A DNA stretch of 51,507 nt from Candidatus Woesearchaeota archaeon (GTDB lineage: Archaea > Nanobdellota > Nanobdellia > Woesearchaeales > GW2011-AR15): contig JAFGRO010000005.1 of assembly GCA_016935095.1 (NCBI GenBank), positions 1-51,507 of the forward strand, in the 5' to 3' direction. The notes under the pieces were generated by a model. It saw only the letters and a list, made by a program, of their open reading frames with translations, was not told the origin of the DNA and made no database searches. Of this stretch, positions 1 through 51,507 are shown piece after piece (the stretch's first letter is position 1; each line of letters starts with the position of its first letter). A program made the translations under genes and the position numbers.

Positions 1-209
1 GGTTTGCCGAGCTTCATTACAACAAAGCCCTTTTTTTCCAGTGATTCAAGAACATCATAACTTCTGCTTCTGGGAACATTAGCTATATCTGATAATTCTC
101 CTGCTGTTGATACGCCCCTTGAAAGAAGTGCTGTCCATATTTTAACTTCATATAGATTCAGATTAAAGTATCTTCTTAATTTGCTTAGAAACTCATCTTT
201 AACTATCAT
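1..209 (-). CDS. TrmB-family transcriptional regulator, N-terminal part (cut by window edge)
   Basis: The reverse strand from the ATG at 207-209 reads into the window edge as about 69 codons. It encodes a winged helix-turn-helix: an N-terminal helix, then LYEVKIWTALLSRG, then an SRSYDVLESLEKKGFV recognition helix and wing. This is the layout of TrmB-type archaeal regulators, which bind sugars or other metabolites through a C-terminal domain that lies outside the window. A second TrmB-type protein is encoded at 37667-38404. The target and effector cannot be inferred. Confidence 0.75.
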   Translation of the reverse strand, partial: MIVKDEFLSKLRRYFNLNLYEVKIWTALLSRGVSTAGELSDIANVPRSRSYDVLESLEKKGFVVMKLGK

Positions 210-356
210 TTTTTAGCCTCCTTTATAATTCAATCTAATTATAAAAGGTATTTGTTCACCCCTTTTATAGAAATACAATATATAGTACTACTATTAATAT
301 GTTACGGTTTTTCATCTAGTTTTAGTAGGGTCATTTTTTAAAGAAGAAGATTCTGT

Positions 357-905
357 TTATTTTTTTATTGAGTTCCTTATTGAAGTCAGCATCTCAGCCA
401 GAGTCTGCCTGAATTCGTTGCCCAGCTCTTCCCATGTTATTGCCTTGTTTTTTTTTTGAGGTATTGTCTTTTGTTGGTTTTCTTCTTTCGGCTTAAATAA
501 TACAGAAAAAAGATTCAAATAACCGCAGATGAGGACTGTAAGGAATATGATGGGGTAAAGAGGAACCTTGATTATCTCAAAAAGCCAAGACAGGCTGACA
601 TTTGTCAGAATATTGACAAGGTCAAATATATTGAATATAAATCTTGTTAAATATAAACTGCCGAAAGCATTGAATATAGGCCAGGGAAGATTAAGCGGAA
701 ACTTAAATACATTAAATATTTCAGAAGTCATAAACAGAAGAGTCAGTATAATCAGCAACAGGGCATTTTTATTCAGGAAACCCACAACATCGCTTAATAT
801 TTCTATGTTAACCTGGTCTGTCATGAAACTTATCAGAAACAGAACAAACAGGAAGAGTATAATTCCTAATATGTTCTTCACTATTATTCCTGATATCCTT
901 TTCAT
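357..905 (-). CDS. Four-segment membrane protein of unknown function
   Basis: A 182-residue protein with hydrophobic stretches near residues 9-27, 47-64, 82-105 and 114-137, followed by a polar, basic C-terminal tail of about 45 residues that is probably cytoplasmic. I recognise no family. It is transcribed divergently from radC, with a 114-bp gap that holds a 14-bp perfect palindrome (946-959). No function can be assigned. Confidence 0.65.
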   Translation of the reverse strand: MKRISGIIVKNILGIILFLFVLFLISFMTDQVNIEILSDVVGFLNKNALLLIILTLLFMTSEIFNVFKFPLNLPWPIFNAFGSLYLTRFIFNIFDLVNILTNVSLSWLFEIIKVPLYPIIFLTVLICGYLNLFSVLFKPKEENQQKTIPQKKNKAITWEELGNEFRQTLAEMLTSIRNSIKK

Positions 906-945
906 ATTATGAGTTATACATTTAACATATTAAAATCTTTTGGTG

Positions 946-959
946 TTTATCCGGATAAA
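946..959. promoter_or_regulatory. Perfect 14-bp palindrome between divergent genes
   Basis: TTTATCCGGATAAA is its own reverse complement. It sits between the start of the membrane-protein gene (905) and the radC TATA box (about 990). Position and perfect symmetry suit a dimeric repressor site, but no regulator is identified. Confidence 0.35.
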
Positions 960-989
960 GAGAAACTTATCCTCTTTTAAAGGCAAGGT

Positions 990-997
990 TTTTAAAT
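990..997 (+). promoter_or_regulatory. TATA box of radC
   Basis: TTTTAAAT is centred about 26 nt before the radC ATG at 1020. This is the spacing at which archaeal transcription would start on or next to the start codon. It supports both the chosen start and a leaderless mRNA. Confidence 0.5.
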
Positions 998-1019
998 CAG
1001 GTTTGCGGTTTTATTTAAT

Positions 1020-1673
1020 ATGAGGATAAAAGACATCCCTTTGCAGAACAGGCCAAGGCAGCGGTTCGTGAAAAAAGGGGCTTCTGCACTGAGCGATTCG
1101 GAGTTGCTTGCTGTAATACTGCAGAAAGGCACAAAAGCAGAGAATGCAGTTGAGATGTGCAATAGATTGCTTTCAAAATATTCCATACAAAAATTATCTG
1201 GACTCTCTTTGACAGAATTGCAGGAAGTTAAAGGAATAGGCCCGGCAAAGGCAATGCAGATCAAGGCTTTATTCGAGTTTCTTAAGAGGGCAAAAACACA
1301 GGATAAGACCTATATAAACAGCGCAGATGATGTTTTTGGGAGGTATTATCCTAAATTAAAGGACGAAAAACAGGAAAAATTCATTGTTTTATTGCTGGAT
1401 ACAAAGAGCAGAGTAATAGCAGAAGAGGTTGTTTCTATAGGCATATTGGACAGTGCATTGATCCACCCGAGAGAAGTGTTCAAGCCAGCAATAAGAAATT
1501 CCGCATCTAAAATAATACTGGTGCATAACCACCCGTCAGGAGACCCGAAGCCAAGCCAGGAAGACCTTGTTATTACTGATAAGATTATTGAAGCCGGTAA
1601 ATTGCTTGGCATATCTGTACTGGATCACGTAATTATCGGTGAGAGATATTGGAGCTGGAGAAACAACAGATAA
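1020..1673 (+). CDS. radC: RadC family JAB/MPN-domain protein
   Basis: 217 residues, the usual RadC length. An N-terminal helical part with a helix-hairpin-helix (LQEVKGIGPAKA, about 68-78) precedes a JAB/MPN metallo-hydrolase-like domain (about 100-217). The JAMM signature is complete: Glu135/136, H169-N-H171-PSGDP, and Asp182 in PSQED. RadC was first linked to DNA repair, but family members occur mostly near mobile DNA and their activity is unsettled. RadC is typically bacterial, so presence here suggests transfer. The start is fixed by the TATA box 26 nt upstream. Confidence 0.9.
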   Translation: MRIKDIPLQNRPRQRFVKKGASALSDSELLAVILQKGTKAENAVEMCNRLLSKYSIQKLSGLSLTELQEVKGIGPAKAMQIKALFEFLKRAKTQDKTYINSADDVFGRYYPKLKDEKQEKFIVLLLDTKSRVIAEEVVSIGILDSALIHPREVFKPAIRNSASKIILVHNHPSGDPKPSQEDLVITDKIIEAGKLLGISVLDHVIIGERYWSWRNNR

Positions 1674-1706
1674 ATTTATTAAGTCCCCTTTTTATAATTA
1701 GTAAAT

Positions 1707-1889
1707 ATGGAACTTACACCTGATTTTCTAGGCAATTCTTTTGTCCTGCTGATGATATCTTATGTTGTGGCATTTGCATTTCAGGTATTTATGATGTATT
1801 TGAACTGGAAACAGTCAAGGGTAAACAACCAGATGCAGGAACTGATTGAAGAAGTAAAAGAAATAAAAAAATTATTAAATAAAAAATAG
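1707..1889 (+). CDS. Small single-pass membrane protein with coiled-coil tail
   Basis: 60 residues: one hydrophobic segment (about 12-33), then a charged helix with leucine/isoleucine heptads (QMQELIEEVKEIKKLL) that predicts a short cytoplasmic coiled coil. It lies 33 bp after radC on the same strand. TTTATT near 1675-1680 could be its own TATA box. Function unknown. Confidence 0.55.
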   Translation: MELTPDFLGNSFVLLMISYVVAFAFQVFMMYLNWKQSRVNNQMQELIEEVKEIKKLLNKK

Positions 1890-1900
1890 AGCTTGCGCTA

Positions 1901-1913
1901 CTCCTGAATCTTA
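1901..1913 (+). repeat. 13-bp direct repeat, copy 1
   Basis: CTCCTGAATCTTA occurs here and again, identical, at 2238-2250, so the two copies bracket the cold-shock gene. Origin unknown: they may be remnants of an insertion event or parts of related termination or RNA elements. Confidence 0.5.
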
Positions 1914-1930
1914 TTTTACATAGAAAAAAA

Positions 1931-2116
1931 TTACTGCACGTCCTTTGCTATAGGTCCTCTTTCACCCTGTTCAGGGGTAAAGGTTACTTTCTGGCCTTGT
2001 TCAATAGAATTGCCTTCTTTTATAGCGGAATGATGGACAAAATAATCTTTGCCGTCTTCACCTTCAATAAAGCCGTAACCTTTCTTTAAGTTGAACCATT
2101 TAACTGTTCCTTCCAT
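1931..2116 (-). CDS. cspA: Cold-shock domain protein
   Basis: 61 residues starting [17 protein letters not shown], with RNP-1 (KGYGFI) and RNP-2 (DYFVHHSAI) motifs and the usual single five-stranded OB fold of Csp proteins. These bind single-stranded RNA/DNA and act as RNA chaperones. The start at 2116 is preferred to the longer frame from 2143 because GAGGT lies about 7 nt before this ATG and family members begin here. CspA-type proteins are common in bacteria and patchy in archaea. The gene is flanked by 13-bp direct repeats. Confidence 0.92.
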
Positions 2117-2237
2117 TTTAAATACCTCTAAATAACAATTCAAGAATAATGAGCTTGTATTTAAATCTTTGTTAAAATTTGAGATAAATTCTTTTTAAAT
2201 TCAATTTTAATTCAGGCTTAGTGAGAAGTGCTGGTTG

Positions 2238-2250
2238 CTCCTGAATCTTA
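2238..2250 (+). repeat. 13-bp direct repeat, copy 2
   Basis: Identical to CTCCTGAATCTTA at 1901-1913. Together the copies enclose the cold-shock gene and its promoter region. Confidence 0.5.
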
Positions 2251-2254
2251 AAGC

Positions 2255-2340
2255 AGAAGTTCCCCAAAGCGTCCCTTGTAATTAAACAAGCGCAGGGAGC
2301 CATTGAGGGACATCATTTTTTCACGTTAGGGGCAACATGA
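2255..2340. ncRNA. Possible structured RNA segment
   Basis: This segment is noticeably richer in G+C than its surroundings. GTTCCCC (2259-2265) can pair with GGGG-C-AAC (2329-2335). Inside, TCCC-TTGT pairs with ACAA and GGGA around an AATTAA loop (2272-2298), while GTCCC (2271-2275) could pair instead with GGGAC (2307-2311). Two mutually exclusive pairings suggest a switch or a guide-type RNA. I cannot match it to a known family, and the strand is uncertain. Confidence 0.25.
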
Positions 2341-2432
2341 GTTCTCCCTTAATTACTAAAATTAAAAAATAAATTAATTTCCCTAAATTGTCTTTGTTGT
2401 TTTGGAATAGATTTAAATACTGCATTTACCAT

Positions 2433-2465
2433 CTGGTGTTGCGTAGCGTAAGCGGAGCACACCAG
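2433..2465. repeat. Hairpin with 7-bp arms
   Basis: CTGGTGT (2433-2439) and ACACCAG (2459-2465) are perfect inverted repeats around a 19-nt loop. It lies about 40 bp before the cloverleaf-like element. It could belong to the end of the insertion sequence or act as a terminator for something upstream. Confidence 0.35.
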
Positions 2466-2504
2466 TGGCAAAAAAGAAATATAACTAATTCTTAAGAATA
2501 AAAT

Positions 2505-2595
2505 GAAGCTGACCAAAGCATAATCAGGCTTTGGGCACTTTACGTAAAGTGTTAAGCCTCAGAGACAATCTGTCGAGTAGCGAATGATCAGCTTC
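2505..2595 (+). ncRNA. Cloverleaf-like structured leader before the transposase gene
   Basis: GAAGCTGA (2505-2512) pairs with TCAGCTTC (2588-2595) and closes a multibranch fold. Inside are CCAAAGC/GCTTTGG around ATAATCAG, CACTTTA/TAAAGTG around CG, and a short GACA/TGTC hairpin. In IS200 of enterobacteria, a folded 5-prime leader and an antisense RNA keep transposase translation low. This segment may play that role or form the left end. It lacks a T-loop, so it is not a tRNA. Confidence 0.4.
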
Positions 2596-2647
2596 AGGTA
2601 ATAATAATTCTAGCGTTAGCTATAAATTTTTCGTGAGATGATTATAA

Positions 2648-3094
2648 ATGAAATACAATCCTACTAGATATAGCTCTGCAGTTGGAGAGATATGGGTTAT
2701 GGCAAGTTTCAAGGTAAAATACTGCCATAAGATATTTGATATTAGAGCAGTTCGTGAATTAACAGATGCATTATTTCATGAAGCTTTTACATTTTACAAA
2801 ATCAGATGCGAGAAATTAGCATTTGATTCTGACCATGTCCATATTATATTGGACATGGGATTATATGGAAAGGTAGAGTTAGCAAAGAAATTGAAAGGCT
2901 TTGTAGCAAAGCATCTGTTCTGCTTAATACCTTGGTTAAAAAATTTTAGTTGGAAAGGTGGCTTTTTTTGGAAAAGTGGATTATGGAGTCCAGCATATGA
3001 TATTAGAAGCATAAATAACATGGATTTCTACCAGAGATACCTTGACAAACAGAAATACAGCAGTACACATCAGAAGATGCTGACAGCATATTAA
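2648..3094 (+). CDS. tnpA: IS200-type Y1 transposase (HUH endonuclease)
   Basis: 148 residues. The HUH motif is H63-V-H65 in DSDHVHIIL, and the likely nucleophile is Tyr131 in FYQRYLDKQ. These enzymes cut and rejoin single-stranded DNA at hairpin-bearing ends. The length is normal and the frame is intact, so it may be active. The first 15 residues or so look less typical, and a start nearer VMASFKVKYCHK is possible. No tnpB accompanies it. Confidence 0.88.
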   Translation: MKYNPTRYSSAVGEIWVMASFKVKYCHKIFDIRAVRELTDALFHEAFTFYKIRCEKLAFDSDHVHIILDMGLYGKVELAKKLKGFVAKHLFCLIPWLKNFSWKGGFFWKSGLWSPAYDIRSINNMDFYQRYLDKQKYSSTHQKMLTAY

Positions 3095-3103
3095 ATCAAT
3101 TAT

Positions 3104-3149
3104 GAGAACCGTAATGCCACCATGTCTATTGACTGGTGGATAGGTTCTC
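3104..3149 (+). repeat. Right-end hairpin of the IS200-type element
   Basis: GAGAACC (3104-3110) pairs with GGTTCTC (3143-3149), and an inner CCACCA (3117-3122) pairs with TGGTGG (3134-3139). Such imperfect palindromes just after tnpA are the recognition structures of Y1 transposases. It begins 10 bp after the tnpA stop. Confidence 0.6.
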
Positions 3150-3194
3150 AGCTAGAATTATTTTACACATAAGATGTCTGACCCATGATGTGAA

Positions 3195-3823
3195 ATGCCG
3201 AAAATATTGGTAGTTGATGACGAGCAAGATATATTTGAAATGTACAGGGTAATGCTTGCTCCTTCTGGATATGAAGTTATTACAGCAACCCGAGGGGATG
3301 AAGCTGTTGATATATGCAGGAAAGAGGAATCTATTGATATGGTCATCTCATGGATGTTAAACTGCCCGGAATGTCCGGATTAGAAGCTACATGTAAAATC
3401 AGGGAATTCAGGCCTGACAGAGTAGAGTATCCTGTCCTTATTATAACAGCTTATGACAGGTATCAAACAAAAGAAAAAGGAGACACATCACAGATAACAG
3501 GTTATCTCGCGAAGCCTTTTTCTCCGCAGGAATTAACAGATTTTGTTAATCATCATTACCACACGAAACTTGCCGGCGAGGCACACAAGCCTTTTTTTGA
3601 AGAATATGGACAAGCGATTACTGCATTGAATTGCACACTCGGTCATGGCATTGGTTTAAAAGAAGGGAAGCCGGCAATAGCTGCAAACATACAGTCTAGT
3701 ATTGAATTAGGCCCTGCACTAAAACAACGGATTGAAACAGAGATTCTTCCCGGGGTTTTTGAATATAAAGGTGTGCAGCTGCCTGTTGCAATAGCATATC
3801 AGACAGGATTAAAAGCATTGTAA
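3195..3823 (+). pseudogene. Response regulator receiver protein, frameshifted
   Basis: The first frame (3195-3383) gives a receiver start: ILVVDDEQD with the acidic pair, then GYEVITATRGDEAVDIC. The second frame (from 3350) continues MDVKLPGMSGLEA, where Asp is the phosphoacceptor, then VLIITAY and GYLAKPFSPQEL with the conserved Thr/Lys positions. The frames join near 3346-3352: deleting TC from ATCTCATGG restores VIMDVKLPG. About 80 residues after the receiver form an unrecognised C-terminal domain. The gene directly follows the IS right end. It could be a true decay, programmed slippage or a sequencing error. Confidence 0.8.
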
Positions 3824-3901
3824 TCTTTTTTTCTGGTAATTTATAGACTTTTTCTGTAAATTACCCTAAATTATTAAAATGAATCCAGACTAACCTATAA
3901 T

Positions 3902-4969
3902 ATGGTCTGTTATTTTATATATATCCAGAATAAGGAAGGAGTGAAGAGGGCATATGATGACTGGAAAAAGAACAGGGTCTTGGGCATAGATATTGAATGC
4001 GAAAACAATTTTCATCACTATGGCACTTATATATCTCTGATACAGATTTCTTCCCAAAAAAAGAACTGGGTTGTTGACTGCCTTAGGCTGGGTGAGATCC
4101 CTGAAGTCCTGGATATACTTAAGGATAGTTCTGTTGAGAAAATATTTCACGGATGTGATTTTGATTTGAGGGTGTTGTCTGAGCAGTATAAAATCCAGCC
4201 GAAAAACATATTTGATACACAGATAGTAGCACAGTTTCTCGGATTTGAGAAATTCGGATTGGGCAATCTTCTTGAGAAATATTTCGGTATTGAAAAAAAA
4301 GAGCGTTTTCAAAGGGCAGACTGGACAAGACGGCCCATTAGGCACGATATGCTTGAATATGCAGCAAAGGACAGCAAGTATCTTGTTGAGCTAAGTATGA
4401 TACTGAAAAAAGAGCTTAAAGCATGCAATAGATTAGGCTGGGTTATGCAGGAATGCAGGCACATTGAGAGCCAGCATCTTTCTTTGTCCCGGACGGGCTT
4501 TTGGGATATAAAAGGATTAAAAGAGCTGACAGATAATCAAAGGGCAGTCCTGAAAAAGCTCTATGCACTGAGGGAAAGGTTTGCCAGGAGGGTTAGGAGA
4601 CCAGATCATTTTATCATCAGCACTAAAAAAATGATTGAGATGTCTGTGCAAAAGCCCGCATATAATCAGATAAGGAAAATGAAAGGCGTACACCCTGTTG
4701 TAAGGCAAAAGGCAGGATTAATTGCGCATGAGATAATGGCTGCAAAAGATGAAAAGATAGGGATGCCTAAAAAAACAATTAAAAAATTTACAGAAGAACA
4801 AAGCCATGAATTTGATGAGCTTATGGAAAAAAGGAAAAAAATAGCTGTAAAATACAGGATAGAGCCTTACTTGATAATGAGCAAAGACCAGATAAAAGAA
4901 ATCATACTTACAAAAACATTTAATTCACTGAGAAAATGGCAGAGAGAGCTGATTAAAAAGAAAGATTAG
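3902..4969 (+). CDS. rnd: RNase D-like 3-prime exonuclease (DEDDy plus HRDC)
   Basis: 355 residues, close to bacterial RNase D. The DEDDy active site is complete: D30-I-E32, HGCDFD88L, and Y153-A-A-K-D157. An HRDC domain follows (about 205-290, LYALRERFARRVRRPDHFI). RNase D trims 3-prime ends of tRNA and other small RNAs. It is common in bacteria and rare in archaea, which usually rely on the exosome, so transfer is likely. A TATA-like ATTATTAAAA centred about 26 nt upstream supports this start. It converges on the gene ending at 4975. Confidence 0.9.
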   Translation: MVCYFIYIQNKEGVKRAYDDWKKNRVLGIDIECENNFHHYGTYISLIQISSQKKNWVVDCLRLGEIPEVLDILKDSSVEKIFHGCDFDLRVLSEQYKIQPKNIFDTQIVAQFLGFEKFGLGNLLEKYFGIEKKERFQRADWTRRPIRHDMLEYAAKDSKYLVELSMILKKELKACNRLGWVMQECRHIESQHLSLSRTGFWDIKGLKELTDNQRAVLKKLYALRERFARRVRRPDHFIISTKKMIEMSVQKPAYNQIRKMKGVHPVVRQKAGLIAHEIMAAKDEKIGMPKKTIKKFTEEQSHEFDELMEKRKKIAVKYRIEPYLIMSKDQIKEIILTKTFNSLRKWQRELIKKKD

Positions 4970-4974
4970 GTGGT

Positions 4975-5367
4975 TCACTTTATCTTCTTAAGATTAACCA
5001 AAGTGCCTGTTGATCCTATGATAAACAGGATTGGGCAGACAACCAGTGCAAAGATAAAGAAAACAGGCTCATCGCCTCCCTGCCAGAATCCTTCACCAAA
5101 CAAAAGTATGAATAAGGCATAGACCAGATTGTGTAATATGGTTCCGGGCAGTATTCCTGCAGCAGCAATACCTGTAAGCAGAAGAAACCTTTTTGCAGGC
5201 TTGTTTTTTAGTTTTATGGCTTTGATTATGAGAATAATGCCCAAGATAGTGAATATAATGCCTAAACCGGCAAGAAAAGGGAATTTTTCTTTCATCTCAA
5301 GGAAAAAAGAGACTGCTATTAACACAAACACAGCAATCGTTGCAAAAAAGATGTTTTTTGTTTTCAT
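4975..5367 (-). CDS. Four- to five-segment membrane protein, unknown function
   Basis: 130 residues, almost entirely hydrophobic: segments near 4-23, 29-50, 58-78, perhaps 79-92, and 101-124, joined by short basic loops (KAIKLKNKPAKR). It ends LVNLKKIK. I recognise no family. TTTATATATTTT near 5390-5400, read on the reverse strand, is at leaderless distance from its ATG at 5367. Its stop lies 5 bp from that of the RNase D gene. Confidence 0.6.
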   Translation of the reverse strand: MKTKNIFFATIAVFVLIAVSFFLEMKEKFPFLAGLGIIFTILGIILIIKAIKLKNKPAKRFLLLTGIAAAGILPGTILHNLVYALFILLFGEGFWQGGDEPVFFIFALVVCPILFIIGSTGTLVNLKKIK

Positions 5368-5464
5368 AGCTTAGATTATTGTAGGAAGAGTTTATATATT
5401 TTTTGGGAGAAACTCTATTTAACAAAAACTTTATTAATTAATTTCTTCGACTAAACAAATTAAC

Positions 5465-5917
5465 ATGATATATAATTTTTTCAGAAGAGGCGTTGGAATA
5501 TTTAAGCTGCTGTTTGTGATTGATGATTTTTTCAGGCTGGTAATCTTCACAATACTGATACCTGTACTTCTCAATGCATTTGGATTTGGCAGAACCGCTA
5601 TATTTGTTGGTCTGGGTATAGGCGCATTAATGGATGTCTATGATTTCATTACAGAATTCGGGCCAGGGCAGATAATCTCTAAAAAAGACCTTAATATTGC
5701 ATACATCTTCAGGAAAAGGCATGGTGTTCTGAGGTTTGCTTTTGCTCTTCATGATCTCATGGAGATATGCGCCGCTACAGTGCTTATCTCAATATTGTTA
5801 ACATGGCTTAAAATCAGTTATCCCTTCCTTGTTTTCGGTTTTGCTTTAGGCGTTGCAATAGACGTCCATGATTTCATCACAGAGTTCAGCGGCGGAAGGC
5901 TGCAGATAAAGGAATGA
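5465..5917 (+). CDS. Membrane protein made of two tandem repeats
   Basis: 150 residues built from an internal duplication with a 76-residue offset. DVYDFITEFGPG (57-68) matches DVHDFITEFSGG (133-144), and each repeat also holds an FR-x-x-FxxxxDxxxx(I/L) segment and two hydrophobic helices. This gives about four membrane segments, with the conserved D-x-x-D-F-I-T-E-F end at the membrane edge. Such acidic and aromatic repeats could bind ions or partners, but the function is unknown. A TATA-like TTTATTAAT about 26-30 nt upstream suggests its own promoter. Confidence 0.65.
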   Translation: MIYNFFRRGVGIFKLLFVIDDFFRLVIFTILIPVLLNAFGFGRTAIFVGLGIGALMDVYDFITEFGPGQIISKKDLNIAYIFRKRHGVLRFAFALHDLMEICAATVLISILLTWLKISYPFLVFGFALGVAIDVHDFITEFSGGRLQIKE

Positions 5918-5932
5918 TTGTTTGTTTTTAGT

Positions 5933-6298
5933 TTATGACAATTTTATGTTTGTTGATTTTTTTTGTTTTATTTCAACAATCTTTCGTCTTTTTCTAAAAA
6001 AATATTCAAGTTCTACATAATGATCATTAATATAATATGTCGGATAAGTTTCATTTACTTCCACATCAATTTCTTTATATCCTTGTTTTTTTAATAAATT
6101 AATTGCGTGTTCATAATATTCTGGACGACAATCTACTCCCTTACCTTTTTCTTCAAGTTCTTTTGCAATTATTTTTGCTTTTTTGTATGATTGTTTAAGG
6201 TCTTTTTCAAATACATTTGTTTCTACATCTTTTGTTAAATAAGTGGTCCATTCTTCACCTTCATACCAAGTATATTTTATTTTAAAGACTTTTAACAT
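5933..6298 (-). CDS. Small charged protein paired with the DUF1016 gene
   Basis: 121 residues, soluble and highly charged, beginning MLKVFKIKYTWYEGEEW. I recognise no domain. Its ATG is 2 bp after the stop of the DUF1016 nuclease gene, so the two are almost certainly translated from one mRNA. It may be a partner, inhibitor or immunity factor of the nuclease, but that is inferred only from position. Confidence 0.6.
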   Translation of the reverse strand: MLKVFKIKYTWYEGEEWTTYLTKDVETNVFEKDLKQSYKKAKIIAKELEEKGKGVDCRPEYYEHAINLLKKQGYKEIDVEVNETYPTYYINDHYVELEYFFRKRRKIVEIKQKKSTNIKLS

Positions 6299-6300
6299 TT

Positions 6301-7305
6301 TTATTCTAATAAATCAGCTAGTTTTATTTCTAATTCTTTTTTATCTGGTAAATATAGTTTGTATTTGGAAACAAATAACTTATTTGAGATTCCTCCTAGT
6401 GCATATTTTACTTCAATATGGTCTTTTTCAGCTGAAAGAATTATCCCTATGGGATCTTTGTCTTGTTCTGTATTTTCTTCTGCTTTAAAATAATTCAGAT
6501 ACATATTCATTTGTCCGATGTCTAAATGGTTTACTTTTCCAATCTTTAAGTCAATAAGAACAAAGCATTTCAAAATCCTGTGGTAAAACACTAAATCAAC
6601 ATAAAAATGCTTATTTCCAAGAGTCATGCGAAACTGCCTGGAAACAAAGGTGAATCCCTTGCCTAATTCCAATAAAAACATCTGTAAATTGTCAATTATT
6701 TTTTGTTCTAATTCTTTTTCTGAATATTTGTATTCTTCTGGGATTTTAAGAAATTCTAGGATGTATGGATCTTTAATGACATCTTTTGCTTTTTCTATGG
6801 TTAATCCTTTTTTTGATAATTCTAACACCTCTTTTTTATCCTTGCTTAAAGCAACCCTAAAAAATAATGCTGAATTAATTTGTCTCTTTAATTCCCTGAC
6901 AGACCATTTTTCTTCAATGCACTGCTTCTCATAAAAAGATCTCTGTAAATTATCATCAAGACTTAACAATTCAACATAGTGACTCCAGCTTAATTTTCCA
7001 GACAGTGTCTGGAAATTCTCATATTTTATATACAAATTTCTCATTGAGTACACATTACTTTTGCTAAATCCTTTCCCAAATTTGATTTTAAGATCTTTAG
7101 AGAGCTTTGCCAGCAATTCAGAACCATACTCTGCTTTTTCTTTTCCCTCTTGTTCATATTCAACTATTCTCTTGCCAATTTTCCAATAGGTTTGCACTAA
7201 AATCCAATTTACAGCTCTATAAGCTTGTCTTCTTCCTTGTTTTAAAATAATACTTATATTTTCAATCAGGTCTCTATAATTGTTTTTAGTTAACTTTTTC
7301 ATCAT
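6301..7305 (-). CDS. DUF1016 (YhcG-type) PD-(D/E)XK nuclease
   Basis: 334 residues from Met at 7305. The N-terminal half carries the DUF1016 pattern (AVNWILVQTYWKIGKRIVEYEQ, YGSELLAKLSKDL, SNVYSMRNLY, LSWSHYVELL). The C-terminal half is a nuclease fold with FYVDLVFYHRILKCFVLIDLKIGK, giving the D...D-x-K core. These proteins sit near restriction systems and mobile DNA. The frame stays open to 7383, but a TATA box at 7330-7337 is about 27 nt before the Met codons at 7305/7302, so a leaderless start there is preferred. The 5933-6298 gene follows in the same operon. Confidence 0.85.
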   Translation of the reverse strand: MMKKLTKNNYRDLIENISIILKQGRRQAYRAVNWILVQTYWKIGKRIVEYEQEGKEKAEYGSELLAKLSKDLKIKFGKGFSKSNVYSMRNLYIKYENFQTLSGKLSWSHYVELLSLDDNLQRSFYEKQCIEEKWSVRELKRQINSALFFRVALSKDKKEVLELSKKGLTIEKAKDVIKDPYILEFLKIPEEYKYSEKELEQKIIDNLQMFLLELGKGFTFVSRQFRMTLGNKHFYVDLVFYHRILKCFVLIDLKIGKVNHLDIGQMNMYLNYFKAEENTEQDKDPIGIILSAEKDHIEVKYALGGISNKLFVSKYKLYLPDKKELEIKLADLLE

Positions 7306-7329
7306 GTAAGAGGTTGTGAGGAGATAAGG

Positions 7330-7337
7330 TTTATATA
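7330..7337 (-). promoter_or_regulatory. TATA box of the DUF1016 operon
   Basis: Read on the reverse strand, TATATAAA is centred about 28 nt before Met 7305. It lies inside the longest open frame, which argues against the upstream start at 7383. Confidence 0.5.
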
Positions 7338-7366
7338 GGTTGTGTGGGAATGTCCAGTGCTTTTTT

Positions 7367-7483
7367 TTAAATAAATTTAACAAAATTCAGCTCAGCACCA
7401 GTATGCATTCTTTCAATATTAAGAATTTCAATCAGTTCATTGATAAGTTGTTTGTTTGCGTAAATTAAGACTATTGAGTTCAT
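7367..7483 (-). CDS. Possible 38-residue ORF or gene remnant
   Basis: A short reverse-strand frame beginning MNSIVLIYANKQLINELIEIL. No family is recognised. It overlaps the region just upstream of the DUF1016 promoter and could be the tail of a decayed gene. Confidence 0.2.
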   Translation of the reverse strand: MNSIVLIYANKQLINELIEILNIERMHTGAELNFVKFI

Positions 7484-7516
7484 TAAAGTTGAAAAAAAGA
7501 TTAATAAATAAGTATA

Positions 7517-7633
7517 CTAAAATTGTTCAAGGCTTTTTTGTTCTAAAAATATTTCTTGTTTTTTTTCATTCCACTTAATTGTGAATTTATCTGCTGGAGG
7601 ATTTATCCTCATTCTTTTAATGACATTTACCAT
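7517..7633 (-). CDS. Possible 38-residue ORF or gene remnant
   Basis: A second short reverse-strand frame, MVNVIKRMRINPPADKFTIK onward, ending SLEQF. Its composition is protein-like and basic. It is probably a fragment left from an earlier gene between the nuclease gene and the DpnI-like gene. The rest of the 7384-7685 gap is AT-rich and holds nothing else I recognise. Confidence 0.25.
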   Translation of the reverse strand: MVNVIKRMRINPPADKFTIKWNEKKQEIFLEQKSLEQF

Positions 7634-7656
7634 AACGGAATAATTACCGAAACGCA

Positions 7657-7669
7657 TTTATATTTGATC
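7657..7669 (+). promoter_or_regulatory. TATA box and GATC site of the DpnI-like gene
   Basis: TTTATATT (7657-7664) is centred about 26 nt before the ATG at 7686, predicting a leaderless transcript. A GATC site (7666-7669) lies between the TATA box and the start. Methylation of that site by the neighbouring methylase could change promoter use. Confidence 0.45.
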
Positions 7670-7685
7670 TTCTAATTATTAAATT

Positions 7686-8465
7686 ATGTTAAATTTATCC
7701 TTATATCAAAAAAATGTTTTTAGAAATTATAAAAGTAATTCACAAATAGCAAGGGTACTTACAGAGAGCTGGTTTTCTTCTGAAATGTACTGCCCTTGTT
7801 GTTTAAATGAAAAAATAAGTAAGTATCCAAATAATCAGAAAGTTGCTGATTTTTTATGCGATTCATGTAAGAATGAATTTCAAGGAAAAAGCTCAAGTAA
7901 AACTTTCGGAAAAATCTTGAATGATGGAGAATATCATACTATGCTTAGTTTTGTTAAAAATAATCTTACACCTAATTTTTTCCTTTTACATTATTCAAAA
8001 GAAGACTGGAAAGTAAAAAACTTGTATTTCATACCAAAATTTTTCATAAATGAATCAATTATAATTAAAAGAAATCCTTTATCTAAAACAGCAAGGAGAG
8101 CGGGTTGGACAGGATGTAATCTGCTGATTGAGAGAATCCCAAAAGAAGGAAAAATTTATATTATTAACAAAGGGGAAATAATTGACAAATCTAATGTTTA
8201 TAATACATGGAAAAAGATGAGTTTTTTAGGAAAAAAAGACCCTTCAACGAGGGGTTGGACATCGGATGTTCTTAAATGTGTACAACAACAAGATAAAGAG
8301 AAGTTTACCTTACAAGAATTCTATAAATTTTCAAAAAAATATTTACAGGAATTACATCCACATAATAAAAATGTTGAAGCAAAGATTAGACAACAGTTGC
8401 AGATATTAAGAGATAATGGAATATTGAGATTTGATTCAAGAGGAACTTATTCTACTATAACCTGA
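7686..8465 (+). CDS. DpnI-like methyl-GATC protein with altered catalytic residue
   Basis: 259 residues, collinear with DpnI as I remember it. YKSNSQIARVLTE, zinc cysteines C36/C39 and C58/C61, VADF, SKTARRAGWTGCN, STRGWT and the C-terminal KIRQQLQILRD winged helix all match. DpnI cuts GATC only when the adenine is methylated, and both its nuclease domain and its winged helix read the methyl mark. The PD-(D/E)XK core here is D55 ... Q66-G-K68, where DpnI has D53 ... E64-L-K66, so the catalytic Glu appears replaced by Gln (codon CAA). The protein may cut slowly, or bind without cutting. It precedes a DpnA-like methylase. Confidence 0.9.
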   Translation: MLNLSLYQKNVFRNYKSNSQIARVLTESWFSSEMYCPCCLNEKISKYPNNQKVADFLCDSCKNEFQGKSSSKTFGKILNDGEYHTMLSFVKNNLTPNFFLLHYSKEDWKVKNLYFIPKFFINESIIIKRNPLSKTARRAGWTGCNLLIERIPKEGKIYIINKGEIIDKSNVYNTWKKMSFLGKKDPSTRGWTSDVLKCVQQQDKEKFTLQEFYKFSKKYLQELHPHNKNVEAKIRQQLQILRDNGILRFDSRGTYSTIT

Positions 8466-8482
8466 CTCTTAATTTTTTCTTC

Positions 8483-8538
8483 GTTACCATTCGATGTAAC
8501 ACACATTTATAAAGATCAATGATCCGACCGATATGATC
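8483..8538 (+). promoter_or_regulatory. Promoter of the methylase gene with three GATC sites
   Basis: TTTATAAA (8506-8513) is the TATA box. GATC follows directly at 8514-8517, again at 8521-8524 and 8535-8538, the last near the predicted transcription start. An inverted repeat GTTAC/GTAAC (8483-8487, 8496-8500) lies just upstream and could be an operator. Three GATC sites in 25 bp is far above the roughly one per 300 bp expected in DNA this AT-rich, which suggests methylation-sensitive control. Confidence 0.5.
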
Positions 8539-8548
8539 GTGTTTGGTA

Positions 8549-9364
8549 ATGTGTGGTTGGGTCAAATCAAAGCATAAGATTTTTTATGGTGATTGTTTAT
8601 ATATCTTAAATAAAATCCCCTCAGAATCAATAGATTTAATCATCGCCGATCCACCCTACGGTCTGGCTAAAAAGAAAGGTCTTGGATGGGCTTATTCCAA
8701 GCATGTTACTTTGGAGGAAGAGTGGGATCTTTTTTCTAAAGATGGATTTTTTAAATTTAACAAAGAATGGATTAATGAATGTGTTAGAGTTTTAAAACAC
8801 GGAGGAAGTCTTTGGGTAATGGGATCTTTTCATAATATCTATCAATTAGGTTTTATAATTCAGCACATAATGGATTTAAAAATTAATAATTCTATTGTGT
8901 GGTTTAAGCCAAATGCACAGCCTAATATTACATGCAGGTTTTTTACAGAAAGTACAGAGCATTTAATATGGGCTTCTAAAAACGGAGAAGGAAAAAAATG
9001 GATATTTAATTATGAAGATACTAAAAATAAAATCTCAGATGATCTTAATCCTAAAGGAAAGCAAACAAGAAATGTCTGGAAGATCCCTTTAACAACTAAA
9101 AAAGAAAAATGGGCAGGACATCATCCAACGCAAAAGCCAGAAGAATTAATCAGAAGAATAATTCTTGCTTGTACAAATAAAGGCGATACAATACTGGATC
9201 CTTTTTTAGGATCAGGAACGACTTCTGCTGTTGCCAAGAACATGGGAAGAAATTCCATTGGCATTGAAAAAGAAAGAAAATATCTTTCAATCATTAAAAA
9301 AAGAATAAATCCACTTCAGAAAAAAATCAATGAAGATACTGAAATAGAATATATTAATGTTTAA
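8549..9364 (+). CDS. DpnA-like adenine-N6 DNA methyltransferase (beta class)
   Basis: 271 residues. DPPY (34-37) precedes the S-adenosylmethionine motif DPFLGSGTT near the C terminus, the beta-class order. SFHNIYQLG, CRFFTESTEHLIWASK and EKWAGHHPTQKPEELIRRII closely follow DpnA (M2.DpnII), which methylates adenine in GATC, including on single strands; HinfI-type methylases are less close. The likely target is therefore GATC, but this is unproven. ATG 8549 is preferred; TTG 8543 is in frame 6 nt earlier. It lies 83 bp after the DpnI-like gene, with its own promoter. Confidence 0.88.
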   Translation: MCGWVKSKHKIFYGDCLYILNKIPSESIDLIIADPPYGLAKKKGLGWAYSKHVTLEEEWDLFSKDGFFKFNKEWINECVRVLKHGGSLWVMGSFHNIYQLGFIIQHIMDLKINNSIVWFKPNAQPNITCRFFTESTEHLIWASKNGEGKKWIFNYEDTKNKISDDLNPKGKQTRNVWKIPLTTKKEKWAGHHPTQKPEELIRRIILACTNKGDTILDPFLGSGTTSAVAKNMGRNSIGIEKERKYLSIIKKRINPLQKKINEDTEIEYINV

Positions 9365-9367
9365 TCA

Positions 9368-9499
9368 TTATTTATTGAAATATTTATTGTAGCAATCAGC
9401 ACAGTATGTGATTGACCTATAGTTCTTTTTGTTGTTTTCAACTACAAACCTTGTTCTGCACATCTGGCATTCCGCGATCTGTTTATATACTTTCTCCAT
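9368..9499 (-). CDS. 43-residue zinc-ribbon-like protein
   Basis: Reads MEKVYKQIAECQMCRTRFVV, then a second pair in YCADCYNKY. The spacing C11-x2-C14 and C33-x2-C36 is a minimal zinc ribbon. The start overlaps the end of the upstream gene by 17 bp, which indicates translational coupling. Its stop is 3 bp from the methylase stop on the other strand. Small zinc ribbons often bind RNA or act as adaptors; the role is unknown. Confidence 0.55.
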   Translation of the reverse strand: MEKVYKQIAECQMCRTRFVVENNKKNYRSITYCADCYNKYFNK

Positions 9500-9662
9500 C
9501 TTGGCCTCCTGCAATCTCTTTTTCTATTTTTTCCAGTTCCAGCCTGTATTCTTTCCTGCGCTGGTCTTTTGCAGAGTTTATCTGCTTTAGCTTTTTATCC
9601 CATTCCATAGGGATTAGTCTCTTCCTGATTTCATTTCTTTTTACAATTAGTGTTTCATCCAT
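9483..9662 (-). CDS. 59-residue basic helical protein
   Basis: Starts MDETLIVKRNEIRKRLIPME and ends in a charged helix (KEYRLELEKIEKEIAGG). Nearly every residue after position 20 favours a helix, possibly a coiled coil. It overlaps the start of the zinc-ribbon gene, so both probably form one small operon. No family is recognised. Confidence 0.45.
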   Translation of the reverse strand: MDETLIVKRNEIRKRLIPMEWDKKLKQINSAKDQRRKEYRLELEKIEKEIAGGQDGESI

Positions 9663-9896
9663 TTTCCTACAACTCCTGTTATATGATAGAAAACAAAATC
9701 CTTCTACAATATCATTTCATCCAAGAAATCATCTGCAACTGGTTCCTTATGATATAGAAATACTCTCAGCTTAATAAGTGTTGTGTAAAAACCTCATAGA
9801 AAGGATTAAGTGACTACGCTTTTTTAATTCTGTAATCGTCTGTGGTTATTTATCTTTATTCATCTTTCTTACAATCTTTCCCAAAATATTAAAGAA

Positions 9897-10994
9897 TCAT
9901 CTGCTTGTCCTTACTTCTGTCTCTGTCTCTGTTTTATCAAGGTAATTAAATTCAAGGAGGAATACAAGCCATTCCTCTAAGACATTATCCGCTTTGCTTG
10001 TGTCAAGGCTGCAGTTTATCAAAGCAATGCCTGATTCATCAAGCTCAATATAACCAGGAGGTATGAATTTATCTTCTTTAGCAGAACATTCAAAATTAAT
10101 TGATAAGTCAGTATGTATGTCAAACCACACTAAGTTTGTATCACTGTTATTGATTTCAGTGTAATCGCAGTCTTCCTGTTTTTTAAAGACAAGTCCTGAG
10201 CCGAGGTTCTCTATCTTCAGGAATAAATAAAACACATTGCTGATTTCCTGCTCAGAAACAGAGGTTATATGTACAGGAGAGTCTGAATTAAAGACCTGTT
10301 TTTTTTCATTGATAGTGCACCTTGCGCATTCATGCTTATCAATGCATATATTTGATGCTGCAACTGTATTGTACTGATAGCAGAAATCAGCATCTATCTT
10401 CATGTCTGAAGTGCCGTGCTCATCCACCAGATAAGTAAGTTCTTCAAACTTTATCTGGCCCAACGAGCCTGGATTAAGATTATACTTCAGGTATTTCTTG
10501 AAACTGCCTGTGTCAAAATCCTCTGGATGAAGGTTTGCAAACTCAACATAGCCCGGCTTTACCACCCCTTGGCCAAGGTTAACTACATTGAAGACAATGT
10601 CAAATTCAAACCTTCCCTCATCAAAAATCCATTCAGGCGGAGCGCCTTCTTCAAAATACATCTCAACAGACTTCACGCCATCTGAAAGGTTGTAGGGCAT
10701 CTCTTTTTTGGGAACAAGGCACTGGCACTTGTTAGAGATGCATTTCTCATCATCGCAGTCCCCATCATTAATGCAACCGACACTGCATTTTCCTATAGTC
10801 CTGCCGAGATTGACCTGCTCTCTGCAGCCTTCTTCATTTTCCTCACATTTGATATATTCCATGCCGGAGCATGAATCTCCTGTGCATTCGTCAGTGCATT
10901 CTTTTTCTGTGATATCCTCGCTGCCGGTAATATTATTTTTACAACCTGAGATTACAATTAACAGCAACACAAAAGCAAAGAACAATTTTTTCAT
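9897..10994 (-). CDS. Surface lipoprotein, paralogue family member 1
   Basis: 365 residues with a hydrophobic signal peptide ending ISGC, lipid on Cys18. A Cys-rich stretch follows (about 33-92) with ECTDECTGDSCSG and NDGDCDDEKC patterns. After that come two beta-rich parts that match the lipoproteins at 16263, 17258 and 18319: EEGAPPEWIFDEGRFEFDIVFNV, VDEHGT near a CYQY/CID motif, then SPVHITS and KIENLGSGLVFKK. Both parts resemble alternating beta-sandwich modules. It is closest to the 18319 gene. The role is probably at the cell surface; substrate unknown. Confidence 0.75.
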   Translation of the reverse strand: MKKLFFAFVLLLIVISGCKNNITGSEDITEKECTDECTGDSCSGMEYIKCEENEEGCREQVNLGRTIGKCSVGCINDGDCDDEKCISNKCQCLVPKKEMPYNLSDGVKSVEMYFEEGAPPEWIFDEGRFEFDIVFNVVNLGQGVVKPGYVEFANLHPEDFDTGSFKKYLKYNLNPGSLGQIKFEELTYLVDEHGTSDMKIDADFCYQYNTVAASNICIDKHECARCTINEKKQVFNSDSPVHITSVSEQEISNVFYLFLKIENLGSGLVFKKQEDCDYTEINNSDTNLVWFDIHTDLSINFECSAKEDKFIPPGYIELDESGIALINCSLDTSKADNVLEEWLVFLLEFNYLDKTETETEVRTSR

Positions 10995-11029
10995 AAATAA
11001 ATTGAATTACAGCAGGTATAAAAAATTTG

Positions 11030-11287
11030 TTAATAAATCCTGCTGCGTTTGTCAATCTTAATAATTCCAACTGAGTTATTTTGATAGTTAATTTCATAAA
11101 GGATTCTATAATCTCCTACTCTGATCCTGTATAATTTTTCTTTAAATCCTTCAATGGATTTAGTGTCATGCATTACAGGGTTTTCTTTTAATAATTCAAT
11201 TTTAGTTATAATTCTCACAACTAAATCTTTATTTAATTTTTTTAGAAATTTAATGGCTTTGCTTGAATACTTTATAGAGAACATCAT
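11030..11287 (-). CDS. relE: RelE/ParE-superfamily toxin
   Basis: 85 residues with the archaeal RelE pattern: helical AIKFLKKLNKDLVVRIITKI, then strand-rich KLYRIRVGDYRILYEI and VGIIKIDKRSRIY. RelE toxins cut mRNA in the ribosome. The Arg residues in YRIRVGDYR and DKRSRIY are the family's usual basic surface. Two ATG codons overlap the antitoxin stop (ATGATG), so the start is 11287 or 11284. Toxin follows antitoxin, the common relBE order. Confidence 0.88.
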   Translation of the reverse strand: MMFSIKYSSKAIKFLKKLNKDLVVRIITKIELLKENPVMHDTKSIEGFKEKLYRIRVGDYRILYEINYQNNSVGIIKIDKRSRIY

Positions 11288-11487
11288 AAACCAATTTCTT
11301 TTTTTACTTTTTCATGGGCAATCAGTTTTCCGGATTTTTTTTCTTTTCTGTATTCTTTTAAGTCTTCATAATCCTCTTCTGTCATTATGCTGTCTGCTTC
11401 TACCATGTGTTTTTTTATATAGTTAAGATCTCCACGAATTGCCTCTAAATTATCAGCAATTCTTTTTGCGTCTATTGCTTCAGTCAT
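11284..11487 (-). CDS. Antitoxin of the RelE-type pair
   Basis: 67 residues, acidic at the N terminus and basic at the end (KEYRKEKKSGKLIAHEKVKKEIGL). The long helical part MTEAIDAKRIADNLEAIRGD could dimerise, and the C-terminal helix would wrap the toxin. Its TGA overlaps the toxin ATG by 4 bp. It lacks a clear ribbon-helix-helix, so how it binds DNA is not evident. Confidence 0.8.
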   Translation of the reverse strand: MTEAIDAKRIADNLEAIRGDLNYIKKHMVEADSIMTEEDYEDLKEYRKEKKSGKLIAHEKVKKEIGL

Positions 11488-11551
11488 AATACATATTAAT
11501 CTGTTTTTATTATTAAATCTTTCTTTTTAAAATAGTTTTATTGAGAATAAA

Positions 11552-11917
11552 TTATAGGGGGAGTATCCCTTTCTCAAAAAGGAAAAACACAACAAAGCCG
11601 GCAACAACCAACAAGCCTAATATGACTAAGATAATTGATCTTAATCTTTTTTCCTGTTTATCAAGCTTATCCCATGACCTGTGGTTTGTCTTCCATTTGT
11701 CCTTGTTCACAAGACCGATTATCATGAACACCAGGCCCATTACAGAGAGGGCATAATTATTAAGCGGAATACCCAGAGGGAGCCAGCAGATTCCCATTAT
11801 AAAAAAAGCATAGTAATCAGGCCTGTGTTTTTTTCCCCTTTTAACTGCCAGGAAGACAACAAGCAGCAGAACGAGCAAAACTGCAATTGATATGAGTATC
11901 CACATATTTTTTATCAA
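11552..11917 (-). CDS. Small membrane protein, three or four segments
   Basis: 121 residues: hydrophobic segments near 5-26, 38-54, 56-70 and 93-116, with a charged loop KDKWKTNHRSWDKLDKQEKR between the last two. The start may be Met5 (MWILISIAVLL), 12 bp in. No family is recognised. Confidence 0.6.
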   Translation of the reverse strand: MIKNMWILISIAVLLVLLLVVFLAVKRGKKHRPDYYAFFIMGICWLPLGIPLNNYALSVMGLVFMIIGLVNKDKWKTNHRSWDKLDKQEKRLRSIILVILGLLVVAGFVVFFLFEKGILPL

Positions 11918-11986
11918 ACACGCGTTGTTTATAAATTTTACGAGTATATAATAAAATTTATTAAAACAGGAACTATATATCTCTAT

Positions 11987-12307
11987 ATGAATAAAAATCT
12001 CCTTTTTGTATGCATTGCAAACATCCAGAGGTCAAAAACAGCAGAAGCCCTGTTTAAAAAAGATAAAAGATTCTCTGTAAAATCCGCAGGAGTGAGCGAA
12101 TATGCAGAAAACCAGGTTACAAAGAAAATCCTTGAATGGGCTGACCATGTCTTTGTGATGGAGCCGTGGCACCAGAACTTCATCGAAAAAAGATTTCCCA
12201 AATACAAAAAAAAGGTTGTCTGCTTAAACATACATGATATATATTTTTTCAATGATCCAAAATTAATACAAAATTTACAAGAAAAAATAAATGCATTTTT
12301 TCAGTAG
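11987..12307 (+). CDS. Low-molecular-weight phosphatase-like protein
   Basis: 106 residues. The phosphate-binding loop is C9-I-A-N-I-Q-R15-S (C-x5-R), the signature of low-molecular-weight tyrosine phosphatases and related arsenate reductases. SAGVSEYAENQVT and VFVMEPWHQNFI match conserved later segments. An Asp-Pro in FFNDPKLI is a candidate for the general acid. It is shorter than the 140-160 residues usual in bacteria, as in other archaeal forms. A TATA box (TTTATTAAAA, centred about 11961) predicts a leaderless start. It converges on pelota, overlapping by 7 bp. Confidence 0.8.
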   Translation: MNKNLLFVCIANIQRSKTAEALFKKDKRFSVKSAGVSEYAENQVTKKILEWADHVFVMEPWHQNFIEKRFPKYKKKVVCLNIHDIYFFNDPKLIQNLQEKINAFFQ

Positions 12308-13365
12308 TTTAGCTTATACCTTAGCAAAGCAGCAATCCCTCCGAGGCCATCCAGCTTATTTCCTCCTTCATGTTCGGATGTTATTATATGCACCGAGCCA
12401 TTTGCTTTTTCTGCCTGTTTCATTAAACTATCAATATCTTCAAAATCATCTTCCTGTCTTTTCTTGTGGATGAACTCATCTGTTATGAGCAGTTCGGATA
12501 CAGCTCCTGCACTGACTGCCTCTCTGACATGCTCAATCCCATAAGATGCAAGATTGTCTTTTGAGATCTCTTCAAGCAGTTTTTCAACCAGTTTTATCTC
12601 TTTGGAGAACTTCTGTCTCTTAAGCACTTCCTGGACTTCCTGCCTTTTTATGACCTCGTTTATTCCTGTTTCACCGGTAGTTGAGCAACTAGCCAAAACA
12701 ATCTTTTTTTTTAAAGAATCATCTGAAATCTTTTTCATCAGGTATTCTTTCCAGAAGCTTGGCGAGGCGACAATTATATTGTCAACCCCATATCTCTTGT
12801 CATAGTCTTTGATCATTTTTATGATACTGGCATAAAAATCCTCTGTTTTGATATTATCTTCAGATTTTTTGCTCACAGTCCCTTTAACAGAGCTCAGGAC
12901 AGAGTAACCGTATTTCTTTAAAAGGGCAAATATGGCTTCTTCCCTGTCATGCACACATATCAGGACTTTGCTGGGGATTTCCTGCGTAGCTTCTTTTAAT
13001 TTTTCAATCTGGTAGTTATGGAATTGTTCTTTTGTGAGCTCAAAGACAGAATTCTCTTCTAAATTAATTGTATGGAAACTGCCTCTTGCAATATCTTCAG
13101 GACCATCTGTAATCAAGCCATTGACTCTCAGTACATTGGAGTATTTATGGAATTCGATCTTCTCTGTCCTTATTGACAAAAAAACAGGTTTTTTAATGAT
13201 TTTAGAGTCCCTTTCAGTGTCTTTCCCTAGTTTTATCTTTCTCAGGGTTGTTGCTTTAATGATGTCCCCTTTTTCAATTATATAGCTCAGGCTCCACAGA
13301 TCATCCAGTGATTCTATCTTTAGTTTTACCTTGTTTTTTTTAAAATTCTGGAAAAGTATTTTCAT
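12301..13365 (-). CDS. pelA: Pelota, ribosome rescue and mRNA surveillance factor
   Basis: 354 residues from the ATG at 13365. It starts MKILFQNFKKNKVKLKIES, the Pelota N-terminal domain, and contains DLWSLSYIIEKGD, then eRF1-like central and C-terminal domains (LICVHDREEAIFALLKKYG, GIEHVREAVSAGAVSELLI, HEGGNKLDGLGGIAALLRY). Pelota binds stalled ribosomes with ABCE1 or aEF1A to recycle them, and lacks the GGQ of release factors, as seen here. The frame is open upstream to 13575, but a TATA box at 13384-13396 excludes that extension. Confidence 0.93.
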   Translation of the reverse strand: MKILFQNFKKNKVKLKIESLDDLWSLSYIIEKGDIIKATTLRKIKLGKDTERDSKIIKKPVFLSIRTEKIEFHKYSNVLRVNGLITDGPEDIARGSFHTINLEENSVFELTKEQFHNYQIEKLKEATQEIPSKVLICVHDREEAIFALLKKYGYSVLSSVKGTVSKKSEDNIKTEDFYASIIKMIKDYDKRYGVDNIIVASPSFWKEYLMKKISDDSLKKKIVLASCSTTGETGINEVIKRQEVQEVLKRQKFSKEIKLVEKLLEEISKDNLASYGIEHVREAVSAGAVSELLITDEFIHKKRQEDDFEDIDSLMKQAEKANGSVHIITSEHEGGNKLDGLGGIAALLRYKLNY

Positions 13366-13383
13366 AAAAAAAAAAGAAAAAGA

Positions 13384-13396
13384 TTTATATATATAA
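13384..13396. promoter_or_regulatory. Shared TATA element for two divergent genes
   Basis: TTTATATATATAA lies about 25 bp from the pelota ATG (13365) on one side and about 26 bp from the ATG at 13416 on the other. The nearly symmetrical AT core could position TBP in either direction, so both genes would be leaderless and compete for one site. Confidence 0.55.
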
Positions 13397-13415
13397 TTAA
13401 CTGTTTTTAAAGAGA

Positions 13416-14618
13416 ATGAAAAAGAATAAAAGAGGACAAGTGGGTGCCGGTCCTGCGAACCAGGCAGCCTTGCTCGTGCTTGTAATAGGTTTTGCAATAA
13501 TTCTCTATATCCTGATGTTGCCTCCAGCGGAAAGGGCAGAGTTGCTTGATGAAAATACATCTTCCGGAGGAACAAGCGGTGTAAAGGATAACATAACTAT
13601 CTTACTGACAAAAGAGCCAGGTACACTGGATTATCTTGCAAAAGATGAAATTGAATTTTCAATCCCTTCTTTTAATCTGTTTACAAAGACAGATGCGGTC
13701 ATATTGGTGGATTTTGATTCAGTATATATAAAAAAGTCTCTGTTCAACTACGAGTTCAGGAATATAAGCTTTAATGTCAAGGACATGGAAAACATAGCTA
13801 ATTTCATGCTTTCATTCAATGCAAAAAAACATACAGGAATACTGAAAGTAATTTTGAACGGGAACATAATATTAAATAAAGAGATTACACGAGAGAACCC
13901 TGAGCCGTTGCGGCTGCCGAAAGAATACCTGCAGAAGGAAAATACAATCGAGTTCCAGGTTTCAGGCCCGGGCATGAATTTCTGGCAGGCAAATGAATAT
14001 ATTCTTGAGAATATCAAGATAACAGCAGATCTTACTGATGTCAGCGGGCAGGAAAACAGGCAGTCTTTTTTAGTATCCAACCAGGAGAAAGACCTTCTTG
14101 AGGAAGGGGCTGAACTTAGCTTTATAGCAGACTGCAATTTGAATGAAGTTGGCCCTATAGAGATATTCCTGAACAACAGGGAAATCTATTCAGGAATTCC
14201 TGACTGCGGCCAGAGGATGGAGATCCCCCCTATATCAAGGGATAGGATACTTGAAGGTGAGAATACACTGAGGTTCACATCTGAAAACGGCAATTATCTG
14301 CTGTATTCAGTCAAATTAAAACTTGAGCTGGAAGAGCCTATTTACCCGACATATTATTTTAAACTAGAAAATAATATGCTTGAAAACCTGGATGATGATT
14401 CAGCTGACCTGAATATAACCCTTGTATTCAGCAATGCAGTTGATTATAAAAAAGGAGAGATATGGCTGAACGGGTTTATAACAGAAATCGAGACAGATGA
14501 CATTGTATATACAAAAAGGCTGAACCAGTATGCCAGGGAAGGCAATAATGCCATTGAGATCAGGCCGAAAAAAGAAAAGCTTGAAGTAGTTGAACTTAAA
14601 GTAATTTATGCAGAGTAA
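13416..14618 (+). CDS. Membrane-anchored surface protein with KRGQ start
   Basis: 400 residues. The N terminus MKKNKRGQVGAGPANQAALLV leads into one hydrophobic helix (about 17-36), like the class III signal peptides cleaved by prepilin peptidases. The remainder is a beta-rich extracytoplasmic domain with repeated strands of the kind in NGNIILNKEI, NNREIYSGIPDCG, NGFITEIETDD. It resembles the anchored proteins of the 42.9-51.4 kb operon. It heads an operon with the 14656-16266 membrane protein and the lipoproteins. Confidence 0.65.
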   Translation: MKKNKRGQVGAGPANQAALLVLVIGFAIILYILMLPPAERAELLDENTSSGGTSGVKDNITILLTKEPGTLDYLAKDEIEFSIPSFNLFTKTDAVILVDFDSVYIKKSLFNYEFRNISFNVKDMENIANFMLSFNAKKHTGILKVILNGNIILNKEITRENPEPLRLPKEYLQKENTIEFQVSGPGMNFWQANEYILENIKITADLTDVSGQENRQSFLVSNQEKDLLEEGAELSFIADCNLNEVGPIEIFLNNREIYSGIPDCGQRMEIPPISRDRILEGENTLRFTSENGNYLLYSVKLKLELEEPIYPTYYFKLENNMLENLDDDSADLNITLVFSNAVDYKKGEIWLNGFITEIETDDIVYTKRLNQYAREGNNAIEIRPKKEKLEVVELKVIYAE

Positions 14619-14655
14619 GATTTAAATAGTGAGGATTTCTAAGAATAATATTGAA

Positions 14656-16266
14656 ATGGGAAAAATTAAAGATAAATTTAATGAAAATCCTTTTTTGCCT
14701 ATATTTTTTATCTGGCTGATTTCTCTGCTTGTATGGTACCTTGATATTACTGTGTTCAGATTTAACGGCATTAATTTTAATATATTTGTCATAGCAGGAT
14801 TATGGATAAAAATAATAAGGGGCATGGGAATAGTGCTTGCTGTGGCTGGATTTTTTTTCAGTCCGGTATTCCTAAGAAATAAGAAAGAATGGGTCGCGAT
14901 CCTCTGCTTAGTCTGGCTGATTACCCTGATATGCTGTGTCGGAATCAATTTTGGTGCGCTTCTGCACCTTATAATGGCTTTATTATTCTTTTTTGTTTTT
15001 TATGCTACAGAGGAAAAAGATAAGGTAAGCTTAATCTGGCTTGTATTTATTTTGATAAGCCTTGATTTTGTAGGATATGGCATCCTGGAAGCAATCCTGA
15101 ACTTGGATCCAAGCGTATTCAGCAGGGTAATATTTCCCGTATGGCCCATATTTATTTCATGGTATGGATATATTAAAACACAGGACTCCAGGTTTACTTT
15201 CATATGGATACTGATGGCAATTTTTTATGTATTTGTTTTTGTGGATGGTCAGCTTGTTGTTGCCAAGGGCAATAACTCTTATTTAGATAGTGCAACAATC
15301 AGGGCAGGCCTAGGTACATTGTGGACAGCGGTCCAGAACATGATAATGTTCCCGTTCAATGCCTTTAACGCAGCATTCCAGCAGTCAATATTAAATGCAA
15401 CAGGAGACTATTATTCAGGAAACCAGGAACAGTCAGGATATTCTACGCAGCTTGGTGTTTATTTTGAAGATACTGAAACAGATATGGAGCGTTATTTTAC
15501 AGGGGATTCAGTCAGTGTATGGTCTAAGCTCAGGGCAAAGACTCTTGAGACTGATGACCCGATTAATATTGAACTTACCTGTGTGGCAATAGATGAGGCA
15601 GGTGAAAAAATATCTGCGGACAGGATAGAACCCGGGCCAAATATAGACATCTATTCTGAAGAAGACCTTTTCATAACCTGTGATTTCTCTAATCTGGAAG
15701 AGGGTTTTTATGAAATTCAGATGAAAGCCGAGTTTCTCTTTGAGACAACTGCGAGGTTAAAAACATTTTTTATGAACAAGGAGACAGCCAGAGCCTTAAA
15801 AAGAGAAGACAAGGACATTTATCAGGAATATCCAGTCATTGAAGACAGTGTTGCTATATACACAGAGGGTCCTGTTGCAATAGGCATGGAAACAATAAAA
15901 CAGCCTATTCTGGTTGATGAAAGCGGTGCCAGGCCGTATATAGGGATTACTATAGAAAACCAATGGGAGGGTGTCATTTCAAGGATAGACGATTTTTCAA
16001 TAACAGTGCCTCAGGGCATGGAGCTTGATACAGAACTGGATTCATGCGATTTTTCAGGAAGTTCTCCTGAATATCATCATAATAACCTGGATGAGATAGG
16101 TGCAATTGATTTTTACAGGTCCTTTAAATGCAGGTTTATTGTTGACCTGAATAATGACCTGGATGACATCCCTGTTACAACAAGGTATTTCAGGACAAAA
16201 GTAAACTATTATTATTCCTTGACAGAAGTTCTTGATATAGAGATTGAGCCTGAAGAAGAGATATGA
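14656..16266 (+). CDS. Polytopic membrane protein with large extracytoplasmic domain
   Basis: 536 residues from ATG 14656; an in-frame GTG at 14629 would add nine polar residues, and neither has a clear ribosome-binding site. The first 220 residues hold about seven hydrophobic helices. The remaining 310 are hydrophilic and beta-rich (SVSVWSKLRAKTLETDDPI, ITIENQWEGVISRIDDFSI). It overlaps the next lipoprotein gene by ATGA. It probably anchors or assembles the neighbouring surface proteins. No family is recognised. Confidence 0.65.
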   Translation: MGKIKDKFNENPFLPIFFIWLISLLVWYLDITVFRFNGINFNIFVIAGLWIKIIRGMGIVLAVAGFFFSPVFLRNKKEWVAILCLVWLITLICCVGINFGALLHLIMALLFFFVFYATEEKDKVSLIWLVFILISLDFVGYGILEAILNLDPSVFSRVIFPVWPIFISWYGYIKTQDSRFTFIWILMAIFYVFVFVDGQLVVAKGNNSYLDSATIRAGLGTLWTAVQNMIMFPFNAFNAAFQQSILNATGDYYSGNQEQSGYSTQLGVYFEDTETDMERYFTGDSVSVWSKLRAKTLETDDPINIELTCVAIDEAGEKISADRIEPGPNIDIYSEEDLFITCDFSNLEEGFYEIQMKAEFLFETTARLKTFFMNKETARALKREDKDIYQEYPVIEDSVAIYTEGPVAIGMETIKQPILVDESGARPYIGITIENQWEGVISRIDDFSITVPQGMELDTELDSCDFSGSSPEYHHNNLDEIGAIDFYRSFKCRFIVDLNNDLDDIPVTTRYFRTKVNYYYSLTEVLDIEIEPEEEI

Positions 16267-17216
16267 AAATGAAAAACACATCTGTTTTAATCATGCTTTT
16301 ATTTATCCTTTCTGCATGCCAGACAGGAGTTAATGATAATGCGACTAAAGAAAAGATATATACCGGTGAAACAGGTCTTGAGCTTGAAATTCTGGATAGG
16401 AGTCTGCCTGAAAGTGTTTTTGAGGATGAGCGGTTTGACATGGTACTGAAATTAACAAACAAAGGAGCGTATCCTATAACAGCCGGTGATTCTATACTGA
16501 AGATTACAACTGAAAAAGACTACATGGAAATCATTGAGCCGAAAGGGTCTCTGCCTTATATTTATTCAGGAAGTTTTGATCTTGACGGCAAAGAAAAATT
16601 CCAGAACACAGATGATTTTGAGGTTAAGGAATTCAAGCTGATGTCAAAAAGATTAGATGAACAAAGCCAGATACATACTGTTACAATCTTGGCTACAGTA
16701 TGCTATAATTATGTGACAAAGGCATATGCTGACATATGTATTGATACAGACGTATATAATACAAAGCCTATTGAAAAATCATGTTCTGCTGAGCAGGTTT
16801 CATTGAACGGGGGACAGGGTGCTCCTGTGGCAGTGACAAGGATCGAGCCGAAAATGCTCTCTGACGGTGATTCTGTTAAGCCGCAGTTTGTAATATACCT
16901 TAGAAATACAGATAGAGGCTCTGTGATTGAATATGAAAGAATAAATACAATTTGCTCTAAAGAGAGCCCGGACAGGGATGATTATAATAATGTGCAGCTT
17001 ACAGACATCAGGTTTTCAGGCTATGATAGAAATGATTTCAGGTGTGAACCTGATATTGCAAAATTAGAAAACGAGGAAGATTATATAATATGTACTCTGC
17101 AACAGGGCATACCCAGGTCAACACCCAGCTATAAAACACCTCTTTATCTGGAATTCAGTTATGCATACACTTTATCAGAACAGGTTCAGCTGGATATTGA
17201 AAGAATGTTCAGTTAA
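16263..17216 (+). CDS. Surface lipoprotein, paralogue family member 2
   Basis: 317 residues. Lipobox LSAC near residue 19, then an acidic spacer and two beta-rich modules. The family core reads SLPESVFEDERFDMVLKLTN, ATVCYNYVTKAYADICID, then SLNGGQGAPVAVTRIEP and FVIYLRNTDRGSVIEYE. The SLNGGQGAPVA segment is almost identical, also in DNA (around 16799-16840), to that of the 17258 gene, which points to a recent duplication or conversion. ATGA overlap with the upstream membrane protein implies co-translation. Confidence 0.75.
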   Translation: MKMKNTSVLIMLLFILSACQTGVNDNATKEKIYTGETGLELEILDRSLPESVFEDERFDMVLKLTNKGAYPITAGDSILKITTEKDYMEIIEPKGSLPYIYSGSFDLDGKEKFQNTDDFEVKEFKLMSKRLDEQSQIHTVTILATVCYNYVTKAYADICIDTDVYNTKPIEKSCSAEQVSLNGGQGAPVAVTRIEPKMLSDGDSVKPQFVIYLRNTDRGSVIEYERINTICSKESPDRDDYNNVQLTDIRFSGYDRNDFRCEPDIAKLENEEDYIICTLQQGIPRSTPSYKTPLYLEFSYAYTLSEQVQLDIERMFS

Positions 17217-17257
17217 AACAAAAAAATTAATAAACTTTCTTTTTAATATCTAATAAA

Positions 17258-18202
17258 ATGATTAAAAAATTTTTTTCTGTCATTGTTCTGATGCTATTTT
17301 TGATTTCATGTAATACCGACAATAGAAGCACAAGTTCAGGTATAGACCAGGAATATAGAAAAGGCACCGCGGGCTTAATAATGGAATTCATGCCTGAGCT
17401 TCCCCCTTCCACTGTTTATAACACATATCCTCTCAGTGTAATGATCCAGTACAGGAATACGGGAGCATCAGCAATCACTAAAGGGATTATCTATTTAAGC
17501 GGCTATGATTCAAGATACATTGATTTACAGTCAACCAGTTCAGGCAATTCCCAATGGGTGATTTCAGACTTGGAGGGAAAATCAATATATAATCCTGAAG
17601 GGCTTTATTCAGAGATAGCTGAATTTAACGCCGCGAGGATTGATGTTTCAAATATACAGGATATTGATTCATTTGTACAGGCAATAAGGGCTACAGCTTG
17701 CTATGATTATGAAACAAAAGCATTTCCAATGGTATGCATTGACCCGACATTAGGAAAAGGCACTGTAAATGAAAATATCTGCAATATCAATTCAGTTTCA
17801 TTGAACGGGGGACAGGGCGCTCCTGTGGCCATTACAAGAGTTGATCAGGAAATGGCTGCAGGCAGGGATAACAGAGCAAAAGTTATATTCAAAATCACAG
17901 TCAAGAACATGGGCAAAGGAACACCGTTTAACAACAGGGAAATGGGCATTTCTAATTGCCATTCTGAATTGACCTTTAAAGACATTGATGTGATTAATGT
18001 TGATAGAGTGAGTTTTTCAAGATATCCTGAGCTGAACTGTAAACCTGAAAATATAAAACTTGAAAAAGGTGAAGGATTCACAATCTGCACAGGAGAAGGG
18101 GATTATGGCAGGAATGCATTCACTACCCCCCTTAATATAGAATTAAGTTATGGTTACCGAGATTCTATTGAGACCGTTGTGAAAATAGTAAATATAGATT
18201 AA
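17258..18202 (+). CDS. Surface lipoprotein, paralogue family member 3
   Basis: 314 residues with lipobox LISC near residue 18 and the same two-module plan as member 2: PPSTVYNTYPLSVMIQYRN, ATACYDYETKAFPMVCID, SLNGGQGAPVAITRVDQ, IKITVKNMGKG-type strand. Spaced Cys pairs (CYDY...VCID, SNCHSE, NCKPE...ICTGE) are conserved among the paralogues and may form disulfides. It lies 41 bp after member 2. Confidence 0.75.
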   Translation: MIKKFFSVIVLMLFLISCNTDNRSTSSGIDQEYRKGTAGLIMEFMPELPPSTVYNTYPLSVMIQYRNTGASAITKGIIYLSGYDSRYIDLQSTSSGNSQWVISDLEGKSIYNPEGLYSEIAEFNAARIDVSNIQDIDSFVQAIRATACYDYETKAFPMVCIDPTLGKGTVNENICNINSVSLNGGQGAPVAITRVDQEMAAGRDNRAKVIFKITVKNMGKGTPFNNREMGISNCHSELTFKDIDVINVDRVSFSRYPELNCKPENIKLEKGEGFTICTGEGDYGRNAFTTPLNIELSYGYRDSIETVVKIVNID

Positions 18203-18318
18203 TAACTTAAAAAACATGTTGTTTCTGAAACAGGATAACTGATTTGTCCTGGTCCAATTCCAAAAGATTTATAAAATCAAAATATCTTAATTAGAAATCA
18301 TACTCAGGAGGACATAAA

Positions 18319-19290
18319 ATGAAAAAAGAAATTTTGATGATTATATTTTGTTTTTTATTTTTGTTTTCTAGTTGCCAGGAAGGCGACACAGAAACAGAAG
18401 TTGTTACACCTTACATAGGAGGAGAGGAAGGACTTCAGATGAAATTTGTGGAAGGTATGCCTCCTGATTATATCTTTGATAATGGCGGCTATGAATTTGG
18501 AATAGGAGTTCAACTGGATAATGTGGGTGAAGATGATATTGAGGAGGACGAGGCATATATTGAAATCATAGGCATAAATCCAAAAGACTTTAATTTAAAT
18601 TCACAGGATGACCTTAAAAAAAATCTTGACTCTGATTTAACAGGTGCAAAAAAGAATTTTGAAGGAACAGAGCTTCCCGGAGGAAGGACAGTTGTTGAAT
18701 TTGCAGGATTAAATTATGTGGATGACCTGCATGGTAATGCAGGAATAAAAATAAGGGCAGAGCTTTGTTATAAATACAGGACATACACATCAACAAAACT
18801 ATGCATAAAAAAAGAGGTTCTTGAAAATATTGCAAGTGATAAGATCTGTGACTTGACAGGAGATAAAACCCCAGTGAATTCAGGCGGGCCTGTACATATT
18901 ACTTCATTAAAGGAAACACCGATGGGGGAGAATAAGATTCAGATGGCTTTTGTCATTGAAAATGTCAAGTCTGTTCCCGGCACAATATTTAAAAGAGGGA
19001 CCGAATGTGATGATTCATTGAATAATCCTGAGCTGAACAAGGTCTGGGTGGAGATTAAGACAGATATTGATGGGGTAAAACCCGAATGTTCAGGATTGCA
19101 GGAGAGTACAGATAAATCAAAGGGATATGTGACTTTATACAGCGGAGAGCCAAGAACAGTAACCTGCTCTCTTGATCTATCCGGTGTGGACAGTATATTT
19201 GAAAAGGTTTTTGAGATAGAACTGGAATATAATTATCTGCAGTATTTAGAAAGACCGCTTGAAATAAGGGATGTTTCAGCTAATCCTTAA
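18319..19290 (+). CDS. Surface lipoprotein, paralogue family member 4
   Basis: 323 residues with lipobox FSSC near residue 19. The core EGMPPDYIFDNGGYEFGIGVQ and GPVHITSLKE with VIENVKSVPGTIFKRGTEC is closer to member 1 (9897-10994) than to members 2 and 3. Upstream are a TATA-like TTTATAAAA (about 18268) and AGGAGG 8 nt before the ATG, so it has its own promoter and a leadered, strongly initiated mRNA. Its stop overlaps the convergent coiled-coil gene by 4 bp. Confidence 0.75.
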   Translation: MKKEILMIIFCFLFLFSSCQEGDTETEVVTPYIGGEEGLQMKFVEGMPPDYIFDNGGYEFGIGVQLDNVGEDDIEEDEAYIEIIGINPKDFNLNSQDDLKKNLDSDLTGAKKNFEGTELPGGRTVVEFAGLNYVDDLHGNAGIKIRAELCYKYRTYTSTKLCIKKEVLENIASDKICDLTGDKTPVNSGGPVHITSLKETPMGENKIQMAFVIENVKSVPGTIFKRGTECDDSLNNPELNKVWVEIKTDIDGVKPECSGLQESTDKSKGYVTLYSGEPRTVTCSLDLSGVDSIFEKVFEIELEYNYLQYLERPLEIRDVSANP

Positions 19291-20024
19291 TTTTTTTCTT
19301 TTTTAGCTGAATCAAAATTTTCCAGCACATCTGTTAGATTTACAATAAATCTGTCCTGTTTTATCTTATTTTCTTTTATAATATTATAATATCTGTCTAG
19401 GTCCTGTTTCAGAGAATCAATCTTTGAATTAAGCTCAAGCTCTTTTTCCATGTATTCCTGTGTAATTTTTGAAAGCTCTTTTTCATGGAGTGAGTGTATA
19501 TGACTGAGCCGCTGACTGAAGTCAGACCTTACATTTTGGAATTTCTTGTCTGTTTCATTAAGGAGTATTTTTAATTCCTTATTTTCCTGCTCTAATACTT
19601 GGTTTTTTCCTGCAAGTTTTTTTGAAAGATCATAATACAGGAGATGGTTTTTCTTATAGGCTTTTAATGAATTCTCAGCATGCACCAGTTTCTGATTCAG
19701 CTTTTCAATTATATTCTTTTGTTTATTAATTACGCCTGAATCTATCTCTTTCAGCCCTTTTTGATAGGATCTGATTATAGTTACAAGATGAGTTATCTTT
19801 TTATTCAATGCAGAGATGCGGGATTCATAATCATTTACTACTTTTACTCTGTTTGAGCTTTGTTGTTTAATATCTTGAATATTCTTTAAAAGAAAAGAAA
19901 GCGCAAGTTCTGTTTTATGCAGTTTATCGTTTATTTCTGTTCTGTCCGGTTCTGGGTTTATGTTTTTATATTCTGTGCTGATTTTTAATTTTCCTAAATC
20001 TGGAAGTTTTTTAAACTTCTGCAT
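19287..20024 (-). CDS. Long coiled-coil protein
   Basis: 245 residues, almost all heptad-like helix from about residue 28 to 240, with many Lys, Glu, Leu and Asn. No enzyme motif or membrane segment. It starts 13 bp after the RFC small-subunit gene and is probably co-transcribed with it, so a role near DNA replication or chromosome organisation is possible but only inferred. SMC-like hinge or ATPase parts are absent. Confidence 0.6.
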   Translation of the reverse strand: MQKFKKLPDLGKLKISTEYKNINPEPDRTEINDKLHKTELALSFLLKNIQDIKQQSSNRVKVVNDYESRISALNKKITHLVTIIRSYQKGLKEIDSGVINKQKNIIEKLNQKLVHAENSLKAYKKNHLLYYDLSKKLAGKNQVLEQENKELKILLNETDKKFQNVRSDFSQRLSHIHSLHEKELSKITQEYMEKELELNSKIDSLKQDLDRYYNIIKENKIKQDRFIVNLTDVLENFDSAKKEKN

Positions 20025-20037
20025 TTTGGACCTCTTC

Positions 20038-20994
20038 TTATTGAGCTATGATCATAAAGCCCGCCAATAATGACTCAAGCTGTAAAAATTCATCTGAACC
20101 TTCAACAAGCCTGAATTCAATCTCTCCACATAGTTTTATCATCTCAAGCTTTTTATTATTTTCTATATCCAGCTGCCAAATCTCTTTTTGAATCTGTTTA
20201 ATAATATCCAATCCGGATAGCCCGTTTTCAAGCATGGTGTTTAATAATTTTTTCCTTGATTCAAGAAATTTGTCTTTTATTGCCAGTCCCAGTATCTCTT
20301 TGATTTCGTCCGGCAGGGGCTGTGATGCAACAGAATAGATTATTTTTTCTGTAATATTGCCAGTAATTGCTGCAGATGACTGTAATATGTTTTCCAGTTT
20401 TCTGCAGTCCCCTCCGCTTACATTAAATAGCGCCTGTTTTGCTTCTTCATCAATAGATATATTCTCATTTTTTGAAATGCGTCCAATAATTTCAAAAATA
20501 TCTTCTCTGCTTAACGGCTTGAATTTAAATATTGCACACCTGCTCTGCACGGGATCAATTATCTTTGATGAGAAATTACATGAAAGGATAAACCTGCATG
20601 TCCTTGTATAGTTTTCCATTGTTCTCCTCAATGCCTGCTGGGCCTCTTTTGTAAGGGCATCGCACTCATCTAAGAAGATTATCTTAAAAGGCACATTCCC
20701 AAGTGCCCGTGTCCTTGCAAAATCCTTTACTTTTATCCTTACAACATCTATGCCGCGTTCATCAGATGCATTCAGTTCAAGAAAATTCTGCCTCCATTGC
20801 TCTTTGAAGAGTTGCCTGGCAATTACTAATGCGAGGGTGCTTTTGCCAACACCCGCTGGGCCTGCAAATAATAGGTGAGGCATATTCTTTTGTTTGACAA
20901 ACGCCTTGCCTCTTTTAACTACCTGTTCCTGGCCTATAATCTCATCAAAGTCTTTAGGGCGGTATTTTTCAGTCCATATAACAGAATCCTGCAT
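20038..20994 (-). CDS. rfcS: Replication factor C small subunit (clamp loader)
   Basis: 318 residues. Walker A GPAGVGKST (45-53), Walker B DECD (109-112), SRC arginine finger motif (151-153), and the RFC box at the start (WTEKYRPKDFDEIIGQ). The C-terminal collar domain follows. RFC loads the PCNA sliding clamp with ATP; the large subunit is not in this window. There is no intein, although RFC-S genes often carry one in archaea. The start at 20994 is standard. Confidence 0.95.
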   Translation of the reverse strand: MQDSVIWTEKYRPKDFDEIIGQEQVVKRGKAFVKQKNMPHLLFAGPAGVGKSTLALVIARQLFKEQWRQNFLELNASDERGIDVVRIKVKDFARTRALGNVPFKIIFLDECDALTKEAQQALRRTMENYTRTCRFILSCNFSSKIIDPVQSRCAIFKFKPLSREDIFEIIGRISKNENISIDEEAKQALFNVSGGDCRKLENILQSSAAITGNITEKIIYSVASQPLPDEIKEILGLAIKDKFLESRKKLLNTMLENGLSGLDIIKQIQKEIWQLDIENNKKLEMIKLCGEIEFRLVEGSDEFLQLESLLAGFMIIAQ

Positions 20995-21044
20995 TTTATC
21001 CGGGAATAATTAAAATTTATATAAAAAGTTAATTATTAGAAAAA

Positions 21045-21311
21045 CTAAATTATGTCCTCTTCAGCAATCACCATGAAATCTCCCACAGCAATGACAGCAC
21101 TAAACGGAATAAGAATCCTTCCTTGCTTGTCTTTTTCTAACTCTAATTTTTCTGTATAAGAAGTAGGATTACCAACAACCATGTGGATTAATTCTCCTGA
21201 TTTTGTTTCAAAGATGATATCGCTGACTTCACCGAATCTTTTACCTGTTTTTGAAACGATTGTTTTTCCAATAAGTTGTTTTGAGAATTTTTTATTTTCT
21301 TCTTCAGCCAT
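21045..21311 (-). CDS. PRC-barrel domain protein
   Basis: 88 residues from the ATG at 21311. QLIGKTIVSKTGKRFGEVSDIIFETKSGELIHMVVG followed by ILIPFSAVIAVGDFMVI is the archaeal PRC-barrel pattern: a small beta-barrel used in RNA processing, photosynthetic and cell-division contexts. GAGGGGTT 9 nt upstream of 21311 selects this start over the TTG three codons before. Confidence 0.85.
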   Translation of the reverse strand: MAEEENKKFSKQLIGKTIVSKTGKRFGEVSDIIFETKSGELIHMVVGNPTSYTEKLELEKDKQGRILIPFSAVIAVGDFMVIAEEDII

Positions 21312-21445
21312 AATTATCAACCCCTCTTAAATAAATAATAATCAAACAATTGTATAAAGTTCTTTAAAATATATAAACCTTTCTATTGAGGGAATATATT
21401 GAATTAATTAAATCTTTCTATATTGCAGGAGGAGTTTTATAAACA

Positions 21446-21454
21446 TTTAAATAT
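21446..21454 (+). promoter_or_regulatory. TATA box of the aromatic amino acid operon
   Basis: TTTAAATAT is centred about 28 nt before the ATG at 21478 and would place transcription start at that ATG. The first structural gene (21631) instead has an SD-like GGTGA, as expected for an internal gene. The intergenic region 21312-21630 thus holds promoter, leader ORF and an inverted repeat, and nothing else I recognise. Confidence 0.5.
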
Positions 21455-21477
21455 AACCTGCATTTTACACTATTGCT

Positions 21478-21552
21478 ATGACTACATTTGACGCTGCCAA
21501 ATCTGTAGATTTCAGGTTAGATGTATTTTTTTTTAGATATTTTTTTAGATAA
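21478..21552 (+). CDS. Putative Phe/Tyr-rich leader peptide
   Basis: A 24-codon ORF, MTTFDAAKSVDFRLDVFFFR then YFFR and stop. It has seven Phe and one Tyr, six of these in FFFRYFF (codons 17-23, all Phe as TTT). It lies at the leaderless position relative to the TATA box and immediately before the Phe/Tyr biosynthesis operon. Its TAA (21550-21552) is 1 nt from the 5-prime arm of an inverted repeat. This is the layout of the bacterial pheA leader. The T-runs also resemble archaeal oligo-T terminators. In AT-rich DNA a T-run makes Phe codons by chance, so this stays a hypothesis. Confidence 0.5.
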   Translation: MTTFDAAKSVDFRLDVFFFRYFFR

Positions 21553-21553
21553 G

Positions 21554-21590
21554 ATCCTTGGTCTTTTTGATATTAAACTTCTCCAAGGAT
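21554..21590 (+). promoter_or_regulatory. Inverted repeat after the leader ORF, possible attenuator
   Basis: ATCCTTGG (21554-21561) and CCAAGGAT (21583-21590) are perfect inverted repeats around a 21-nt T-rich loop (GTC then T5). A ribosome at the leader stop would cover the 5-prime arm; one stalled on the Phe codons would leave it free. No T-run follows the 3-prime arm, so it is not a classical bacterial terminator. Confidence 0.45.
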
Positions 21591-21630
21591 AAAAATTTAA
21601 TATTAAAAGATACTATAAGGTGAGTTAAAA

Positions 21631-22665
21631 ATGATAATTGTAATGAAACCGCACATACCAAAAGAAGAGATTGAGCGCGTAATAGATAAAATCAAGTCAA
21701 AAGGGCTTGAGCCTGTGCCTTTATATGGTGTTGAAAGGACAGTAATAGCTGTGATCGGAGATTCCAGGAAATATGAAATCGACGGACTGAAAGCTATTAA
21801 GAGCATAGAAAAGATCACCAAGATTCTGAAACCTTATAAATTAGCCAGCAGGGAATATAAATCCGAAACCACAGTCATTAAAGTAGAAGACGTGGAGATT
21901 GGCAATGATGATTTTACAGTTATAGCAGGACCATGTTCAATTGAAAATGAAGAACAGATAATGACAATTGCAGGGATATTAAAGGATATGGGAATTAGAA
22001 TAATGAGAGCATCTGCTTTTAAGCCGAGAACTTCTCCCTATAGTTTCCAGGGCTTAGGAATAAAAGGGCTGAAATTACTGAAGCAGGTAAAGGAAAAAAC
22101 AGGGTTGATTGTTGAAACAGAGGTAATGGATGTCAGGGATGTAAAGGTTTCTGCTGAATATGTTGACATTCTCAGGATTGGTGCGAGAAACATGCAGAAT
22201 TTTGACCTTTTAAAAGAAGTGGGAAAATTAAAAAAGCCGGTTATCTTAAAAAGAGGAATGAATGCAACTCTAAATGAATTGATTATGGCTGCGGAATATA
22301 TCCTGTCAAGAGGAAACCCAAATGTGATTTTATGTGAAAGAGGCATAAGGACATTTGAGACATCTTATAGAAATACACTTGATATAAGCGCAGTTCCGAT
22401 GCTTAAAAAAATAACGCATCTGCCCGTAATAGTTGATCCGAGCCATGCTTCAGGAAAAAGGGAATTGATTCTTCCATTGAGCAAGGCGGCTGTTGCAGTC
22501 GGCGCAGACGGTTTAATGATAGAAGTACATCCGAATCCTGAAGAGGCATTAAGTGATGCTGCGCAGTCATTATATCCGAAACAGTTTAAAGAACTCCTGG
22601 ATGAACTTAAGCCATTATGTGAAGTCTGCGGAAGGCATTTAAAATGTCAGACAAACTCAAAGTAA
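21631..22665 (+). CDS. aroF: DAHP synthase (type I beta with N-terminal regulatory domain)
   Basis: 344 residues. A ferredoxin-like domain (about 1-65) precedes the barrel ([72 protein letters not shown]). This is the Thermotoga-type enzyme, whose extra domain gives feedback inhibition by Phe or Tyr. It condenses phosphoenolpyruvate with erythrose 4-phosphate, step 1 of the shikimate pathway. GGTGA about 9 nt upstream is the ribosome-binding site. The next gene overlaps by 22 bp. Confidence 0.94.
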
Positions 22666-23762
22666 AACTAATGGGAAAAAAAGACCGTTCTTATGAATTG
22701 GTTTTAGGTGAAATTTTTTTTGATGAATTAGCAGAATATCTGGGAAAATCTAATCTTGGTAACAGGGTATTGATAATAACTGATTCAAATGTAAAAAAGC
22801 TATATGGTAAAAAAATTCAGGATGCATTAAGAAAAACAGGCCTAAAAATTGATTTGATTGAATTCAAAGCAGGGGAAAAAAGCAAAGTAAGAGAAACAAA
22901 ACAAAGGATAGAAGACAGGATGTTTGAACTTGGTCTTGGAAGAGACACTGTGATTTTAGCGTTAGGAGGAGGAGTTACAGGAGACCTGGCAGGGTTTATT
23001 GCCGCAACATTTAACAGGGGCATACCTTATATCCAGATACCTACAACAATGCTGGCAATGGTTGACAGTTCAATAGGAGGAAAAACAGGCCTTGATACAA
23101 GATATGGTAAAAATTTAATCGGAGCATTTTATCAGCCAAAACGAGTATATATTGACACAGATTTTTTAAAGACACTTCCTGAGAAAGAATACCTTAACGG
23201 GCTTGTTGAATTGATAAAGCATGCGATTATAAAAGACAGGGATTTGTTTTATTTTATAGGAAAATATAGAGAAAAGGTCCTGAAAAAGGACCCTGAAATT
23301 TTAGCTTATCTTATAAAGAAAAGCTGTGAAATTAAATCTAAAATTGTTGAAATTGATGAACATGAATCTTCAATAAGGCGGATCCTTAATTTCGGCCACA
23401 CAATAGGTCATGCAATTGAAACGCTTTCAGATTATAAAATAACCCATGGTTTTGCAGTGAGCATAGGGATGAATGTTGAATTGCAGATCTCTTTAATGCT
23501 TAATTACATAGAAAAACATGAAGTCGAGATAATCAGGCAGCTTTTAAAAGAATTTAATCTTTGCATAGATGTTCCTGAAGAGATGCATGTTAATGATATT
23601 ATTAAATCAATGGAAATGGATAAAAAAGCCATTAAGAGCAGTATAAGATTTGTCCTCTTGGAAGAAATCGGGAAAATCAGGGCAGTTGAAAATAGGTTTT
23701 CTTTCAATGTGGATGATGAAATCATAGAAAAGGCAATTGAAGAATGCAAAAAATCGAGATAA
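22644..23762 (+). CDS. aroB: 3-dehydroquinate synthase
   Basis: 372 residues, the usual length. NAD-binding [11 protein letters not shown], substrate-contacting [29 protein letters not shown], and Zn ligands in [15 protein letters not shown]. It converts DAHP to 3-dehydroquinate with catalytic NAD and Zn. Many archaea lack AroB and make dehydroquinate from other precursors, so the canonical route here is notable. It overlaps both flanking genes. Confidence 0.95.
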
Positions 23763-25033
23763 TCCCATTAACTGATAAAATTGATTCCAAGCTAGTGATT
23801 CCTGGCTCAAAAAGCTATTCAAACCGTGCTCTGATTATATCTTCTCTGGCAAAAGGAAAATCTGTTCTGAAAAATGTTTTATTCAGTGAGGATATTGATT
23901 ATTTAATTAATTCACTGAAACAATTTGGAATATTTATTGAGAAGAGGGATAATGTCCTGGCTGTTAACGGGACAGGAGGGACTTTAAAAAAGCCAAAAAA
24001 AGAACTTTTTTTAGGAGGCTCTGGCACAGGAATAAGATTATTAGCGTCATTTGCTTCATTATGCAAGGGAGAAGTAATATTAACAGGAGAATCAAGATTA
24101 AAGCAAAGACCAATACAGGACTTGATTAACGGATTAAACCAATTGGGTGTTAATGCAGTTTCTATTGGGAATAATGGTTGTCCTCCTGTTAAAATTCAGG
24201 GAGGAACATTTGCTGGCGGCAGTTGCGGGATGAACGGAAAAGTCAGCAGCCAGTATTTTACTTCAATAATGTTAATTGCGCCGTATGCAAAAAAAGATGT
24301 TAGGATTAAGGTTATCAGCGAGCTTGCTTCAAAACCATATATTGATATTACAATGACAATTATGAAAGAGTTTGGAGTTAATGTTGAAAATAATGATTAT
24401 AAAGAGTTTTTCATAAAATCCGGACAAGAATATACTGCAGGAGAATATCTGATTGAAGGAGATGCTTCATCTGCTTCATATTTTTTCGCAATCGCAGCAA
24501 TCACAAACAGCAGGATTATTGTCAGGAACATTAATCCTTGTTCGCTCCAGGGCGATATAAAATTTGCTGATATACTTGAAAGGATGGGATGTAATGTGAT
24601 AAAAAAAGAAAATGAGATTGAAATTACAGGGACAGGTGACTTAAAGGCAATTGAAATTGATATGAACAAAATGCCGGACACAGTTCCTACCTTGGCTGTT
24701 ATGGCAGCATTTTCAAAAGGCATTACAAAAATAAAAAACATAGCTAACCTTAGATTAAAAGAAAGTGACAGGATCAGTGCTATAGGGACTGAATTAAATA
24801 AACTCGGAATAAAAACAGAGGAGAGTGAAGATTCCCTGACAATATATGGGGGGAATCCTCATGGAAATGTTGAACTCGAAACATATAATGACCACAGGAT
24901 TGCAATGGCATTTTCATTAGTCGGGTTAAAACTGCCTGGAATAAAAATACTACATCCTGCTTGTGTTAACAAATCTTTTCCAGGCTTCTGGAATAAATTA
25001 AAAGAACTCGGAGCTGGACTTAATTATGCCTGA
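23744..25033 (+). CDS. aroA: 3-phosphoshikimate 1-carboxyvinyltransferase (EPSP synthase)
   Basis: 429 residues. PGSKSYSNRALI near residue 20, LGGSGTGIRLLASF, SRLKQRPIQDLI, SSQYFTSIML, RLKESDRISAIG, YNDHRIAMAFSL: all standard AroA motifs. Joins shikimate 3-phosphate to phosphoenolpyruvate, step 6 of the pathway. The start overlaps aroB by 19 bp, and the following gene starts 8 bp before its end. Confidence 0.95.
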   Translation: MQKIEIIPLTDKIDSKLVIPGSKSYSNRALIISSLAKGKSVLKNVLFSEDIDYLINSLKQFGIFIEKRDNVLAVNGTGGTLKKPKKELFLGGSGTGIRLLASFASLCKGEVILTGESRLKQRPIQDLINGLNQLGVNAVSIGNNGCPPVKIQGGTFAGGSCGMNGKVSSQYFTSIMLIAPYAKKDVRIKVISELASKPYIDITMTIMKEFGVNVENNDYKEFFIKSGQEYTAGEYLIEGDASSASYFFAIAAITNSRIIVRNINPCSLQGDIKFADILERMGCNVIKKENEIEITGTGDLKAIEIDMNKMPDTVPTLAVMAAFSKGITKIKNIANLRLKESDRISAIGTELNKLGIKTEESEDSLTIYGGNPHGNVELETYNDHRIAMAFSLVGLKLPGIKILHPACVNKSFPGFWNKLKELGAGLNYA

Positions 25034-25544
25034 AAACATAATCTTAATAGGATACAGGGGAACAGGGAAAACTGTTGTTGCAAAACAATTATCAAAAAAA
25101 TTAAATCTAAGATTAATCAGTACTGATAATGAAATAATTAAAAAGACAGGCTTGACTATCCCGGAAATCATTACAAAACACGGCTGGGCTTATTTTAGAA
25201 AAACAGAAGCTGATGTGATAAAACAACTTGCAAAGAAAACCAATTTAATAATTGACTGCGGCGGAGGAATAATTGAAAGAGAGCAGAATATATCTCTTCT
25301 CAGGAAAAAGGGAATTATTTTCTGGCTCAGGGCAACTCTTTCAGTAATTATCAAAAGAATCAAACACGATGATCAGAGGCCCTCCCTTACAGGAATAAGA
25401 TCTTTTACAGAAGAAGCTGAGGAAATCCTGCTTAGAAGAACGCCGCTTTATAAAAAGGCAGCTGACTATGATATTGATACAGACAACAAAACAATTGAAG
25501 AGGTTGCAGATGAAATTCTGGAAATAATAAAAAATGGAAACTAA
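25026..25544 (+). CDS. aroK: Shikimate kinase, bacterial P-loop type
   Basis: 172 residues. Walker A G9-YRGTGK-T16, substrate Asp in STDNEI, WAYFRKTEADVI, IIDCGGGII, and LID Arg in DDQRPSL. Phosphorylates shikimate with ATP. Most archaea use an unrelated GHMP-type kinase, so the bacterial type hints at transfer of part or all of this operon. Overlaps aroA by 8 bp and aroDE by 11 bp. Confidence 0.92.
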   Translation: MPENIILIGYRGTGKTVVAKQLSKKLNLRLISTDNEIIKKTGLTIPEIITKHGWAYFRKTEADVIKQLAKKTNLIIDCGGGIIEREQNISLLRKKGIIFWLRATLSVIIKRIKHDDQRPSLTGIRSFTEEAEEILLRRTPLYKKAADYDIDTDNKTIEEVADEILEIIKNGN

Positions 25545-27027
25545 GATATGCATACCGATTACCGCAAAAACAGCTGAACAGGCTTTAAAAGAATTAAGGC
25601 AGGCTGAAAAGCTTGCAGATATTACTGAGCTCAGGATAGATTATATTAAAAATATTGATGAAATTAAATTAAAAAATATATTGAAGAAAAAAACAAAAAA
25701 AGTTATAGTCACATGCAGGCCTGATTTTGAAGGGGGATATTTTACAGGCAGGGAAACAGAAAGATTTGGTCTATTGAAAAAAGCAATTAAACTAAGCGCG
25801 GATTATGTTGATATAGAATTTAAGTCAAATAAGGACTTTATTAAGGAACTAATCAAAAATAAAAAGAGCTCCAAAATAATCGTTTCCTATCATAATTTCA
25901 GCAGAACACCTGACTTAGGGTTTTTAAAGAAATTGAAACAGGAAATTAAAAAACTTAATCCTGACCTGATTAAAATAATTACATTCGCCGAATCAATTAA
26001 TGATAATTTTAAGATATTTGAATTATTAAAGGATTCTGAAGATTTAATTTCTTTTTGCATGGGATTACGAGGCCAGATTTCAAGGATCCTGGCAAAAAAA
26101 TATGGCTCATGTTTAACCTATGCCTCATTAACACCAGGCAAAGAATCTGCTTCTGGTCAATTGACAATTGACGAGCTGTCCAAACTATATAATTTTGACA
26201 TGCAGAACAAAGATACAAAGATACTTGGCGTAATTGGTGAATTTGCAGAGAACTCGAAATCAAAATTCATGCACAACCCCAATTTTAAAATCCACAACCT
26301 GAATTTTGTCTATATTCCTTTCAAAGTCAGACCTGAAGAATTGCCTTGTTTTATGGAGAACTTCAGGAAATTTGATTTCAGAGGTTCAGCTGTTACTGTT
26401 CCACACAAGGAAAAAATATTTGGTTCTATTGATGTTCTTGATGACACAGCAAAAAAAATAGGGGCTTCTAATACTCTTGCAGTAAAAAATAAAAAAATAA
26501 TAGGATTTAATACAGATTATTATGGTGCAGCCAAGGCTTTGAAAGAAGTTACAGAAATAAAGGGAAAAAATATTTTGGTGCTGGGAGCAGGCGGAGCAGC
26601 AAGGGCTGTCCTGTATTCTTTGTGTAAGGAAAATTCATTTGTTACAATTATTAACAGGACAAAGGAAAAAGCAGTGAAATTAGCTTCAGAGTTTCATGTT
26701 AAATTCAATGATATGAACAATATTAAAAGATTAATTACTAAATCAGATATAATAATCAATACAACAAGTGTAGGCATGAATCCAAGGCCGGATGCATCAC
26801 TCATCAACAAAGATGATTTATTACCTGGAAAGATAGTGATGGATATTGTATATAATCCTGTTAAGACAAGATTAATAAAATATGCTGAAGAAAAAGGCTG
26901 CACTACTGTAACAGGAGACAGGATGCTGATATACCAGGCAATAGGTCAGTTCGAGTTATGGACTGGTGTAAGGCCTGACTTTAAATCAATGGAATTAAAT
27001 CTGAATAAACATTTACTTGAAAGATGA
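25534..27027 (+). CDS. aroDE: Bifunctional 3-dehydroquinate dehydratase / shikimate dehydrogenase
   Basis: 497 residues, two enzymes in one chain. Residues 1-215 are type I dehydroquinase: ELRID (32-36), VSYH120NFSRTP and the Schiff-base Lys147 in PDLIKII. Residues about 225-497 are shikimate dehydrogenase: VTVPHKEKIF with the catalytic Lys, NTDYYGA, NADP-binding VLGAGGAARAV, and TSVGMNPRPD. The fusion, known from plants and some bacteria, channels steps 3 and 4. It overlaps the transporter gene by ATGA. Confidence 0.94.
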   Translation: METKICIPITAKTAEQALKELRQAEKLADITELRIDYIKNIDEIKLKNILKKKTKKVIVTCRPDFEGGYFTGRETERFGLLKKAIKLSADYVDIEFKSNKDFIKELIKNKKSSKIIVSYHNFSRTPDLGFLKKLKQEIKKLNPDLIKIITFAESINDNFKIFELLKDSEDLISFCMGLRGQISRILAKKYGSCLTYASLTPGKESASGQLTIDELSKLYNFDMQNKDTKILGVIGEFAENSKSKFMHNPNFKIHNLNFVYIPFKVRPEELPCFMENFRKFDFRGSAVTVPHKEKIFGSIDVLDDTAKKIGASNTLAVKNKKIIGFNTDYYGAAKALKEVTEIKGKNILVLGAGGAARAVLYSLCKENSFVTIINRTKEKAVKLASEFHVKFNDMNNIKRLITKSDIIINTTSVGMNPRPDASLINKDDLLPGKIVMDIVYNPVKTRLIKYAEEKGCTTVTGDRMLIYQAIGQFELWTGVRPDFKSMELNLNKHLLER

Positions 27028-27902
27028 AATGGATAATTTATTGTTTATTAGCAGCTTTATTTTGGTCATTTAATGTTGCTATATGTAAGAAGAATAATAA
27101 GATAAATCCACTTATTTTGAATACTGCCCAATTTTTAATTATGATGCCTGTTTGCATACTTCTATTTTTTATCTTTGACATAAATTTATATATAATTCCT
27201 TTACAAGGATTATTTGTAATTATATTACTTGCTCTACTAAATATACTTTTTATTTCATTGGGTATTTATGCAATTCACATTTCAGGAATAGGGCTCACAC
27301 AACCTTTTCTAAGCATTACACCCCTTTTTCAACTTTTAACATCATTTATTATATTGAAGGAAATACCTTCTTTATATGGAATTCTTGGTGTTGTTTTTGT
27401 TATTATTGGAGTTTATCTAGTTAACATCCAAAAATTTCATGAAGGGTTATTTGAACCATTAAAGAGTGTGATTAAAGAAAAAGGTTCATTAATTATGCTT
27501 TTAGTAGCATTGGGATATAGCATTAATGGCAACCTGTTTAAAATAGGATCGCAGTTTTTGCCAAGGATACAGTTTATTGTTGTTCTTATGATGTTTGAGG
27601 CAATTATTGGGTTGTTATTTGTATTGGTGAACTTTAGAAAATCTGTTATTAAAACATTTAAATTTAAAAAAAATTATCTTAATTATTTATTATTGGGATT
27701 GTCCATGTTTTTATCAGAGATTTTTTTTGTGTTTGGTATTAATAAAACCTTGGTACCATATGCAACAGCTGTAAAAAGAACAGGCATAGTTTTTTCAGTT
27801 GTTTTTGGTTACCTGTTTTTCAAGGAAAAAAATTTTAAAGAGACAATAACAGGAAGTATTATAATGTTATTGGGAGTAATTGTAATAAGTTTATTAGGGT
27901 GA
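27024..27902 (+). CDS. DMT/EamA-family transporter
   Basis: 292 residues with ten predicted membrane helices in two similar halves, typical of the drug/metabolite transporter superfamily (LLAALFWSFNVAICKK at the start, ILKEIPSLYGILGVVFVIIGVYLV mid-protein, AVKRTGIVFSVVFGYLFFKEK in the second half). Inside an uninterrupted aromatic operon, with 4-bp overlap to aroDE, it probably moves an aromatic amino acid or pathway intermediate. Direction and substrate are inferred only. Confidence 0.85.
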   Translation: MKWIIYCLLAALFWSFNVAICKKNNKINPLILNTAQFLIMMPVCILLFFIFDINLYIIPLQGLFVIILLALLNILFISLGIYAIHISGIGLTQPFLSITPLFQLLTSFIILKEIPSLYGILGVVFVIIGVYLVNIQKFHEGLFEPLKSVIKEKGSLIMLLVALGYSINGNLFKIGSQFLPRIQFIVVLMMFEAIIGLLFVLVNFRKSVIKTFKFKKNYLNYLLLGLSMFLSEIFFVFGINKTLVPYATAVKRTGIVFSVVFGYLFFKEKNFKETITGSIIMLLGVIVISLLG

Positions 27903-27907
27903 TAAAA

Positions 27908-28975
27908 ATGCCAGGAAATTCATTTGGGAATTTATTTAAGATAACAACCTTTGGGGAATCACACGGACCTGCTTTGGGTGTTGTGATAGACGGATGCCCT
28001 CCAAATATAATCTTAAATGAGGCTGATATTCAATATGAGCTTGACAAAAGAAAACCGGGCCAGAGTGAGGTTACAACTCAGAGGAGAGAAGAAGATTCTG
28101 CACATATCTTATCCGGTGTTTTCCAGGGAAAAACAACAGGAACACCAATTGCAATTTTGATTTACAATAAAGATGCGGATTCTTCAAAATACGAGCCTAT
28201 TAAAGATATATTCAGGCCGGGCCATGCTGATTTTACTTTTTTCAAGAAATATGGCATCAGGGATTATAAAGGAGGGGGCAGGTCATCTGCAAGAGAAACA
28301 GCCGCAAGGGTTGCAGCAGGAGCTGTTGCAAAAAAAATCCTTGAAAAAGAAGATATAAGAATAACAGCATACACAAAACAGGTCGGAAAGATAAAAGCTG
28401 AAAATGTTAATTTAAATGAAATTGAAAAAAATCCAATAAGATGCCCCGATAAGGCAGCTGCAAAAAAGATTGAAAAATTTATTCTTAATATGGCAAAAAA
28501 AGGGAACTCAGTTGGAGGAATGGTTGAATGCATTATAACTAATGCACCTGCTGGTCTTGGAGAGCCTGTTTTTGACAAGCTTGATGCAGATTTATCCAAA
28601 GCAGTCATGAGCATCGGCGCAACAAAAGGGATTGAGTTTGGCTCAGGATTTGATGTAATTAAAAAGAAGGGCTCTGAAAACAATGACGAGATGTATATTA
28701 AAAATAATAAATATGCATTTAAGTCAAATAACGCAGGGGGAATTCTTGGTGGCATTTCCACTGGCCAGAATATCCTATTCAGGGTTGCAATAAAACCGAC
28801 ACCATCTATAAAAAAAGAGCAGATAACAGTCACAGAAGACAAGAAAGAGGTCTTTGTCAATATTGAGGGGAGGCATGACCCATGCATATGCCCGAGAATT
28901 ATTCCTGTTATTGAAGCCATGACAGCAATTGTGTTAGTGGATCATTTAATGAGATTTAAGGCACAGTGCAAATGA
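27908..28975 (+). CDS. aroC: Chorismate synthase
   Basis: 355 residues from ATG 27908. GNLFKITTFGESHGPALG, RRKPGQSE-type segment (KRKPGQSEVTTQRREED), GGRSSARETAARVAAGA, GGILGGISTGQ and EGRHDPCICPR are the family signatures. Forms chorismate using reduced FMN. GGTGAT 5 nt before 27908 is the ribosome-binding site, so the GTG at 27899 is not used. Last common step before the Phe/Tyr branch. Confidence 0.95.
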   Translation: MPGNSFGNLFKITTFGESHGPALGVVIDGCPPNIILNEADIQYELDKRKPGQSEVTTQRREEDSAHILSGVFQGKTTGTPIAILIYNKDADSSKYEPIKDIFRPGHADFTFFKKYGIRDYKGGGRSSARETAARVAAGAVAKKILEKEDIRITAYTKQVGKIKAENVNLNEIEKNPIRCPDKAAAKKIEKFILNMAKKGNSVGGMVECIITNAPAGLGEPVFDKLDADLSKAVMSIGATKGIEFGSGFDVIKKKGSENNDEMYIKNNKYAFKSNNAGGILGGISTGQNILFRVAIKPTPSIKKEQITVTEDKKEVFVNIEGRHDPCICPRIIPVIEAMTAIVLVDHLMRFKAQCK

Positions 28976-29006
28976 AAAAAAAGAAATTAATTTAGAGAGG
29001 TAAGAA

Positions 29007-29285
29007 ATGAATCTGGATGAATTAAGAAAAGAGATAATTAAACTTGATATGAGTTTATTGGAGTTATTAAAAAAAAGGAAAAAAATCGTTGAAAAAATTG
29101 CAGATTATAAAATTGAGAACAAACTCCCTGTAAGGGATGAATCAAGAGAGCGAAAATTGTTTGATCTGATTACTGATAAATGCCATGAGTTGAATCTGGA
29201 TGAGAAACATGTGAAGAGATTATATGAAGAGATAATTAAAGAATCATGCAGACTTCAGAATAGATTACTAAATGAAAAAAAATGA
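29007..29285 (+). CDS. aroQ: Chorismate mutase, AroQ type
   Basis: 92 residues, the small all-helical AroQ fold: LDELRKEIIKLDMSLLELLKKRKKIVEKIADYK, then LPVRDESRERKL and a C-terminal helix. Converts chorismate to prephenate, here as a separate protein rather than fused to PheA. GAGGT 7 nt upstream is a good ribosome-binding site. Overlaps pheA by 4 bp. Confidence 0.93.
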   Translation: MNLDELRKEIIKLDMSLLELLKKRKKIVEKIADYKIENKLPVRDESRERKLFDLITDKCHELNLDEKHVKRLYEEIIKESCRLQNRLLNEKK

Positions 29286-30103
29286 GAATTAAATTAGGTG
29301 TGCTTGGGCCGGAAGGCACTTTTGGAGAAGTTGCTGCTAAGGAATATAATAAAGAAGCTGAATTTATTTTTTTCAATACACATCATGAGATCATTGAAGC
29401 ACTGATGAAAAATAAAATAGATGAAGGTATTGTTGCAGTTGAAAACATGATTAACGGCACAGTAAGGGAAGTTCTAGATGAATTGTATGAAAATGATATA
29501 ATGGTTAAGCAGGAAATAATTATCCCTGTTCATTTATGCATTGCCGGGATAAGCAATACAGCTAATATAATCATTTCACATCCTGCTGCAATTTTACAAG
29601 TGAGGAAATATATAAGAGAGAATCATAATAATTCAGAATTAAAATATGTGGACAGCACAGCTAAAGCAATGGAACTTGCAGCTGAAATTAATGGTTCTGC
29701 CGCTATTGGTCTGGAGGCGGCTGCAGATAAATTTAATTTAAATGTATTAGATAGAGACATCGAAGACCATAAAGGCAATAAGACAAAATTTTTCATTATC
29801 TCAAAAAAAGATGCTGACTTCTGTGAAAATAAAAAACATAAGACGTTTATTGGGATTTATCATGAAGGAGATTATCCTGGTTTGCTTTATGAACTGTTAA
29901 AGCCTTTTGCCAAATCAGGAATTAATTTAACTAAAATTGAGTCAAGACCTACAAAATTTAAACTCGGCAATTATATTTTCTTTATTGAATTTGAGGGGCA
30001 TAGACAGGAGAAAAAAATAAAGGAAGTTTTAGATGAGATTGAAATTAAAGTAACAAAATTAAAAATAATCGGCTCTTTTATAACAGACGAGGGAAAAAAA
30101 TGA
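29282..30103 (+). CDS. pheA: Prephenate dehydratase with ACT domain
   Basis: 273 residues. LGPEGTFGEVAA at the start, VAVENMINGTV, and the TKF motif in NKTKFFIIS form the catalytic part. The ACT domain (about 185-270) has GLLYELLKPFAKSGINLTKIESRP, including the ESRP Phe-binding motif. Makes phenylpyruvate and should be inhibited by Phe. No aminotransferase gene lies in the operon. Overlaps the DUF554 gene by 4 bp. Confidence 0.95.
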   Translation: MRIKLGVLGPEGTFGEVAAKEYNKEAEFIFFNTHHEIIEALMKNKIDEGIVAVENMINGTVREVLDELYENDIMVKQEIIIPVHLCIAGISNTANIIISHPAAILQVRKYIRENHNNSELKYVDSTAKAMELAAEINGSAAIGLEAAADKFNLNVLDRDIEDHKGNKTKFFIISKKDADFCENKKHKTFIGIYHEGDYPGLLYELLKPFAKSGINLTKIESRPTKFKLGNYIFFIEFEGHRQEKKIKEVLDEIEIKVTKLKIIGSFITDEGKK

Positions 30104-30777
30104 AAGGAACAATTGTGAATGCAGGAGCAATAATTATAGGATCATTGTTAGGTATACTTTTTAATAGATATATTAATGAAAATATAAAAAAACTTTTAAT
30201 GCAAGCACTAGGGTTGTCCACTTTATTAATAGGATTTTCACTTGCTTTTAAAACCAACAATGTAATGATTGTAATATTTAGTCTTATAATAGGCGGGATT
30301 ATGGGTGAATTAATTAATTTAGACAAAAAACTTACCTTATTAGGTGAATATATTAAAAAGAAGGTAAAATCAAAAGAATCAACTTTTGTTGAAGGTTTTG
30401 TTACAGCAAGCCTTATTTATTGTATTGGAGCAATGGCAATTATAGGTGCAATAGAAGACGGGATAAATAATAATCCTTCTATACTTTATACTAAAGCACT
30501 TCTTGATGGCACAGCTTCAATTGCATTTTCAAGTGCTCTTGGTATAGGAGTTATGTTTTCTTTTTTACCTATTATATTATATCAGGGAGGTATTACCTTG
30601 CTTGCTGTTTACATAAGAACATATTTAACTGAATCAATTATTACTGAGATAAGTGCAACAGGTGGCTTATTAATAGTAGGTATAGGTCTTACTCTTTTGG
30701 AAATAAAAAAAATAAAACTTAGTAATTTATTGCCATCAGTTGTAGTTGCGCTGATATTAGGATTAATTTTTTTATAA
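30100..30777 (+). CDS. DUF554 family membrane protein
   Basis: 225 residues with about seven membrane helices. MKGTIVNAGAIIIGSLLGILFNRY, SLIYCIGAMAIIGAIEDG, and YTKALLDGTASIAFSSALGIGVMFS match DUF554 (YdfK/YqgA-like). These proteins are presumed transporters without a known substrate. It is embedded between pheA and tyrA, with 4-bp overlap upstream, so a link to aromatic metabolites is plausible. Confidence 0.85.
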   Translation: MKGTIVNAGAIIIGSLLGILFNRYINENIKKLLMQALGLSTLLIGFSLAFKTNNVMIVIFSLIIGGIMGELINLDKKLTLLGEYIKKKVKSKESTFVEGFVTASLIYCIGAMAIIGAIEDGINNNPSILYTKALLDGTASIAFSSALGIGVMFSFLPIILYQGGITLLAVYIRTYLTESIITEISATGGLLIVGIGLTLLEIKKIKLSNLLPSVVVALILGLIFL

Positions 30778-30797
30778 AATGTTATAGGTGTAATAAA

Positions 30798-31631
30798 ATG
30801 AAAGAAAAAATCGGCATAATCGGCGGAAAAGGGAAAATGGGCACATGGTTTAAAATCTTTTTTGAAAATCATGGATTTAATGTTTTAATTAGTGATAAAA
30901 ATACTAAAACAACAAACAAGGAACTTGTAAAAAAGAGTGATGTTGTGTTGTTTTCAGTTCCAATTGATGTAACAGAAGAAATAATTGAATCAATGGCGGA
31001 ATATTCAAGAGAAGACCAGTTATGGATGGATGTTACATCTATAAAAACACCCTCTGTCAGTGCAATGCTGAAATCAAAAGCCGAAGTTGTGGGAATGCAC
31101 CCAATGTTTGGTCACTCTGTTAAGTCAATAGAAAAACAGACCATTATATTATGTGAAGCACGTGTTAATAAATGGAAAGACTGGATAAATAATTTAATCC
31201 TGAAAAATAAAGGTAAAATTAAACTAACAACACCTGAAAAACATGATAAAATAATGGCAATAATACAGGGATTGACTCATTTCAGTTTAATCAGTTTAGG
31301 CTATGCATTTAAACAATTAGGTCTTGATTTAAATGAAAGTCTTGACTATACCTCTCCAATATACAGAATCAGACTTGATATGGTTGGCAGGATATTAAAC
31401 CAGGAGCCAAGGCTCTATGCTGATATTGAGATACTTAATCCTGAGACACATGAAGCGATGCGCGAGTATATACAGAGTATAATGAAATTATATATGATTG
31501 TAAAAGACAACGACCTGGAACAATTTGAAAAATACTTCAAAGAGGCAGCAGATTTTTTAGGAGAGTTTAAGAAACAGGCAATGGATGAAAGTAATTTCTT
31601 AATTGAAAAATTAGTTGAAAAGGAAAAATAA
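30798..31631 (+). CDS. tyrA: Prephenate dehydrogenase
   Basis: 277 residues. Rossmann start IGIIGGKGKMGTWF, SDVVLFSVPIDVTEEII, DVTSIKTP, and VGMHPMFGHSV with the family His. A helical dimer domain follows (ALGYAF-type FKQLGLDLNE...). Oxidises prephenate to 4-hydroxyphenylpyruvate using NAD(P). Ends without an ACT domain. AGGTG 8 nt before the ATG serves as ribosome-binding site. Confidence 0.93.
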   Translation: MKEKIGIIGGKGKMGTWFKIFFENHGFNVLISDKNTKTTNKELVKKSDVVLFSVPIDVTEEIIESMAEYSREDQLWMDVTSIKTPSVSAMLKSKAEVVGMHPMFGHSVKSIEKQTIILCEARVNKWKDWINNLILKNKGKIKLTTPEKHDKIMAIIQGLTHFSLISLGYAFKQLGLDLNESLDYTSPIYRIRLDMVGRILNQEPRLYADIEILNPETHEAMREYIQSIMKLYMIVKDNDLEQFEKYFKEAADFLGEFKKQAMDESNFLIEKLVEKEK

Positions 31632-31670
31632 TTAAATTTAAAACTTTTGAAATAAATTGAATGGTGGTTT

Positions 31671-32750
31671 ATGATGGATGTTCAAGAAAGGCTGAAACTG
31701 ATTAAGCAGGTTGGCGAGGAAATTCTTACAGAAGAAGAGCTCATTGAATTATTAAATACAAAAAAAGAGATTATAGCATATGACGGATTTGAACCTTCTG
31801 GCAAAGTACATATTGCTCAGGGATTAATGCGATCTATAAATATAAATAAGATGATACTGGCAGGCGTGAAATTCAAGATGCTTGTTGCTGACTGGCATGG
31901 CTGGGCTAATAATAAGATTGGCGGAGATCTTGAAAAGATACAGATAGTGGGCAACTATCTTATCGAAGTATGGAAGGCTTCAGGCATGGACCTTTCAAAA
32001 GTTGAATTTGTCTGGGCGAATGATTTCATAAAAGATCCAGTATATTGGAAAATTGTAATGCAGGTAGCAAGAAATTCAACAGTTAAAAGAATAATAAGAT
32101 GCGGCCAGATTATGGGCAGGAAGGAGGGAGATGTTTTACAGGCATCCCAAATATTATATCCTTGTATGCAGTGCGCAGATATTTTTTACCTTAAGGCAGA
32201 TATCTGCCAGCTTGGCATGGACCAAAGAAAAGTCAATGTACTTGCCAGGGAAGTAGGATCAAAGCTTGGATTCTGGAAACCTGCTGTTGTCAGCCACCAT
32301 ATGCTTATGGGGCTTGGCCAGCCTGTTAGTAATGAGAAAGATATCCCAGAGAGAATTATTGACTTGAAGATGTCTAAATCAAAACCAGGTTCGGCAATAT
32401 TCATGAATGATTCTGAGGAAGATATAAAAAGAAAAATCAAAAAAGCATGGTGTCCTGAAGGAGAAATAACAGAAAATCCGCTCTTGGAATACTGCAGGTA
32501 TATTATATTTGAAAAATATGATTCTTTGAAAATCGAAAGGCCTGAAAAATGGGGGGGAACTCTTGAATTTAATTCATATTCTGAATTAGAAAAAGCCTTT
32601 GCAAAGAAAGAAATACATCCGATGGACTTAAAGCAGTCTGTTGCAAAATACATTAATGAACTGATTAAGCCGGTCAGGGAGCATTTTGAAAAAAATAAAA
32701 AGGCGAAAGAGCTATATGATAAAGTAAAATCATTTGAAGTGACAAGGTGA
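31671..32750 (+). CDS. tyrS: Tyrosyl-tRNA synthetase, archaeal type
   Basis: 359 residues. The HIGH-like motif is KVHIAQG (near residue 47) and the KMSKS loop is LKMSKSKPGS; YDGFEPSG and MQCADIFYLKADICQLGMDQRK are class I TyrRS signatures. The short C terminus is archaeal/eukaryotic in style. GGTGG precedes two Met codons, so the start is 31671 or 31674. Placement after tyrA couples tyrosine supply to tRNA charging. Confidence 0.95.
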   Translation: MMDVQERLKLIKQVGEEILTEEELIELLNTKKEIIAYDGFEPSGKVHIAQGLMRSININKMILAGVKFKMLVADWHGWANNKIGGDLEKIQIVGNYLIEVWKASGMDLSKVEFVWANDFIKDPVYWKIVMQVARNSTVKRIIRCGQIMGRKEGDVLQASQILYPCMQCADIFYLKADICQLGMDQRKVNVLAREVGSKLGFWKPAVVSHHMLMGLGQPVSNEKDIPERIIDLKMSKSKPGSAIFMNDSEEDIKRKIKKAWCPEGEITENPLLEYCRYIIFEKYDSLKIERPEKWGGTLEFNSYSELEKAFAKKEIHPMDLKQSVAKYINELIKPVREHFEKNKKAKELYDKVKSFEVTR

Positions 32751-32754
32751 TAAA

Positions 32755-32861
32755 ATGTTATCTGGGGGATATATGAGCTGTTAATTGTGGGAATTATTGT
32801 CCTTGTGCTTATAATCGGGCTGTTAATCCTCATTAACAGGAAGGGGAAAAAAACGAATTAA
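32755..32861 (+). pseudogene. Small TatA-like membrane peptide, apparently frameshifted
   Basis: From 32757 the frame reads VIWGIYELLIVGIIVLVLII then GLLILINRKGKKTN and stop: a single hydrophobic helix with a basic tail, reminiscent of TatA or similar tiny membrane proteins. No start codon exists in this frame. The ATG at 32755, with GGTGA upstream, is one base short of it, and a G after ATG would restore M-VIWGIYELL. Lost base, sequencing error or non-standard start are the options. Confidence 0.35.
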
Positions 32862-32911
32862 TTTAATACATAACAACCTTTATTAATTCTTTCTTATATT
32901 TATTCTACTTT

Positions 32912-33982
32912 ATGAATGAACAAATTAAAATTCTCAAATCAAACTTTAAAAAAGAGAATCTTGTAATTATTTATAACAATGATAAAATCCCAAATCCAAA
33001 TTTTTTATATTATACTGGAAATACAAATGTTTCAGGGATTTTGGTTGTTCCCAGGACTAAACCTGCTTTTATGTTGACTAATGCCCGGGACTATGAAAAG
33101 GCAAAGAACTCTGAATTAAGTGTTTTAAAATTAAAGAAAAAGAAAAAATCATTTGACTATCTAGATGAGATTTTGAACAGAAAAAAAATTAATTGCAAAA
33201 AAATTGGGATTGACAAAGAGAACTTCAACCTTCTTGTTTTTGAAAGATTAAAAAAGTATCTTAAAGGGAGATATTACGATGTCTCAGGTGTCTGCAAAAA
33301 ACAAAGAAGTATAAAAACAGAACCGGAAATAAGTTATCTTAAAAGCGCATGTACAATAACAGACAATGTTTTTTCTAAATTAATTAAAAAGTTCAGATTC
33401 AATACAGAACTTGAAATAAGGAATTTCATTGAATCCGAGATTAAAAAACAAGGAGCCGAGCTCTCGTTTAAGCCCATAGTTGCATCGGGCAATAATTCTT
33501 CAAACCCGCATTATGATTCTCTTGAGAAACTTAAAAAAGGTTTTTTAGTTCTTGATTTCGGAGCAAGATATAAAGGCTATCATGCCGATATGACCAGAAC
33601 ATTGTATTTAGGAAAACCTTCTGAAAAAGAAAAAAATCTTTATTATATTGTCCTTAAGAACCAGATGTTATGTCTTGATTCTCTCAGGCAGGGTGTTCCT
33701 GCTTCAATAATATATAACTTTTCCCTTAACAATTTCGGGAAATATGCAGAGTATTTTGTGCATGGTCTTGGCCATGGTCTTGGCTTTGAGATTCATGAAT
33801 TTCCAAACCTTTCAGCTGATTCAAAAGAAGTCCTTGCAGATAACATGGTTTTTACAATCGAACCTGGATTATATTTTGAAGGCAAGTTTGGAATAAGGAT
33901 AGAGGATTCTATCTTACTAAAAAATAATAAAATTCATATATTGACAAAATCAAAAAAAGAATTAATAATAATTAATAGATAA
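32912..33982 (+). CDS. pepQ: Xaa-Pro peptidase, M24 family
   Basis: 356 residues. A creatinase-like N domain (about 1-125) precedes the pita-bread fold. Metal ligands are the Asp residues of LDFGARYKGYHADMTRT, His in GHGLGFEIHEFP, Glu in FTIEPGLYF and Glu in GIRIEDS. The enzyme removes residues next to proline from peptides; dipeptidase or aminopeptidase specificity cannot be told apart. TTTATTAAT (about 32879-32887) at leaderless distance supports the start. Confidence 0.9.
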   Translation: MNEQIKILKSNFKKENLVIIYNNDKIPNPNFLYYTGNTNVSGILVVPRTKPAFMLTNARDYEKAKNSELSVLKLKKKKKSFDYLDEILNRKKINCKKIGIDKENFNLLVFERLKKYLKGRYYDVSGVCKKQRSIKTEPEISYLKSACTITDNVFSKLIKKFRFNTELEIRNFIESEIKKQGAELSFKPIVASGNNSSNPHYDSLEKLKKGFLVLDFGARYKGYHADMTRTLYLGKPSEKEKNLYYIVLKNQMLCLDSLRQGVPASIIYNFSLNNFGKYAEYFVHGLGHGLGFEIHEFPNLSADSKEVLADNMVFTIEPGLYFEGKFGIRIEDSILLKNNKIHILTKSKKELIIINR

Positions 33983-33983
33983 A

Positions 33984-34523
33984 ATGGAAGAAAAAATATT
34001 CAAAGGAAAATCCTTCTATTATAAAGATTTATTAGTCTTAATTATTATTGTTCTTATTGTTAGTATTACGATATATAGATACTTTGGTTTAGGAATAGTT
34101 TTTTTTATCACATTATTATTTATTATTATCTTTTCAATCTGTATTTTAAGTTATTCAGTTAAATTATATATTAATGATGAAGGGATGTATTATACTAATA
34201 TTCCCTCTAAAATGAAAATTAGCTGGGAGGAAATAAATTCTTGTTATGAAACCAGTTCATATATAAATGGTTCAGCTTCCATTAAAACAGGATTTTTATT
34301 TACACACATTCCAGTTTATATTCCAGATTCAGGAAGAGAATATTATGGGTTTGTTTTTAAAAATCTTAAGACTATAAAAGAACCTTTCTTTGATTCAAAA
34401 AATAATGTATTATTTGTAATTCCTAAAAATGTATTTTATAAAAACTGGGAAGAAATCAAAAAACAAATTTCAAAGAAAATAGAAATTAAATCTGAAAAAC
34501 AAAGCGATGAGGAAATAATATGA
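33984..34523 (+). CDS. Membrane protein with two helices and a PH-like tail
   Basis: 179 residues. Two hydrophobic helices (about 17-53) in an N-terminal hairpin are followed by a beta-rich domain: LYINDEGMYYTNIPSKMKISWEEINSCY, resembling the bacterial PH-type domain of YdbS/YcxB-like proteins. It starts 1 bp after the peptidase gene stop and overlaps the next gene by ATGA. Function unknown. Confidence 0.6.
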   Translation: MEEKIFKGKSFYYKDLLVLIIIVLIVSITIYRYFGLGIVFFITLLFIIIFSICILSYSVKLYINDEGMYYTNIPSKMKISWEEINSCYETSSYINGSASIKTGFLFTHIPVYIPDSGREYYGFVFKNLKTIKEPFFDSKNNVLFVIPKNVFYKNWEEIKKQISKKIEIKSEKQSDEEII

Positions 34524-36253
34524 AATATAACTTTAGAGAATTCAACAGGGCAGTAGCATATTACAAAAATCAATTGAAAAAAACAGAATTTCAAAATGCA
34601 TTTATTTATGGAATATTCAATGGACAGGCATTTTTATCACTGGCGCCGTTGTCAAGGGCAATCCATGATTCAGGCAAAGACATTTATGTCAGCTTCTCAG
34701 ACAGGGAAGAAAATATTGCCTTATTTGATATCTGGAGAGAGTATGAACAAGGCAATAATACAATGAATGAATTTATAGATTTGATTGATAAAAAAACCAA
34801 AAGAAAGTTCAAAGAACTCTTTAAAAAACCTGAATTGATTTTAGAATCACAAAATAATAAATTTAAAGGAACAATTGAATTAGATTATAATTCAGATTGG
34901 TTTATGGAATACCTACCAGATAGATTAGACCAGACCGGAAAAATTATTTTAAAAGAAGTTATTAATCCAAAAAAATCTGAGAAAGTTGCAGTATCTTTCC
35001 AATTGATTCCTTCTCAAAAGATACTTGATGAGCCTTTAGAAGATTATCTCGATTCTTATGCGATCTCTCTTTCTGTAATAAATAACTCTTTGAATAAATA
35101 TAATTTACTTAAAATTTCAAGTTCTACAAACAGGGAATCCATGCTTGATGATCCTGAGATTATCTCAGAATTAATAACAACCCTGCTTGGCTGTGAACTT
35201 TCTAAAAATATAGATGAGCCTGTTTTTAAAATCTATAAAAAATTATCTAAAGAGTTAAATCTTTCGAGAATCAAGCCGAGCAATGCTGTTTTCGGTATTC
35301 GCGGCAAGGGATATCATGGCAGGCATTATTTTGGTGAATCCATAGGTTACCCAACGCCGGATAAGAAGAGCAGGTGGGATTCTCCTGCAGGAATCCTGTA
35401 TAAATTTTCATGGTATCCCCAGTCACATTTAGATTCCAGGAAACCGCAGTCACGAATCGGGTTTACCTCAACTGTTCCAATAGATATCTTCATTGATTCT
35501 GTTTTGGTTGATTATAAAAAGATGCGTGCTAGAAATAAGAAAATTATTGATATCATGAATAAATGCGAAAAAATAATTGTCAAGTCAGATATAGAAAAAG
35601 GTTCTGATTTTGAAGTGGGGCTTATAAAAAAAGACATGACAAGAAGAGAAGTAAAGCCAAGTGATTCAGATGCCCGCTATTTATATAACCCTTATTATAA
35701 AAAACAGGGCAAGTACTTTGGCATGATGGCGAACATTCCTGGAGGTGAGGCTTTTACAACACCGGAATATGTAAAAGGAAAGATTGCGGGCGATGTTGTA
35801 ATAAGTTTGGACAGGAGCTACAGGCTCTCACCCAAAAACCCCCTGTTGATTGAAGTAAAAAACAACAAATATAAAATCATATCCGGAGAGAAAAAAATAA
35901 TTGAGCAATTAAATAAAAAAAGAAAAGAGGCATGGCAAAGAATTCTTGAGCAGAAAAAAAACAAAAGCATCCCCTGCGAGTTAATAGAACTTAAAAAGAA
36001 AAATTTTGATAATATAGGGGAGTTTGCAATAAACACAAATCCAAAAGCAAGATTATGTGATTATCTCATTGTTAATGAAAAAATCGCAAACATGATTCAT
36101 ATAGCTCTCGGCAGTGGCTTTGAAGCGGATAAGGCAACAGAATACCACATAGATATTGTTATTGATTCCCCAAGGCAGAAATTGGATATTTATGGTTTAG
36201 ATAAAAATTCAAATACAAACTGGATTATTAAAAAAGGAAGGTTTGTGATTTAA
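34520..36253 (+). CDS. M29-like aminopeptidase
   Basis: 577 residues. The C-terminal half carries the M29 (AmpS / aminopeptidase T) signatures: NIPGGEAFTTPEYVKGKIAGDVV, GEFAINTNPKARLCDYLIVNEKIANMIHIALG, and TEYHIDIVI, giving Glu, Glu, His, His and Asp as likely metal ligands. The protein is about 170 residues longer than typical M29 enzymes, mainly in the N-terminal half. With the M24 peptidase two genes upstream, this cluster looks dedicated to peptide breakdown beside PAN. Confidence 0.75.
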   Translation: MKYNFREFNRAVAYYKNQLKKTEFQNAFIYGIFNGQAFLSLAPLSRAIHDSGKDIYVSFSDREENIALFDIWREYEQGNNTMNEFIDLIDKKTKRKFKELFKKPELILESQNNKFKGTIELDYNSDWFMEYLPDRLDQTGKIILKEVINPKKSEKVAVSFQLIPSQKILDEPLEDYLDSYAISLSVINNSLNKYNLLKISSSTNRESMLDDPEIISELITTLLGCELSKNIDEPVFKIYKKLSKELNLSRIKPSNAVFGIRGKGYHGRHYFGESIGYPTPDKKSRWDSPAGILYKFSWYPQSHLDSRKPQSRIGFTSTVPIDIFIDSVLVDYKKMRARNKKIIDIMNKCEKIIVKSDIEKGSDFEVGLIKKDMTRREVKPSDSDARYLYNPYYKKQGKYFGMMANIPGGEAFTTPEYVKGKIAGDVVISLDRSYRLSPKNPLLIEVKNNKYKIISGEKKIIEQLNKKRKEAWQRILEQKKNKSIPCELIELKKKNFDNIGEFAINTNPKARLCDYLIVNEKIANMIHIALGSGFEADKATEYHIDIVIDSPRQKLDIYGLDKNSNTNWIIKKGRFVI

Positions 36254-36263
36254 CTGATGAGTC

Positions 36264-36319
36264 CCAAAGCAGAGCTTTTCCAAAACAAAGGGAATTGTAA
36301 TACAATTTCTTGGCTTTGG
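36264..36319. repeat. Nested inverted repeats between the M29 and PAN genes
   Basis: CCAAAGC (36264-36270) pairs with GCTTTGG (36313-36319), and inside, AATTGTA-A-TACAATT (36293-36307) is a second palindrome. They lie between the stop at 36253 and the PAN TATA-like TTTAAAAG (about 36345). This could be a terminator-like hairpin or a regulatory site for PAN. Confidence 0.4.
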
Positions 36320-36378
36320 AATTCTCAGGGAGATTTCCAAAATCTTTAAAAGCTTTTTTCTATTCCCTTTTTTTGAAC

Positions 36379-37530
36379 ATGACAACCAATAGCAGGAACC
36401 AAAAAGAGATTACCAATATCATGTTTACATATACTTCTAACATAGATGAACTCGAAGAAGAAAACCGCCTGCTCAAGGAAACAATAGACCAGCTTAAGAA
36501 TGATGTTGACAGATTAAAGACACCTCCCTTAATGTTATGTGAGGTAAGGGACGTTTTTGAAAATAAAGCTGTAATTAGAGTACCAAACGGAAACCAATTT
36601 TTTGTTTTTATTTCGGAGAGCTGTGAACGAATCACTTCGGGAGATACTGTCTTGGTAGATCAGAAAAACCTTAATGTTCTGAGGAAGTTTGATACCTGCA
36701 AGAACTATAATGTTGAACGATTTGTGATAATTGAAAAGCCGACAACAAGCTGGGATGAAATCGGTGGATTAATTTCTCAAATAAATGATATAAAAGAGGT
36801 TGTTGAACTGCCTTTGAAAAAACCTGAATTATTCAGGAGAGTGGGCATACAGCCTCCGAGAGGCATATTATTATACGGGCCCCCAGGCACAGGTAAGACA
36901 CTACTGGCTAAAGCTGTTGCAAATTCAACAGACAGCACGTTTATAGAAGTTGTTGCATCAGAGCTTGTCCAGAAATTTATTGGCGAAGGCGCAAAGCTTG
37001 TGAATGAGATTTTTGATCTGGCAAGAGAAAAGGCACCAGCAATTGTTTTTATAGATGAAATAGATGCGCTTGCTTCAAGGAGAATTGATATAGGCACTTC
37101 CGGAGAAAGGGAAGTACAAAGGACATTTATGCAGTTATTAGCGGAGATAGATGGTTTTTCCAGTCTTAGCAATGTTAAAGTTATCGGCTGTACCAACAGA
37201 AAAGATTTATTGGATCCAGCTATATTGAGGCCCGGAAGATTAGACAGGCTGATCAATGTGCCTTTGCCCGGTAAACAGGGTGTTAAAGACATATTTTCAA
37301 TTCATACGAGGGCAATGACTCTCTGCAAAAACATTAATCTGAAAAAGATCTATAGTTTAATGGAAGGGTTCTCGGGAGCTGAAATTAAGGCAGTCTGCAC
37401 AGAAGCCGGTTATTTTGCTATACGCAATAACAGATACAAAACAAAAGAAAAGGATTTTCTGAATGCAATTGATAAGGTTAAAAAACAAAAAGAAGTTGCT
37501 TCGAAAGAATATCTGGATATGTTCGGATAA
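36379..37530 (+). CDS. pan: Proteasome-activating nucleotidase (PAN)
   Basis: 383 residues from ATG 36379. An N-terminal coiled coil (about 22-47, NIDELEEENRLLKETIDQL), an OB domain, and an AAA domain with Walker A GPPGTGKT (about 167-174), Walker B IVFIDEID and the AAA second region (ATNRKD-like CTNRKDLLDPAILRPGR). PAN unfolds substrates for the 20S proteasome, whose genes are not here. It ends DMFG: a hydrophobic-Phe-X variant instead of the HbYX gate-opening motif. The TTG start at 36310 is rejected because of the TATA-like site at 36345-36352. Confidence 0.9.
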   Translation: MTTNSRNQKEITNIMFTYTSNIDELEEENRLLKETIDQLKNDVDRLKTPPLMLCEVRDVFENKAVIRVPNGNQFFVFISESCERITSGDTVLVDQKNLNVLRKFDTCKNYNVERFVIIEKPTTSWDEIGGLISQINDIKEVVELPLKKPELFRRVGIQPPRGILLYGPPGTGKTLLAKAVANSTDSTFIEVVASELVQKFIGEGAKLVNEIFDLAREKAPAIVFIDEIDALASRRIDIGTSGEREVQRTFMQLLAEIDGFSSLSNVKVIGCTNRKDLLDPAILRPGRLDRLINVPLPGKQGVKDIFSIHTRAMTLCKNINLKKIYSLMEGFSGAEIKAVCTEAGYFAIRNNRYKTKEKDFLNAIDKVKKQKEVASKEYLDMFG

Positions 37531-37561
37531 ACTGTCTTCTTTAATATAAATTAAAAAAATA

Positions 37562-37676
37562 TTTATAAATAACCTCTTATTCTCATATTGTGTGCAATGA
37601 AAGAAGTGAACACCCACAAAGGCGAAAGCCAATGATGAACGGATGTAACTGCTGAGCACACTTATTTTACTTTTTT
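37562..37676 (+). ncRNA. Candidate box C/D-like small RNA with promoter and terminator
   Basis: TTTATAAAT (37562-37570) predicts a transcript starting near 37590. GTGTGC (37590-37595) pairs with GCACAC (37656-37661) as a terminal stem. Between them are an ATGAAAG C-box-like motif, a GGCGAAAGCC tetraloop hairpin (37621-37630), AATGATGA resembling C-prime (37631-37638), and CTGA (37652-37655) as D box. T6 at 37671-37676 can end transcription. The 72-nt size fits C/D sRNAs. The first C box is imperfect and D-prime unclear, so this is a candidate only. Confidence 0.45.
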
Positions 37677-38404
37677 GCACTTTTCCACAATATTTCAAAA
37701 TGTTTTCTGAAACTGTCAGTAATAGCCATGTTCTTAATAATAATGGCTAGGGGATCCTCTTCAGAAATAAGGAGAATTGCAACCTTGTCCCCATAAATTC
37801 TCTGTGCTGTGTGCGATATATATTCATCAGGTAGGAATTTAATTTCAGAAAGAGGATTCTCTGTGTATTTCTTATTGCGGACACTCTCCTCATATATAAG
37901 TTTGTAATGGATTTTTGACCTTATCCTTTTTTTAATATAATACGGAAAATAAAAATTCAGTATTTTTTCAACAACAGCACCGGGACCATATCCAAGATAA
38001 TTTTCATTTGTCCTCAATATATCTTCAAAAACACTTTTCAAGCCCTGGGTTCCTTTAAAAAACCTGACATCCTGTTTAGGCATTTCTTTTCTTAATTGCA
38101 GGAAATAAGGCAATATGTCTTTGATGATTTTTTTGTTCTTGTCAAGTTCTGATTTTTTTTCATCAATTAATTCAAGGAACCTGTTTGGGTTTGCAGGGTT
38201 AAACCATCTCCTGTTGTCTATATTTATGTAACTGACAAGACCTTTTTCAATTAATCTTTCAAGAGCATCATAAACATTTCTTCTGTGAATCCCTGTTTTT
38301 TCTGTTATCTGTCCAGCAAGAGCGCTTCCTTTCTCAGATAATGTAATATATACCTTTGTTTCATTTTTTGTCAATCCAATAGTTTCCAGAATTTTGAAAT
38401 CCAT
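37667..38404 (-). CDS. TrmB-family transcriptional regulator
   Basis: 245 residues. An N-terminal winged helix (GLTKNETKVYITLSEKGSALAGQITEKTGIHRRNVYDAL) is followed by a linking helix and a C-terminal effector domain of about 130 residues. Shorter than the 340-residue sugar-binding TrmB members. It is divergent from citrate synthase, with a perfect palindrome between the two promoters, so it most likely controls that gene and itself. Effector unknown. Confidence 0.85.
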   Translation of the reverse strand: MDFKILETIGLTKNETKVYITLSEKGSALAGQITEKTGIHRRNVYDALERLIEKGLVSYINIDNRRWFNPANPNRFLELIDEKKSELDKNKKIIKDILPYFLQLRKEMPKQDVRFFKGTQGLKSVFEDILRTNENYLGYGPGAVVEKILNFYFPYYIKKRIRSKIHYKLIYEESVRNKKYTENPLSEIKFLPDEYISHTAQRIYGDKVAILLISEEDPLAIIIKNMAITDSFRKHFEILWKSAKK

Positions 38405-38417
38405 CTAGTGGTTAAAA

Positions 38418-38479
38418 TATTTATATATATTTATGTTTTGTGGTGATAAAAAATCACCACAACTATTAATATATATAAT
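38418..38479. promoter_or_regulatory. Divergent promoters around a perfect palindromic operator
   Basis: TTGTGGTGAT (38438-38447), five A, ATCACCACAA (38453-38462) is a perfect inverted repeat. On one side a TATA element (about 38418-38432) is at leaderless distance from the regulator ATG at 38404. On the other, TAATATATATAA (about 38467-38479) is at leaderless distance from the citrate synthase ATG at 38496. One dimer bound here could block both promoters. Confidence 0.65.
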
Positions 38480-38495
38480 ATGAATATCTATTTTA

Positions 38496-39776
38496 ATGCC
38501 GATAGTCCATGAGGGTCTAAGAGATATTTATGTAACCGAAACAAACATCTGTGGTATTTTTAGTTCTTCAATTCCTGTAAAACTTGTCTACAGAGACCAG
38601 GATATAACGACATTAGGCGATATTTCTTATGAAAAAATAGCTTATCTTTTAATTTATGGTGTCTTTCCTGATGAAGACGAATATGCTCTTTTTTTAAATA
38701 CGCTTGTTACTTCGCGAAAAAAATTTCCAAGAGAGATAATTGGAATCCTGGAAAAGATTAACAACAAAAACAAAGAGATAGACTCAATCTCTCTTGTAAG
38801 AAAAGGAATTTGTCTGCTTTCAGCATGGGATCATGAATCAAATGAAAAAGGAACAACCTCCTTAACAAAAAAGGGTATAAAACTACTTGCACAACTGCCT
38901 CTGCTTACTGGCATAGTTTATAGGATTAAAACTAATAAAAAGCCTTATTTTGTATCTGGTGGAGATTCAGATAAATTTCCTACAGCAGCATTGATTAACT
39001 CAATGTTTCAGGTAGATAATCTCAATAAGGAAAAAACAACAGAGGCATTAAATGCGTCATTATGGCTTCATGCTGAACATGGACTAAATAACTCAACATT
39101 TACTTTAAGAAACATAATTTCAACGGGAAGTGATATCTATTCAGCAATTATAGGTGCGTTAGGAAGTTTGAAAGGTCCGCTTCATGGCGGAGCAAGTGTT
39201 GAAGTAATAACACTACTGAGAGACTTAGAAGAAAAAAACATAATTTTAAAAGAAAAAATAAAAGAATATATACAAAATGCATATTTTGATGAAGGAAAAA
39301 AAGTCAGCGGATTTGGGCATGCTGTTTATAAAAATGGAGACCCAAGAGCAAAAATCCTAAGAAAACTTGTTTTAAATACAATTGAATCATCTAATGCAAC
39401 AAGGGAAATAAAAAGATTATTTTTGATAGCAGAAAATCTTGAAAAAATAATGCTCAAAATTAAGCCAAATAAACCTCTTTACCCAAATGTTGATTACTGG
39501 GCTTCATTGCTTTATTATTCAATAGGAATTCCTGCAGAAATGAATGTATCTATGTTTGCAACAGCAAGAGTTGCTGGATGGGTGGCGCATGCAAAAGAGC
39601 AGTCAGAAAACAATGTTCTTTATAGACCAAGGGCATTGTACAAATCAGTCTTTGAAATGAATCTTGGCTTATCCTTCCCTGCTTTCTCTGAATCTTTAAT
39701 TAATATTTCACCAGAAATTTCCTTGTTAGGAGAACAGAAACCAGCGTTTTTATCAAAATTCAACAAACCAAGGTGA
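38496..39776 (+). CDS. gltA: Citrate synthase
   Basis: 426 residues. Catalytic residues are in HGLNNSTFTLR (His), GPLHGGASVEV (His) and YPNVDYW (Asp), with GFGHAVYKNGDPRA conserved. Condenses oxaloacetate with acetyl-CoA. No other citric acid cycle gene lies nearby, so it may serve glutamate synthesis or another partial route; 2-methylcitrate activity is an alternative. Controlled by the divergent TrmB-type regulator (inferred). Confidence 0.9.
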   Translation: MPIVHEGLRDIYVTETNICGIFSSSIPVKLVYRDQDITTLGDISYEKIAYLLIYGVFPDEDEYALFLNTLVTSRKKFPREIIGILEKINNKNKEIDSISLVRKGICLLSAWDHESNEKGTTSLTKKGIKLLAQLPLLTGIVYRIKTNKKPYFVSGGDSDKFPTAALINSMFQVDNLNKEKTTEALNASLWLHAEHGLNNSTFTLRNIISTGSDIYSAIIGALGSLKGPLHGGASVEVITLLRDLEEKNIILKEKIKEYIQNAYFDEGKKVSGFGHAVYKNGDPRAKILRKLVLNTIESSNATREIKRLFLIAENLEKIMLKIKPNKPLYPNVDYWASLLYYSIGIPAEMNVSMFATARVAGWVAHAKEQSENNVLYRPRALYKSVFEMNLGLSFPAFSESLINISPEISLLGEQKPAFLSKFNKPR

Positions 39777-39781
39777 GTTTT

Positions 39782-40819
39782 TTACACTAGTTTAAAATCA
39801 ATACATAACCTGAATTTTCCAGGAGAATACTGCCCGCATTTAACTGTTTTCAGGATTTTGAATTTTCTATTGGCTTTTATACATGAGCTTTTTACTTTTA
39901 CATCTCCTTTGCGGAGCTCATATTCATGCTCAAAATCATAGAAATGGATTATTGTCCCTTTTTTTGAAACAGATAATGCCAAATCAAGGAAATCTTCAGC
40001 TCCTTTTGGCAGCGGCATTAATATCCTGTCAAACTTTTTATTCAATAGGGGAATTATATTTTTTACGTCCTCGCAGTATAATTCAATATTATTTATTTTA
40101 TTTAATTTCAGATTTTCTAAAGCGTATTTATGGGCAATAGGATTTTTTTCTATTGCAGAAATAGATTTAGCTTTTGTATTTTTTGATATTACAATTGGAT
40201 AAGGAGCTGCTCCGGAAAACATAACAAGAATTTCTTCACCCGGATTAATCAGTTTATATATCCTCTTTCTTTCTGTACTTAATCTTGGAGAAAAATAGAC
40301 TTTTTCAACATTTAATTTCAGCTTAACATTGTTTTCTTTATAAATTGTCTCTTTGGTTTTTATTCCTGCAAGGTATTTTAGTTTTTGCAATCTAAACTCT
40401 CCTTCATGAATGCCTGATTTTTTTAATATTGTTTTAATATTTTTGTTTGTTTTAATAAGAGCATCTGCAATCTGTTTTTCATATTTTTTAATATTCTCTT
40501 TAATTTCAATTATCAGGATATCTCCGATAATATCAAAAGAAGAAGGCAATTGTCCGATTATTCTTTCAGGCAGTTTATTTTTCAATAAATCCTTGTAATT
40601 CTGTTTTTGAATAATCTTTTCAAATTTTTTATCAGTGAATTTAATTTCTTTGAATTTTTTTAATAGATTATTTTTATTTTTTTCAGTTAATCTTTTTACA
40701 GGGATTATTATTGAATCTTTCTCTTTGATTAATTTGAGGTTTTTGTTTAATATATTCTCTTTTAACAGATAAGTCTTCAGTTTTTCAGTCTGAATGATTT
40801 TAGTTTTTATACCAAGCAT
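39782..40819 (-). CDS. trm5: tRNA (guanine37-N1)-methyltransferase, Trm5
   Basis: 345 residues. An N-terminal part with ERIIGQLPSSFDIIGDILIIEI, then the Rossmann methylase with GEEILVMFSGAAPYPIVI, AIEKNPIAHKYALENLKLNKI and FDRILMPLPKGAEDFLDLAL, the archaeal/eukaryotic Trm5 pattern. It methylates G37 of tRNA, preventing frameshifts, and shares nothing with bacterial TrmD. It follows FEN1 in one reverse-strand operon, 37 bp apart. Confidence 0.92.
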   Translation of the reverse strand: MLGIKTKIIQTEKLKTYLLKENILNKNLKLIKEKDSIIIPVKRLTEKNKNNLLKKFKEIKFTDKKFEKIIQKQNYKDLLKNKLPERIIGQLPSSFDIIGDILIIEIKENIKKYEKQIADALIKTNKNIKTILKKSGIHEGEFRLQKLKYLAGIKTKETIYKENNVKLKLNVEKVYFSPRLSTERKRIYKLINPGEEILVMFSGAAPYPIVISKNTKAKSISAIEKNPIAHKYALENLKLNKINNIELYCEDVKNIIPLLNKKFDRILMPLPKGAEDFLDLALSVSKKGTIIHFYDFEHEYELRKGDVKVKSSCIKANRKFKILKTVKCGQYSPGKFRLCIDFKLV

Positions 40820-40856
40820 ACTTAGAAAGAAAAATGGAGGGAAATAAAAAGTTTAT

Positions 40857-41882
40857 TTAAAACCACTCGCCCAACCCTTTCTGAGCTTGTTTCTTGACTA
40901 GTTTTTCAAGGGCATTCTCAACCCTTTCCTGAGAAAAATCATGCTTTTTAACAAGCATATGTATTATTTTTTTATTGTCAATATTTTTCCATTCCAAACT
41001 GTAATCATCAGTTACAGGCATGTTCTTAATCAGCTCATAGACTTCTTTCCATGAATTATCAAAAAACTCACCCCATTTAACTTCCCTGAATAAACTGTCA
41101 AAGTCTTTTCCGAATTCTTTTATTAATTTCAGACCTTTTTTAGGGCCGATGCCTTTAATGCCTCCGATATTAAAATCAGTGCCGACAAGCATGCTCAATA
41201 CAATCAATTGCTCCTGGTCAATTCCAAGATTATTTAGATTCTCAGCTAAATCAATCTCTTCTGGCGGAACTCTTTCATAACTTAAGGAATCTTTTATTTT
41301 TTTTCTTTGCGAGATTGTAAGATTTTTTATTAATTTAGATGTACCGAATATTAGTCCATCCGTGTCTTGACTTATTAATCCATAAAAATCCCCTTTATTG
41401 ACCATATAGGCCGCCTGGGCCTCTGCTTCAGAAGGGGCCTGAATTATAGGCAGGCCCAGTGCATTGATAAGTTCTTTGCTTTCTTCAATCATCTCCAGAG
41501 TTAATCTTGATGTGCGGGAAGCATATTTTCTCATTAATGCCAAATCCTGTCTCTCAACCGCTAACTGGTATTCACGCATAGCCTCTTTTTTAAGTTCTTT
41601 TCTCCTCTGCTGTTCTTTTTTCTTTAATTCAGGGGATCTGCCGTCAAAACAAAATGCTAATTTTGAGCCAATCTCAATCAATCTTGTAGTTCTGAAGAAC
41701 AGTCCGGAAAGATGGCTGGTAATATTCCCCTTGGAATCCATTAATGGTGTGCCGTCTCTCTGTCTGATTGATGAAATATATTGATAGATTATATTATAAG
41801 AATCAATGACTAGTTTTTTATTATTTAAATTATCAAAAGAAAGTTCATGTGAGGTTAAGATAGGAGATAATTTTGTACCCAT
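40857..41882 (-). CDS. fen: Flap endonuclease FEN1
   Basis: 341 residues. N-terminal nuclease (VIDSYNIIYQYISSIRQRDGTPLMD, FCFDGRSPELKK), internal region with APSEAEAQAAYM and QDTDGLIFG acidic residues, DFNIGGIKGIGPKKGLKLI helix-hairpin-helix. The C-terminal QKGLGEWF is a PCNA-binding PIP box. FEN1 removes 5-prime flaps of Okazaki fragments. Starts 2 bp after the upstream gene stop. Confidence 0.95.
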   Translation of the reverse strand: MGTKLSPILTSHELSFDNLNNKKLVIDSYNIIYQYISSIRQRDGTPLMDSKGNITSHLSGLFFRTTRLIEIGSKLAFCFDGRSPELKKKEQQRRKELKKEAMREYQLAVERQDLALMRKYASRTSRLTLEMIEESKELINALGLPIIQAPSEAEAQAAYMVNKGDFYGLISQDTDGLIFGTSKLIKNLTISQRKKIKDSLSYERVPPEEIDLAENLNNLGIDQEQLIVLSMLVGTDFNIGGIKGIGPKKGLKLIKEFGKDFDSLFREVKWGEFFDNSWKEVYELIKNMPVTDDYSLEWKNIDNKKIIHMLVKKHDFSQERVENALEKLVKKQAQKGLGEWF

Positions 41883-41884
41883 TT

Positions 41885-42772
41885 CTAAATATTATTTACA
41901 GTTATGTTCTTGAATTCTTCATTCAGCATATCTTTTGCTTTTTTTGTTAATTTGCCTGTTGTCAAATAAAGTATAGGTAATTTTTTTGTCTCTGCCTTAA
42001 CAAAAGCAGAGCTTAAATCACCTTCATTGATTCTTTTTTTATTTTTTGCTTTACAGTAAAAGTTAAGTTTTCCTGCTGCGCTTGGAACCCGGATTATAAA
42101 ATCAAACTCTTTGTTTTTCTTGATTAATTCTTTTTCAATGATTTCAATGTTCTTTTCCTGGAAATAATCATTTATTGTGCTTAGGAAATCATCTTGTGTA
42201 GGTTTTTCTTCTTTCTTTTGCTCTTGTTTCTTTCCTACCTTGTCTGTTTTTTCTTCTCTCTGAATTGCTTTCTTTTCAATATCTTTGGGTTTTTTCTCAG
42301 GAATCTCTGTTTCTGTTTTTTGGGGCTGCTGTTTTGATAAAGATTCCCTGATTTTTGACTCAACAAAGTTATTAGGCAGGAGATACCATTTCCAGAATAA
42401 TATCTTTTGGTCCTTTAGAGTGACTTCAACCGGTTTTGCAAAATCTTTTATTTCTCTCAGGGCAACTCTTATTGCTGGTTCTAAAGTTGAGTCCTGCAAT
42501 ATGCCTCCCTGTCTTATAAGATTATATGCTTCTTTCTCTTTAGGGTTTAAATATTTGAATAAGTCCTGTAATCTGGATTCCTGGCCTGGATAATAATAGA
42601 CGGGTGAGCCGCCTATCTTGGTATAGCTGACTTTTATTTGTTTAGAGTCCTTTAATTGGGAAAGAACAGCACCTATAAGGAAGGTGTCTCCGCCAAGCTC
42701 TTTCATAATGTCTCTTGGAATGACAAGGCCTTTTGCTTTAATAATCTCAAGAACACTGTTTCTGTCAATCAT
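41885..42772 (-). CDS. Winged-helix protein with possible nuclease-like C-terminal domain
   Basis: 295 residues. The N-terminal 65 form a winged helix (VIPRDIMKELGGDTFLIGAVLSQLKDSKQIKVSY). A Lys/Glu-rich linker (about 145-190) leads to a C-terminal domain: EFDFIIRVPSAAGKLNFYCKAKNKKRINEGDLSSAFVKAE, like the D-x-n-(E)-x-K core of restriction-type folds but with Cys-Lys-Ala-Lys where ExK would be. It may be an inactive nuclease fold that binds DNA. First gene of the FEN1-Trm5 operon, with a TATA element at 42794-42802 at leaderless distance. Confidence 0.7.
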   Translation of the reverse strand: MIDRNSVLEIIKAKGLVIPRDIMKELGGDTFLIGAVLSQLKDSKQIKVSYTKIGGSPVYYYPGQESRLQDLFKYLNPKEKEAYNLIRQGGILQDSTLEPAIRVALREIKDFAKPVEVTLKDQKILFWKWYLLPNNFVESKIRESLSKQQPQKTETEIPEKKPKDIEKKAIQREEKTDKVGKKQEQKKEEKPTQDDFLSTINDYFQEKNIEIIEKELIKKNKEFDFIIRVPSAAGKLNFYCKAKNKKRINEGDLSSAFVKAETKKLPILYLTTGKLTKKAKDMLNEEFKNITVNNI

Positions 42773-42793
42773 GTTGTTATAATTTGAAAATGA

Positions 42794-42869
42794 TTATATA
42801 AAGATTATGGTTAATGCATCGAAACTTTTATAAACTTCATTTATTATTAATTTCTTGATTAAAGAGGTG
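42794..42869. promoter_or_regulatory. Divergent promoters before the pilin-like operon
   Basis: TTATATAA (42794-42802) serves the reverse-strand operon. TTTTATAAA (42826-42834) would start the forward transcript near 42856, so that mRNA has a leader with GAGGTG (42864-42869) 5 nt before the ATG at 42875. Few other first genes here show this leadered design. Confidence 0.5.
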
Positions 42870-42874
42870 TTTTT

Positions 42875-43141
42875 ATGAAAAAAAATGCACAGGGTCTTTC
42901 TATGAATACAATAATTGTTGCAGCTTTAGCTTTACTTGTATTAATAATTATTGCCATGATATTTACGGGCAGGATCAAGTTATGGAGAGAGAGCACGGAT
43001 TCCTGTGCTAGCAACGGCGGAGTCTGTGTTTCAGACGAGATAGACAGAACAACAGGGAACTATAGAGAATGCTCTGGCACCTATGAAAAGGCAATATCAG
43101 GAGACTGTCCTGAGGAGATGATATGTTGCCTAAAGACATGA
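42875..43141 (+). CDS. Pilin-like anchored mini-protein with Cys knot, member 1
   Basis: 88 residues. MKKNAQGLSMNTIIVAALAL starts with a basic, small-residue motif and a hydrophobic helix (about 12-32), as in class III signal peptides. The 50-residue exterior has seven Cys (SCASNGGVC, ECSGT, DCPEE, CC near the end) suited to disulfides. It matches member 2 in Cys spacing, including the adjacent CC pair. Ends with ATGA overlap to the next gene. Confidence 0.65.
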   Translation: MKKNAQGLSMNTIIVAALALLVLIIIAMIFTGRIKLWRESTDSCASNGGVCVSDEIDRTTGNYRECSGTYEKAISGDCPEEMICCLKT

Positions 43142-43395
43142 AAAACAAGAGAGCCCAGTCCCTTGCATTAAGAACAATTATTGTTGCAATTCTGCTTGTA
43201 GTTGTTTTGGTAGTTCTTCTTTTTATTTTTACAGGCAAAGCCAGATTATTCAATTCAGCTTCAAGGAGCTGTATTTCTCAGCAGGGCATTTGCAAGGAGA
43301 AATGTGAGTTTGGTGAGACAAGCGTTTTCGGGACAGATTGTGAAGATTCTGCAAGAAAATGTTGCCTGTCAATCTTCCAGAATACATCTTCTTAA
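43138..43395 (+). CDS. Pilin-like anchored mini-protein with Cys knot, member 2
   Basis: 85 residues from ATG 43138. MKNKRAQSLALRTIIVAILL fits the K/R-A-x-x motif of archaeal prepilins, with helix about 12-33. The exterior has SCISQQGIC, KCEF, DCEDS and CC, paralleling member 1. The frame continues five codons upstream, but the ATGA overlap with member 1 sets the start. Likely a tandem duplicate. Confidence 0.65.
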   Translation: MKNKRAQSLALRTIIVAILLVVVLVVLLFIFTGKARLFNSASRSCISQQGICKEKCEFGETSVFGTDCEDSARKCCLSIFQNTSS

Positions 43396-43437
43396 TCTAT
43401 AGAAAAAAATATAAACTTATTTTTGATAAGGTTATTT

Positions 43438-43560
43438 ATGGAGAAAAGAGCGCTTGCAACCAATCAGCTGATTATTATGATAAGCATAGTCCTGTTTTTT
43501 ATTATTCTGCTTGTTGTAATATCACAGAAATTTAATGTTTTTAATTCATTGATAAACTGA
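43438..43560 (+). CDS. 40-residue pilin-like membrane peptide
   Basis: MEKRALATNQLIIMISIVLF begins with K-R-A-L-A-T, a good match to the prepilin peptidase pattern, followed by one helix and a very short exterior (SQKFNVFNSLIN). It lies between larger members of the same set. Tiny pilin-like peptides may fill an assembly's core or be accessory subunits; this is inferred. Confidence 0.5.
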   Translation: MEKRALATNQLIIMISIVLFFIILLVVISQKFNVFNSLIN

Positions 43561-43572
43561 TTAACACTTAAA

Positions 43573-44469
43573 ATGTTACTGAAAAAATCCAAAAGAGGGG
43601 CTATTGAACTGGCAACTGAAACATTAGGTAAATTGATCTTTGCGGCAGTTGTCTTAATTATTATGGTTTTTATCATATATAAATGGTATTTATCGCAGGG
43701 AGCCTGCTATAATAAAGAGAAATGCATGGCCAGTGTTTTTGCAAATTCAAATGCAAGAGTGCCTTTGACAGGAAGCGAGATATTTTCATTGAATTGCCCC
43801 ACAAGATATGTTTATGTTGACTCAGATAAAATTACAATTGAAGTTATGGACTGTGAAACAAAAGAGGAAATTAAGTTTAGCTGTCCAAGCTCAGACATAG
43901 GCTCGCCGAGATTCAGGGACTGTTTTTTTCCGAAACTTAATGAAGTAATAGCAGAGCAAATCAAGGATTGCTGGGAGCAGTTTGGCGCAGGCAATTTGCG
44001 GGTTTTTAGTACTTATAATGCAGAGAGACAGTGTTTAATATGTTCAGTAATTGAATTTTCTCCTGGATTAAAAGAAAGGTATGCTGGAGAGGAGATCTGC
44101 TTCAAATATGATGAATTAAATAATTATAAAGATGTTTGCCTGGATGAATATATGCGAACGCATACGCCGTTCGGCCATGAAATCTCATATTATGAATTTT
44201 CATTAGATGCGACTGACGGGCTTCTTGCACCGTATTATGATATTGATATGGATAGAAGCTACGCAATAGTATTTACTGCAATGAATGAAAATCATTTAAA
44301 ATCAGCAGCAGGAGATTTATGGGGCTTTTTACAGGAACAAGGCCCAGAATTGCTTGTTGGGAAGATTAGTGCAGACAAAGAGGATGAGATAAGATTTGTG
44401 AATGTTTTAAATTTTATTCCGCAGGAAGAGGTGGTAAATTATTGCGACACATTAGAAACAACTGTTTAA
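43573..44469 (+). CDS. Pilin-like anchored protein, large exterior domain
   Basis: 298 residues. MLLKKSKRGAIELATETLGK, with R-G-A-I after the basic start, then a helix (about 20-41). The 255-residue exterior has many Cys (ACYNKEKC, NCPTRY, DCETKEE, SCPSS, DCFFPK, DCWEQ, QCLICS, ICFKY, VCLDE), suggesting a disulfide-stabilised fold. No known domain is recognised. The following small gene may begin inside its end at TTG 44442. Confidence 0.65.
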   Translation: MLLKKSKRGAIELATETLGKLIFAAVVLIIMVFIIYKWYLSQGACYNKEKCMASVFANSNARVPLTGSEIFSLNCPTRYVYVDSDKITIEVMDCETKEEIKFSCPSSDIGSPRFRDCFFPKLNEVIAEQIKDCWEQFGAGNLRVFSTYNAERQCLICSVIEFSPGLKERYAGEEICFKYDELNNYKDVCLDEYMRTHTPFGHEISYYEFSLDATDGLLAPYYDIDMDRSYAIVFTAMNENHLKSAAGDLWGFLQEQGPELLVGKISADKEDEIRFVNVLNFIPQEEVVNYCDTLETTV

Positions 44470-44597
44470 AAAGAGCCCAGATGATGAGCTCAACTCTCGG
44501 CAGGCTGGTGATATTTGCAGTTGTGGTAGTGGTTATACTAATAATTATAGGATTAATCTCCGGAAGAATCTTTGAAATACTTGATAAGATTTTGTAG
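44442..44597 (+). CDS. Small pilin-like membrane peptide
   Basis: The frame reads LKRAQMMSSTLGRLVIFAVV and onward to FEILDKIL. If it starts at TTG 44442, the peptide is 51 residues and keeps the KRAQ motif shared with member 2; from ATG 44481 it has 38 residues and loses it. The motif argues for the longer form. It overlaps the end of the previous gene. Confidence 0.45.
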   Translation: MRHIRNNCLKRAQMMSSTLGRLVIFAVVVVVILIIIGLISGRIFEILDKIL

Positions 44598-44608
44598 AAA
44601 AAATAAAA

Positions 44609-47600
44609 ATGAAAAAAACAGCATCATTTACAATTTCAAGATTATTAAATTTATTATTAGTTTTAGCAGTGATTGGATTCAGTTTATATTTTGTCGGAAA
44701 AACACTAGGGCCGTCTGTTAAATCTCTGCTTGGGCTTTCAGATATAAGTGCTTTTGACGATGATATAATAGATAGATATACAGAATCACTGATTGAGGAT
44801 AAAGAAGCAGTGGATTCAATGAAAGCATTGTTATATTCAATCAACAGGCTGGCATGGTTTGATACATATTATGGTGAAACTGCATGGAGCTGGGATGATG
44901 AGATTGATATTACAGAAGAGCTTGAAAAAGAATATTATTATATTTCAGGTGGAGAAACAAAATCACTTGGATCCTTTAACAGCTTTGGAAGAAAGTACGG
45001 GCAGACAGAGGTTATACCTACTATAATGGATATGGATATAATAACCTATAGTGGCTCAAGAGAAGAGATCCTTTCTGCTTTTGCAAGAAATATAGTTGAG
45101 TGCTACCTAATGTATAAAGATGTAGGGAAAAATAATATAAGGTGTTTTGTTGCGGATTTTTCTGAAATAGGTTCTCTTGAAATAGACTATCAGACTATAA
45201 AAGGCGGGTTCAGGCTGCTTGAAGATAATCCTGATCTATATGGATGTAATGAAGACTGCCAGAATGTTGTGCACGGTGTTTCAGGAATAGACAGGGGTAA
45301 TCCGGATGCGTGGGTTCTGGATGTTAAGGGTGATAAGATTACTAATAAGAATTCAATTGATACTCCTGAAAATATAATAAGAATCTGCGCTGAAGACGGG
45401 AGTGGCGGAGGAGAAGGGATTAAGGAACATTGGAGTGATTTTTTCACAGCCGACCGCATATATATTACTACAGATCTGAGTAAATGCAAATCTCCTGTAG
45501 ATTCCTTGCTATTCGGATTCATTGTAAAAGATTTCAATCTTCCTGATTATGACAGGGGCCTTGGATGGACTCTTGCGGGAGCAGTACAGTTTTTTACAAA
45601 CTCATACGGAGACCCAAAATATATTACTTATTATGAGCAATTTCCAAAAGGAGAGGACGTATCCTGGGGAGCTACAGGGTTTGAAGATGCACTTGCTTTC
45701 TTTGCTGCGGAAGTAACCTGCCAGGTAGCTGTTTCATTGGTTTTTAAGCTTATAGGACATAATCCGGTTGGAAAACCTGTTGAAGCAATTCTTAATGCAA
45801 TAAAAGCAAGAGTGTTAATATGCGGTGTTATTTCCCATGCTGTGAAATTATTGGTTCAATATGGCGGTGACCTTACACAGATTAATGACCAGATAATTTT
45901 GCTTTTTGATGATTTATTATATACAATAAGACAATCCCTTGATGAGATTTATGCAAGGCTTTCAGGTGTTGATTTAAAGGAATTATTTGATGAAAAACAC
46001 CCTCCTTGGTTAAAATCATATATTATTGTCAAATATGCTGGTAAAAACTATATTGAAGATAATTTTATACTCCTTTCCCAGGAAATTAATGAGGAAAAAG
46101 ATTTTTCTGTCTTAGAGGAAGACTATGTTAATAGTTACATTGATACAATAGATGAATTTTATTTGACAAATGAATTATTGCCTGAAAGTAGTCTTAATCC
46201 TGATTTTACTGAGGCTCTTGAATTAAATTTTAAATCCATAAGCATAGAAGACCGGGGATTAGAGCCATATAAAGATGAACTGGCAGAAATCATGACAGCA
46301 AGAATAGGTTCTTTTATGGATACAAGTTTATTTGAATTTTACTGGTTATTTAATACTGTTGCAGATACAAATGACAATCTTGTAATGCTTTACGGAAGTG
46401 AAGAAAGAATTGAAGATATCTCTTATTATCAGGAAGACAACAAAAAGATTGATGGTTTTCCTGCAAAGCAAAAACATGAAATCCGCGCAAAAATTGATTT
46501 GGCAACAGACATGGCTATTGAAGAGCAAAACCTGAATCCTTTGATTTATACTCAGTTCGGGATAACTGATTCAGGAGATATAAATATTAAATTAAATGAA
46601 AAATTCAGCCAGTTAACTCAGGGAATTTCATTAGATTCATTTTATGTTTCCCAAAAGGGCATTGAAGATATTACTTCGGAGAGGGAATTATTAACTAAAG
46701 AAATAATATTATATAAACTGAAAAGCCAGACAGAATCAGATAAATTCAGGTTTATGGGAACAAATGCAGTTGGCTTAAAAACACCATACAGGGCAGTAAT
46801 CCCCTTTGATGATAAACACACTAAATCATGGAACTGGAATATTGATAAAGAGCATTACATAGATTATTTTGAGCATTATGGAGGAAACTGGCAGCCCTTG
46901 GATGTTGAAGAATCAAAAGAAGAAGAGAGAGATGCAACAGATGAGGAAATCGGAAAATATTACAGTGAAAGATATTTTGGATTGCTTCCTGAAGTTGACA
47001 GGTATTTCCTTTCTTTAGTAAGGGACCAGAATAAGATTATACCGGGGTTTACAACTGATGTTGCTGATGAGCTGCTCGGGCTCAGACAACAAAATATCAG
47101 GTTCCATTTGGTGAGCCCGTGCAAAGCAGACCTTCTTATAAAAGTAACCCAGTGTGAATGCTGGGGAAAACCAACAGAAGAAACAACACTGGCCGCTATT
47201 CCTGATGCATTGGTAAATTATGCAGGGATAATGAATTTGTATGAAACAGGAAAATATAATGAAATTTATGATCTTGTTGTTCCTCATTTTGACGGCGAGA
47301 ATCCAATGATATATCAAATTGATCCGGCAACAGGACAATTGATTAAGGAATGTAAAGAAAAGAATCTGCTGGACTTTGTTTCATCCGGTCTTTTTTTTGA
47401 TTCAAGATACACCCCTTTATGTATTGAGATAAATCCAATCATGGACCAGGATACGAATCCTAATTATTGTTATCGCGGCTATGAGCAGCCCTTTTTTAAG
47501 GTAGCACATTTTGCATTTAACTGGGGATTGCCTCTTGCAGGGGGAACAATAGGACTTGTTGCTACAGCTGCGACAGGCGGTACAGATTTAGGCTCAATGA

Positions 47601-47722
47601 CAATGCTCGGGTTTTCAACAGGGAGTATAGTGGGTGCATTAGGAGACATATTCCTTGTTGAGACCTTAGAAGCAGCATGTACAAGATGGCCGAAACATGG
47701 AGGCATTTATGGTTGTAAATAA
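44609..47722 (+). CDS. Very large membrane-anchored protein of the pilin-like operon
   Basis: 1037 residues. MKKTASFTISRLLNLLLVLA forms an N-terminal helix; a further hydrophobic stretch lies near 366-420 (FFAAEVTCQVAVSLVFKLI), and two C-terminal segments near 975-1020 contain glycine-rich GGTIGLVATAATGGTDLGS. Most of the rest is acidic and hydrophilic, with a Ser/Gly/Asp surface-like composition. No recognised domain. As the largest protein of the set, it may be the assembly scaffold or a secreted product. Overlap and spacing place it in the same transcript. Confidence 0.7.
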   Translation: MKKTASFTISRLLNLLLVLAVIGFSLYFVGKTLGPSVKSLLGLSDISAFDDDIIDRYTESLIEDKEAVDSMKALLYSINRLAWFDTYYGETAWSWDDEIDITEELEKEYYYISGGETKSLGSFNSFGRKYGQTEVIPTIMDMDIITYSGSREEILSAFARNIVECYLMYKDVGKNNIRCFVADFSEIGSLEIDYQTIKGGFRLLEDNPDLYGCNEDCQNVVHGVSGIDRGNPDAWVLDVKGDKITNKNSIDTPENIIRICAEDGSGGGEGIKEHWSDFFTADRIYITTDLSKCKSPVDSLLFGFIVKDFNLPDYDRGLGWTLAGAVQFFTNSYGDPKYITYYEQFPKGEDVSWGATGFEDALAFFAAEVTCQVAVSLVFKLIGHNPVGKPVEAILNAIKARVLICGVISHAVKLLVQYGGDLTQINDQIILLFDDLLYTIRQSLDEIYARLSGVDLKELFDEKHPPWLKSYIIVKYAGKNYIEDNFILLSQEINEEKDFSVLEEDYVNSYIDTIDEFYLTNELLPESSLNPDFTEALELNFKSISIEDRGLEPYKDELAEIMTARIGSFMDTSLFEFYWLFNTVADTNDNLVMLYGSEERIEDISYYQEDNKKIDGFPAKQKHEIRAKIDLATDMAIEEQNLNPLIYTQFGITDSGDINIKLNEKFSQLTQGISLDSFYVSQKGIEDITSERELLTKEIILYKLKSQTESDKFRFMGTNAVGLKTPYRAVIPFDDKHTKSWNWNIDKEHYIDYFEHYGGNWQPLDVEESKEEERDATDEEIGKYYSERYFGLLPEVDRYFLSLVRDQNKIIPGFTTDVADELLGLRQQNIRFHLVSPCKADLLIKVTQCECWGKPTEETTLAAIPDALVNYAGIMNLYETGKYNEIYDLVVPHFDGENPMIYQIDPATGQLIKECKEKNLLDFVSSGLFFDSRYTPLCIEINPIMDQDTNPNYCYRGYEQPFFKVAHFAFNWGLPLAGGTIGLVATAATGGTDLGSMTMLGFSTGSIVGALGDIFLVETLEAACTRWPKHGGIYGCK

Positions 47723-48497
47723 TATTTTTAATGAGTTTAAAATGAACAGGAAAAAAATTAAAAAAATTATTTTTATTGCTTTAATAGTGTTATTAATAAT
47801 AATTGCCACAATTTTTATTTTGTTTTTTGTTTCTGTAAAAAACAAGCCGCCTCAAACAAACATATATTTCACGCTGGAGCCTGAGTCATGGATTAAAGAA
47901 AACACAAGAACAAATACAACTGATTATTATATTGATATTAAAAAAGCCACAAGAGACCTGGCATATTACGACGGCACCAAACAGGAGCTATTATATTACG
48001 GAAAAAGAATAACCTTTTTTAGCCACGGTGTATATAAAGGAATTCCTTTCCAGGAAGCGTATGTGGATCCTGTTTTTTATAATTATTCAGGACTCATTTC
48101 AACAGATGAGCAAAGAACCTTAATCAGGAAATACATTAAAATAACAAACACAAATAATATGGATCCAAACGACGGTGTAAGCAACGGGTTTATTCTTGCC
48201 AAAATAGAAAACATGTCAATTGTATTTTATATTTTTGTTGATGAAGACTGGAAAAACAATCTTGAATTTACAAATATTGTGTGGGGCAATGATTTACAGG
48301 ATACTTCTTCATTAAACTCAAAACCCTTTGATTTTAACAGTAAGAAAAACGGCATTTATATTGACAAGGTGGATTATGACATCGATTGGTTTAAAGAGCA
48401 CACCAACGGAGGTATAGTTGTTGGAGAAATTGATTTTAACACTCTGTCTGGTCAGGACAAAAAAGGTTTGAATACAACATTCATATATATACAATAA
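47709..48497 (+). CDS. Single-pass anchored protein of the pilin-like operon
   Basis: 262 residues from ATG 47709, chosen because GGAGG ends 5 nt upstream; the frame opens at 47697 and a further Met lies at 47742. One hydrophobic helix (about 21-44, KIIFIALIVLLIIIATIF), then an exterior domain with alternating strands and aromatics (YYIDIKKATRDLAYYDGTK, IYIDKVDYDIDWFKE). Only this member lacks the K-[A/G] start. Overlaps the large gene by 14 bp. Confidence 0.65.
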   Translation: MVVNNIFNEFKMNRKKIKKIIFIALIVLLIIIATIFILFFVSVKNKPPQTNIYFTLEPESWIKENTRTNTTDYYIDIKKATRDLAYYDGTKQELLYYGKRITFFSHGVYKGIPFQEAYVDPVFYNYSGLISTDEQRTLIRKYIKITNTNNMDPNDGVSNGFILAKIENMSIVFYIFVDEDWKNNLEFTNIVWGNDLQDTSSLNSKPFDFNSKKNGIYIDKVDYDIDWFKEHTNGGIVVGEIDFNTLSGQDKKGLNTTFIYIQ

Positions 48498-48509
48498 GGT
48501 GAATTAAAT

Positions 48510-48851
48510 ATGTTGGGAAATAATAAAAAATCAGCATTAACAATTGAATGGACCATAATCTTGATTTTAGGGCTTGTGGCATTAGTTGTACTTCTTTATA
48601 TTTTTGTCAATGGTGCGCAAACAAGCGGGAAAGGCATAACTTCTGTGCAGGAAGATACCAACAGAAGAGGAGATGAAGCCCGGAATCTCCTGGATGATTT
48701 GTTTGGCGGATGTAAAGATAATGAAAAAAAATGTAATCTGGCAAGAACAAAAGTGTTGATTTGCGATGGCGGCTCATGGAGTGAGCAGGATGATTGCCGT
48801 GAAAAAGGCATGGTTTGTGAATTAGATAAATGTGTAAGTGAAGATGATTGA
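48510..48851 (+). CDS. Pilin-like anchored protein with Cys-rich tail
   Basis: 113 residues. MLGNNKKSALTIEWTIILIL, one helix (about 13-34), then a soluble stretch and Cys-rich end (GGCKDNEKKC, ICDGGSW, DCREKG, VCELDKC). Comparable in size with members 1 and 2 but with a different Cys pattern. It overlaps the following gene by 8 bp. Confidence 0.6.
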   Translation: MLGNNKKSALTIEWTIILILGLVALVVLLYIFVNGAQTSGKGITSVQEDTNRRGDEARNLLDDLFGGCKDNEKKCNLARTKVLICDGGSWSEQDDCREKGMVCELDKCVSEDD

Positions 48852-49323
48852 TAAAAAAGCGGACATCTCAGTAAGGATGCTGGTTGAAATCATTTTAATT
48901 GTGCTTGTATTATTATTAATTTATATACCTATTAAAAATATAGTCCTCTCTTTAGTAATAGGAAAACCGCAGGCAGGCACTGAAAAATCTTTTGACAGAT
49001 TAATGCTTGAAATTAACCATCTTGCTGAAGAAGAGAAGACCATTCCGATATATTTGGACAACAGGCATAAAATTACAGGTTATGATAAACTGTCCCAAAA
49101 GCCGGGAAGATGCGAAACAGATAAAAGCTGCATATGCCTGTGCTCTGCAGACGGATGCACACCTGATAAGAACATTAATGAATGCAATTCATTGGATGAT
49201 AAATTCAGGATTAACGGAAACTTTGAAATGCCTCCTGCTGAGAACATATTGAATTATAGACTAATGCTGGAAATCCGGGGTAAGGAATATATTCTATCGA
49301 TTGAAAGGGCATATACCTCTTAA
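48844..49323 (+). CDS. Pilin-like anchored protein
   Basis: 159 residues from ATG 48844. MIDKKADISVRMLVEIILIV fits K-A-D-I-S, with a helix about 12-38. The exterior has a Cys cluster RCETDKSCICLCSADGC and ends LSIERAYTS. Starting at GTG 48838 would add only two residues. Its frame ends near the TTG of the following gene. Confidence 0.6.
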   Translation: MIDKKADISVRMLVEIILIVLVLLLIYIPIKNIVLSLVIGKPQAGTEKSFDRLMLEINHLAEEEKTIPIYLDNRHKITGYDKLSQKPGRCETDKSCICLCSADGCTPDKNINECNSLDDKFRINGNFEMPPAENILNYRLMLEIRGKEYILSIERAYTS

Positions 49324-49363
49324 AAGAAAATCATTTAAATACAAATCATTTAAATCTAATTTA

Positions 49364-49882
49364 ATGAATCTATTTAAGAATAAAAAAGCAGAAGGAACAC
49401 GGCTTTCTTTATGGACACTTATTGATTTATTTGTATTGCTGGTAATTGTTATTGCTTTTTTTTTTGAGATTTATACAATTTCCAAAAACACATGGTTTGA
49501 AAAAAGATTTTTAGCAAAAGATATAGCAATGATGGTTGATACAGTATATGCATCACCTGCAGATGTTGTTGTTGTTTATCCGCAGAACACACTTTGGTTT
49601 TCATTTAAGTTTGAAAAAAATAAAATTACTGTTTTTGACCGGCTTCAGGAAAAAAAAGTTTCTTTTTCAGGCATAACACAATATTTTACTGAAGATAATA
49701 AATTAGAGTTTGTGTATAAGGACCTGAACCCGATTGTTGAACTTAATAAAAATGGAGAAATCACTATTAGGGATGAAGAATTAAATAAAAATATGTTTGT
49801 ACCGATGGTTTTTAAAAAATCTGAAAATAAAATTGAACCAGTAATCGCTCTTTCCATAGATAACCTGGATGAATTAAGATGA
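49364..49882 (+). CDS. Pilin-like anchored protein
   Basis: 172 residues from ATG 49364 (MNLFKNKKAEGTRLSLWTLI); an in-frame TTG at 49301 would add 21 basic residues and overlap the prior gene. TTTAAATA at 49334-49341 is centred about 26 nt before the chosen ATG, so an internal leaderless promoter is possible. Hydrophobic helix about 16-36, then a beta-rich exterior. ATGA overlap with the next gene. Confidence 0.6.
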   Translation: MNLFKNKKAEGTRLSLWTLIDLFVLLVIVIAFFFEIYTISKNTWFEKRFLAKDIAMMVDTVYASPADVVVVYPQNTLWFSFKFEKNKITVFDRLQEKKVSFSGITQYFTEDNKLEFVYKDLNPIVELNKNGEITIRDEELNKNMFVPMVFKKSENKIEPVIALSIDNLDELR

Positions 49883-50397
49883 AAAAAGCACAAGCATTCA
49901 ATATAATGCACTGGTCTTTTACGAGAATACCTTTTATTATTGGATTGATTATTATTTTTTATCTGTTTTTTTCTTCTCAGTATAATTTTGCATTAGAAAC
50001 TCACAAAGTAGGGGATTATATTTTTGAAAAACGTTTTTTATATTCACCCAATGCATTGGCATATCAGGATCCTGAAACAAAAAGGGTCTATCCCGGGATA
50101 ATTGATATGACTAAATTTGATGAGGATAATATAAACAAGTCTTTTGTTTTTGAAAAGAGCTATATTGCTGCAAAATTTGAGTTAACTGATCTTGAAACAG
50201 GACATGTAAAAGAAATTTACGTAAACGAAAAATGGTACAATAGATGGTCTTCATATACCAGTTTTGAGCAGTATGATCAATATATATTGAAAAGATTTGT
50301 ATTAATTAAAACTAAAGACGGGTTCACTAAAGGTTTTTTAAAAATGGACCTGGTAGTAAATAATCTGCAGGGATATGCATCAAAGGTAGATTTATAA
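49879..50397 (+). CDS. Pilin-like anchored protein
   Basis: 172 residues. MKKAQAFNIMHWSFTRIPFI carries KAQ and a helix about 14-36. The exterior has aromatic-rich stretches (GDYIFEKRFLYSPNALAYQD, NEKWYNRWSSYTSFEQYDQY). The RFL/KRFL segment also occurs in the previous gene (WFEKRFLAKDIAMM), hinting that the two exteriors share a fold. TAATG couples it to the next gene. Confidence 0.6.
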   Translation: MKKAQAFNIMHWSFTRIPFIIGLIIIFYLFFSSQYNFALETHKVGDYIFEKRFLYSPNALAYQDPETKRVYPGIIDMTKFDEDNINKSFVFEKSYIAAKFELTDLETGHVKEIYVNEKWYNRWSSYTSFEQYDQYILKRFVLIKTKDGFTKGFLKMDLVVNNLQGYASKVDL

Positions 50398-50864
50398 TGA
50401 ACAAAAAGGCATTTTTAGAGTCTTATGCTGATTTGCTTGGATGGGTAGTCTTAATTATAGGAATAATCATGTGGCTGATAATAATAACCTTTACTAATTT
50501 ACAGGTCAAATCATCTATTAAAGAAAAGGTCGAGTATCTGAATAATGAAGAAATTCTTATTTCAATCTTGAAATCAGAAGTTAATTCTAAAGAAACGTAC
50601 TCAGATTTAATTGTAAATAGTTATATCAACAAAAAGGACGATGTTTTAAAGACATATACACAGGAAACGCTGGATCCTGTATTTGGCAAGCTTAAATCTG
50701 TCTGCTGGAGAATTTATATCAATGATGAGCTTTTTTCAAAAGAAGACTGCGGTGATATCTTGTCAGAGCCGTTTCTTGATTCAAGTGTTATTTTGCCTTT
50801 GCCTAAATATTTTCATGAAGATACAATTACATTAAGGATAGAAGTCCCTGGTTTTGTAAGATGA
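50397..50864 (+). CDS. Pilin-like anchored protein
   Basis: 155 residues. MNKKAFLESYADLLGWVVLI has K-A-F-L, then a helix about 14-32. The exterior ends in a strand-rich segment (HEDTITLRIEVPGFVR). Its ATG overlaps the previous TAA, and ATGA at its end overlaps the next gene, so the run is continuous. Confidence 0.6.
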   Translation: MNKKAFLESYADLLGWVVLIIGIIMWLIIITFTNLQVKSSIKEKVEYLNNEEILISILKSEVNSKETYSDLIVNSYINKKDDVLKTYTQETLDPVFGKLKSVCWRIYINDELFSKEDCGDILSEPFLDSSVILPLPKYFHEDTITLRIEVPGFVR

Positions 50865-51418
50865 GCAAGATGAACATGAAAAATAAAATAGGAGCAATGT
50901 TCATGGTTTTATTAGCGGCGTTTTTCTTTGTTTTCCCTATTTTATTTGGTCTTAGAATAGTATTGGAAAAGCACAAATCAAATTTTGAAAAGACAATTGG
51001 GGAAACGCAATTGGTTCTGCTGAAAACATATGAAAAAGGGGAAACAGTATTATACTATATAGATGAATCTGCAAGACTGGCATTAAAAGATACAATTGAT
51101 GAAATCGGCTTAATTAATATTGATTTACATAACCAGTCGTCAATAGCTGAAATACTAACTAAATTTAAATTGAATTTTTATGAATATTTGCAAAAATACC
51201 CTTATGGGGGGATTCAACTGTATATGGAAAATTATGAATTTATTCTAGACAGGAATGACAAAACATTCGAACTCATTGGTAAAACAGATGAAAAACTAAT
51301 AATTGGAATTGTTAATAATAATGCAATTGTTTTTAAACAGAATAATGCAGAGGAATATGAAAAAATTGGCTATTATTATATGAATCCTTCATTTAGAATT
51401 AATATCGCAATTGAGTAA
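50861..51418 (+). CDS. Pilin-like anchored protein, last of the run
   Basis: 185 residues. MSKMNMKNKIGAMFMVLLAA leads into a helix about 11-31, then a long helix and strands. The Met at 50876 could be the true start, but the ATGA overlap supports 50861. The next 88 bp hold two hairpins and no gene, so the operon may end here. Confidence 0.6.
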   Translation: MSKMNMKNKIGAMFMVLLAAFFFVFPILFGLRIVLEKHKSNFEKTIGETQLVLLKTYEKGETVLYYIDESARLALKDTIDEIGLINIDLHNQSSIAEILTKFKLNFYEYLQKYPYGGIQLYMENYEFILDRNDKTFELIGKTDEKLIIGIVNNNAIVFKQNNAEEYEKIGYYYMNPSFRINIAIE

Positions 51419-51438
51419 AAACCGGCAAAGTCAACTAG

Positions 51439-51494
51439 CCCGTGTTTACACGGGCGTGCATTGTTCTGAGGTTGAAAAAGTGAAAGAACAATGC
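51439..51494. repeat. Two strong hairpins after the pilin-like operon
   Basis: CCCGTG-TTTA-CACGGG (51440-ish arms, 51439-51454) and GCATTGTTCT (51458-51467) with AGAACAATGC (51485-51494), followed by A7. Perfect long arms in such AT-rich DNA suggest a terminator pair, or the edge of a repeat or insertion element running past the window. Confidence 0.45.
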
Positions 51495-51507
51495 AAAAAA
51501 AGAGCAA

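Follow-up and report, generated by a model that had tools for sequence, protein, structure and literature searches.

A glutamine-type DpnI homologue encoded beside a DpnA-like methylase in archaea, with GATC clusters at their promoters: a possible N6-methyl-GATC reader and writer

Results

Organization of the locus

The window, meaning the whole stretch of 51,507 nucleotides analyzed here (contig C76), belongs to an archaeal genome of 1.77 Mb and encodes a DpnI homologue followed 83 bp downstream on the same strand by an N6-adenine methyltransferase (Table 1), the nearest sequenced relatives of both genes being found in DPANN archaea. The DpnI homologue matches PF06044 (229.3 bits) and PF17726 (92.4 bits), both above the curated cut-off, and is 41% identical to DpnI of Streptococcus pneumoniae, and its AlphaFold model (pLDDT 95) superposes on the DpnI structure (PDB code 4esj) with a TM score of 0.86-0.92. 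The methylase matches PF01555 (214 bits) and has intact ADPPY and DPFLGSGTT motifs. Both family matches bear out the initial annotation, which had placed a DpnI-like protein next to a DpnA-like methylase. No Rfam match occurs in window positions 7300-9600, and a search for viral or phage homologues returned only distant or partial matches.

A gene for a YhcG/DUF1016 family PD-(D/E)XK protein, PADLOC candidate PDC-S02, adjoins the cassette on the minus strand (6301-7308), and further along that strand (11030-11287) is a short protein resembling a RelE/ParE-type toxin as judged by sequence only.

Table 1. Coordinates of the genes and promoter elements within the window
Feature	Position	Strand	Remarks
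TATA-like box TTTATATTT of the dpnI promoter	7657..7665	+	
GATC abutting the dpnI TATA-like box	7666..7669	+	20 bp before the ATG
DpnI homologue, Gln at the catalytic Glu position	7686..8465	+	259 aa; PD-(D/E)XK domain with Cys4 zinc site, C-terminal winged helix
Gln66 codon CAA (DpnI Glu64 position)	7881..7883	+	Lys68 codon next, at 7887-7889
TATA box TTTATAAA of the methylase promoter	8506..8513	+	directly abuts the first GATC
Candidate operator	8514..8538	+	GATC at 8514, 8521 and 8535
DpnA/CcrM-type beta-class N6-adenine methyltransferase, intact, probable target GATC	8549..9364	+	271 aa from the ATG at 8549; TTG at 8543 also possible

Gln at the catalytic Glu position

In DpnI the site-1 metal is held by Asp-53 and Glu-64 and the attacking water is positioned by Lys-66 (PMC4117772). 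The active-site core of the window protein is D55...Q66-G67-K68 in place of D53...E64-L65-K66, leaving the Asp-Glu-Lys triad incomplete with Asp and Lys kept and Glu replaced by Gln, and the zinc cysteines (C36/C39/C58/C61), the ARRAGW segment and the winged helix are all present, exactly as first read from the sequence. The comparison with family alignments that had been suggested shows the Gln to be clade-wide. Among 88 distinct homologues position 64 is Gln in 16 and Glu in 72, Asp-53 and Lys-66 being invariant in both types, and in 18 of 20 further archaeal loci with a readable motif the residue is again Gln, the two Glu-type loci both being from Thermoplasmatota. A tree built by quick search only places the Gln-type sequences in one clade of DPANN and Thermoplasmata archaea with a single verrucomicrobial member (SH-aLRT 98) and gives a second origin in two Clostridia. 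A sequencing error at the CAA codon, raised as a caveat at the outset, is excluded in practice by the same Gln in many independent genomes, and a lone mutation of the window genome is ruled out by its clade-wide distribution.

DpnI contacts Gm6ATC through Ser-17, Gln-18, Asn-48, Asp-78, Arg-126, Leu-129, Arg-135, Trp-138 and Gly-140, with Leu-129, Arg-135 and Trp-138 forming the methyl pocket, and through Lys-229 and Arg-231 of the winged helix (PMC4117772). By alignment the window protein retains every contact residue given there. Across the family these residues and the winged-helix stretch KIRQQL are, with single exceptions, identical in Gln-type and Glu-type proteins, and because the contacts are the same in both types Gln-type DpnI should still recognize methylated GATC. 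The DpnI homologue, with its two separate domains, is the protein of the locus expected to recognize Gm6ATC.

The consequence of the substitution for cleavage has precedents in both directions. The equivalent exchange in EcoRI, E111Q, which also keeps Asp and Lys, gives an enzyme that binds its site without cutting (PMC5409509); that variant was engineered in the laboratory, whereas Gln-type DpnI is a natural family. Natural nucleases with a PD-QXK or D-QxK site are known in the Mrr type and in BtgZI (PMC11037411, PMC4081073), although they have no close sequence kinship with the window protein and resemble it in this one residue only. Column comparison revealed no compensating acidic residue in the Gln-type proteins. 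As Asp and Lys are invariant, silence of the nuclease cannot be assumed. The alternative of an active methyl-directed nuclease, in which Gln would serve as a metal-site ligand in a D-QxK site and Gm6ATC would still be cut, draws on this invariance, on the natural PD-QXK enzymes, on the two independent origins of Gln and on the many Gln-type genomes that yielded no DpnA-like and no D12 methylase.

The methylase and its probable target

The window methylase shares 46% identity with the enzyme encoded in the DpnII-type operon of plasmid pSRQ700 (LlaDCHI, which recognizes GATC) and about 40% with CcrM-type enzymes. On the methylase tree it falls in an archaeal clade (18 rows, 100/100) that is sister to the DpnA group, and the CcrM enzymes form a separate clade (100/100). 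The description of the methylase as DpnA-like is accordingly apt as regards an intact and plausibly GATC-specific enzyme, but its position is next to the DpnA group and not within it. It resembles DpnA/M2.DpnII and LlaDCHI-B, the GATC-specific beta-class enzymes of DpnII-type systems, in family and motif order; unlike them, it has no adjoining DpnM-type D12 partner or DpnII-type nuclease in the window genome. A GANTC target of the CcrM kind is disfavored by the placement outside the CcrM clade; the enzyme shares the beta-class superfamily with CcrM, but its NCBIfam CcrM score is 242 against a cut-off of 830 and the long CcrM C-terminal domain is missing. Within the archaeal clade one member, 76% identical to the window enzyme, has a DpnII-family nuclease as neighbor, the two genes overlapping. 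The methylase clades and this DpnII-family neighbor make GATC the probable target of the window methylase. For the methylases beside Gln-type DpnI at L018 and L021, which fall in the other clade and are nested among DpnII-paired GATC enzymes, family membership firmly indicates GATC.

A window-type methylase occurs in 16 of 371 genomes of the phylum (window genome included), most of them lacking DpnI. GATC is the lowest-ranked tetranucleotide palindrome in 7/7 genomes with a window-type methylase alone and stands at 0.52 of expectation in the window genome and at 0.30-0.58 in carrier genomes generally. Avoidance is not discriminating as a test of restriction, as 3/7 genomes of the phylum that lack both genes likewise avoid GATC more than any other palindrome. 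In most of the genomes sampled from this archaeal phylum (the window and L209-L288), including some that lack both genes, GATC ranks first or close to first among avoided tetranucleotide palindromes.

These data bear on an ordinary Type II restriction-modification system, in which the DpnI homologue would now cut unmethylated GATC and the methylase would protect the host. The adjacent same-strand genes, the recurrent recruitment of GATC-type methylases and the low GATC content of carriers fit such a system, but three of the seven genomes lacking both genes also avoid GATC most, the methyl-binding cleft and winged helix are unchanged, and no column near the active site or methyl cleft distinguishes Gln-type proteins with a methylase partner from those without one so as to hint at new specificity. 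None of the cleft mutants of DpnI became active on unmethylated DNA (PMC4117772). We consider a Type II pair improbable.

Pairing of dpnI with intact methylase genes

An intact methylase lies directly downstream of Gln-type dpnI in the window and at L016, L018, L021, L025, L293 and L322, these seven pairs having the same order and strand although their methylases come from two separate clades. At two further Gln-type loci, L343 and L344, the methylase is upstream and truncated, and Gln-type L013 stops at a contig edge. Glu-type loci often keep pieces of GATC methylase genes, with an in-frame stop at L019, a frameshift at L060 and the methylase N-terminal part missing at L035, L040, L049, L056, L074, L087, L092 and L099. 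The methylase is intact at 7/9 Gln-type and 2/12 Glu-type loci (P 0.009), a trend and not proof since many of the Glu-type wrecks come from related Bacteroidota.

The initial annotation stated that the two systems, alternative cassettes in pneumococcus, never occur together. As a general rule this needs care. Glu-type dpnI in bacteria usually sits beside a wrecked GATC methylase, but at Glu-type L045 (Paludibacter) the adjoining DpnA-like methylase is intact and that of L084 is nearly intact. If its methylase targets GATC, the window likewise departs from the arrangement of a DpnI standing alone without a genomic GATC methylase. In a survey of more than 1,000 winged-helix fusion endonucleases, 87% had no methylase gene nearby and fewer than 100 possible genomic conflicts were noted (PMC11037411).

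A chance association, in which two defense genes have drifted together in a defense island with one or both decaying, would suit the candidate defense gene YhcG/DUF1016 next door and the wrecked methylases at several other DpnI loci. Set against it are the order and strand held constant in seven loci with two methylase clades, the intact reading frames and the operators conserved between L021 and L322 (see below), and we regard it as quite unlikely.

In bacteria, Glu-type dpnI directly follows genes for DpnM-like D12 methylases whose C termini are abnormal, and precedes DpnA or DpnII remnants (L035:5037-5960, L049:4961-5974, L056:5013-5996, L085:1882-2847, L096:5178-5984, L064:4889-5782; also L083 and L091), an arrangement suggestive of dpnI insertion into loci for GATC restriction-modification. 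The Glu-type dpnI at L097:5992-6759 carries an in-frame stop, and the same genome (G744) has an intact DpnA-like methylase elsewhere.

GATC clusters at the promoters

The intergenic region before the methylase ATG in the window reads TTTATAAA-GATC-AAT-GATC-CGACCGATAT-GATC and the dpnI promoter reads TTTATATTT-GATC. No other GATC triple in the 51.5-kb window is as tight as the candidate operator, which spans 21 bp, the next distinct triple spanning about 128 bp. At the same place L021 has six GATC sites and L025 four. The paired methylase promoters together hold 15 GATC against 1.67 expected, and the seven dpnI-methylase intergenic regions 21 against 1.74, clustered at the TATA box in most pairs. 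GATC is the most enriched of all 16 tetranucleotide palindromes in these regions, TCGA ranking second partly because it overlaps GATCGATC. An operator of the form GATC-CATTATATAAAG-(N)TTTA(N)-GATCGATC-N-GATCGATC is common, nearly letter for letter, to L021 and L322, and the L018 operator is repeated in L293.

Clustering is not a general trait of GATC methylase genes, as unpaired methylase promoters are at expectation, with one exception in L160 with four GATC; the window-like ones show 3 observed versus 3.4 expected, a count that leaves out L152, which is cut by a contig end. Glu-type dpnI promoters are depleted (6 observed versus 14.5 expected), although at L314 and L316, two archaeal loci of the Glu type, GATC is present upstream. 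The operator prediction was set down before the further archaeal loci were gathered, and in this held-out set the Gln-type loci hold 14 GATC against 3.98 expected (P 7e-5). Only 5 of 501 promoters across 13 Gln-type genomes have at least three GATC, and three of the five belong to cassette methylases. Exceptions exist: L016 is paired and has no operator GATC, and Thermoplasmata L303, L304 and L310 have AATC, AATC and GGCC where close relatives carry GATC.

Three GATC sites also precede the elongation factor 2 gene at L229:10430-12613 in a Gln-type DpnI genome (G058), possibly a further operator.

Discussion

A possible feedback circuit

Our tentative reading, to which we give slightly less than an even chance, is that the locus pairs a writer and a reader of N6-methyl-GATC in a cassette that regulates itself by feedback and in which cutting is weakened or lost. 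It draws on the gene order, the intact methylase, the conserved recognition residues, the clade-wide Gln and the operator enrichment with its controls and held-out loci. The methylase would write Gm6ATC, and the Gln-type DpnI homologue would read it with the cleft and winged helix that DpnI uses, sitting on methylated GATC operators on or next to the methylase TATA box and at the single GATC site of its own dpnI promoter. A protein bound at GATC beside a TATA box would block an archaeal promoter, and the simplest circuit is one of feedback, in which the methylated operator recruits the reader, the reader represses transcription of the writer and methylation limits its own source. The change from Glu to Gln would weaken or abolish cutting so that reader and writer are tolerated in one cell; weakened or lost cutting is suggested for the paired members because a nuclease that cut the operator sites would sever its own cassette first.

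Several observations weigh on this circuit. The invariant Asp and Lys in all Gln-type proteins suggest retained catalysis. In the Gln-type genomes that yielded no DpnA-like and no D12 methylase, a pure reader would have nothing to read, and such unpaired members may be working restriction enzymes that use a GATC site only for self-control. The truncated methylases at two Gln-type loci, L016 with its promoter free of operator GATC and the three Thermoplasmata promoters lacking their relatives' GATC all speak against it.

The active nuclease introduced above accounts for some of these points. The methylase would be normally off, confined to an alternative state or directed at another target, leaving the genome without GATC methylation while the nuclease is present, and the promoter GATC sites would act as a safety switch by which methylation shuts the genes down. 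Truncation of the methylases at L343 and L344 is what an active DpnI would require, and at L045 even a Glu-type DpnI is found beside an intact DpnA-like methylase. Yet with an intact GATC-type methylase alongside, clusters of three to six GATC would be an ideal substrate for self-cleavage, a separate TATA box precedes the methylase gene, which looks expressible, and intact methylases accompany Gln-type more often than Glu-type dpnI, with the kinship of many Glu-type cases noted above. The active nuclease is the main rival, somewhat less probable than the writer-reader cassette. Of the silent reader or regulator first proposed, the retained methyl-reading residues stand and the promoter GATC sites supply candidate operators; silencing by Gln is the part that does not follow, given the invariant Asp and Lys, the Gln-type proteins in genomes where a search detected no GATC methylase, the two wrecked methylases and the known D-QxK nucleases.

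A broader proposal goes beyond the feedback cassette and is held with more doubt, though still as a real possibility: an archaeal DpnI clade would have turned from cutter into dedicated N6-methyl-GATC reader and, where joined by its own methylase, would form a two-gene epigenetic feedback switch with methylated operators on TATA boxes.

Relation to known systems

The window protein shares with R.DpnI of S. pneumoniae (Type IIM; PDB codes 4esj and 4kyw) the fold, the Cys4 zinc site, the winged helix, all listed Gm6ATC contacts and the catalytic Asp and Lys; it differs in having Gln for Glu-64 and Gly for Leu at residue 65, in lying beside an intact DpnA-like methylase and in its promoters with candidate GATC operators. 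The Neisseria dam-replacing gene product Drg is also a DpnI homologue, for which an additional regulatory role exerted by the winged helix has been proposed (PMC4269198), but it is Glu-type and its neighboring DpnA-like methylase has an in-frame stop. The part consulted of a survey of archaeal systems, which includes orphan GATC methylases, mentions no such pair (PMC10609329), and a literature search found no report of Gln-type DpnI, of such a pair or of GATC operators in one. The promoter GATC clusters of the Gln-type dpnI-methylase pairs are new, and the component parts were already known.

Few non-cutting sequence-specific readers of N6-methyladenine are known in prokaryotic DNA. If the feedback cassette is real, a natural Glu-to-Gln DpnI and its writer would constitute a small archaeal epigenetic switch, would illustrate a route from restriction enzyme to regulator and would offer a Gm6ATC-binding protein ready for use. 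If instead the protein still cuts, the question arises how a GATC methylase and a methyl-GATC nuclease can share one cell, and the GATC operators make this directly testable.

Other genes adjoining GATC-type methylases

Of about 29 archaeal GATC-type methylase genes, roughly 20 have as neighbor a member of an uncharacterized family of ~165-230 amino acids, in most cases encoded on the opposite strand (L150:6859-7497, L154:6864-7481, L165:6705-7487, L016:8900-9406, L343:3441-3914, L056:8810-9352 and others), and at one Bacteroidota locus a member comes right after a DpnA remnant. The members tested gave no Pfam, NCBIfam, PADLOC or PDB match, and the family could be a GATC nuclease or a methylase regulator. 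At L167:932-2773 and L169:1141-2982, archaeal AlwI-type (GGATC) nuclease genes lie between two DpnA/CcrM-like methylases.
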